Positions 1-41,540 of a DNA stretch of 41,540 nt are shown piece after piece. This stretch comes from Patescibacteria group bacterium. GTDB taxonomy: Bacteria > Patescibacteriota > Microgenomatia > UBA8517. Every line of letters starts with the position of its first letter. Position 1 is the stretch's first letter. The DNA lies in contig JAHJHG010000001.1 in assembly GCA_018823885.1 (NCBI GenBank), forward strand, positions 172,645 to 214,184, written 5' to 3'. The notes beneath the pieces are model-generated. The model was given only the letters and a program-made list of their open reading frames with translations, did not search any database and was not told where the DNA came from. A program made the position numbers and the translations under genes.

Positions 1-393
1 CTGGAATTTATAGACGCCGTTATTAAAAACCAAAAAATTGACTGGGATAAGGTAGCAACCACTACACAAAAATTTAACTTTACAAACTTTGTACTCCCAG
101 GTGTATCTATCCTCCGACACTACTATGAAACACCCCTTCCAACCACTTTCCTTAAAACGACAACACCCTTCCCCGCTCAAAGGCTTGCTGCCAAAGCAAT
201 AACAAAGTTCATCTCTCCTTTTAACTCCGGTACCAGGGCCCAAGAAGGTGTAAAAAGAGCGATTCTGCTTTTTCTTTTATCCCCAAGCTCACCCACCATG
301 AAGGCCAAAATACTCTTTCACAAAGAAATAAGAAGCTATTTCTTACCTACAATCAAGTCCTTGGTCTTTAAAGCTCCAACGAACTCCTCATAA
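1..393 (+). CDS. C-terminal part of a putative nucleotidyltransferase-family protein (NTP_transf_5-like), truncated by window start
   Basis: Open from base 1 in frame 1 (LEFIDAVIKNQKIDWDKVATTTQKFNFTNFVLPGVSILRHYYETPLP...) to TAA at 391-393. Family guess from W-D-pattern and from neighbouring PqqD-like/HprK-like genes. Not in the supplied ORF track because the start is missing. Confidence 0.5.
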   Translation: MEFIDAVIKNQKIDWDKVATTTQKFNFTNFVLPGVSILRHYYETPLPTTFLKTTTPFPAQRLAAKAITKFISPFNSGTRAQEGVKRAILLFLLSPSSPTMKAKILFHKEIRSYFLPTIKSLVFKAPTNSS

Positions 394-593
394 TCCCCTT
401 CCGCTTTATTTTTAGACACTTTGTACTTTCTGACAATCCCCTTAATAATTTCCTGTTTACTTTTCTTTTTTTCAATCCCCGATAAGATTAAAAATCCTGT
501 CTCGTTTAACTCATGCAAAGTAGAGGTTTCGTTATCATAGGCGACAAAAGAGTCTCCCATTTTTTGAATTAACACATCTTTCTTAATCTTCAT
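336..593 (-). CDS. PqqD-like peptide-binding (RRE-type) protein
   Basis: MKIKKDVLIQKMGDSFVAYDNETSTLHELNETGFLILSGIEKKKSKQEIIKGIVRKYKVSKNKAEGDYEEFVGAL has the PqqD pattern (LNETGFLIL ... I...YKV....). Start placed at the internal Met (593) rather than 662. Confidence 0.75.
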   Translation of the reverse strand: MKIKKDVLIQKMGDSFVAYDNETSTLHELNETGFLILSGIEKKKSKQEIIKGIVRKYKVSKNKAEGDYEEFVGALKTKDLIVGKK

Positions 594-1440
594 ATAAAAC
601 CTTCCGCATTTGCTTTGAATCAAGAGTGCTTCCAAGTTGATAAAATTCGTTTTCAGCAACAAAGGTCATCACGTTAGTCAGAGTCTGCTTCTCCAACTTC
701 TCTTTTCTTACCCATATTTGCTTCAACATAAATCTTAGTATTTTATCATTCCTATCTAGTTTCTTTTTCGATGGTTTTTTGCTTTTCTTGATAAAGAAAA
801 TCTCTACATCTTTTGCTTTCCTTTTTGTAGGCAACATTCCTTTCTCAACAAAGGGTGGACCAAAAAAGAACCATTCACCTTTTACTTTTCTTATTAAAAG
901 GATGTCGTCACTAAACTTCATACAAGTTTTCGTCTTTGATATCAAATTGGCGATGGTTGTCTTTCCTCCCCCGCTTGGTGCCAGAAAAATTTTAAGATTG
1001 CCTTTTCCGTCTTGACAACTTGAAGCGTGAAGCAAAAACCCATCTTTTAAAAGAAGAAAAGCCGCAATTTCTCTCAAAAGCATTTGGAAAGATAAAAGGC
1101 TTGTGTGGTAAAAAGCAATGACTCTTCGAGATGCAAAATCTCTTTGAAAAGTTAGGTAATAATGGTTCTTTCCTTTATCTTTTTGTATAATCCTCATCCG
1201 TTTTGCTTGAGAGACAAACCTTATTTCAAAATCCCAAGCCTTGCTGGCTTTTTTCAAAAAGCCTCCCCTGCCCCAAATCTGCTGAATTGCTTCAATAAGT
1301 TTGTGCTTGAAAAAAACCTGCTCTGTCGGTTCACAAACAATTTTGACGACAAACCCAGCTATTCTGAGAAAGAATGCTTGAACTTGCCCTTCTAGGTATT
1401 TTTCAGAGTAGTGCATTTTGAAAGACGACAGACTGACCAC
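583..1440 (-). CDS. HPr kinase/phosphorylase-like protein (HprK-related)
   Basis: LLHASSCQDGKGNLKIFLAPSGGGKTTIANLI (Walker A GxGGGKTT) followed by FSDDILLIRK, typical of HprK-like kinases next to PqqD genes. Confidence 0.75.
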   Translation of the reverse strand: MVSLSSFKMHYSEKYLEGQVQAFFLRIAGFVVKIVCEPTEQVFFKHKLIEAIQQIWGRGGFLKKASKAWDFEIRFVSQAKRMRIIQKDKGKNHYYLTFQRDFASRRVIAFYHTSLLSFQMLLREIAAFLLLKDGFLLHASSCQDGKGNLKIFLAPSGGGKTTIANLISKTKTCMKFSDDILLIRKVKGEWFFFGPPFVEKGMLPTKRKAKDVEIFFIKKSKKPSKKKLDRNDKILRFMLKQIWVRKEKLEKQTLTNVMTFVAENEFYQLGSTLDSKQMRKVLYED

Positions 1441-2039
1441 TTAGTTATCAACCAACCTGTTAGAAAGAGTATCTGTACATCAAAAAAGTTACTTCTTTTT
1501 TTAACATATTCTAAATCTAAATTCATCCATTCATCAAAACCAAGCTTATGACTTCCTTTAACCACCCATGAGGAAGTAATCCCGGGGAGAACAGAAAAAC
1601 GCTTCTGGTATCTTTTAGGAACCTTAATCGCCTCATCCCAAGGCAGTGGACGAGGACCAACCAAAGCCATTTCTCCTCTTACCACATTAACAAGTTGTGG
1701 CAATTCATCAAGTCCTGTTCTTGTCAAAATCTTACCAATTTTTGTGTAGCGCGGGTCGTTCCTTATCTTGAATACAGGCCCATCGGCTTCATTCAAATGA
1801 AGGTATTTTTCCTTAAGTTTCTCAGCGCCCACTACCATTGTTCTAATCTTATGCATGATAAAAGGTTTTTTGCCTTTCCCCATTCTTTCTTGTTTAAAAA
1901 AAAGTGGCCCACCATCCTCAAATTTTATTAATAACCACAACAAAGAAAAAAACGGCAAGGCCAAGATATATAGAACTAGGGCTAATAAACGCTGTAACCA
2001 ATAATTCATCTGAGTAAGTTTATCTTTCATATCATACAC
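1392..2039 (-). CDS. Bacterial sugar transferase (initiating glycosyl-1-phosphate transferase)
   Basis: KIRTMVVGAEKLKEKY...GKILTRTGLDELPQLVNVVRGEMALVGPRPLPWDE is diagnostic for the bacterial sugar transferase family; N-terminal TM. Confidence 0.95.
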   Translation of the reverse strand: MYDMKDKLTQMNYWLQRLLALVLYILALPFFSLLWLLIKFEDGGPLFFKQERMGKGKKPFIMHKIRTMVVGAEKLKEKYLHLNEADGPVFKIRNDPRYTKIGKILTRTGLDELPQLVNVVRGEMALVGPRPLPWDEAIKVPKRYQKRFSVLPGITSSWVVKGSHKLGFDEWMNLDLEYVKKRSNFFDVQILFLTGWLITKWSVCRLSKCTTLKNT

Positions 2040-2254
2040 AATAATAGGTTAAAGAATATAATTGAACTTTTCCTATATATTTGCAATATGTGTTTGGGCA
2101 ATGAACGAAATTCTTGAGAAGTCAAAAAAACCAAAAAAGTGCTCCCCATAGCCTTTTCCAGATTGGATTGACGAAGAAACAAGAGAGAAAATTATGAAAA
2201 GAGGTTCTTTTTAAAAAAGTTGCCCACTTTTTTTTTATTCGTTATACTAAAAAT

Positions 2255-2920
2255 ATGGCTGTCTCAACGCCCGAAAACTATCCTGCAACTCTTGAACCAA
2301 CGCCTCCAGGCACCCCCGTTGTCCAAATTAAACAAAAACCTACAAGGAATAAATTCTTTAAACCTGCCCTAATTGTATTTTGTATTGTACTGGTAGTCGT
2401 TATTTCCGAGGTCGGCTATTTAGTTTTTAAAGGTTATAACGAAACCTACATTCAACCGCATCCCACCGTAACTCCTGCCCCCACCCCACTCCTTAGCCCC
2501 CCAACCCTAGAAGATATTCAGGCTACCTTCTCGAGAGAGCATGTCAGCTCAAATAAAGTAAGAGATTTCGCCGACATACTTGACACTCTCGCCCCAAAGT
2601 TGGAATTTATTCAAAATGCATCATTGAATTTCACAGTAGCGGGTTGGCTTGTTGAATCCTCTTCTGAGAAAATAGAAGAAGGGGGGGTTAATTATGCACA
2701 TCAGATAATATTAGAAGCTAGATCTGGAAAAATTCTAACATACCTCTTAACAGAGCAAGAAGTGCAAAATGCTATTGTTTTTCTTATTACATCAACCGGT
2801 CCCAATCCAGTCAAGATTAGTGAAATAATGCCAGGCGATTTTGTCAGTATAAGATCCATCGCAAACCTACTTGACCCAGGACCTTATTTTATAATAGTAT
2901 TAGAAGCAATAAGAGAGTAG
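2255..2920 (+). CDS. Single-pass membrane protein with Pro-rich linker, unknown function
   Basis: Full ORF with TM (FFKPALIVFCIVLVVVISEVGYLVF) and PTVTPAPTPLLSPP linker. Confidence 0.7.
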   Translation: MAVSTPENYPATLEPTPPGTPVVQIKQKPTRNKFFKPALIVFCIVLVVVISEVGYLVFKGYNETYIQPHPTVTPAPTPLLSPPTLEDIQATFSREHVSSNKVRDFADILDTLAPKLEFIQNASLNFTVAGWLVESSSEKIEEGGVNYAHQIILEARSGKILTYLLTEQEVQNAIVFLITSTGPNPVKISEIMPGDFVSIRSIANLLDPGPYFIIVLEAIRE

Positions 2921-2930
2921 GAGTAGAGGT

Positions 2931-3068
2931 ATGACAAAATTTCAAAAGGTTTATAAAAAGCCTCAGATAAAATCATCGAAAGTCAAATTTATATCCCTTT
3001 ATGCAAGCAGGAGTCTTCTAGCTAATCCTGCAAATCATGAACTCCTTCTTGCGGGTGAAATAAGTTAA
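2931..3068 (+). CDS. Short peptide ORF (45 aa), candidate RiPP precursor
   Basis: ATG preceded by GGAGTAGAGGT (SD-like); MTKFQKVYKKPQIKSSKVKFISLYASRSLLANPANHELLLAGEIS; YxxPxI motif and C-terminal Ser; 10 bp after the 221-aa ORF. Not in the supplied ORF track. Confidence 0.45.
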   Translation: MTKFQKVYKKPQIKSSKVKFISLYASRSLLANPANHELLLAGEIS

Positions 3069-3148
3069 TTCAAACCAGCACGCATTGTATACCACTCTTT
3101 CGGGATATGGTTGTCTGTTAATATCGGTCACTTATAAACATAATTACC

Positions 3149-4243
3149 TCAAGAAGATATTTTTTCATCGTAGGATAGCCCCAAACTCATAAACCACAAC
3201 CAAAGCATAGTAGGAATAACATAGGTATAATCGAAAAAGAAGTTAACACCCAAAGTAATAAAAATTGCTTGGAATAAAAGGTTTTTTTGCTCTTTATTTT
3301 TCCAAACACTTTCTAGTGCCTGGGTCAACCAAGCAACAAAAGTAAGCCCCAATACTCCCATGCCTACTAAAAACTCCAGTACAATATTGTGTGTCAACCC
3401 TGAAAATCCTCGCATATTCAACAATTGGTTGGTGGCGGAACTTCCGGAAATATAAGTGAAACTACCAACCCCTACACCAAAAGGATTGTGAATAAACCCT
3501 ACCAATCCCTGTATAAAATATGGCCGAGACAGAAGCGTACTTTTAATGGTTCCTGTATACAAAAACAAAGCAGCCAATAATACTGTCAGAAGCCCAAAAA
3601 ATTTCTTATACTTATTCAGCCACCCCCTTTTTGCAAAAAGATACAGTATTCCGGCAACCGTTGCGACATAACTGGTTCTGGACAATGATACGACTAAAAA
3701 GTAGCCTCCCAAACCTATCAGTGGCCAAGCAAACCAGTTCTTGTGTTTTACAAAGAGATATGCGGCCACCACCAAAACAAGAGACCATAAGTCGCCTAAA
3801 TGATTATGCTGCTGAGCTGATGTGATGGGCAAAAATAAACTTCGCGGTCCTATTTCAAGCTTGCCAGTAAACTTATATGCAACAAACAGCCCTCCGAAGG
3901 CTAGCCCCAAAAAAATCACGACCCAAGAAAAATCATTTCTAAATTTCTCTTTCAAGTTATAAAAGGCTAGCCAAAAAATTCCCCCTCCAATAAATAGAAA
4001 TAAAAACTCAAAGCTTGCTTTTCTGTCCCGACTCCAAATAATACTTAAGGCAAAAACAAGCATAAAAAGAGAATAGAGATTGAACGCGTGGGGTATTTCT
4101 ATTTTCTCTTTCCACAGTTTAGCCAAAAGCAAAAGCACTAACCCAACAAAAATTCCAAAGTACTGGAGTAAAACAACTTCCGTTCCCAGTCCCCCAAAAA
4201 ACAGAAGGGTGCCGATCAGAAACAATATAAAACGCCAAAACAT
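3149..4243 (-). CDS. O-antigen ligase/polymerase-like (Wzy/WaaL) membrane protein
   Basis: Multiple TMs, NPFGVGVGSFTYI...THNIVLEFLVGMGVLGLTFV pattern typical of the Wzy_C domain. Confidence 0.8.
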   Translation of the reverse strand: MFWRFILFLIGTLLFFGGLGTEVVLLQYFGIFVGLVLLLLAKLWKEKIEIPHAFNLYSLFMLVFALSIIWSRDRKASFEFLFLFIGGGIFWLAFYNLKEKFRNDFSWVVIFLGLAFGGLFVAYKFTGKLEIGPRSLFLPITSAQQHNHLGDLWSLVLVVAAYLFVKHKNWFAWPLIGLGGYFLVVSLSRTSYVATVAGILYLFAKRGWLNKYKKFFGLLTVLLAALFLYTGTIKSTLLSRPYFIQGLVGFIHNPFGVGVGSFTYISGSSATNQLLNMRGFSGLTHNIVLEFLVGMGVLGLTFVAWLTQALESVWKNKEQKNLLFQAIFITLGVNFFFDYTYVIPTMLWLWFMSLGLSYDEKISS

Positions 4244-4298
4244 CTTATTTAATCCACTTGCTATAAAAACTCCTCTTTAGTATCATTTCTCTATTAAC

Positions 4299-5147
4299 AT
4301 GAAAAAGATAAAACCTCTCTTTGGGTTAGTTAAAAAGAACCTAAAGAAAAACAAATACTTCTCCATTATAACCCTTTTATTTATTGCTGTGGCCGTCTTG
4401 GTTGCTAGTACTGCTTTTATTAAAACAGCGATTTCAGAATCTGATTACATTTATGCAAAAATAAAAGTTTCTCAAGGGTTTTGGTGGGCATCAACCCAAA
4501 GTCCAAATGTTTGGTTTATAAATTCTCTAGAAGTCGGAGATACCGAGTATGGACTATTGGGAAAGTCCGTTGCTGAGGTTTTGGAAATAAGACATTACCC
4601 AACAATATCTTATCCGAAATATCAAGCCCAATACGATATCTTTCTTGTTCTGAAACTGGCAGTAAGTGTAAATACCAAAACCCAAAAATATATGTTTAAA
4701 CGCTCAACAATAGGAGTGGGCTCACCAATTGAGCTTGAATTCCCCTCAGCACAAATGGCAGGATCGGTTATCGAAATAAGCGAGAGCCTACCTAAAGACG
4801 AACTTGTAGAGAAAGATATTATTATCACCAAAAAACAAGGCTATCCCTGGGAAGCCGAAGCAATAAAAATAGGCGATGAGCAGTTTGATGGTGAGGAAAT
4901 CGTATTTAAAGTTACGGCAAAGCAGGCATTCGCCACCTCGCTTATAGATATTAATCCCTATGGTGATGTCAATCTGGGCCTTAAAGATTCAAGAAGATAT
5001 ATTACTGTCCGCGGCAAGATAAAAGTAAGAGAAGAAGGAGACCTATTAATCTTTGGTGAGGAACAAGTTGTTGCTCCAGGGGGAGAACTTAGCCTTGCAA
5101 CCAAAAATTTTGTTTTTGATCAGTTCCTCGTCCAAGAAGTTAAATAA
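4299..5147 (+). CDS. Membrane-anchored protein, possible DUF4330-like
   Basis: N-terminal TM (YFSIITLLFIAVAVLVAS) followed by beta-rich exterior; family assignment tentative. Confidence 0.5.
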   Translation: MKKIKPLFGLVKKNLKKNKYFSIITLLFIAVAVLVASTAFIKTAISESDYIYAKIKVSQGFWWASTQSPNVWFINSLEVGDTEYGLLGKSVAEVLEIRHYPTISYPKYQAQYDIFLVLKLAVSVNTKTQKYMFKRSTIGVGSPIELEFPSAQMAGSVIEISESLPKDELVEKDIIITKKQGYPWEAEAIKIGDEQFDGEEIVFKVTAKQAFATSLIDINPYGDVNLGLKDSRRYITVRGKIKVREEGDLLIFGEEQVVAPGGELSLATKNFVFDQFLVQEVK

Positions 5148-5157
5148 TCAATACTTC

Positions 5158-6447
5158 TCATATTAGCATTGCCCTGAATAAAAAGAAGGAAATATAAAAA
5201 TTTAGACTTGTTGCCGGATAAAAGGCTGTGGCAAGAATAAACCCCCAAAATGCCAAAATTATAGTAACTTTTTCAAGCCACAGTCTTTGCTTGCTTCTAA
5301 TAGTCTTTAGGTCTCTTGAAGCGAAGGTTGCAAGCATCAGCAAGAAAATCAGTAAACCTATGTATCCCGTCTCGGCCAAAAATTGAGCGACAATATTATG
5401 TGGACCATCAACCACCGCCTCTTTTGTTAACAATTCAAAGTCTGTCGAGAGAAACTTTGCTTTTGATTTGATGTAGGTCCAGTCGTAAAAATTCCTCAGT
5501 CCCACCCCGAAAGGCGAAGAGAAACCCATCTTCACCGATTCGTTAAACACATCAATTCTCCATATTATTGTCATTTGGTCCTCATACACATCTTTATTCA
5601 TCAATCTATCAACCACCGAAAATCCTTTTGACACCACCATGTTTCGGTCAAGAATAAACAAGGATAAAACCAAAATTAACCCCCCAAGCAGCAACGGCTT
5701 AAACTTTTTAAACCAATATTTTTTGAATACTGCGAAAGAAGAAACTAATATTCCTGCATAAACCAAGACCCTGCCCCGCCAGTTGGAAAGAAAGGAGGCC
5801 AGGCCCAATAGCACCCCCAGCACAATGCCAACACCCTTCATTATCTTTGTCCCCTTTTTGCGGTAGAAATAGTATAAAAAGATAGGCAAAGACGCCTCCG
5901 GAAACAAATCTATGTAAGTACGGCTTCTAGCCAGATTTGCTTTGATAGACAAAGTTACATCGCTTTTAAAAAACATATCAGCAAAGCTTGTTAACAAATC
6001 AGGTGCAATCAAAAGAAGTCCTTCTAAAAAAAGCTTAACCACCCCTGCTAAAAAGTAGACCCAAATCACTCTCTCAAAAAAATCAGACCTATTTCTCTTT
6101 GTTAAACCAATGGCAATAACAAAAACCATAAAGCCAAAAATAAGTTTTTCATATATCTTTAAAAACGCAAGACCATTGATGGCACCGACAACAGATAAAG
6201 ACTGGACTATAAAAAATAATAAAATAATATCAATAAGATAGTTTCTTTTCAGAAACCACTTTTCTCCTGCAACCAACGTTTTGGCCAAGACATATAAAAA
6301 GACAAATAAAATAAGGGCTCTCGCAAACATATTTGTATTCAGCCAATCAGGTCCTAAAAAGGGAAATCTTATTGGAGGCAGAAGAACAACAAAAATAGCT
6401 AATAAAAAAATCGAACTAATACGTTTAAGAGAGATTGATGTCAACAT
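5158..6447 (-). CDS. O-antigen ligase/polymerase-like (Wzy/WaaL) membrane protein
   Basis: Multiple TMs, MGFSSPFGVGLRNFYDW...DGPHNIVAQFLAETGYIGLLIFLLML typical of the Wzy_C domain. Confidence 0.85.
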   Translation of the reverse strand: MLTSISLKRISSIFLLAIFVVLLPPIRFPFLGPDWLNTNMFARALILFVFLYVLAKTLVAGEKWFLKRNYLIDIILLFFIVQSLSVVGAINGLAFLKIYEKLIFGFMVFVIAIGLTKRNRSDFFERVIWVYFLAGVVKLFLEGLLLIAPDLLTSFADMFFKSDVTLSIKANLARSRTYIDLFPEASLPIFLYYFYRKKGTKIMKGVGIVLGVLLGLASFLSNWRGRVLVYAGILVSSFAVFKKYWFKKFKPLLLGGLILVLSLFILDRNMVVSKGFSVVDRLMNKDVYEDQMTIIWRIDVFNESVKMGFSSPFGVGLRNFYDWTYIKSKAKFLSTDFELLTKEAVVDGPHNIVAQFLAETGYIGLLIFLLMLATFASRDLKTIRSKQRLWLEKVTIILAFWGFILATAFYPATSLNFYISFFLFRAMLI

Positions 6448-6479
6448 TGTCGAAAAAATCTATAATAAGACCAACAAAC

Positions 6480-7640
6480 ATGAAACCATTTAGATTTCTT
6501 ATTTTAACAAAAAACATCGATGGTGGAACCGGCACTTTCGCCGTCAACTTATTAAAGATCGAGAAGCTATTTAAAAAACCAGAACTTGAAACAAAGATAG
6601 TCGTGCTGGAAAAACCAAAATATCGCTATATTAATAAAGACGATAAAGGAAAGTTTATATTTTTAAGAAAGGCCGGCTTTTATCCTCACAAATATATTGT
6701 TTTCTCTAAAATCCCAACCCATTTTTGGCAAGAGCTAATATGGGTAAAAAAGCTTATCAAAAACTACAATCCGGACCTGATATTTGGGATAGATGTCCAT
6801 GCTAATTTATTAATTCAAATTAACAAATTTTTCTTTTTTCAAAGCACCAAAACATTACTTACCACCCACATTGATCTTGGCAAAACCATTGCGGCAAAAT
6901 CTAGTTTTCTAGCAAACTTTCTTTTAAGAAAAATTATTGGCTTCTTATACAACCGGGCTGATGCCCTCGTCTGTGTTTCTAAAAGCCTGGGGCAAGACCT
7001 GAGTAAAACTTTTAGAATTAAAAAAAGAGTCTCAGTTGTCTATAACGGATATAGCAATCTTGAAAACAGGCAGATGGTGCCTAAAAAGTTATCAAAAAAG
7101 ACGTTTACCATTATTACGGTTGCGCGCTTGGTTGAGCAAAAGGACCACCAGACTCTCATCAAGGCTTTTAAGTTGGTCCAAGAAAAGCTTCCAAATACCA
7201 AACTGTTAATAGCAAGTGATGGTCCCCTGAAACATGATCTGATGAAATTAGTGTCAAGATTGGGGCTTTCAAGAAAAGTGTCATTCTTGGGCTGGGTAAA
7301 GAATATAAACCCCTATCTAAAGAAATCCAACATCTTTGTTCTTTCTTCAAAAAGAGAAGGTTTTGGCTATGTCCTTGTTGAAGCAATGCAATGCGGAACG
7401 CCGGTTGTTTCTACAGATACTCCTTACGGACCCTCTGAGGTTCTTGATAATGGGAAATATGGCATTCTTGTCCCCATGGGAAACGAAGAAGCAATGAAAA
7501 AGGCAATTCTAAAATTACTCACCGACAAGAAAACCTATCACCAATACGCAAAGATGGCTTCTAAACGAAGCGCTTTTTTCTCTTTAGACAAAATGCTAAT
7601 AAGTTATATGAAAATAATAGATGGATTATTAGATGCATAA
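6480..7640 (+). CDS. Glycosyltransferase family 4
   Basis: TIITVARLVEQKDHQTLIKAF...SSKREGFGYVLVEAMQCGTPVVSTDTPYGPSEVL; start placed at Met 6480. Confidence 0.93.
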   Translation: MKPFRFLILTKNIDGGTGTFAVNLLKIEKLFKKPELETKIVVLEKPKYRYINKDDKGKFIFLRKAGFYPHKYIVFSKIPTHFWQELIWVKKLIKNYNPDLIFGIDVHANLLIQINKFFFFQSTKTLLTTHIDLGKTIAAKSSFLANFLLRKIIGFLYNRADALVCVSKSLGQDLSKTFRIKKRVSVVYNGYSNLENRQMVPKKLSKKTFTIITVARLVEQKDHQTLIKAFKLVQEKLPNTKLLIASDGPLKHDLMKLVSRLGLSRKVSFLGWVKNINPYLKKSNIFVLSSKREGFGYVLVEAMQCGTPVVSTDTPYGPSEVLDNGKYGILVPMGNEEAMKKAILKLLTDKKTYHQYAKMASKRSAFFSLDKMLISYMKIIDGLLDA

Positions 7641-8583
7641 AAAGTTTATTAACAAACTAATTTGCCCCCAATGCAAGAAAGACCTGAAAATAAAAAGAAT
7701 ATTCCTTGCAAAAAGGAATAATATTGTCTATGGTTTCTTGAAATGTGAATGTTGCACCTACCCGATCCTAGACGGAATTTTGTTCATTCAAAGAGATAAG
7801 TCATTAAAAACATTCATTGTTTTTATTATCCTTAAAATTATCCCTTTTAAATATTTTACATTTAATCAGTTTATTAATTTCATTTCGCATTTGAAGCTAA
7901 TTAACAAGGAGTGGGCCTCATATTTAATTAACAGGTTTAAACGCAAGGATTTTTTCCCAACAGCAATAGCTTCGACTTGTATAAAGAAAGATGGATATAT
8001 ACTCGATGCAGGATGTGGCATGGGACACTTAATACATTTACTTAAATCAACAATGGCTGAAGAAAATATTTGTGGCCTCGATCACAACCTAGTCAATCTA
8101 TATTTATCAAAAAGCTATGCCTGTAGTAATTGCAACTATATTTATACTCATCTCAACCAAAGACTTCCTTTCAAAAGTAAATCCTTCCAAAACATAATAT
8201 CTTCCGATGTTTTCCATTATATTGCCAACAAAAAACTATTAGGAAAAGAGTTTAAAAGAATATTGACAAACAAAGGTTTAATCGCCCTTACAAATCTCCA
8301 CAACAAGCACTTTTCCCAATATTTTATTGATCCGGTTGATTATCCTGAAACACCTCAAGATTATATTGAATTCTTCCCAAATCTGAATTTTTCTTTGTTT
8401 TCTCAAGAACACTCCCACAAGGGTGTCTTGAAATGGGTAAATATAAAGAATTTTTCAAACAAGGCTGATAAATTAAAAACCTTTACTCTCATTTTCTCTA
8501 AGGACAGAGGGCTTCAAAAAGATATTCAATCAAATCTGGCTACTCTTATTCCTAAAGATTCTCAATTAGTCTCCACAGTTTAA
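7633..8583 (+). CDS. SAM-dependent methyltransferase with Trm112-like zinc-ribbon N-terminus
   Basis: LICPQCKKDLKI...KCECCTYPILDGILF then ILDAGCGMGHLIHLLK (motif I) and NIISSDVFHYI. Confidence 0.85.
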   Translation: MHKKFINKLICPQCKKDLKIKRIFLAKRNNIVYGFLKCECCTYPILDGILFIQRDKSLKTFIVFIILKIIPFKYFTFNQFINFISHLKLINKEWASYLINRFKRKDFFPTAIASTCIKKDGYILDAGCGMGHLIHLLKSTMAEENICGLDHNLVNLYLSKSYACSNCNYIYTHLNQRLPFKSKSFQNIISSDVFHYIANKKLLGKEFKRILTNKGLIALTNLHNKHFSQYFIDPVDYPETPQDYIEFFPNLNFSLFSQEHSHKGVLKWVNIKNFSNKADKLKTFTLIFSKDRGLQKDIQSNLATLIPKDSQLVSTV

Positions 8584-9196
8584 ATTTTTCAAGCTCCCAG
8601 GAGTGAAGCCAAATATAAAAAGGCACATTTCCTCTTTTGAAAACATCAATAAGCCCCAGGTGGTCTGTCTTTATGTATTTAAACCTCTTAGCCAAACTAT
8701 AAAAATCCCCACTTTTAACGCACTCTAAAATATCTTTCAGTTGGCTATGAGGATAAATATGCAGATTGGGGTACCATAAAAACTTATTCCGATCAGCTTT
8801 TTTGAAATCAATCCTCCTGACACCCCTAAAATCCTTAAAACCTGTTTCTTTGGCAATTTTCAATATTTCTTTTTTAAACTTTCCTCTGGGCGGACAAAAA
8901 GTAACTATTTTTTTACCAATAATATCTTCTAACTCCTCCTTTCCTGAAACTATTTCTTTCCGGGCGATATCGAGGGGCACGGAGGTTAAATCAATATGGT
9001 TATAGGTGTGGCCACCTATCTCAAAGTTACTAGATAAATAACGAATTTCTTTTTTGCCCAGAGTAGGCAATCCTTCGCTATTTTTAAGAGGGATATAAAA
9101 AATTGCTCTTATACCCTTTTTAAGAAAAATCTCGGCAACTTTCAAATCAAGGGGGTGACCATCATCAACACAAACAATGAATTCCGCTTTACTCAT
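8552..9196 (-). CDS. Polysaccharide deacetylase (NodB-like)
   Basis: IVCVDDGHPLDLKVAEIFLKKGIRAIFYI...IGGHTYNHIDLTSV (DD and HxxxH motifs); CPPRGKF. Confidence 0.88.
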   Translation of the reverse strand: MSKAEFIVCVDDGHPLDLKVAEIFLKKGIRAIFYIPLKNSEGLPTLGKKEIRYLSSNFEIGGHTYNHIDLTSVPLDIARKEIVSGKEELEDIIGKKIVTFCPPRGKFKKEILKIAKETGFKDFRGVRRIDFKKADRNKFLWYPNLHIYPHSQLKDILECVKSGDFYSLAKRFKYIKTDHLGLIDVFKRGNVPFYIWLHSWELEKFKLWRLIENL

Positions 9197-9227
9197 ATCG
9201 TTTCATCTATTATATTCCACTTAGAGC

Positions 9228-10121
9228 ATGCTTTTCTCAATAATCATACTTACCTTCAACCAAGAAAAACAAATAGGCAAGCTTTTGAATAGGCTGGATA
9301 CCATGTCAAAGAAATTTAATCGAGAAATAATCGTTCTCGTTACAGAATCAACCGATGGAACTCTAGTAAAAGCCAAGAAGTTTTCGGAAAAGATAAAAAA
9401 TGCGAAGGTTTATGAAATAAAGAAAAAAGATTTCAACCATAGTAAAACTCGTAATTTTGGTGTTTCCCTGGCGAAGGGAAAATATGTTTGTTTTGTTTCA
9501 GGTGATGCACTGCCTAAAGTCAAACACTCTTTTGATTATTTTCTTGAGGATTTAAAACTAGATAAAAAGGTAGTCGCAGTCTACACAAAAGACACTCCTT
9601 ATAGAAACACTCCTTTCATCCAAAAACTTGAGGTTTTATGTAGATATGAGCAGCTTGATAAATACACAAATAAAAAGGGAGTTTTAATACAAAATCTAAA
9701 GAAGCCTTTTTTGCCTTATACCAGCGAGAACAAGTTCCTGTGGTATGTATTATCTAATGTCTTTGCGTGTTACAAGCGCCGTTTCCTTATTAACCACCCT
9801 TTTTCGAAAACAAACTACGGAGAAGATGTTTTAATGGGCAAATATATAATCAAAAACGGCTTTACCAAAATATACGATAAACGCTGTAAGGTAATTCATT
9901 CACACATATACACTCCTTATGAATATTACAAAAGGCAAAAGGAGGATTTTTCCTTAAGATATTCAAGGCTAAAATTTAGAGGCAAAGGACTTATTCCGTG
10001 CAAAATTAAGAAAATACTGGCTTTAAATATTCCATTTACTAAAAAATCTTACTATCTAATACAGCTTCTTTTTTACTACCTAATTAAATTAATTGCTCTC
10101 GCTCACGCGAGGGTTTCTTGA
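9228..10121 (+). CDS. Glycosyltransferase family 2
   Basis: SIIILTFNQEKQIGKLLNRL...KTRNFGVSLAKGKYVCFVSGDALP. Confidence 0.9.
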   Translation: MLFSIIILTFNQEKQIGKLLNRLDTMSKKFNREIIVLVTESTDGTLVKAKKFSEKIKNAKVYEIKKKDFNHSKTRNFGVSLAKGKYVCFVSGDALPKVKHSFDYFLEDLKLDKKVVAVYTKDTPYRNTPFIQKLEVLCRYEQLDKYTNKKGVLIQNLKKPFLPYTSENKFLWYVLSNVFACYKRRFLINHPFSKTNYGEDVLMGKYIIKNGFTKIYDKRCKVIHSHIYTPYEYYKRQKEDFSLRYSRLKFRGKGLIPCKIKKILALNIPFTKKSYYLIQLLFYYLIKLIALAHARVS

Positions 10122-11279
10122 AGGCTTGCTGTAAACTTTTAAAAGCTGTGTGTAATAGTTATCCGCTGTGTATTTTTGATACTCCTTCATTACCAAAGGT
10201 GCCATTCTCATTGATAAATTAAGCCTTTTACTCCCAATCTTTTCTATTATTGCTTTTAGGTCACTAAAGTCCCTGGGCTGAAAAAATATTCCGGTTTTCC
10301 CATCTTTCACTAAATCAATAAATGGGCCAATCTTAGGAACAATAACTGGTGTTCCATTGGCAAAAGATTCAATCAAAACGAGAGGCATTACCTCAAACCA
10401 AGTGGAGGGCAGTATGGTAAAAAGAGCTTTTCGCATATATGCAAAAACCTCCTTCTGTGGAAGTCTTCCTTTAATTTCAATATTTTCATACTTGTTATAC
10501 TCGGTGATCTCATTTCTTAGATGTCCGTCGCCAATGACCACTAATCTAAACTCTGGCAAAGAGGAAAATATATCAAGGAGCTGAAGAATCCCTTTTTTGT
10601 GAGACAAAAGCCCTACATACAAAAAGTAATCCTCTTTCTCTTTTAAGTTTAGCTTGTGTGGCTTGAGGTTTGTAAAATTAGGTATTACTTTAGTATTTTG
10701 GGTAAAAATATTAGAGTTCCTCAAATAATAGTCTCTTACAAATTTTGAAGGAAATATAAAAGTATCTATGAGGTTAAAAGATCCTAAGTGATAATGAAGT
10801 GCGTGAGAAAGACTATAAAAAAAAGTATAGGCAAGGGATTGATTATAACACCTGTGCAAAAAAGTGGGATAAATAAGTCTTTTGTCCAAACAGTTTGGGC
10901 AAATCTCTCCGCGCCTTATGAGAATGCTTTTAGGAAACATAAACCTAAAACTATGAATTGTTTGGGCAATGGGTACTTTGTATCTTCGGCAAACGTAATA
11001 AGCAGTTGGCGTAATTTGAGGGAAAATATTATTAAAATGGGCTATGTCAGGTTTGAATCTCTTAATTACACCCGAAAGTTCTTTTTCGGTGCTTTTATTC
11101 CAAAACATACCTACCGCTATTTTTATCTTTCTAGTCAAGCTATTCCTAATTTCTCTATTATCCTTAGACCAAATAAAAACTTTATGTCCTTTACTTCTTA
11201 AAAGTTTTGCCAGTGAGTCAAGATAGATTTCTTCGCCAGTTCGATCTCTGTAAAAATTATGAACTAAGAGTATTCTCAC
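10089..11279 (-). CDS. Glycosyltransferase family 4
   Basis: MRILLVHNFYRDRTGEEIYLDSLAKLL...YFLYVGLLSHKKGILQLLDIF...LPSTWFEVMPLVLIESFANGTPVIVPKIG. Confidence 0.93.
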   Translation of the reverse strand: MRILLVHNFYRDRTGEEIYLDSLAKLLRSKGHKVFIWSKDNREIRNSLTRKIKIAVGMFWNKSTEKELSGVIKRFKPDIAHFNNIFPQITPTAYYVCRRYKVPIAQTIHSFRFMFPKSILIRRGEICPNCLDKRLIYPTFLHRCYNQSLAYTFFYSLSHALHYHLGSFNLIDTFIFPSKFVRDYYLRNSNIFTQNTKVIPNFTNLKPHKLNLKEKEDYFLYVGLLSHKKGILQLLDIFSSLPEFRLVVIGDGHLRNEITEYNKYENIEIKGRLPQKEVFAYMRKALFTILPSTWFEVMPLVLIESFANGTPVIVPKIGPFIDLVKDGKTGIFFQPRDFSDLKAIIEKIGSKRLNLSMRMAPLVMKEYQKYTADNYYTQLLKVYSKPSRNPRVSESN

Positions 11280-11307
11280 ATTCTCATTCTATCAAATCCA
11301 ATGAAGA

Positions 11308-11523
11308 TTATTCACTCTTGTCTTGCATCCCTAGAAGCCAGAGGACAGCTTCTTTTTTATACCTGCGGTCGCCTCGGGAATTAATGCGAATAGCAGGAAG
11401 TTTTCCTCGTTTACCCCAACGCTTAATGGTTAATGGAGAAACTCTTAATAGTTCGGCAACTTCTCTGACTGTCAATAAATCTGGAAGTTCGTCTAATCTT
11501 AGTTTTTTCTTTGCGTCAGCCAT
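11308..11523 (-). CDS. Small helix-turn-helix (excisionase/MerR-like, HTH_17) DNA-binding protein
   Basis: LLTVREVAELLRVSPLTIKRWGKRGKLPAIRINSRGDRRYKKEAVLWLL. Confidence 0.88.
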   Translation of the reverse strand: MADAKKKLRLDELPDLLTVREVAELLRVSPLTIKRWGKRGKLPAIRINSRGDRRYKKEAVLWLLGMQDKSE

Positions 11524-11664
11524 AATTTATAGTCGATAGTTAGTATTTTTACCCACTTTGTAGTAGTTCTCAGCCTACCAATTATCTTTCTTAATCACAA
11601 GATATCAAAGGGGTACAGCCTAAGTCAAGGGGCATTTTATCACTATTTTTAGTAAATCTCGTGT

Positions 11665-12558
11665 CTAGTGTGTCAAGCGATGCCAATAAACCTTGAGAGG
11701 GAAAAGAGGAAATGCCGTAAAGATCCTTTTTGCTCTTCCCGGCTGAGTTATGAGTCGCCACAACCACTCTAACCCCAATTTCTCCATTTGTTTGGGTGGT
11801 AATGCCGTTTTCTTGGCCATATAATTAAAAGTTCCACCAACAACCATTGCCCCTCCAATGCTAAGATTCTCCATCCATTTATCTACCCATTTTTCCTGCT
11901 TGGGTGCGCCAAAAGCAACAAAAAGGAGGTGTGGCTTTAATTTATTAATACTCCTAACCACATCTTGTTCTATTTTGACATCTTTCCGCGAAACAGGAAT
12001 GGCGTTTTCGTCAAGCATTGGGCCCTGGGCTGATTCTAAAACAACTTTTTTCAAACTTTTTTGAAGATTCTTTACCGCTATTCCAGCCTCCCCGTCTTCA
12101 CCTCCTAAAAGAAATACTCTCCAACCTTTTTTGTTCGCCAGCTTCATTAACTCAAGAAATAATTCTCTTCCTTTTATTATGTTGAGATCCTTTGTCAACC
12201 ACCTATCGCCAAAGAGCACCGCCAAACCGACCATAAAACCTTGAACCAATAATACAGGGGCTCTCAAAATCTTCCATTTTGGGGCGCGAAACGACACAAA
12301 TTTATACGCCGCTGCTAACCCAATACCATCCGGTAGTGACAAGTTTGCTGCGTTTATAATTCTAATGAGCTCTCTATCCTTCTGGGCTTTTATTACTATC
12401 TCTGGATTGGGTGTAACAATGACAAATTTAGCTTTTTTTGCTGTATTTTTATTAAATAAACTTAGTCTCCCGCGCACAAACCTTAGCGCTCGCACTTTAG
12501 AAGTGCTACTAAGCTTAATTGACAAAATATTGGCTTGTTTATGGGTTATTTTAATCAT
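11665..12558 (-). CDS. WecG/TagA/CpsF-family glycosyltransferase (GT26)
   Basis: VTPNPEIVIKAQKDRELIRIINAANLSLPDGIGL...RVFLLGG...LFVAFGAPKQEKWVDKWMENL...GGTFNYMA. Confidence 0.93.
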   Translation of the reverse strand: MIKITHKQANILSIKLSSTSKVRALRFVRGRLSLFNKNTAKKAKFVIVTPNPEIVIKAQKDRELIRIINAANLSLPDGIGLAAAYKFVSFRAPKWKILRAPVLLVQGFMVGLAVLFGDRWLTKDLNIIKGRELFLELMKLANKKGWRVFLLGGEDGEAGIAVKNLQKSLKKVVLESAQGPMLDENAIPVSRKDVKIEQDVVRSINKLKPHLLFVAFGAPKQEKWVDKWMENLSIGGAMVVGGTFNYMAKKTALPPKQMEKLGLEWLWRLITQPGRAKRIFTAFPLFPLKVYWHRLTH

Positions 12559-13039
12559 AATTTTTCTGACTTTTTCAGACTATGCACGAACTTTTTAACA
12601 TGGTGCACACTTTCTGCCTAATCATGCATAAAATTTGCACTATTGCCGATACACTATGCGTTAAAAATCAACTTATTCTCCAGACCTGTAATATGTCCTC
12701 ACTTTTTTACTGATTATGCTCGAGAAAATACTTATACCGATTATATATTTTGTTTACTTGTACTTACTACAGGTTACTATTTTCTAAAAAGGCAATCATT
12801 AAATTCTGTGAATTGTGTACAATATTACTACGATTTCCAGATACACATATTCCTCTCTTATCCTCAAAGTATCCTCAATTTAACGAGATTGATACGCGGT
12901 TACTATGGAACTCTTAATGCAACCTGTAATATTCCGCTTCGATGTATTTCTGAGAATTCTTTCTTCCAAATATTTAACGCAATTTACTGTTAATTTGCAT
13001 TTTATTTAACCCTCTAGTTATTTACTCAAAGCCATTTTG

Positions 13040-14077
13040 TTATTTTTTAGTTGTTATGCTTCTTTTCCAAAGTTCAATATTCTCTAACACTAATCCCGTC
13101 CCTCTAACCACACACAAAAGTGCTTCTTCAGCTACATGCGCCGGCACACCTGTTTCCTCTGTCATTAGTTTATCAAAATTTCTAAGTAAACTAGTTCCCC
13201 CACTCATGATTATCCCTTTATCGATAATGTCAGCGGCAAGCTCAGGTGGGGTGTCTTCCAAAACTCCTTTTACTGACCCTATTATTTGCAACAATGTCGA
13301 CCTTATCGCCTCAGTAACTTCACTTGAAGTAATGGTAATACTCCTAGGTAAGCCAAAAACCAAATCTCTCCCTGAAACCTCTAGTTTTTCTTCTTTTTCC
13401 AGCTTCGTAGCCGAACCTATTTTAATTTTAATTTCCTCGGCAGTTTGATCACCCACAATTAAATTATGTTTCTTTTTCAAATAGGCTTGAATAGCCTCAT
13501 CAATTTTTGTACCGGCCACACGTACGGACTTACTTACAACTACGCCTCCTAAAGATATTACAGCTGCTTCAGCCGCACCACCCCCTATATCAACAATCAT
13601 ATGGCCGGAAGGAGCCGAAACCGGAATACCGGCACCAATTGCGGCGGCAAGAGGCTCATCAATTAAGTAGGCGTGGGCAGCACCGGCGGCTAAAGTGGCA
13701 TCAAGGGCCGCTCTCCTTTCAACCTGAGTGCATCCGGCAGGCACACAAACCATCACATCCGGCTTCACGAGAACGTTCTGTAATGCCCTGGGAATCCTGA
13801 TGGGTAGTTCACCTAATGCTTTGTTAATGAAATACTTTAGCATCGCTTCTGTAACTTGGTAGTCAGCGATTACTCCCTCTCTCATGGGCCTCATGGCGAT
13901 AAGAGCTTCAGGGGTTCTTCCCAACATCTTTTTTGCATCCTCACCTACGGCCACGACTTTGTTGTCCTCAGCAGAAATAGCCACGACAGTAGGCTCATTG
14001 GCCAGCAGTCCCTCACCAGCAATCCACACAAGAGTATTAGCAGTTCCCAGATCTATAGCTATTTTTTTTCTGAACAT
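13040..14077 (-). CDS. mreB: Rod shape-determining protein MreB
   Basis: KKIAIDLGTANTLVWIAGEGLLANEPTVVAI...VCVPAGCTQVERRA...LIDEPLAAAIGAGIPVSAPSGHMIVDIGGGAAEAAVISLGG. Confidence 0.97.
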   Translation of the reverse strand: MFRKKIAIDLGTANTLVWIAGEGLLANEPTVVAISAEDNKVVAVGEDAKKMLGRTPEALIAMRPMREGVIADYQVTEAMLKYFINKALGELPIRIPRALQNVLVKPDVMVCVPAGCTQVERRAALDATLAAGAAHAYLIDEPLAAAIGAGIPVSAPSGHMIVDIGGGAAEAAVISLGGVVVSKSVRVAGTKIDEAIQAYLKKKHNLIVGDQTAEEIKIKIGSATKLEKEEKLEVSGRDLVFGLPRSITITSSEVTEAIRSTLLQIIGSVKGVLEDTPPELAADIIDKGIIMSGGTSLLRNFDKLMTEETGVPAHVAEEALLCVVRGTGLVLENIELWKRSITTKK

Positions 14078-14236
14078 TATTTGATATATTTAGATGTTCT
14101 TTATAACCAATACGAGATATAAAAACTTGTCCGGTTTCAATATCCGTCATTGCATTATATTGACTAAAAAGCATTGGAACAAGACCTAGACTACACGCCT
14201 AATAGCCTAACGAGTTCCAATCATGTAGAAAAATGA

Positions 14237-14271
14237 TATAATAAGCGACCGAGGAATTCGTTGTCCTCGGT
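14237..14271 (+). promoter_or_regulatory. Candidate -10 (TATAAT, 14237-14242) followed by 8-bp perfect stem-loop ACCGAGGA-N8-TCCTCGGT
   Basis: Directly visible; lies upstream of the PEGA gene. No strong -35 found. Confidence 0.45.
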
Positions 14272-14295
14272 GTTTTCAAGTAACAAATTCGTAAG

Positions 14296-15516
14296 ATGAT
14301 AAAAATAAGATCCTTGCTTTTCCTTTTAACACTAGCGGTGGTTGTTACAATTGGTACCTTTGTCTTCTATTACGCTCGTGGTTACAGGTTTGATACCGAA
14401 AAATTTAGGTTCATTCCAAACGGGTTATTGGTGACAAAGTCCGACCCTGATGGTGCCCAGGTATTTATAAATGGCGATCTGAAAACGGCCACAAATGCCA
14501 ATGTATTCCTTCCACCTGGAACATATGATGTTTCCATAAGAAAAGAAGGATACATATCCTGGAACAAAAGATTAACCGTTGAAAAAGAAATTGTAACTGA
14601 GGCTAACGCAGATCTTTTCAAGGCCGTTCCATCTTTATCCGCGGTTACTTTTTCTTCCAGCTTTAACCCAGTCCCTTCAAGCGACTTTACAAAAATTGCC
14701 TATGTTGTTCCATTTGATACGCAAAATTTAAACACTCAAGACGATAAAGCAGGCCTTTGGGTATTGGAAACTGTAAACTTACCGTTAGGTTTTGCCAGAG
14801 ACCCAAGAAGAGTCACTGATGGAAACCTAAGCAACGCCTCATGGGAGTGGTCTCCAGACGGAAGAGAAATCATGCTTACGACTAATCTGGGTGTCTTTTT
14901 ACTTGATGCAGGGAATTTTACACCTCAAAACCAAAGAGTAAATATTGCCTCAACAAAAGACGTTATAACCCAAAAATGGGAAGGGGAAAGAAAAACAAAA
15001 TTTACGGCTCAAATTAGAAGATTCCCTGACGAGCTCATTGAGGTTCTTGAAAGAAGATCAAGCTCCGTGCTTTTCTCCCCAGATAAAGAGAAAATACTCT
15101 ATACAGCAAGTAGTTCTGCTACCTTAAACGACAACATTATTAAATCCCTTCCCGGAGCCTCAACCCAACGACAAGAGAGATATATCAAACCAAATCATAC
15201 CTATGTTTATGATATCAAAGAAGATAGAAACTTCTTGATTGACGATAACGCAGAAAATCTCGTTATAGGAAATGAATTACATGATTCTACTAATAGAAGA
15301 CTAACTTGGTTCCCCACTTCCCGCCACCTGGTTCTTGCGGAAGAAGGAAAAGTAACAATTATGGACTGTGATGGTACAAACAGACAAGAAGTCTATACAG
15401 GCAGCTATATTGCCCCGCATGCATTCCCCACCGTCAGCGATGAAAGACTGCTGCTTTTAACGAACCTTGGTGCTGATTCCGGCTCTCCTAATATTTACTC
15501 TCTTACCCTGAAGTAA
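14296..15516 (+). CDS. PEGA-domain, membrane-anchored protein with WD40-like beta-propeller region
   Basis: N-terminal TM; GLLVTKSDPDGAQVFINGDLKTATNANVFLPPGTYDVSIRKEGYISWNKRLTVEKE (PEGA); later WEWSPDGREIMLTTNLGVFLLD. Confidence 0.85.
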   Translation: MIKIRSLLFLLTLAVVVTIGTFVFYYARGYRFDTEKFRFIPNGLLVTKSDPDGAQVFINGDLKTATNANVFLPPGTYDVSIRKEGYISWNKRLTVEKEIVTEANADLFKAVPSLSAVTFSSSFNPVPSSDFTKIAYVVPFDTQNLNTQDDKAGLWVLETVNLPLGFARDPRRVTDGNLSNASWEWSPDGREIMLTTNLGVFLLDAGNFTPQNQRVNIASTKDVITQKWEGERKTKFTAQIRRFPDELIEVLERRSSSVLFSPDKEKILYTASSSATLNDNIIKSLPGASTQRQERYIKPNHTYVYDIKEDRNFLIDDNAENLVIGNELHDSTNRRLTWFPTSRHLVLAEEGKVTIMDCDGTNRQEVYTGSYIAPHAFPTVSDERLLLLTNLGADSGSPNIYSLTLK

Positions 15517-15549
15517 CCCCTAAAGTTTGATATAATACAGTTCTGATTT

Positions 15550-15621
15550 GTCCCCGTAGTTCAACGGATAGAACGGGGGTTTCCTAAACCCTAAATGCAG
15601 GTTCGATTCCTGCCGGGGACA
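15550..15621 (+). tRNA. tRNA-Arg (anticodon CCT)
   Basis: GTCCCCG acceptor pairs with CGGGGAC; anticodon stem GGGGT-TTCCTAA-ACCCT; T-arm CAGGTTCGATTCCTG; TATAAT at 15531-15536. CCA not encoded. Confidence 0.95.
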
Positions 15622-15632
15622 CAAAATATCAG

Positions 15633-16298
15633 TTACTCAACCACAACGACAATTTCACCTTTTGCAGGATCTTTCTGAAGCTTTTCGATTACCTCTGATA
15701 TTTCCCCTCTGTACAAGCTCTCGTGTATCTTCGTAAGCTCCCGTGCTACGAATACCCTCCTGTCGGTAAATTCTTCCTTAAGCACTTCCAGCGTCTTTAA
15801 AATGCGCTTAGGTGACTCATAGAAACAAAAAGTATATTTCCCCTCACTTAGCCAAGAAAAGAGCTTAGATCGTCTCTTTTTGGGCAGAAAACCTAGAAAT
15901 ACAAATTTATCAGCCCTAAAGCCGGAAACCGATAGGGCTGTTATTAAAGCAGAGGGTCCAGGGACAGGAACAATTTTTATATCTGGCTCCTTCTCGAGCA
16001 AGAAAGCAATCAGTTCATTGCCGGGATCTGATATCCCTGGTGTCCCGGCATCAGTAACTAAGGCAAGATTTTTACCTTCAATTAATAATCGTAATATCTC
16101 ATTTCTCTTTTGCTCTTGACTGTGTTGATGATAACTCAAAACATGTATTTGTATATCGTAATACATCAGAAGTTTTTTTGTCACTCTCGTATCTTCGGCC
16201 AATATGCAATCAGATTCCTTTAAAATTTCTAAGGCCCTAAGAGTAATATCCTTTAAATTACCTATTGGTGTTGCCACTATGTATAGTGTTCCTGGCAT
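15633..16298 (-). CDS. rsmI: 16S rRNA (cytidine(1402)-2'-O)-methyltransferase
   Basis: GTLYIVATPIGNLKDITLRALEILKESDCILAEDTRVTKKLL...LVTDAGTPGISDPG...VPVPGPSALITALSVSGF. Start placed at internal Met (16298); the ORF extends to 16316 with GTG. Confidence 0.96.
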   Translation of the reverse strand: MPGTLYIVATPIGNLKDITLRALEILKESDCILAEDTRVTKKLLMYYDIQIHVLSYHQHSQEQKRNEILRLLIEGKNLALVTDAGTPGISDPGNELIAFLLEKEPDIKIVPVPGPSALITALSVSGFRADKFVFLGFLPKKRRSKLFSWLSEGKYTFCFYESPKRILKTLEVLKEEFTDRRVFVARELTKIHESLYRGEISEVIEKLQKDPAKGEIVVVVE

Positions 16299-16331
16299 TT
16301 GATATAATTCTATCACGAAGTAAGTATGTTA

Positions 16332-16403
16332 CGGGGTGTGGCGCAGGGGTAGCGCGCGCCGTTCGGGACGGCGAGGTCGACGGTTCAAATCCGTCCACCC
16401 CGA
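16332..16403 (+). tRNA. tRNA-Pro (anticodon CGG)
   Basis: CGGGGTG/CACCCCG acceptor; anticodon stem CGCCG-TTCGGGA-CGGCG; T-arm GACGGTTCAAATCCGTC; TATAAT at 16303-16308. Confidence 0.95.
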
Positions 16404-16469
16404 CAGAACAACCTCTTCTTGACAAATGGTACCAATTTCAGTACCATTACAATACCAAACCATAATGTC

Positions 16470-16766
16470 ATGATACAATCTTCATCCACCATTTCTGCCA
16501 GTAAAGCAAGAGCTAGTTTTTATACTCTGATTGACCAGGTCGCCACAAATCTAAAGCGTTTTACCATAACAAGGCGTGGTGAGGCTCAGGTTGTCATGAT
16601 GCATCCCGATGAGGTCGCATCTTGGGATGAAACTATGGAAATTCTGGCTAACAAGAAATTGGTTGTCGAAATCATGAAAAGCGAATCTGAAAGAAAAGCA
16701 GGAAAGGTTGTCACTGAGAAAAAGCTATTTAAAGAACTGGGCATCTCTCCTAAAGACCTTAAATAA
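16470..16766 (+). CDS. Phd/YefM-family antitoxin
   Basis: ISASKARASFYTLIDQVATNLKRFTITRRGEAQVVMMHPDEVASWDETMEIL; immediately upstream of a RelE-like gene. Confidence 0.88.
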   Translation: MIQSSSTISASKARASFYTLIDQVATNLKRFTITRRGEAQVVMMHPDEVASWDETMEILANKKLVVEIMKSESERKAGKVVTEKKLFKELGISPKDLK

Positions 16767-16770
16767 ACCA

Positions 16771-17019
16771 ATGAAGGTCGAATACTCACACACTGCCGAA
16801 AAACAAATCAAAAAACTTCCTAAGGACAAGCAGGTAAAGGTTTTAACAACAATTAGAAAATTAAAAAACGATCCTTATGCCGGCAAAAAACTCAAAGGAG
16901 AATTTGAAGAATTGCGCTCACTAAAGGTTTGGCCATACAGAATTATTTATCGATATCTTCCCCAAGAAAAACTTCTTTTTATTAATGTAATTAGACATAG
17001 GCAAAAAGCTTACAAGTAA
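16771..17019 (+). CDS. RelE/ParE-superfamily toxin
   Basis: MKVEYSHTAEKQIKKLPKDKQVKVLTTIRKLKNDPYAGKKLKGEFEELRSLKVWPYRIIYRYLPQEKLLFINVIRHRQKAY; start 5 bp after antitoxin stop. Confidence 0.92.
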   Translation: MKVEYSHTAEKQIKKLPKDKQVKVLTTIRKLKNDPYAGKKLKGEFEELRSLKVWPYRIIYRYLPQEKLLFINVIRHRQKAYK

Positions 17020-17040
17020 TCCCTGTTCGTCTTTTCCAGC

Positions 17041-17604
17041 TCAGTAGGAATATATCTCTTCTTCTTTGAACCATAACTTTCTCTCAAACACCGCTTCTTC
17101 TTTCGTTCCAGAAGCATGAACAAGGTTCCGAATAGTTCTCTTTGAAACATTTGCGTTGTAAGCCGATTCTAAAGAATAATCCCCTCTCAAAGTGCCTGGA
17201 GGAGCATCCGCTGGATAAGTTGGTCCAATCATCTTTCTGACAATTTCAACCGCCCCCATCCCAGTAAGCAAAAAAGCAAAAACAGGACCGGAAGAGAGAA
17301 ATTCCATATTCCACTTACGAACCATTTCTCCTACCTTTACTGGATCTTTGGTCCCAAGGTTCTCCTTCGAATCAATCCCGTATTTTTTGTAATTTTCAAG
17401 AGTTCTTAATCCTACACTTTTGTGATAATTTTTATCGTCTTTATAATGTTTGCCGACATGTGTTTTATCTACCCAAATTAGCTTAGCAGCCGCAATTTTT
17501 AATCCTACTTTTTCAAACCTAGTCACTAGTTCCCCTATTATTCCCCTTTCAACACCATCTGGTTTTACTAAAACAACGGTGTAATCACCTAATTTTTTCT
17601 TCAT
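17041..17604 (-). CDS. ndk: Nucleoside diphosphate kinase (with internal insertion)
   Basis: YTVVLVKPDGVERGIIGELVTRFEKVGLKI...GPTYPADAPPGTLRGDY...NLVHASGTKEEA; ~30 aa longer than typical NDK. Confidence 0.93.
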   Translation of the reverse strand: MKKKLGDYTVVLVKPDGVERGIIGELVTRFEKVGLKIAAAKLIWVDKTHVGKHYKDDKNYHKSVGLRTLENYKKYGIDSKENLGTKDPVKVGEMVRKWNMEFLSSGPVFAFLLTGMGAVEIVRKMIGPTYPADAPPGTLRGDYSLESAYNANVSKRTIRNLVHASGTKEEAVFERKLWFKEEEIYSY

Positions 17605-18872
17605 GATACTAATTTTTCAAACCTTTTTTGATCTTTATATGGACCAATTATAGCCAAATTCAATCTTTCTGGTACGAAAAACTCTTTTGCCACTCGCAAA
17701 ACATCATTAATGGTAACACCATCTATGCCTTTAAAAACATCCTCCGGTGTATCGATTTTGCCTAGAAGCAGTTCCTTAAGACCGAAAAACGAACCCACCG
17801 CCCTAGTGTCTTCTAATGATAAGGCGAGGTGTCCTTTAATGTATTCTTTTGCTTTTTTAAGTTCATTACTTGAAATTATATTTTTACCAGAGGCTATTTG
17901 ATAATGCTCACTTAGGACAACCTTAATGGCCTCATCAATTCTTTTAATATCAACTCCTGCGTAAGTCCCTATGTACCCTGTGTCAACATATCGATCTATT
18001 GAGGTTTTAACTAAATAAGCTAGGCCTCTTTTTTCTCTAACTTCGGTAAAAAGTCTTGAACTCATTCCTCCCCCTAGTATTACGGACAGCACCGATTCTG
18101 TAAATCTGTCTTTATTGCCCATTTGGCCTGCCAAAAACCCTAAAATAAAGTGACCTTGTTCTTTCTTTTTCGGATAGAGCAATACCCTTGGTTTTTTTTG
18201 GTCCTTCTTGTACTTTTTCGCCGTTTCCTTGTTATTATTTTTTAAACTTCCAAAATATTTTTCAGCAAGTTTCATAATATCTTTCTCCTTTGCCCCACCA
18301 GCAACAGTTATTAATATATTATCTATACCATAATGTATCTTTCTATATCTATCAAAATCAGCCCGCTTAACACCTTTTATAGAATCCCGTGTTCCAATAA
18401 TGTCTCTCCCCAAAGAACTGTTTTTGTAGATTAGATTCTCAAAAACATCACCAATCTTAAACATCGGTGTATCCTCGTACATGGCCAATTCTTCCAAAAT
18501 AACTCCCTTCTCTCTTTCAATATCTTCTGGCTTTAAAAGAGGATTTAAAACCATGTCGGAAAGCACATCAAAAGCAGTTGGAAGAGCCTCGTTATGTGCC
18601 TTTATGTAAAAATTTGTCCACTCTTTAGAGGTTCCGGCATTAAACTCACCACCTATTGAATCGATAACTACAGCAATTTCTTTGGCGGATGGACGTTTTT
18701 TGCTCCCTTTAAAAACCATGTGTTCCAAGAAGTGGCTTAACCCCCCTATCTGTTTTGTCTCATTTCTCGATCCTGTCTTCACCCACACCGTAACGGTCGA
18801 GGATTCCATACTCGGTAAAGGTACTATAAGTAGACGAAGCCCATTCGATAATTTATTTAACTTATGTTGCAT
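17601..18872 (-). CDS. M16-family zinc peptidase
   Basis: HFLEHMVFKG (HxxEH) and downstream Glu region; ATGA overlap with ndk. Confidence 0.94.
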   Translation of the reverse strand: MQHKLNKLSNGLRLLIVPLPSMESSTVTVWVKTGSRNETKQIGGLSHFLEHMVFKGSKKRPSAKEIAVVIDSIGGEFNAGTSKEWTNFYIKAHNEALPTAFDVLSDMVLNPLLKPEDIEREKGVILEELAMYEDTPMFKIGDVFENLIYKNSSLGRDIIGTRDSIKGVKRADFDRYRKIHYGIDNILITVAGGAKEKDIMKLAEKYFGSLKNNNKETAKKYKKDQKKPRVLLYPKKKEQGHFILGFLAGQMGNKDRFTESVLSVILGGGMSSRLFTEVREKRGLAYLVKTSIDRYVDTGYIGTYAGVDIKRIDEAIKVVLSEHYQIASGKNIISSNELKKAKEYIKGHLALSLEDTRAVGSFFGLKELLLGKIDTPEDVFKGIDGVTINDVLRVAKEFFVPERLNLAIIGPYKDQKRFEKLVS

Positions 18873-19043
18873 AGTTACTAATTTAGCTTTTTTTACTTAA
18901 TATTGCCAGAGTAAAAAATAATTAAATCTCAAAAATATTTTACTCCTTTATCTTCAATAAAACACCATTGACAGAAAGTTCGGGATTTGTCTTAATTAAT
19001 GTTGACTAAACTTATACATTCGAGGCTAAATATTGCATAATCT

Positions 19044-22000
19044 ATGTCGCTGCCCGCTGATAAAAAATTACTTACGATTGGTGAAGCCTCTGCATACCTT
19101 GATATATCTGCTGACACACTTCGTCGTTTAGAGGCTAAAGGGAGAATAGAGCCCAAACGAGGCACATACAATGAGCGACTATATTCTTTGGATGACGTAT
19201 TGCTCATTCGGGGCATCATAAGAAAAACTCCTTCTAGTCAAAAAACCTATTCTATAAAGGAAGCTGCAAACTTATTGAATATTTCTTCGCAAACCATAAG
19301 ACGCTGGGAAAAGGAAGGCAGAATTAAGACCAAAAGAACTTCGGGGGGGCATAGATATTTTACTTATAAAGATATACAGGAAATTAGAAATATCAAATTA
19401 CAACCCAAAACAAGACAGGAAATCCAGATCCCTCCCAAAGAAATAGTTAGGGTCATAGGAGAGCCTTTGCCTTCTGCTCCTCAGGAAGCTTTTGTATCTA
19501 ATCCCCCGTTTTCTCTCTTTGATTTTAAACTGATATCTTTTGTTCTGGTAAGCAGCCTTTTGATATTCATAGCTAGTTATCCTTCTAATATAGAGCACCT
19601 GATCAAGAAAATGGCAGGAATACCAATACCTGAAGAGGAATTGGTATCTATTCCTGAAGGAGACTGGTTAAGTGTCTTGTCTGCTCAGGGAGGTGTGTAT
19701 GAAGGTGATGTGGGTATCACGGGTGATGTTGATATTGTTGGTAATTTGAATGTTTCCTTGACAACTACTACTAAAGATTTGGTTGTTAGCTATAGTGCAT
19801 CAATGTACAGTCTTTCTGTCACTTCTGGTTTGGTGGTATCAGGTAATGAAATAATAAATTCATCAGGGAAAATACCTGCTTTGAATGGAAGTTACTTTGC
19901 AGACTTGAATGGAGAGAACATATCAAATGTTGATGCTCACCATCTTGGTGGAGTAGCAGCTTCTTCCTTTTTAAGAAGCAATGAGGTGGATACAGCTGAA
20001 GCTGTCATTAACTTCACTGCCTCCCCTGGCAGTACGGATGTTAATGGAGGGCCGGTATATATTAATCCGGCTGCATCCACCTCAGACTATACCCTCTTTG
20101 GTATTGCTCTTGGAGGCTCACAGAGATTTAAAGTAGATGCAGAAGGAGATGTCTCCATTGCAGGAAATACGACTGTTGATGGGACAATATATGGTTCTTT
20201 TTCAGGCACTATTAATCTTGGATTTACCCAAGGCTCTGTCATCTTCCAAGGGTCAAGTGGTTTTGCCGAAGACAATGCCCAGTTTTTCTGGGATGAAACT
20301 AACAACAAACTTGGTCTTGGTACCACCTCTCCCCTCTCCCTCCTTCATATTGCCACCAACACTACTACCTTAACCGGTAAATCAGCATTAATTATTGATC
20401 AACTTGAAACTGAAGATATCTTTACTGCCTCGGCTTCTGGGACACCAAAGTTTGTGATCGATAGTAGTGGAAATGTTGGCATTGGGACAACATTGCCCGA
20501 TGCTCCTTTGGAAGTTTCGGGCAGAATATCTCAAATAGACTTAGGTGATAGCAATTACTTAGGCTACAAAGCTGGGTATGTTGATGATTTAACTAGTAAT
20601 AAAAATATTGGAATTGGCTATTATTCTCTTTCCTCAAACACCTCCGGCTACGTCAACACCGCCATTGGGTATGCGGCGCTTTACACTAACATCTCCGGCT
20701 ACGCCAACACCGCCATTGGGTGGGACACTCTTTTCCGCAACACTGGCGACAAAAACACCGCCATTGGAGCATCTTCTCTCCGCGAGAACACCACTGGCTT
20801 CTCCAACACCGCCATTGGAAATCAGGCGATGAACGAAAACACCGAGGGTTACGCCAACATCGCCATTGGAAATGCGGCGTTTTACACCAACACTTTGGGT
20901 GACGAAAATGTCGCTTTGGGCTACGCCGCCCTTTACAAAAACACCACAGGTAGCTTTAATAGCGTGGTTGGAGTAAACGCACTCCGTGAGAACCAAACCG
21001 GTTCAGAAAATACTGCCGTGGGCTATCAAGCAGGTTTTGGAGTTTCAGCCAACTCATATTCTAACAACGCCCTGTTCGGCTTTAAGGCAGGATACGCACT
21101 AACGACCGGTAGCAGTAATGTCCTTCTCGGTTATCAGGCCGGAGATAATCTGACCAGCGGTGGGACAAATATTGTCATCGGGTACGACATTGACGCCCCG
21201 TTGGCGACAAGTACCCAAACGCTAAATATCGGCAATCTTATTTTCGCCACCGGACTGGACGGTATTGGAACAACCATTTCGTCCGGCAACGTCGGTATAG
21301 GAACCACGAATCCAGATTCCTTATTGACATTATATTCTACAGCATCTGAAACAAAAGCAACGATTGAGTCTAATAATGCTGATGGAGACGCTCTCCTTGT
21401 TTTTGAAAACACAGGAGTACAAGCATGGACCATTGGGCAAGATGATGGTGACAGTGATAAATTCAAAATCAGTAAAATTGAAGGATTTACTGATCCTGTA
21501 ATGACACTTGATACATCTGGTTATGTCGGTATTGGGACGGCGAATCCGGGAGCAACTTTAGCAGTAGAGAACAGCACCAACCCCACTATTAGAATAGGCG
21601 AAGGAGGGGTGACTAATAGGTTAATTGATATCAAGGTTGATACGACTAATAGTGTCGCTTACATAGACTCTTCGTTTTATTCGGGCGGGGCATTTCCACT
21701 CGTATTCAAAATCGGTTCCGGTGAGAAGGTTAGAATAGACACCAATGGCAGGGTCGGTATTGGGAGGACACCCTCTACAGCTAACCTATTGGAAGTTGAA
21801 GGTACTGCTTCCAAGACAGCTGCAGGAGATTGGTTGGCTAATTCTGATATTAGAATAAAGACAGATGTGCAGGATTTGAGTAATGCTCTTGATATCATAG
21901 ATTCTCTTCGTCCGGTTAAGTTTAAATATACAGATGAATATATGGCTGCTCATCCTTCTCTTGAAGACAGGTATTATTACAACTTCATTGCTCAGGAGTT

Positions 22001-22757
22001 TCAAGAAGTATTCCCTGATTCCGTTCAAGACAGTGGAGAAAATGGATATTTACAATTAGATGCCTACAACGTTCGTCCTTACCTTGTAGCAGCCATGCAA
22101 GAATTGAATACCAAGGTAAAAGCATTAGAGTTAGGATCAGAGAGTAATCCAGATAATGATAATGAGGCTGAGAATTTAGAAAGTGAAGAAGAAAATGAAC
22201 CTGAAGATGAAACAGTCAATGGCTTGATATCAAGAATGGATATTTTAGAAACAGAAATGCTGCTTCTTCAGTCCTCTTTTGATCTTGCCTCCCCCACTGA
22301 AGCGACAGATAGCTCATTCCTAACCTCTTTAACTGTCCTTGGTGATTCTGTACTTGGAGATACGGTCATTAATGGAAGGTTGGATATAGGGATACTCTCT
22401 TTTGATAATCTCACTGGTTCAATTGACGCCATTGGGCCTTTAAAATTACAACCTTTAGCTCTTGCCCCAATAGAATTCGTAGGTGGTGCCATTGAAATGG
22501 ATCAAGAAGGAAATCTTGATATCAAGAAAGGAGTTGTAAAAGGAAATGAGAAAATAAGAGAAGCGGCTGAGATACTCCCCAACCAAACGTCTATCGTAAT
22601 TCAAAAAGAATGGGAAACCCCACCTGTCTCCATACTTGTTACACCATCCTACAATGCCCAGGGATGGGTAACCGATATTACAAACTCGGGGTTTACAATC
22701 AATGTAGACAAATCCCCCACTATTACCGAAAAACTCTATTGGTGGGCAATCTGGTAA
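19044..22757 (+). CDS. Membrane-anchored fibre-like protein: two N-terminal MerR/IS607-type HTHs, one TM, GIGT and YadA-head-like beta repeats, peptidase S74 chaperone, C-terminal beta module
   Basis: HTH1 LTIGEASAYLDISADTLRRLEAKGRIEPKRG; HTH2 YSIKEAANLLNISSQTIRRWEKEGRIKTKRTSGGHRYF; TM FDFKLISFVLVSSLLIFIAS (~19518-19577); repeats NTAIGYAALYTNISGYA...; S74 SDIRIKTDVQDLSNALDIIDSLRPVKFKYTDE...YNFIAQEFQEVFPDSV. Confidence 0.93.
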   Translation: MSLPADKKLLTIGEASAYLDISADTLRRLEAKGRIEPKRGTYNERLYSLDDVLLIRGIIRKTPSSQKTYSIKEAANLLNISSQTIRRWEKEGRIKTKRTSGGHRYFTYKDIQEIRNIKLQPKTRQEIQIPPKEIVRVIGEPLPSAPQEAFVSNPPFSLFDFKLISFVLVSSLLIFIASYPSNIEHLIKKMAGIPIPEEELVSIPEGDWLSVLSAQGGVYEGDVGITGDVDIVGNLNVSLTTTTKDLVVSYSASMYSLSVTSGLVVSGNEIINSSGKIPALNGSYFADLNGENISNVDAHHLGGVAASSFLRSNEVDTAEAVINFTASPGSTDVNGGPVYINPAASTSDYTLFGIALGGSQRFKVDAEGDVSIAGNTTVDGTIYGSFSGTINLGFTQGSVIFQGSSGFAEDNAQFFWDETNNKLGLGTTSPLSLLHIATNTTTLTGKSALIIDQLETEDIFTASASGTPKFVIDSSGNVGIGTTLPDAPLEVSGRISQIDLGDSNYLGYKAGYVDDLTSNKNIGIGYYSLSSNTSGYVNTAIGYAALYTNISGYANTAIGWDTLFRNTGDKNTAIGASSLRENTTGFSNTAIGNQAMNENTEGYANIAIGNAAFYTNTLGDENVALGYAALYKNTTGSFNSVVGVNALRENQTGSENTAVGYQAGFGVSANSYSNNALFGFKAGYALTTGSSNVLLGYQAGDNLTSGGTNIVIGYDIDAPLATSTQTLNIGNLIFATGLDGIGTTISSGNVGIGTTNPDSLLTLYSTASETKATIESNNADGDALLVFENTGVQAWTIGQDDGDSDKFKISKIEGFTDPVMTLDTSGYVGIGTANPGATLAVENSTNPTIRIGEGGVTNRLIDIKVDTTNSVAYIDSSFYSGGAFPLVFKIGSGEKVRIDTNGRVGIGRTPSTANLLEVEGTASKTAAGDWLANSDIRIKTDVQDLSNALDIIDSLRPVKFKYTDEYMAAHPSLEDRYYYNFIAQEFQEVFPDSVQDSGENGYLQLDAYNVRPYLVAAMQELNTKVKALELGSESNPDNDNEAENLESEEENEPEDETVNGLISRMDILETEMLLLQSSFDLASPTEATDSSFLTSLTVLGDSVLGDTVINGRLDIGILSFDNLTGSIDAIGPLKLQPLALAPIEFVGGAIEMDQEGNLDIKKGVVKGNEKIREAAEILPNQTSIVIQKEWETPPVSILVTPSYNAQGWVTDITNSGFTINVDKSPTITEKLYWWAIW
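20641..21045 (+). repeat. Coding tandem repeats, ~51-bp (17-aa) period, NTAIGxxALxxNxxGxx
   Basis: NTAIGYAALYTNISGYA / NTAIGWDTLFRNTGDK / NTAIGASSLRENTTGFS / NTAIGNQAMNENTEGYA / NIAIGNAAFYTNTLGDE / NVALGYAALYKNTTGSF / NSVVGVNALRENQTGSE / NTAVGYQAGF. Confidence 0.9.
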
Positions 22758-22815
22758 AGCTAGATTATTATTCCCTGGATTCTTCTTCGTTTAGTTAATA
22801 TACTTTAATGATTAA

Positions 22816-24369
22816 ATGAACAATATCCCTAAAACAGTTCTGGTAATCATGGACGGCTTTGGTTTTAATCCAGACACGCAAGGTAATGCGATTCTGGCGG
22901 CTAAAACTCCTAACCTAGATCATCTCTGGTCATACTACCCCCACACGCTTCTCAAGGCGTCGGAGGAGGTAGTTGGTCTCTCCTTTGGCCAGATAGGCAA
23001 TAGTGAAGTTGGCCATATGGCCCTAGGCACAGCGAGGGTGGTGGCATCAGCCAATCAGAGAATTACTGAAAGTATACAAAACAGTTCTTTCTTCAAAAAC
23101 GAGGCATTTCTCTCTGCCATTGCCTATGCCAAAAAAAATAATTCCAAACTTCATCTTATCGGAATGATTTCGACCGCTGGGGTCCATGCTGACGTAAATC
23201 AAATGATTGCCTTAATAAAAATGGCCAAAGAAAATGGAATCGTAAACCTTGTTTTACACCCAATATTAGACGGGCGAGATACCAAACCTAAAGAAGCACA
23301 AGTCTACCTTGACATGCTTTTGGCCGCTATTAAGCAATATGGCATAGGAACAATTGCATCCATCTCCGGAAGAAGCTATGCCATGGACAGAAACAGTAAC
23401 TGGGAAAAAACGCGTCTTTATTATGAAACCCTGGTAGGTACGTCTAAAACAATAGCCAACGACCCCGCTGAAGTCATTAAACAATCTTACGCTCAAGGTC
23501 TAGATGACGAAGGTGTATTGCCAACTATTATTAATCCGAGTGGGAAACTAGACAATTCCGATGCGATAATCATCACCAACTTCCGAGGCGACAGAGCGAG
23601 ACAAATCACCCACACCCTCATTGATTCTGATTTTTCAGGCTTCGCTAGGTCTGTTTACCCCACAAATCTCTATATTGCTTCCATGACAAATTACGAGGAA
23701 GGAATTGGAACTCAAGTTGCTTTTCCATCGAATGATGTACCTAACACTCTTTCTCACGTCATTGAGCAAAATGGTCTTACTCAACTACACATTGCCGAAA
23801 CTGAAAAGTATGCTCATGTCACCTATTTTTTCAAAGGGGGTCAAGAAGCAAAATTGCCCCACGAAGATTCCGTCCAAATACCTTCCGATCCACCAAATAT
23901 GTTTCTCGAGAAACCAGAAATGAAAGCCAGAGAGATTACAGATTATGTTTTAAAAGATTTGGAAGCCTCAAAGCACGACGTATTAATCATCAATTTCGCC
24001 AACCCCGATATGATTGGACATACCGGCCATTTCGATAAAGCGGTCAAGGCAGTAGAAACTGTTGACGAGTGTATCGGGAAAATCACCCAAAAGGTACTTA
24101 GTTTGAATGGCTTCCTTTTTATCGTATCCGACCATGGAAACGTCGAACAACTAACAGATGTCAGCACACACGATCCATCAAAAGACCATACCACCAATCC
24201 TGTACCGTTTATCAAAGTGTCGTCTCAAGGAAAGAAAGAAGGACAACTAACCCGAATAACAATGAATGATAAAGTAACCGGTATTTTACAAGATGTGGCT
24301 CCAACAATACTGACCTCTCTTAATATTCCTGTTCCTACGGAAATGACTGGAGTTAATTCATTTGAGTAA
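22816..24369 (+). CDS. gpmI: 2,3-bisphosphoglycerate-independent phosphoglycerate mutase
   Basis: VLVIMDGFGFNPDTQGNAILAAKTPNLD...QIGNSEVGHMALG...HPILDGRDTKP...SDHGNVEQ. Confidence 0.96.
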   Translation: MNNIPKTVLVIMDGFGFNPDTQGNAILAAKTPNLDHLWSYYPHTLLKASEEVVGLSFGQIGNSEVGHMALGTARVVASANQRITESIQNSSFFKNEAFLSAIAYAKKNNSKLHLIGMISTAGVHADVNQMIALIKMAKENGIVNLVLHPILDGRDTKPKEAQVYLDMLLAAIKQYGIGTIASISGRSYAMDRNSNWEKTRLYYETLVGTSKTIANDPAEVIKQSYAQGLDDEGVLPTIINPSGKLDNSDAIIITNFRGDRARQITHTLIDSDFSGFARSVYPTNLYIASMTNYEEGIGTQVAFPSNDVPNTLSHVIEQNGLTQLHIAETEKYAHVTYFFKGGQEAKLPHEDSVQIPSDPPNMFLEKPEMKAREITDYVLKDLEASKHDVLIINFANPDMIGHTGHFDKAVKAVETVDECIGKITQKVLSLNGFLFIVSDHGNVEQLTDVSTHDPSKDHTTNPVPFIKVSSQGKKEGQLTRITMNDKVTGILQDVAPTILTSLNIPVPTEMTGVNSFE

Positions 24370-26037
24370 GGGTTTGTAATTCTTCGTCTTTTTGACCCTG
24401 ATTTTTGGTTTAATAATTGTCTTGTCTCCCACGGCGACTAGATTCTCCCCGGAATAATACCCTTTTCCACTTGAAAGCTCGAGACCAGAAGAAGTAACCT
24501 TAATCACATAGCTTCCAGCCGGTACCACGAATTGATAACGACCACTCATGTCTGTAACTCTTCTTTGCAACTGGCGATTCAACATTGTATCAAGCAAAGA
24601 AAGTGAAACTTGCTGTTGAAGTGAATTTTGTTCGTCAACAACAACTCCCCACATTCTGGATTTAGATAGACCTTGAATTGCAATAGCTAAAATTCCAAGT
24701 ATATAAAAGAGCATCACAACAATATTTAGTAATACAGGGTTTGAGACATACGCCACAAAAGAGAAAACAAGTCCAGGAATAAATATTATGCTGTTCAATT
24801 TTCCTGAGAACCTAGTAAGGAAAGTTCTCAACTTTTGCTTAAGTCCTTTGATTTTTTGGTAAACCTTGGGATCAATAGGAATACTAATATCAACAACCGG
24901 TTTCTCTTGAGTTATTTCAAAAATCTCACCATGATAGACAGCAGAATACTCTCCATCCCTTTTCCCCAGCACAAAATTAGAAGGAAAATCATACCCAGGC
25001 TTCCTGATATTTAGTTTATAGCGCCCTTTTGGAGGCAGGAAAGAGAAAATACCAGTATTGCCGGTAACATCTGTCTCCGCCAGCTCTCCTGATTCCTTAT
25101 AAAGCCTCACAATTCCTCTAGGAACGGGGTTCTTCGTAATAGCGTCATAAAGTACTCCCCATTTACCTTTCTTTCTTCTCCCCACCAATAACCCCATCAA
25201 CCAGAAGTAGAAAATAACTATGTATGTAAAGATATCTTTAAAACCAAGTCCTGTTAAAAGAAGTTGAAGCAAGTACCAGCTTGATGCCACAGGAGCGCCA
25301 ATTTTTGAAATAATATTTGCGGTTTCTTTTACAGGATTCGGCAGCTCTTTGATCGTGTCTGTTATTTTTTCATACACTTCAGCTATTGCTGGAGGCAAAA
25401 TTATACCTCCAATTTCAAAATATAACTCCTGACTTTTAATGCTTTCCAAACTCAATAAATATGCTTTTGCTTCGGCAACATACTTCCCTGCCTTTAAACC
25501 AGGTACAATAAGTGCCCATCGCCCAGTGGAAGAATCCGAGGTTTCATCAAAAGACTCGGAATAGCCTTGATCAGAAACCAAAGATAACACTATTTGTGCA
25601 CCAGGATAGGTAAAACCAAAAAGAGATAATGAATTGTCTGGCAAAGCATCATCATCGATACCTATAATCGTTGGGGGCAGTAATATATTAGATATGCTTG
25701 TACCACTAATATATACTTTGTTAGTAATACCAGCCTCATCTGCTGCGTAAATGTAAAGATTGTTGACATCGCCATAATTTGTATTAAAACTAAAGTTGAA
25801 AATACCTCTTGAATCAATCTCGGCAACAGCCCTAAGATCTCCTTCTCCTGTCTCAACAATCACTTCAGCCCAAGGAGCAGTTTTCCCATCCGATACTGTT
25901 ACAATCGTCTCTCCCATTCTCTTGCCTGCTAGTGCCCCAACTCCCTCCCCCCTCACCTGAGCATATGAGGTTCTAGTAAATACACCGATAAACAAAATTA
26001 CTAAGAGAGTTAAACCTGTTTTCATAATATTTCTCAT
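24358..26037 (-). CDS. Secreted/multi-TM protein with carboxypeptidase-regulatory-like beta domains
   Basis: Signal-like N-terminus (MKTGLTLLVILFIGVFTRTSYA); two repeats of the type WGVLYDAITKNPVPRGIVRLYKE...GIFSFLPPKGRYKLNIRKPGY and WGVVVDEQNSLQQQVSLSLLD...YQFVVPAGSYVIKVTSSG; internal TMs. Confidence 0.75.
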   Translation of the reverse strand: MRNIMKTGLTLLVILFIGVFTRTSYAQVRGEGVGALAGKRMGETIVTVSDGKTAPWAEVIVETGEGDLRAVAEIDSRGIFNFSFNTNYGDVNNLYIYAADEAGITNKVYISGTSISNILLPPTIIGIDDDALPDNSLSLFGFTYPGAQIVLSLVSDQGYSESFDETSDSSTGRWALIVPGLKAGKYVAEAKAYLLSLESIKSQELYFEIGGIILPPAIAEVYEKITDTIKELPNPVKETANIISKIGAPVASSWYLLQLLLTGLGFKDIFTYIVIFYFWLMGLLVGRRKKGKWGVLYDAITKNPVPRGIVRLYKESGELAETDVTGNTGIFSFLPPKGRYKLNIRKPGYDFPSNFVLGKRDGEYSAVYHGEIFEITQEKPVVDISIPIDPKVYQKIKGLKQKLRTFLTRFSGKLNSIIFIPGLVFSFVAYVSNPVLLNIVVMLFYILGILAIAIQGLSKSRMWGVVVDEQNSLQQQVSLSLLDTMLNRQLQRRVTDMSGRYQFVVPAGSYVIKVTSSGLELSSGKGYYSGENLVAVGDKTIIKPKIRVKKTKNYKPLLK

Positions 26038-26219
26038 TAACTTAACTTTATCATTTTTTAGAAATTTTTGATTATAGAAGAAGTGTGCTCAATATTCTTA
26101 ATGAATATTGATGCTGTTTGTGTAAATACTCTTCTCGATGATGCGCAAATAAACTTCTTTGTGGGTAATTTAATAAATGCCAATTGATAAAAAGACTCAA
26201 ATAACATTAAAATTAACTA

Positions 26220-26804
26220 ATGCCAAATAAAAACCATCAAAAACGGTCCCGACAGATAATAAAAAGCTTTAAGGCAGACTCTCTCAAAAATCGCCCACTT
26301 GCCATAAAGATTGCTGATGCTTTAACCACTAAATTTGGAACTATTGGGTTTTTAATCATTAACCTAACCCTTTTTATAGTGTGGGTTCTGGTCAATAGCG
26401 GCAAAATACCAAGAATTCCTGTTTTTGATCCGTATCCATATGTCCTCTTGATAACCACCGTATCCTTAGAGGCAATTATCTTGGCCATCATTGTCCTTAT
26501 TAGCCAAAACAGAGAAGGATATATCAACACCATGAGAGATGAACTACAGCTTCATGTCAACCTATTAACAGAAAGAGAAATAACCAAAGTTCTTGTCCTC
26601 TTGAGAGAACTATTAAAGAAAAACAATATTAAAATATCAGATACAGAGCTTGATGACATGCTTAAAGACATTGACACTCCATATATCGAAAGAAAGCTTA
26701 AAGAGCAAATTGATGGAAAACCAAGTGCTTTCGCAAAAAATGTAACTGACCCTTTAGTTAAGGTAGGTGAAAAAGTCGGGAAATCTCTAACCCAACAAAA
26801 GTAG
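26220..26804 (+). CDS. DUF1003-family membrane protein
   Basis: ADALTTKFGTIGFLIINLTLFIVWVLVNSG...FDPYPYVLLITTVSLEAIILAIIVLISQNR. Confidence 0.88.
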   Translation: MPNKNHQKRSRQIIKSFKADSLKNRPLAIKIADALTTKFGTIGFLIINLTLFIVWVLVNSGKIPRIPVFDPYPYVLLITTVSLEAIILAIIVLISQNREGYINTMRDELQLHVNLLTEREITKVLVLLRELLKKNNIKISDTELDDMLKDIDTPYIERKLKEQIDGKPSAFAKNVTDPLVKVGEKVGKSLTQQK

Positions 26805-26806
26805 GC

Positions 26807-28492
26807 CTACATTTTTTCTGGACTCTCTATTCCAAGAAGCGTTAATCCGTTTTTTAACACACAGCCCGTTGACTCAGTAAGTTCAAGTCTTAGCCCCTCA
26901 TTCTCCCCCTCTATTATTCTGTGTTGATTGTAAAAATTGTTATACTTCTGAGCCAAGTCAAATAAATAGTTGCAAATTAGATTAGGTGAGTAATTTTTAG
27001 TCGCATCGATGATTACCTCAGGAAATCGGGCCAATGTGCGCACCAATAACAGCTCTTCGTTGTTTAATTTCTGTTTTTCCTTATTATTTTCTACCAAATC
27101 CTTTTTTGCTTTTTGAAGAATACTGTTTGTCCTTGCAATGGTATATTGAAGATACGGGGCGCTATTACCTTCTAAAACAAATAATTTTTCCCAATCAAAA
27201 ATTATGTCAGAAGAATAATGATGAGATAAATCGAAATATTTTATCGCTCCAATTCCAACCGCATTTGCAACCTTTTCAATTTCTTTTTTCGGTAACCCCC
27301 TACTTGTATCTGATTTATTAATTACCTTTCTTCCTCTTTTAATTGACTCTTCAAGAACTTCTTCCAGTTTAATTCCTTGTCCTTTTCTAGTTGACATCTT
27401 CCCATCCTTAAATCTAATCAATCCATGAGCGATGTGAACTAATTCCTCTCCTTTTATCCAGCCCAATAATTTTGCTGTTGCAAAAACTTGTCTAAAATGA
27501 AGTTTTTGCTCAGAACCAACTTCGTAAATGATTTTTCCCGGAGACCATTCCCCTAATCTATACTTAATTGTGGCCAGATCACGCGTAAAATACGTAGTTG
27601 CCCCATCACTTTTAAGTAGAATCGCAGGGGGAATACCTTCAAATTCAACAATTTCGGCTTCCCGGCTCTTTTTTGAAAGTTTTTTCTTTCTAATTTCATC
27701 AATTGCCTCCTGCATCTTGTCTTCGTAGAAACTCTCTCCATGCTCGTGGTCAAAGCTAACCCCAAGTATTTTGTATATTCGACCAAATTCGCTCTTTGAT
27801 GTTTTAACAATCGTTTCCCATATTTTTCTAGCCTCACTTTCGTCCTCTTCAAGTTTCCTAAACCATTTTCTAGCCTCATCCCACAATTCAGGATTCTCAT
27901 CGGCCTCTTTATTAAATTTAACATATAATTCTTCTAGATCATCTATTGAAAGTTCTTGAGCATTAAGGTTTTTGCTTGTTATTTGGTAAAGAAGAGTTCC
28001 AAACTGCGTTCCCCAATCCCCTAAATGATTATCGCCCACCACCTTATAGCCTAAAAAACCATATAAATTACAAAGAGACTGTCCAATAATAGTTGATCTT
28101 AAGTGACCTATTCCGAACCGCTTTGCTATATTTGGAGACGAATAATCAACGACAACTGTTTCCCCTTTTCCTTCTTGAGATGAACCATATCTGTCTTTTT
28201 CGCTCGTTATGGCCTTGAGATTAGAAAGCAAGACCTTTTCAGATAGGAAGAAATTAATAAATCCAGGCTCAACAGCTTCAATTTTTGAGACTATTTTAGC
28301 TAAGTCGTTATCCTTCAAAAGCTTCGCAACCACTTCTCTTGCATATTTGATCGGCTTAAGATCCTCTTTCTTCGCAATGATCATTGCGATATTTGTTGAA
28401 TAGTCACCATGCCCTTCCCTCTCTGGAGTTTCCAGGTAAATATGTTTTTCTCCAGTTGCCTTACTTAAGCCAAATAATATCTGATTCTTCAT
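26807..28492 (-). CDS. argS: Arginyl-tRNA synthetase
   Basis: VVDYSSPNIAKRFGIGHLRSTIIGQSLCNLYGFLGYKVVGDNHLGDWGTQFG; C-terminal anticodon-binding domain. Confidence 0.97.
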   Translation of the reverse strand: MKNQILFGLSKATGEKHIYLETPEREGHGDYSTNIAMIIAKKEDLKPIKYAREVVAKLLKDNDLAKIVSKIEAVEPGFINFFLSEKVLLSNLKAITSEKDRYGSSQEGKGETVVVDYSSPNIAKRFGIGHLRSTIIGQSLCNLYGFLGYKVVGDNHLGDWGTQFGTLLYQITSKNLNAQELSIDDLEELYVKFNKEADENPELWDEARKWFRKLEEDESEARKIWETIVKTSKSEFGRIYKILGVSFDHEHGESFYEDKMQEAIDEIRKKKLSKKSREAEIVEFEGIPPAILLKSDGATTYFTRDLATIKYRLGEWSPGKIIYEVGSEQKLHFRQVFATAKLLGWIKGEELVHIAHGLIRFKDGKMSTRKGQGIKLEEVLEESIKRGRKVINKSDTSRGLPKKEIEKVANAVGIGAIKYFDLSHHYSSDIIFDWEKLFVLEGNSAPYLQYTIARTNSILQKAKKDLVENNKEKQKLNNEELLLVRTLARFPEVIIDATKNYSPNLICNYLFDLAQKYNNFYNQHRIIEGENEGLRLELTESTGCVLKNGLTLLGIESPEKM

Positions 28493-28678
28493 AGTTTTAT
28501 TCTACTACCTATTTCATAATAATTTCCATTCCAGAAAGAAAGATGTCGTGTTTTTCAGATTATAAGCCCAATAAATTAAAGCGTAAATAAAATATACATA
28601 CCCTTGACTTCTTTTGACAGCTATGCATAAATCTATGTTAGGCAATCTTAGGTATTTGAGGCTAAAAACTGTCCAAAC

Positions 28679-31600
28679 ATGTCACTGTCCACACGAAGTC
28701 TATTTACTATAATACAGGCTGCTGAGATTCTTGGTGTTTCCCCAAAAACAATAAGGAGACTTAAAAGCAAAGGAATTGTTAGTCCCCAGAGAGGAAGTAA
28801 TCGCCAAATACTCCTTTCTATCAAAGATCTCGATATACTGCGCAATGTTCTAAAAAAACCCCTTGACAGCAAAACATATTCTGTTGCTGATACAGCTAAA
28901 ATACTCGGTGTTTCAAAAGACACCATACGTCGCTGGGAAAAGGAAGAAAAATTGGAATCGATAAGAACGACTGGTGGGCACAGAAGATTCGCGACAGAAG
29001 CGATACGAGGGGTAAAGGAGAAAAAATATCAGCCACAGACAAAAATTACTATTCCCCCTCAGGAAATAATTAAAGTTATTGATTATCCTTTTCCCAGTTC
29101 TCCCCCATTTTCCTCAGAGCACTATATATTTAACCTAAAAATGATATCTTTTATGGTATTAAGTACCCTTTTGATAACTATAGCAATGGGTCCTGCATTC
29201 ATTGCTTCCAAGCTTACTCTTTTACAACATGGCATTAATCAGCTTCAAACACAACTGACTCAGATCACAAGAGAAGAAGAAGGATATCCTGTCGGGAATC
29301 TTGCTGCCGTCCTATCTTCCTCAGAGGGTGTTTATGAAGGCGATGTTCAGATAGTAGGACAAGTTTTAATTACTGGACAAAGTATTTTTGAAGAGTACGT
29401 TAAATTCAAGAAAGGTGCTGAATTCGGTTCTTCCCCCTTGATAATAGACAGTGTAGGGAACTTAACCACTGACCAGAATATAACTACCGAAAGTCTCGTC
29501 GTGGAAGGAGACATTAGCTTAAGTAGGTTATCTGTTGCTGGTAATGAAATTATTAATTCCTCAGGCAAAATTCCAGCTATAAATAACTTGTATTTTGAAA
29601 GTTTGAGTGGGAAAAGCCTAACAGATGTTGATGCCCATCATCTCAATGGTGTGGCTGCCTCATCATTTTTAAGAAGTGATCAGGTAGACACAGCTGAAGC
29701 AACCATTAACTTCACGGCTTCACCCGGAAGCACCAATGTAAATGGAGGACCGGTATATATTAATCCTGCTGCATCCACCTCAAACTATACCCTCTTTGGT
29801 ATTGCTCTTGGAGGCTCACAGAGATTTAAAGTAGATGCAGAAGGAGACATAGTGGCATCAGGCGATATTCAAATATCTTCCGCTGGTAAGCAGTTCAAAC
29901 TATCAACAAATACATCAGATCCAACTGCATTAGGCTCAGGTTCTCTTTACTTTAACACCTCTTCAAGTAAGTTAAGAGTATATACAGGCAGTAGTTGGAG
30001 TGATATTTCGGGCGATATGACTGGTAGCGGTACGGCAAACTATCTTACTAAATGGACAGCTTCAAACACTCTAGGAGATTCCGTTATTCAAGAATCATCT
30101 GGACAAATAGGAATAGGCATCTCCCCCTCCCAAACTCTTGATGTTAATGGTGATATTAGAATACGAGGTGGAGAAATATATCTTGACGGTCTTTCAACTT
30201 CCTCTTCAACCACCGATGGAACAATCTATTTTGATACTGATGACAACAACCTTTATCTCTATGCAAACAGTGCGTTTAATAAAGTTGGTTCTGATTTAAC
30301 AAAATACACTGCCAATAATGCTTCTCTTGCTGATGGTGGCTATCTTGAAGTGGCTCATAATGAAGGAACAAATGACATTATGATTTCGGGCTGGATATAC
30401 GACGGTAGTAAATATATCGAAATAGATGACCATGCTCAAACAACCCTAAATATCCAAGATCCAAATCTCATCGGATGGTACAAAATGGAAGAAGCATCAG
30501 GAGATCTTGATAACGCCGAAGGAACTGCTCCACGAGATTTGATAGACAAGGGCACACCCACTTACGCACAAACAGGGCACATCAATAGCGCTATTTCTCT
30601 TGATGGTACAAGTGATTATTTTTGTACAGGCACAGACACTACTTGTGCAGATAATAATGATTTCGATTTTGGTTCCAGTTCATTTTCCATTGGAGGTTGG
30701 TTTAAACACGACACCATATCAACAAATAGCGATTATATAGCCGTGAAGTATTCTGATACTGCGTCAGTTGACTCTGGAGATGGAGATGATGGTGCCATTA
30801 CTGTCTCCGTAAACACCAATATCAATACCACTGATCTTATTTCCGCGAGATCTTGTACGGAAGGTGGGGATGCTGTTAATTATAATGTTTCCGCTTTAAC
30901 CAGCACTACTGCCACTCTTACTTCTACTCCCTCCGCAGGTTGTCTTGCAATTGGTGACGAGGTTTTATTAATCAATCTTCAAGGAGGAACTTCTGCCTAT
31001 TCTAATGTTGGTAATTATGAAACATTAAGAATTCAAAGTATTGCTGGTGCCGTCGTCACTTTTACTACCTCAAAATTAAATTATTATGGAGATGGTGCTA
31101 GTGATGACACCAACCTTGGAACAGCAATAGGCACACAACGAGTTATGCTTCAAAGAGTGCCGAATTATACTTCTGTTACTGTTAATGATGCCATTAATTT
31201 CTATCCTGATGATTACGCTGGGTCTAAGGGTGGAGTGATGTTCTTTAGGGCTACTGGGGCTGTTGCTATCAATGGAACAGGAAAGATCCATGCCGACGCC
31301 AAAGGATATCGAGCAGGAATTGAAGGAAGTGGGAATTTCCTGGGTGGAGGTGGAGGTGAAGCCTTCTGTGGCCCCACGGGCACGGCCGGAGGAGACGGTG
31401 GTGACTACAACGCCCGAGATGGCGGCAATGGTAGCTGTGGTGGAGGTGGCGGAAGCGGTGTGGATGATACTGCCCAAGGTACTCCAGGCACAGGTTCCGC
31501 ATCTGCCGGCGGTGCTGGAGGTGGAGGTGGAGCAGCCGAAGATGGTAATAGTACTGGTAATGGTTACGGTGGAGGCGGTGCTGGAGGTGGATACGGCACT

Positions 31601-33718
31601 ATTGGATACAAAGGGACTAATTATAACAGTGGAGGTACACCAGGCGATGGCGGAACAAACAATTCTGGCGATGGCGGAAAAGGATATGGATCCGTAGATA
31701 ACCAATACGGTGGTATGGGTGGAGGTGGAGGCACCTATGGTGATGTTAATTTGACTGATCTGTTCTTTGGCTCCGGTGGTGGAGCTGGTGGTGATGGGGA
31801 TTCATATGTTGATGGTTCTCTAGAGGGTGGTAACGGTGGAGATGGAGGAGGAATTGTTTACATTGCAGCTGATTCAATCACCGTCAATGGCTTCTTAAGT
31901 AATAATGGCGGCAACGGTAGTGTCGGAGAAAGCAGAGGAGGAGGTGGTGGAGGTGGTGCTGGCGGATCATTGAAATTGATCAGCGACACGATAAATTTAG
32001 GTACAAGCAAAGTCACAGCCACTGGAGGTACAGGAGGCAATACATCTTACGCTGACGGTGGCGCTGGTGGAGATGGACGAATCCATGCTGACTATGTCAC
32101 TTCAACATCAGGAGACAGCGATCCTGTTTATGATAGTTCCCAGGTTTCTGCTAGTGCCGGAGGTTACAAGCTCTATATGGAATCGGATGGTGATATAACT
32201 TTTGCCATTGATGATGATCAAAACTCCTTCCCTGAAGATTCAACTACTACCACACCCGCTAATTACGACGACAATAGTTGGCATCATTTAGCTGTGGTTA
32301 AAAGCGGTTCATCCTATATCAAAATATATATCGATGGTCTGGAAATGGCCGCAGATTACTCCATAGCCGCAAACACCTCTATTTCCAATGATGATCCTTT
32401 CTATCTTGGAGTTGATTCAGACGGTTCATCCAATCCATGGCAAGGATTATTGGACGAGATGTTTGTATTATCCCGAGATCTTTCTGCAGGAGAGGTGGGA
32501 GAATTATATCGGTCCAATAGTCGCTTTTATATTGAACAAACCGATAACAATACTGTCAGGATGTATAATTACACAGGTGAAACGCAAAATATTCGCTTAG
32601 ATGTTCTTGTTTTTGGGGCAGATTTAGCCGAATGGTATCCAACAAATGATGATTCCATTGAGGCTGGAGATGTTGTTAAAACGATAAGCGAAAAGGATAA
32701 ATATGGTGTGCCCAAAATGGCTAAAACAAATATCAAAGGTGACAATAAAGCAATTGGTATAATCTCTACAAGGGCGGGACAAGAATTGGGTTTGCCTGGT
32801 CTAGACAGACGCCTCGTTGCCCTTTCAGGTAGAGTACCAGTAAAGGTTGACCCCGATTCCCCAACTATTTCTGCTGGTGACTTCATTACAGCCTCAGATA
32901 ATCCAGGATATGCCAGAAAAGCAGAATCCGGTGATTACTATGTAGGCAAATCCCTTGCCTACTGGGAACCGGAATCTGAAAATTCAATGGTTACCGTCTT
33001 TTTGACTTTAGGTTTCTTGTATACCAACCTTAATCAAGACCCAAACCAAACAACAACTACTGATATAGAAAACGTAGAACTTAATCAAGAACAAACCGAT
33101 ACAGACCTACCTTGTATTAATTACTCCTACGAAGAAAGAATTAAATTGTTGGAAGAAAGCCTCGAGAAGTTAGATGAACAAGTATCCGGACTTACAGACC
33201 TTTACTTTTCGTCTGTATCCCTAAATGGAGTAGATAGTGATACTTACTCATCCTCAATAGATTCCCTGGTCGTTCTTGGTAAAAGTACTCTAGGAGATAC
33301 TTTCATAAATGGAAAATTGAACGTAGGCACGCTCTCTTTTGATAACCTTACTTCCTCAATTGACGCCATCGGTGTTTTAAAAATTCAGCCTTTGGCTTTA
33401 GGAAATATCGAATTTATGGACGGACTGGTAACAATAAACACCTCAGGCAATATGATCGTCAATGAAATAGCGGCCAAAAAGTACAAAGTCTCAGGCAACT
33501 CTGCAGGCTCAGATTATATTAATTCAGGACATACGGGCGTATGGGTTGAAACAGACGCTGTACACCCCAACTCTTTAATCTTTATCACACCAACAACGAT
33601 TACTGATTCCCCCCTATCCGTAACTGAAAAGTCCTCTAGTTCCGGCTTTAGAGTGGAAACAGAAAAACCAGTAGATAAAGATATTCACTTTGACTGGTGG
33701 ATAATCGAAAGCGAGTAA
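28679..33718 (+). CDS. Membrane-anchored fibre-like protein (paralog): two N-terminal MerR/IS607-type HTHs, one TM, beta repeats, LamG domain interrupted by Gly-rich insertion, peptidase-G2-like region, C-terminal beta module
   Basis: HTH1 FTIIQAAEILGVSPKTIRRLKSKGIVSPQRG; HTH2 YSVADTAKILGVSKDTIRRWEKEEKLESIRTTGGHRRF; TM FNLKMISFMVLSTLLITIAMG (~29129-29191); LamG halves around poly-Gly; ADLAEWYPTNDDSIEAGDVV...ALSGRVPVKVDPDSPTISAGDFITASDNPGYARKA. Confidence 0.92.
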   Translation: MSLSTRSLFTIIQAAEILGVSPKTIRRLKSKGIVSPQRGSNRQILLSIKDLDILRNVLKKPLDSKTYSVADTAKILGVSKDTIRRWEKEEKLESIRTTGGHRRFATEAIRGVKEKKYQPQTKITIPPQEIIKVIDYPFPSSPPFSSEHYIFNLKMISFMVLSTLLITIAMGPAFIASKLTLLQHGINQLQTQLTQITREEEGYPVGNLAAVLSSSEGVYEGDVQIVGQVLITGQSIFEEYVKFKKGAEFGSSPLIIDSVGNLTTDQNITTESLVVEGDISLSRLSVAGNEIINSSGKIPAINNLYFESLSGKSLTDVDAHHLNGVAASSFLRSDQVDTAEATINFTASPGSTNVNGGPVYINPAASTSNYTLFGIALGGSQRFKVDAEGDIVASGDIQISSAGKQFKLSTNTSDPTALGSGSLYFNTSSSKLRVYTGSSWSDISGDMTGSGTANYLTKWTASNTLGDSVIQESSGQIGIGISPSQTLDVNGDIRIRGGEIYLDGLSTSSSTTDGTIYFDTDDNNLYLYANSAFNKVGSDLTKYTANNASLADGGYLEVAHNEGTNDIMISGWIYDGSKYIEIDDHAQTTLNIQDPNLIGWYKMEEASGDLDNAEGTAPRDLIDKGTPTYAQTGHINSAISLDGTSDYFCTGTDTTCADNNDFDFGSSSFSIGGWFKHDTISTNSDYIAVKYSDTASVDSGDGDDGAITVSVNTNINTTDLISARSCTEGGDAVNYNVSALTSTTATLTSTPSAGCLAIGDEVLLINLQGGTSAYSNVGNYETLRIQSIAGAVVTFTTSKLNYYGDGASDDTNLGTAIGTQRVMLQRVPNYTSVTVNDAINFYPDDYAGSKGGVMFFRATGAVAINGTGKIHADAKGYRAGIEGSGNFLGGGGGEAFCGPTGTAGGDGGDYNARDGGNGSCGGGGGSGVDDTAQGTPGTGSASAGGAGGGGGAAEDGNSTGNGYGGGGAGGGYGTIGYKGTNYNSGGTPGDGGTNNSGDGGKGYGSVDNQYGGMGGGGGTYGDVNLTDLFFGSGGGAGGDGDSYVDGSLEGGNGGDGGGIVYIAADSITVNGFLSNNGGNGSVGESRGGGGGGGAGGSLKLISDTINLGTSKVTATGGTGGNTSYADGGAGGDGRIHADYVTSTSGDSDPVYDSSQVSASAGGYKLYMESDGDITFAIDDDQNSFPEDSTTTTPANYDDNSWHHLAVVKSGSSYIKIYIDGLEMAADYSIAANTSISNDDPFYLGVDSDGSSNPWQGLLDEMFVLSRDLSAGEVGELYRSNSRFYIEQTDNNTVRMYNYTGETQNIRLDVLVFGADLAEWYPTNDDSIEAGDVVKTISEKDKYGVPKMAKTNIKGDNKAIGIISTRAGQELGLPGLDRRLVALSGRVPVKVDPDSPTISAGDFITASDNPGYARKAESGDYYVGKSLAYWEPESENSMVTVFLTLGFLYTNLNQDPNQTTTTDIENVELNQEQTDTDLPCINYSYEERIKLLEESLEKLDEQVSGLTDLYFSSVSLNGVDSDTYSSSIDSLVVLGKSTLGDTFINGKLNVGTLSFDNLTSSIDAIGVLKIQPLALGNIEFMDGLVTINTSGNMIVNEIAAKKYKVSGNSAGSDYINSGHTGVWVETDAVHPNSLIFITPTTITDSPLSVTEKSSSSGFRVETEKPVDKDIHFDWWIIESE

Positions 33719-33757
33719 AATCTTAACTTTTCCACTAAGTTCCTAATCTCAAATCTA

Positions 33758-34639
33758 TTATTCAATCCACCAACTTTTTCCATCTGATATAACTTCAACG
33801 TCTCTATCCTCATCTGTTCTTTTTACCTGAACACCATATTCTTTCAACAAATCAAGAATTTCTTTGTGAGGGTGACCAAAGCTATTCTTACCTACTGAGA
33901 TAACAACCACCTCGGGTGTGGTTGCATCAAGCAATTCTTTAGTCAAACCATTCTTAGAACCATGGTGAGGTACTTTGATATATTCCACGTCTCGCACATT
34001 ACCTGTCTGTATTATCTTCTCGATAATTTTGGGGCCGATATCCCCCGCGAGAAGGGCATCGAACTCACCTAGTCTCAAATTAGCCACGACGGAAAAGTCA
34101 TTAGAATCTTTTTTTGACGTAAATGCGCCCAGAATATTACCTCTAGGGGTACCACCGGCGGCGATTTGAAAATCTTCTGTTGGCCAGACTATATCTAAAT
34201 ATAGCAAACCTGACCTGATAGCCATACCTGTAGTGGGATTTATCACTTGTACACCACTACCCCCTACCATACTTATTAGCGCTTCATATGCCTGACTGCT
34301 AGAATCAAGGCTAGTAGCTATGAAGCGTTCTACTTGGAACCGCTTGAAAACCTCGCTAAGCCCACCAAAATGATCAAGCTGAGGATGAGACAATAAAACC
34401 ACTTCTATTTTCCTATCCCAGAAAGGAATATGTCTACCCAAACAGTCAAGTACTTTATTTGTTGCTCCCCCATCAATTAATATCTGTGTTGTTCCATAGG
34501 TTGCCAAAATCGCATCTCCTTGGCCCACATCACAAGCAATCAAATGCAGTTTCTTTTCCGGATAGACAATTACTGCCATCCATATGACAATCAGAGTTAA
34601 GCTCAAGCCCAAAAATATGTTTTTCCAAAGTACCTTCAT
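33758..34639 (-). CDS. ComEC C-terminal-type metallo-beta-lactamase-fold protein
   Basis: LHLIACDVGQGDAILATYGTTQILIDGG...VVLLSHPQLDHFGGLSEV...KVPHHGSKNGL; start at internal Met giving ATGA overlap with upstream gene. Confidence 0.92.
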   Translation of the reverse strand: MKVLWKNIFLGLSLTLIVIWMAVIVYPEKKLHLIACDVGQGDAILATYGTTQILIDGGATNKVLDCLGRHIPFWDRKIEVVLLSHPQLDHFGGLSEVFKRFQVERFIATSLDSSSQAYEALISMVGGSGVQVINPTTGMAIRSGLLYLDIVWPTEDFQIAAGGTPRGNILGAFTSKKDSNDFSVVANLRLGEFDALLAGDIGPKIIEKIIQTGNVRDVEYIKVPHHGSKNGLTKELLDATTPEVVVISVGKNSFGHPHKEILDLLKEYGVQVKRTDEDRDVEVISDGKSWWIE

Positions 34640-35700
34640 CCAAATACTCCTACAATCCAAACAAACCACGTTGTTAATGGATAAGAAAGAAAAATAATCG
34701 CTTTACCCACAATTACTGAGGCTAAGCCAATAATACCGCCAATTCCCCCAATGATGGTAATCGGTGCTATTGTCCAGAGAACAAGAGCATTAACAAGAGG
34801 CGAAAGGAGGCTAAGTTGACCAAAAGTGGCAAAAAGAATTGGTGCTACTCCAATCTGTGCGGCCAAAGAAGTTGATAATCCTTCCCTGAAAATACCAGGC
34901 ACAAATCGTATCAAGCTTGAAATTTTCCTTTCAAAAAGCATTAAGGATGCTGTCGCAACAAAGGAAAGAATAAACCCTAAATCAGTTATCCAGTCAGGTT
35001 TAACAATAATCATTAAGCCAGCCGAAAGAAATAGTGCCCTGCTTGCAGCCTGCAGCCTACCAAAAGCCTGGGCAGTAAAAGCTACTGAGCCCATAATTGC
35101 CGCTCTTACTATTGGCGCATCAAACCCTGAAAGTAAAGAATATATCCACACTCCTACCAAAGCTAGCGGTATCGCCTTTCTCCTTGGTAACAATATGATC
35201 AAAATTCCAATCAAGAAACTGGCAACAAGGGTCACATTCATACCCGAGGCAACAACAACATGAGCCGTACCAGTTTTCTTAAGCGCTTCCCAGAAACCTG
35301 CCAGCAAGCCCGCTTTTGAACCCAAAGTTAATCCTGCCAAAAGAGAGGCATGCGGCTCTGGCAATGATTTTTGATATACTCTGATAATATTATTTCTAGT
35401 TTTATAGAGTATTCCGGTTACTGGTTCTAAACTAATCAGTTTTGGATCATTAAGTTTTCCGTCTCGTACTATCCCTTCAACAACAACTTTGTCCCCGTAA
35501 CCAATCTCTGGATAATTTGGCAAATAAATTTTCAAACCGACAAGGATTAATCTTTGAGAAGTGTCGTATTTTATTGGTTCCGACGAAACCTTTGTTGAAA
35601 TTTTTATTTTATCCCCGTCAGAATAAACAGGTCTTGTTGTCATTACACGGACAAAAATTAATAGGACAAGGATGATCCAAAAAACATATCGCATTAACAC
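34636..35700 (-). CDS. comEC: ComEC/Rec2 competence membrane-channel portion
   Basis: LPEPHASLLAGLTLGSKAGL...TGTAHVVVASGMNVTLVASFL...SGFDAPIVRAAIMGSVAFTAQAFGR...DLGFILSFVATASLMLF. Confidence 0.93.
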   Translation of the reverse strand: MLMRYVFWIILVLLIFVRVMTTRPVYSDGDKIKISTKVSSEPIKYDTSQRLILVGLKIYLPNYPEIGYGDKVVVEGIVRDGKLNDPKLISLEPVTGILYKTRNNIIRVYQKSLPEPHASLLAGLTLGSKAGLLAGFWEALKKTGTAHVVVASGMNVTLVASFLIGILIILLPRRKAIPLALVGVWIYSLLSGFDAPIVRAAIMGSVAFTAQAFGRLQAASRALFLSAGLMIIVKPDWITDLGFILSFVATASLMLFERKISSLIRFVPGIFREGLSTSLAAQIGVAPILFATFGQLSLLSPLVNALVLWTIAPITIIGGIGGIIGLASVIVGKAIIFLSYPLTTWFVWIVGVFG

Positions 35701-35796
35701 TTTAATTCAAAAAAAGGATTAATAAAAACAAAAAATAATCAATGATTTTTCGCCTTTAATAAAATCTATTAATCATTGATTACTAGAAAATTAAAA

Positions 35797-36465
35797 TTAA
35801 TAAATTGACAGTTTATCTTTATTGGTTTCGTAAACATTGGTCTTTAAAATCTTCTTATTTAGTAATTCTTCAACTGATGAGTACGGCCTTTGTTCAATAA
35901 TGTTTTGGGCTGTAACAGGGCCAATTCCCCATAGTGACTCTAGTTCTTTTTGGCTTGCAGTGTTAACGTTTACCATTTTAGTAATACTACTCTCCCCGAC
36001 CGATGATACACTTTGATATCCAGCTACACTATTAGCACTCGATCCATTTATTTGCTCATTAACTCTTGGTATATATATTTTTTGACCATCTAATATTTTT
36101 GCGGCGCGATTTAATGTTTTTTCCATCCAATCTCTATCCGCATCTGCCGAAATTCCACCGGCGGCGATTAACGCATCTTCAACTCTTGCATTAACTGAAA
36201 GTTTATAAACACCAGGAGTTTCAACTGCTCCAGAAACTTCTATCACAACTTCTCCGGAATTGTTGCCCTCGACGTCTGTGGAAGATTCTAAGACCTCTAC
36301 ACTTGAAGAATAAAGGCTATCCTTGTTTTTAAAAAGAAACACCCCTAAGCCAATTAGGATAACACCAACTAGAAGAAGCAATATCTGATAGCGATATTTT
36401 AAAAGTATCCCTTCCCAATCTATATTAAAGCCGTTTTCTTCTTGAAGATTTGGTTTAGGCAGCAT
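35797..36465 (-). CDS. ComEA-like protein: TM, SLBB domain and helix-hairpin-helix
   Basis: VVIEVSGAVETPGVYKLSVNARVEDALIAAGGI and VNVNTASQKELESLWGIGPVTAQNIIEQRPYSSVEELL. Confidence 0.94.
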   Translation of the reverse strand: MLPKPNLQEENGFNIDWEGILLKYRYQILLLLVGVILIGLGVFLFKNKDSLYSSSVEVLESSTDVEGNNSGEVVIEVSGAVETPGVYKLSVNARVEDALIAAGGISADADRDWMEKTLNRAAKILDGQKIYIPRVNEQINGSSANSVAGYQSVSSVGESSITKMVNVNTASQKELESLWGIGPVTAQNIIEQRPYSSVEELLNKKILKTNVYETNKDKLSIY

Positions 36466-36479
36466 GAGAGCGTTAATCT

Positions 36480-39044
36480 CTATCTCGTAACAAAATTAAT
36501 AAGCTTACTAAGCACAAAAATCGTGTTTTTAACAGTTTTTCCCTTCAACCATTTTTGAATATTCTTGTCTTTATTCGCCCTTTTAATCATTTCATCCTTA
36601 TTTTTAGCCTCATCTAAGGCTACCGCCATTGTCGAACGAATCTTGCCATCAACCTGCAAGATTAGTGTACGTTTTGTTTCTTGAACAAGCCTTGAATCAT
36701 ACTTGGGCCAAGCAGAGGTATGAATCGAGAATTTCTGGCCCAGCTTCTTTACCCAAACCTCTTCAGTTATGTGTGGGGCAAAAGGTGCCAGAAGCAAAGC
36801 CAGTGCTTTTAAAGCTTCTCTCCACTCTATGCCTCCAGCCCTTCCCCTATCCTTCTTAGTTTTTCTGTTTGCCTTGTCTCTGAGCAAATTCACATATTCC
36901 ATTATTGCTGAAATTGCTGTGTTATATCTAAGATTTTCAATGTCTTTAGTTACTTTCTCTATAGTTTGATGCATTTTGATAAGCACTTCCTCTACGTCCT
37001 TCTTTTCAGTTAATATAAAATCACTGTGGTTCTCAAAAAGATCCCAAACTCGCTCAATAAACCGCTTCATGCCTTCAATACCAGTATCTCTAAAATCCCC
37101 ACCCGCATCATAAGGACCCAAGAACATGAGATAAGTCCTAAACGCATCTGCTCCAAATTTCTTTATATATTCATCAGGAATGACAATGTTCCCTTTGCTC
37201 TTGCTCATCTTGGCACCATCTTTAATAATCAACCCGTGGGCATAAAACCTGTCGTATGGCTCCTCGAAATCGATTAATCCCATGTCTTTAAATACCATTG
37301 TTACCCAACGGGAGTAAAGCAAATGAAGCACGGAGTGTTCCGCTCCGCCAATATACATATTTACCGGCAGCCATTTCTTGGTTATCTCAGGATCAAATAT
37401 TTTCTTTCCGGAACTTTTTGCCCCAATGGAAGGATATCTAAGAAAGTACCACGAACTGTCTAAAAATGTATCAGAAACATCTGTTTCTCTCCTGGCCTTC
37501 TCTCCACATTTAGGACAACTGACTTCATAGAAATCTTTAATAGTGGCAAGAGGAGAAACACCCGTTCCTTTAGGTTGATAGTCTTTCACAAAAGGCAATT
37601 CAATAGGAAGGTCCTTTTCGCTAACTGCATACCAGCCTGGCATTTCACTTCTTTCGCCCTTACCTTTAGCTGCACATTTTTCGCAATATATCATTGGGAT
37701 TGGAGGTCCCCAATAGCGTTGCCTACTGACTAACCAATCACGGAGATGGTAAGAGGTTTTTCTTTTGCCCCAACCCTCTTTTTCTAAGTGATCCATTATT
37801 TTTTCTATAGCTTTATTAACACTCATTCCGTCTATAAACTCTGAATTAATCATTTTCCCCTCTCCTTCTTGTACCTGCTCAATCTTCTCTATCGGAGTTT
37901 TGTCCCCATCACTGCCCACGACTACCCTTATGATGGGTAAATCAAATTCTTTAGCAAATTCAAAATCCCGCCTGTCGTGGCCAGGAACACCGACAACGGC
38001 GCCGGTTCCTACTTCGGCCAAGACAAAATCACTGACCCAAATAGGCATCTCATATTTATTTAGTTGATTAATGGCGTATAGTCCGGTAAATATTCCCGTT
38101 TTCTTTCTACCTTCTTCTCGACGTTCTTGCTTTGACTTACTAAGCGCCTCTTTGATGTATTTAGATACTTTGTCTTTTTGTTTTGCAGGCACAATTTCCA
38201 AAAACTTTTCGGCGGTTTCCGGTGATAAAACAATGAAGGTTGCCCCAAAATTAGTGTCTGGTCGTGTAGTAAAACAAGTTAGTGATTGACTTGTATCCTT
38301 GATTGGATAGGTAATATCAATCCCCTTCTTCTTATTTATCCAATTTCTTTGAGCAACTGTGACTATTTTGCTCCAGTTTATTTTGTCCAGATTTTCGAAA
38401 AGTGAGTCTGCGTATAAACTGCCATTGGGGCGCTTGCCTGTAGCCGTCCTAAATAGCCATTGTTCAAGATCTTTTGTTTCAACATCTTTCGAGCACCTTT
38501 CGCATTTGCCGGCTATAACCTGTTCATCGGCGAGAACTGTTTTACAAGATGGACACCAGTTTACTGTCGACTTAGCCCGGTATGCCAAGCCCGCCTTAAA
38601 CATTTGAATAAATATCCACTGTGTCCATTTGTAATATTCAGGGTCATAGGTTTCCAAAGTATGCGGCCAGGCGTAGCTATTCCCTACAGCTCGAAGCTGC
38701 GCATAAAAATTCTTTTTTGTTCTTTTGGCCAAATTAACGGGATGCTCATTAATTGATAAAGCATAATTCTCTGAATGAATACCAAATCCGTCCAACCCAA
38801 TGGGCTCAAAAACATCAAAGCCTTTCATTCTCATAATCCTGCTATGTACATCAGCGCCTGTGAAGGCATACATATTGCCTACATGCATACCCTCGGCGGA
38901 CGGGTAAGGATACATCATCAGGCTGTAGTACGGTTTTCTAGAAGTTTTTAAATTAGGACTAAAGGTTTTTTCCCTTTCCCATTTAGTTTGCCAGTTGTTT
39001 TCGACTAAACTATGATTGTATTTAGCCTTACGCATTTTTGACAT
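36480..39044 (-). CDS. leuS: Leucyl-tRNA synthetase
   Basis: YPYPSAEGMHVGNMYAFTGADV, TTRPDTNFGATF (editing domain), AKMSKSKGNIV (KMSKS). Confidence 0.97.
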   Translation of the reverse strand: MSKMRKAKYNHSLVENNWQTKWEREKTFSPNLKTSRKPYYSLMMYPYPSAEGMHVGNMYAFTGADVHSRIMRMKGFDVFEPIGLDGFGIHSENYALSINEHPVNLAKRTKKNFYAQLRAVGNSYAWPHTLETYDPEYYKWTQWIFIQMFKAGLAYRAKSTVNWCPSCKTVLADEQVIAGKCERCSKDVETKDLEQWLFRTATGKRPNGSLYADSLFENLDKINWSKIVTVAQRNWINKKKGIDITYPIKDTSQSLTCFTTRPDTNFGATFIVLSPETAEKFLEIVPAKQKDKVSKYIKEALSKSKQERREEGRKKTGIFTGLYAINQLNKYEMPIWVSDFVLAEVGTGAVVGVPGHDRRDFEFAKEFDLPIIRVVVGSDGDKTPIEKIEQVQEGEGKMINSEFIDGMSVNKAIEKIMDHLEKEGWGKRKTSYHLRDWLVSRQRYWGPPIPMIYCEKCAAKGKGERSEMPGWYAVSEKDLPIELPFVKDYQPKGTGVSPLATIKDFYEVSCPKCGEKARRETDVSDTFLDSSWYFLRYPSIGAKSSGKKIFDPEITKKWLPVNMYIGGAEHSVLHLLYSRWVTMVFKDMGLIDFEEPYDRFYAHGLIIKDGAKMSKSKGNIVIPDEYIKKFGADAFRTYLMFLGPYDAGGDFRDTGIEGMKRFIERVWDLFENHSDFILTEKKDVEEVLIKMHQTIEKVTKDIENLRYNTAISAIMEYVNLLRDKANRKTKKDRGRAGGIEWREALKALALLLAPFAPHITEEVWVKKLGQKFSIHTSAWPKYDSRLVQETKRTLILQVDGKIRSTMAVALDEAKNKDEMIKRANKDKNIQKWLKGKTVKNTIFVLSKLINFVTR

Positions 39045-39468
39045 AAATTATTATACCGCCAAAATAACCCATTTGCACCGTATAAATAATTGAAATCATT
39101 TTTGTGTGTATAAAAAACCAAAATAACCAATCCCTCGGACAAATAAAGACACAATATTCTCTGGCACTTGCATTATCTAACTGCTAAATTCACCACCCGA
39201 GTAATTTGCCTTAAATTTCTGAAAATATTTCAGCACTTTAACTTTTCCCGCAGTTTTCCGCACTTAGAACTACCAAGCGTGAATTATTCGTCAAAAACAA
39301 AGATAATTTACTATTATCGGCTTATACACTGGTATTGTTTGATATATTACTTCCGCACATAGTGCTTGCGGAAATTATGTTACGGATATCTGTGAAAAAG
39401 TATATCTTACTAATCCTTGTCCAGCCTGACAAAAGGCTATTGACAAGACGTCCATCCTTATTAAAGAT

Positions 39469-39495
39469 AGTATAAGCAGTATAACTCGTATAATT
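39469..39495 (+). repeat. Three tandem 9-bp repeats AGTATAAGC AGTATAACT CGTATAATT upstream of the third fibre locus
   Basis: Directly visible, exact 9-bp period with conserved GTATAA core. Confidence 0.6.
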
Positions 39496-39508
39496 TAGCC
39501 TTAAAATA

Positions 39509-40018
39509 ATGTCTGCCAAAACCACCAATATTACACAAAAATTTTTAAACTATTTGAAAGATCTTGGAATCTCACCCAAGTCTTATAAAAACTATCGTTC
39601 AGATATCTCTCATTTCTCAGGGTGGTTTTTACTTACTGTCCGTAGCTGGGGTCTAATGATAAGCGAATTTAGTGAAGCTATTCCTTTTATTACCAAAAAA
39701 GTGGCAATCGAATATACGCATTTTTTGATTAAAAACAAAGTGGCTGATAAAACAATTAACAGGAGATTGTCTACCCTCAGACACCTATCAAGATTTCTTA
39801 CGGCTACCCAAATACTCGATTTTAATTTTATGGAAGGTATTACCAACATATCGCTCGTGTCTGGTAACGACACCTATCCCCTGTTGCCTCAATTTGAAAA
39901 ATATTTAAGCAAAGAGAAAGCCTCGAAGAACACAATTAGAAATTATGTTAACGACGTAAAACAATTTCTCGTTTGGCTGGAAAGCAAAACAATACAATCT
40001 CAAGCAACCGAAAAATAA
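39509..40018 (+). CDS. Tyrosine-recombinase-type core-binding (SAM-like) domain protein without catalytic domain; first one and a half domains
   Basis: FLNYLKDLGISPKSYKNYRSDISHFSGWF...ADKTINRRLSTLRHLSRFL (domain 1) and FEKYLSKEKASKNTIRNYVNDVKQFLVWLE (first half of domain 2), ended by TAA 40016-40018; no RxxRY-type catalytic domain. Confidence 0.8.
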   Translation: MSAKTTNITQKFLNYLKDLGISPKSYKNYRSDISHFSGWFLLTVRSWGLMISEFSEAIPFITKKVAIEYTHFLIKNKVADKTINRRLSTLRHLSRFLTATQILDFNFMEGITNISLVSGNDTYPLLPQFEKYLSKEKASKNTIRNYVNDVKQFLVWLESKTIQSQATEK

Positions 40019-40027
40019 TCTGTCACC

Positions 40028-41540
40028 ATGCCTATTCTGCCAAACATATCACCGGAACTTCTAAAAGATTACGAAACAGAAATTGCTAAGCGCAATAGTC
40101 CGGCTACCTCCAAGCGCAAAATGAGCTCATTAAAGCGCTTCTTTGATTGGGCTCATAAAGAAGGATATATCCAGCATAATCCAGTATCAAGCCTTGAACA
40201 AAAAGTTCAAAAGTCTATTAAAACGAAAAAAACAAAACAAGTTGTTGAACCTGAACCCAAATTAACTCATATAGCCTCTCGGCCGGATCGAAGACAAATG
40301 TATTTTAATCTTTCTCTGATAGCTTTTGTGATAGTAAGCACCTTCATGATATCCATTGTTCGCCTCTCAGCCATGGTCATTGAACAGGCAGATATGCTTA
40401 CCATGCAAGCTGAAGTCCAGATATTCGACCTTGAAGGACAAGTGCTTGGTGTAGAAACTGAGGGCGGCAGTATTGTTACCTTAGCCAAGGTCTTAGATAG
40501 TGATTTTAACCTTTCCGTTAATGGATATGTTGAAGGAAACGTACTTCGCTCAACTTCAACAAGTGATGCTCCTCTGGTAGTTGCGAATGACACAAAGGTT
40601 GAAAGTCTTAATGCCGACTTGCTTGATGGACAAGATTGGACAGACTTGCCAGACCTAATTACAGAAGCCTCACCCGATATGTGGGATTTTTCAGAATTCA
40701 AAGACAGTATGACTTTGGATGCAAGCACCAATATTGCCCTCGGTTCTCTAACCCTTTCTACCTCTGGCTCAGGAGCACTTGACTTCAATTCTACTGGACA
40801 AGTTTCTTTTGCCGGTAATGTTGATGCCGAAAATGGATTAGATGTTACTGGCAATATCACTACTTCCGGAGATTTGACTGTATCAGGGGGAGATATAACA
40901 TTAGGAACTACATCAATTTTCTCAGGAGGAGACACTGCAAGCCTAAACAATATCGACTCCATCGATTCAACGACAGAGGGAACATTTGAATCTGCCTTGG
41001 ATTTTCTGAGAAGCGATACTTCTGATTCTTTTACTTCAGGTACTCTTTCGTTTTCCGACGGAACATTCTTGGATTTATCGGCAATCATTCATAATGATTC
41101 AGCCTTGCAAGGCCTGCGACTGCCTCAAAATACATCACTCACTTCTCTGGCGTCAGGAGAAGGATTTATCGCCTGGGATACTGATGATAATAAGATTCAG
41201 GTGTTTAACGGGACGACCTGGGTAGATGTAGGTGGAAGCTCTTCTTGGTGGGCAGTGGCTCTTGGAGTTCTTTCTCCTATCAATTCAACTCTTGACCTTG
41301 CTGTTGGCGGAACTGCTACTGCTTCTGCAAAATTTTATGTTAGTGCTGCTACTGGTAATTTAACTTTAGCTAATTCAGAAACAATCTCTAATTCTGTTAA
41401 TTCAGAGCTCGCTCTCTCAGATGGTACCAATACCTTAACCATTGACCTTGATGAAGATACGGCTACAGCCATTGATTTTACTACCAACGGTTCTGTTGAC
41501 CTTACCTTTAACCCCGGAGGGAATGTGGGGATTGGAACGA
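40028..41540 (+). CDS. Membrane-anchored fibre-like protein, truncated by window end; begins with second half of a core-binding domain
   Basis: Same frame as 39509 ORF. MPILPNISPELLKDYETEIAKRNSPATSKRKMSSLKRFFDWAHKEGYIQHNPV..., TM YFNLSLIAFVIVSTFMISIV (~40301-40363), then beta-repeat exterior (GNITTSGDLTVSGGDITLG, LTFNPGGNVGIGT) open to the end. Not in the supplied ORF track (no stop). Confidence 0.85.
   Translation, partial: MPILPNISPELLKDYETEIAKRNSPATSKRKMSSLKRFFDWAHKEGYIQHNPVSSLEQKVQKSIKTKKTKQVVEPEPKLTHIASRPDRRQMYFNLSLIAFVIVSTFMISIVRLSAMVIEQADMLTMQAEVQIFDLEGQVLGVETEGGSIVTLAKVLDSDFNLSVNGYVEGNVLRSTSTSDAPLVVANDTKVESLNADLLDGQDWTDLPDLITEASPDMWDFSEFKDSMTLDASTNIALGSLTLSTSGSGALDFNSTGQVSFAGNVDAENGLDVTGNITTSGDLTVSGGDITLGTTSIFSGGDTASLNNIDSIDSTTEGTFESALDFLRSDTSDSFTSGTLSFSDGTFLDLSAIIHNDSALQGLRLPQNTSLTSLASGEGFIAWDTDDNKIQVFNGTTWVDVGGSSSWWAVALGVLSPINSTLDLAVGGTATASAKFYVSAATGNLTLANSETISNSVNSELALSDGTNTLTIDLDEDTATAIDFTTNGSVDLTFNPGGNVGIGT

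Follow-up and report, generated by a model that had tools for sequence, protein, structure and literature searches.

A class of Patescibacteria surface fibres with predicted DNA-binding heads that may regulate their own gene

Introduction

Patescibacteria are tiny, mostly uncultured bacteria, and how they recognise and attach to other cells with the few regulators in their small genomes is largely an open question. In membrane-bound one-component regulators, CadC and ToxR among them, a cytoplasmic winged HTH is joined through one transmembrane (TM) helix to an extracytoplasmic C-terminal part. RodZ also has a cytoplasmic HTH and one TM helix, followed by an extracytoplasmic beta domain, and its HTH binds MreB. 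RacA is a MerR-like chromosome anchor.

In animals, the myelin regulatory factor MYRF carries an S74 domain between its DNA-binding domain and its TM helix, and the S74 cut frees the regulator (PMC3742443). S74 is a self-cleaving domain both in MYRF and in the MAT fibres of Bdellovibrio (PMC3742443, PMC10769870), and the MAT proteins are described as beginning with a signal peptide, after which comes a conserved N-terminal domain of ~130 aa that is rich in beta structure (PMC10769870). Within BldC, the DNA contacts are made by Arg30, Trp31 and His46-Arg48 (PMC5859096).

Here we analyse a stretch of 41,540 nt (the window) from a Patescibacteria group bacterium (GTDB lineage Bacteria; Patescibacteriota; Microgenomatia; UBA8517), taken from assembly GCA_018823885.1, contig JAHJHG010000001.1, positions 172,645-214,184, forward strand. 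It encodes a fibre protein, p1, with an HTH-TM-fibre layout, and we found no description of this layout or class in open-licence PMC papers. A preliminary description of p1 covered neither its downstream paralogue, the distribution of the layout across the clade and the interchangeable tips, nor the operator-like site that leads to the idea of self-regulation.

DNA-binding heads

The Pfam matches and AlphaFold models place the parts of p1 in the order HTH, TM, fibre and S74 (Table 1), in a frame without breaks, which bears out the single uninterrupted ORF described earlier. MerR_1 (1e-21), MerR (2.3e-20) and HTH_17 (2.5e-16) each matched two stretches of p1, and the MerR-type assignment, which had been made to depend on the MerR/HTH_17 profiles, holds for both HTHs. 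AlphaFold, run with 15 family members, returned two winged HTHs in p1 with pLDDT ~95. The tandem MerR-type HTHs of the preliminary description are thus present, with one correction: the wing of the first is degenerate (RGTYNERLY), and SGGHRYF occurs in the second only. The classical MerR C-terminal dimerisation coiled coil and effector domain are absent from p1, the model showing a disordered linker and then the TM helix.

The p1 HTHs match the DNA-binding domains of CarH, BldC and RacA. A Foldseek search with the HTH model returned RacA, NmlR and BldC in complexes with DNA, and RacA bound to DNA was the best structural match. The R-W and H-R-R positions kept across family members correspond to the BldC contacts (PMC5859096). 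Contact positions in the helix and wing, of the TLRRWE and GGHRRY types, are conserved, apart from the degenerate first wing of p1, and DNA-contact residues are retained in different families. From these similarities we infer that the heads would bind DNA.

Table 1. Features of the fibre locus in the window
Feature	Coordinates	Strand	Evidence
p1 promoter: TTGACA (18968-18973), 17-nt spacer, CTTAAT (18991-18996)	18968..18996	+	
Putative operator of p1, ATGTTGACTAAACTTATACATTCGAGGCTAAA, where relatives carry TTGGACA-N13-TGTCCAA	18999..19030	+	Common to p2 and related locus L055
Fibre protein p1, 1237 aa	19044..22757	+	ORF, Pfam, PHROG
Winged HTH 1, residues 9-59, degenerate wing	19068..19220	+	Pfam, AlphaFold
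Winged HTH 2, residues 69-118, TIRRWE and SGGHRYF wing	19248..19397	+	Pfam, AlphaFold, Foldseek, sequence match
Proline-containing disordered linker, residues 119-158	19398..19517	+	AlphaFold
TM helix, residues 159-178	19518..19577	+	Hydrophobicity, AlphaFold
VLSA motif, residues 211-214, p1 form of conserved VL[ASG]	19674..19685	+	Motif count after TM
Fibre body, beta repeats of phage tail/trimeric adhesin type	19686..21842	+	PHROG, PDB Bd2133
S74 chaperone-protease, residues 934-994; Ser934, Lys939 (SDIRIK)	21843..22025	+	Pfam
C-terminal module, residues 1085-1237, common to p2 and several relatives	22296..22754	+	
iPGM, conserved-locus neighbour, outside the mechanism	22816..24369	+	
Putative operator before p2, same element as that of p1, ATGTTAGGCAATCTTAGGTATTTGAGGCTAAA	28635..28666	+	
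Paralogue p2, 1679 aa: two HTHs, TM, fibre, LamG_3, ADLAEWYP module, p1-type C-terminal module	28679..33718	+	

Membrane topology

The preliminary description made its proposal depend on a single TM helix between the HTHs and the fibre, and p1 indeed has one outstanding hydrophobic segment, which AlphaFold models as a helix of membrane length with pLDDT ~90. The positive-inside rule applied to the 15-aa flanks of the TM helix was uninformative (32 vs 23), and we therefore used the charge of whole domains. Across 63 family members the segment before the TM helix is basic: its net charge per 100 aa averages +8.5 and is never below +1.2. The 400 aa after the helix are acidic, averaging -5.8 with a maximum of +0.2. 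This charge split, together with a folded DNA-binding domain and the lack of a signal peptide, points to an N-in orientation, which would place the heads in the cytoplasm and the fibre outside. The earlier picture of a DNA-binding head on a surface fibre is supported to this extent, as a prediction.

The motif VL[ASG] follows the TM helix in 58 of the 63 members, mostly within 75 aa, where shuffling would give ~18. The chain may be cleaved at this motif, or the fibre may begin there.

Fibre body and tips

The fibre of p1 resembles phage tail proteins in PHROG (tail spike, 2.7e-39; virion structural proteins; tail fibres) and, in the PDB, the Bdellovibrio MAT fibre Bd2133 (8ond) as well as 8oml and 8on4. 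Pfam places Peptidase_S74 (1.1e-14) towards its end, in agreement with the long beta repeats ending in S74 that had been read from the sequence. The Ser/Lys dyad (SDxxxK) is intact and has the catalytic spacing. The AlphaFold monomer of the S74 part was poor (pLDDT 47) and unusable. We infer that p1 would trimerise and that its S74 domain would cleave itself.

S74 was found in only 5 of 63 family proteins, 26 of the 63 being complete, which rules it out as the defining feature of the class; it is one among several interchangeable tips. The window holds a second case. The paralogue p2, which begins 6 kb downstream of p1 and is 43% identical to it over the N-terminal alignment, has the upstream fibre segment and the C-terminal module in common with p1, and the place of S74 is taken by a LamG_3 domain and another module.

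Distribution and gene neighbourhood

An architecture search across CPR genomes, as suggested in the preliminary description, found more than 80 proteins of the p1 layout, up to 5310 aa long, across Microgenomatia and two further Patescibacteria families. Within the window's family, at least 21 of the 50 genomes carry the layout, and class- and phylum-wide searches gave many further members. The nearest named relative is Ca. Woesebacteria RBG_13_46_13. A single HTH is commoner than two among members, and short HTH-TM proteins of 154-231 aa also occur. In a later set of 22 fibre-type proteins, 21 have one TM helix and 19 the VLA motif. The genome scan showed that the closest HTHs outside the clade belong to proteins that have neither TM helix nor fibre, and a solo BldC-like HTH protein of 68-95 aa is conserved in most class genomes.

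iPGM and ATP-synthase genes often adjoin the fibre genes of the class. iPGM lies directly downstream of p1 in the window and near the fibre gene in 17 loci of relatives, and ATP-synthase genes lie near it in up to 23 loci. A conserved secreted protein of ~258 aa is often divergent to the fibre gene in relatives, and its protein cluster is represented in 40 loci. These conserved neighbours indicate that the locus is chromosomal and old, as opposed to a phage or a recent fusion. A prophage or tail-fibre gene is ruled out by the housekeeping genes around it; in phage records we obtained matches to HTH proteins only, covering about half of the N-terminal query, and the sole viral contig match was a soluble HTH of 64 aa. 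We do not claim the secreted protein as a co-regulated partner, the inverted repeat described below being mostly absent from its promoter. A role in DNA uptake, one of three uses proposed at the outset, found no backing, as no uptake genes were seen nearby.

Promoter and putative operator

The upstreams of 61 fibre genes were set against 186 control upstreams taken from these loci. Without a chosen motif, the top 6-mer was TTGACA, in 52/61 fibre upstreams and 27/186 controls. Many fibre genes have a strong TTGACA promoter in common. Among 7-mers other than variants of TTGACA, two stood out in an unbiased word count: TTGGACA (18/61 vs 5/186, p 1.7e-8) and TTAGACA (17/61 vs 5/186, p 6.8e-8), the related genomes in these counts being not fully independent. 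The inverted repeat TTGGACA-N13-TGTCCAA, with up to 2 mismatches, was present in 20/61 fibre promoters and 3/186 controls (p 4.7e-11), but its arm was picked after looking at the promoters and the word counts are therefore the safer figures. A motif-free measure of palindromes was also raised relative to control genes (p 4.6e-5).

In the window's family the elements follow a fixed order, TTGACA-N17-cTTAAT-aAA-TTGGACA-N13-TGTCCAA, and in 12 genes the first arm lies 32-34 nt from the -35 element, at about +1. The perfect repeat occurred at 14 sites in 50 genomes, and all five with a promoter in front were at HTH-TM-fibre genes. A lenient scan for promoter plus repeat in 374 class genomes gave 12 matches, against 5 for the reversed pattern; five of the 12 have an arm of the TTGGACA or ATGGACA type, each at a fibre gene collected before. 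In the window's family, a promoter-linked operator-like site is nearly exclusive to fibre genes.

At p1 and p2 themselves a clear inverted repeat was not found. Both carry a 32-nt element at the same position, a modest match (23/32) that was reached by 2 of 200 shuffles. With up to 3 mismatches this element has two sites only in the 756-kb genome; the pattern was built from the p1 and p2 sites themselves, so what is informative is that no further sites occur. A rule linking two HTHs to a direct repeat was dropped, since it fits p1, p2 and L055 and not the other proteins with two HTHs.

A universal TTGGACA operator is ruled out. In the later set of 22 fibre-type proteins, from other families, 5 had TTGGACA half-sites and only 2 a good inverted repeat, and we therefore regard the operator type as family-specific. 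Genes with GGTRLY-wing HTHs have TTGGACA in 0/9 cases (vs 16/38) and other words in common. The RPNGK-type HTHs with CCTATGCA sites are suggestive only (n=6).

Proposed mechanism

We consider a membrane-tethered, self-repressing surface fibre to be the best reading of these observations, and a likely one. The chain would be inserted N-in through its single TM helix. Outside, chains would probably trimerise into a phage-type fibre that makes contact with other cells or surfaces, S74 driving trimerisation and cutting at Ser934. Inside, the BldC/MerR-type winged HTHs would bind the site just downstream of their own promoter and repress it, so that fibre synthesis would be set by how many fibres the membrane contains, or by the state they are in. 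That the heads bind this site and repress their own gene is probable, and autorepression of the fibre gene is a well supported prediction. Transcription control, another of the three uses first proposed, gains support from the operator-like site at the gene's own promoter. One point against self-regulation is the mismatch between a fibre trimer and a two-fold DNA site, unless two heads pair or the HTHs act as monomers.

It is also possible, though doubtful, that events at the outside of the fibre alter the DNA-bound state of the heads, which as outside-to-inside signalling is a conjecture. Equally tentative is the wider idea of a Patescibacteria system, general to the class, with a contact fibre that acts as its own transcription factor. 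Should the fibre attach, assemble or be lost outside, the occupancy of its own operator inside might change through one TM helix, and the fibre gene might be held at the membrane beside its product. If true, this would be contact-dependent control by a single polypeptide. A widespread fibre class with a predicted operator offers a directly testable handle, with target sequence, binding domain and key residues all named.

Alternative explanations

Why the site accompanies the fibre gene could have another answer. The promoter element may be read by a different regulator, such as the solo 68-95-aa BldC-like protein, or form a 5' RNA hairpin, the fused HTH having some other partner. That protein is present in most class genomes, and an mRNA with inverted repeats at its 5' end could fold into hairpins there, but the site type follows the type of wing on the fused HTH, and the perfect promoter-linked sites of the window's family are at fibre genes only. 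The half-sites also vary independently between arms and are found as direct repeats too, a pattern more in line with a DNA site than with a hairpin. We consider this explanation unlikely.

Similarly unlikely is a tethering role, in which the heads would anchor the chromosome, or just the fibre locus, at the membrane beneath the fibre and repression would be absent or secondary, as with RacA. The structural and sequence matches to RacA would suit such a role, and binding at the fibre's own gene would keep this gene close to the membrane as well. However, the specific sites, as distinct from degenerate ones, are single and lie over the transcription start instead of being dispersed. Chromosome tethering, the third use in the preliminary description, is unsupported as the main role, because the specific sites sit at the protein's own promoter.

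Regulated proteolysis of the MYRF-like or RIP kind, with one cut close to the VLA motif, another within the membrane and the heads set free to act as a soluble regulator, is improbable. The conservation of VL[ASG] after the TM helix and the self-cleavage of S74 in MYRF and MAT fibres (PMC3742443, PMC10769870) are consistent with it. Yet the motif may merely mark the fibre start, no protease was found, and the S74 cut would fall far outside the membrane, beyond the TM helix, and so would not free the heads.

We regard it as very improbable that the HTH is a protein-docking module without DNA binding, for example to MreB as in RodZ. The overall layout is the same as that of RodZ, and mreB lies near the fibre gene in the window and at L037, L117 and L136, but the RodZ-type profile HTH_25 reaches E 0.11 only on p1 against 1e-21 for MerR, different families retain the DNA-contact residues and the gene comes with an operator-like site. 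Finally, although many contigs end inside these repetitive genes, the idea that a regulator gene was joined to a fibre gene by chance or by faulty assembly, a concern of the preliminary description, is already contradicted by the identical uninterrupted layout in more than 80 loci of related genomes, single-contig genomes included, with the promoter at the HTH end.

Comparison with known systems

A self-repressing fibre would share features with several described proteins. Like p1, MYRF has its DNA-binding domain, TM helix and S74/ICA domain of phage type in one polypeptide, and its N-terminus lies on the DNA side, as predicted for p1 (PMC3742443). In p1, however, S74 is predicted to lie outside, where its cut cannot free the heads, and the MYRF DNA-binding domain is unrelated to the MerR-type winged HTH of p1. 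If our reading is true, the class would be a bacterial counterpart of MYRF with the parts reordered, and an adhesin built to count itself.

CadC and ToxR have the cytoplasmic HTH, one TM helix and extracytoplasmic domain predicted for p1. They differ in that the HTH of the class is of the MerR/BldC type, its ectodomain is a fibre of 600-5300 aa instead of a small sensor, and its predicted target is its own gene. RodZ agrees in its cytoplasmic HTH, one TM helix and extracytoplasmic beta part, whereas p1 keeps DNA-binding residues and has a fibre as its ectodomain.

The MAT proteins are, as in this class, bacterial phage-type fibres with exchangeable tips, with or without S74 (PMC10769870), but p1 lacks their signal peptide and N-terminal domain and begins instead with two winged HTHs and a TM helix. 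BldC (PMC5859096) and RacA share the MerR-like winged HTH fold with p1, which keeps the DNA-contact residues of BldC; both are soluble, without TM helix or fibre. The parts and the general idea are therefore known, from membrane-bound regulators, MYRF, MAT fibres and BldC, and what we did not find in open-licence PMC papers is their combination into a giant surface fibre that would probably regulate itself.

Upstream element of the fibre genes

The word GAGGCTAAA recurs upstream of fibre genes, in the window and in L040, L044, L117 and L119, and AGGCTAAA is found in 10 of the 61 fibre upstreams compared with 2 of the 186 controls. GAGGCTAAA may belong to the operator or have a role in controlling translation. 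It is also possible that the promoter element is read not by the fused heads but by a solo BldC-like HTH protein of ~70-95 aa, which is present in most examined Microgenomatia genomes and is a possible global regulator.

Positions of the upstream word and of other HTH proteins
Feature	Locus	Position	Strand	Context
GAGGCTAAA	window	19020-19030		upstream of p1 gene
GAGGCTAAA	window	28656-28666		upstream of p2 gene
Solo BldC-like HTH	window	~11358-11475	-	
Solo BldC-like HTH	L055	8113-8331		
Solo BldC-like HTH	L066	7308-7526		
Solo BldC-like HTH	L128	18840-19046		
TNTIYxYLxxG HTH fusion	L058	2905-4941		

Fibre paralogues and neighbouring genes

The fibre protein p1 and its downstream paralogue p2 have a near-identical fibre segment in common (residues ~256-405 and ~282-400, respectively; GGSQRFKVDAEGD etc.). 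Identity between their heads, by contrast, is just ~43%, a pattern suggestive of recombination between the two. Flanking the fibre genes in L035-L065 and L110-L149 is a conserved ~258-aa secreted protein with a TM at its C-terminal end, mostly encoded divergently from the fibre gene, with genes for iPGM and/or ATP synthase coming after it. Pfam gave next to no match for this protein, parts of which resemble a segment in the C-terminal half of p2.

Related HTH proteins

A ~240-aa family widespread in Patescibacteria (L150-L153, L156-L158, L160, L209, L210) joins a MerR-type HTH to a second domain that looks GHKL-ATPase-like (GEIGNNSFDHNLGNWPD..ADRG.GI). A different HTH type, TNTIYxYLxxG, is fused with multi-TM-helix proteins (L054, L058, L059). 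Short HTH-linker-TM proteins of 154-231 aa (L058, L060-L064, L159) extend only slightly beyond the membrane, by a few residues. SPIP/SPLP forms the C-terminal end of many of them, and in several genomes their genes adjoin the same opposite-strand gene pair; these are HTHs tethered to the membrane without a fibre.
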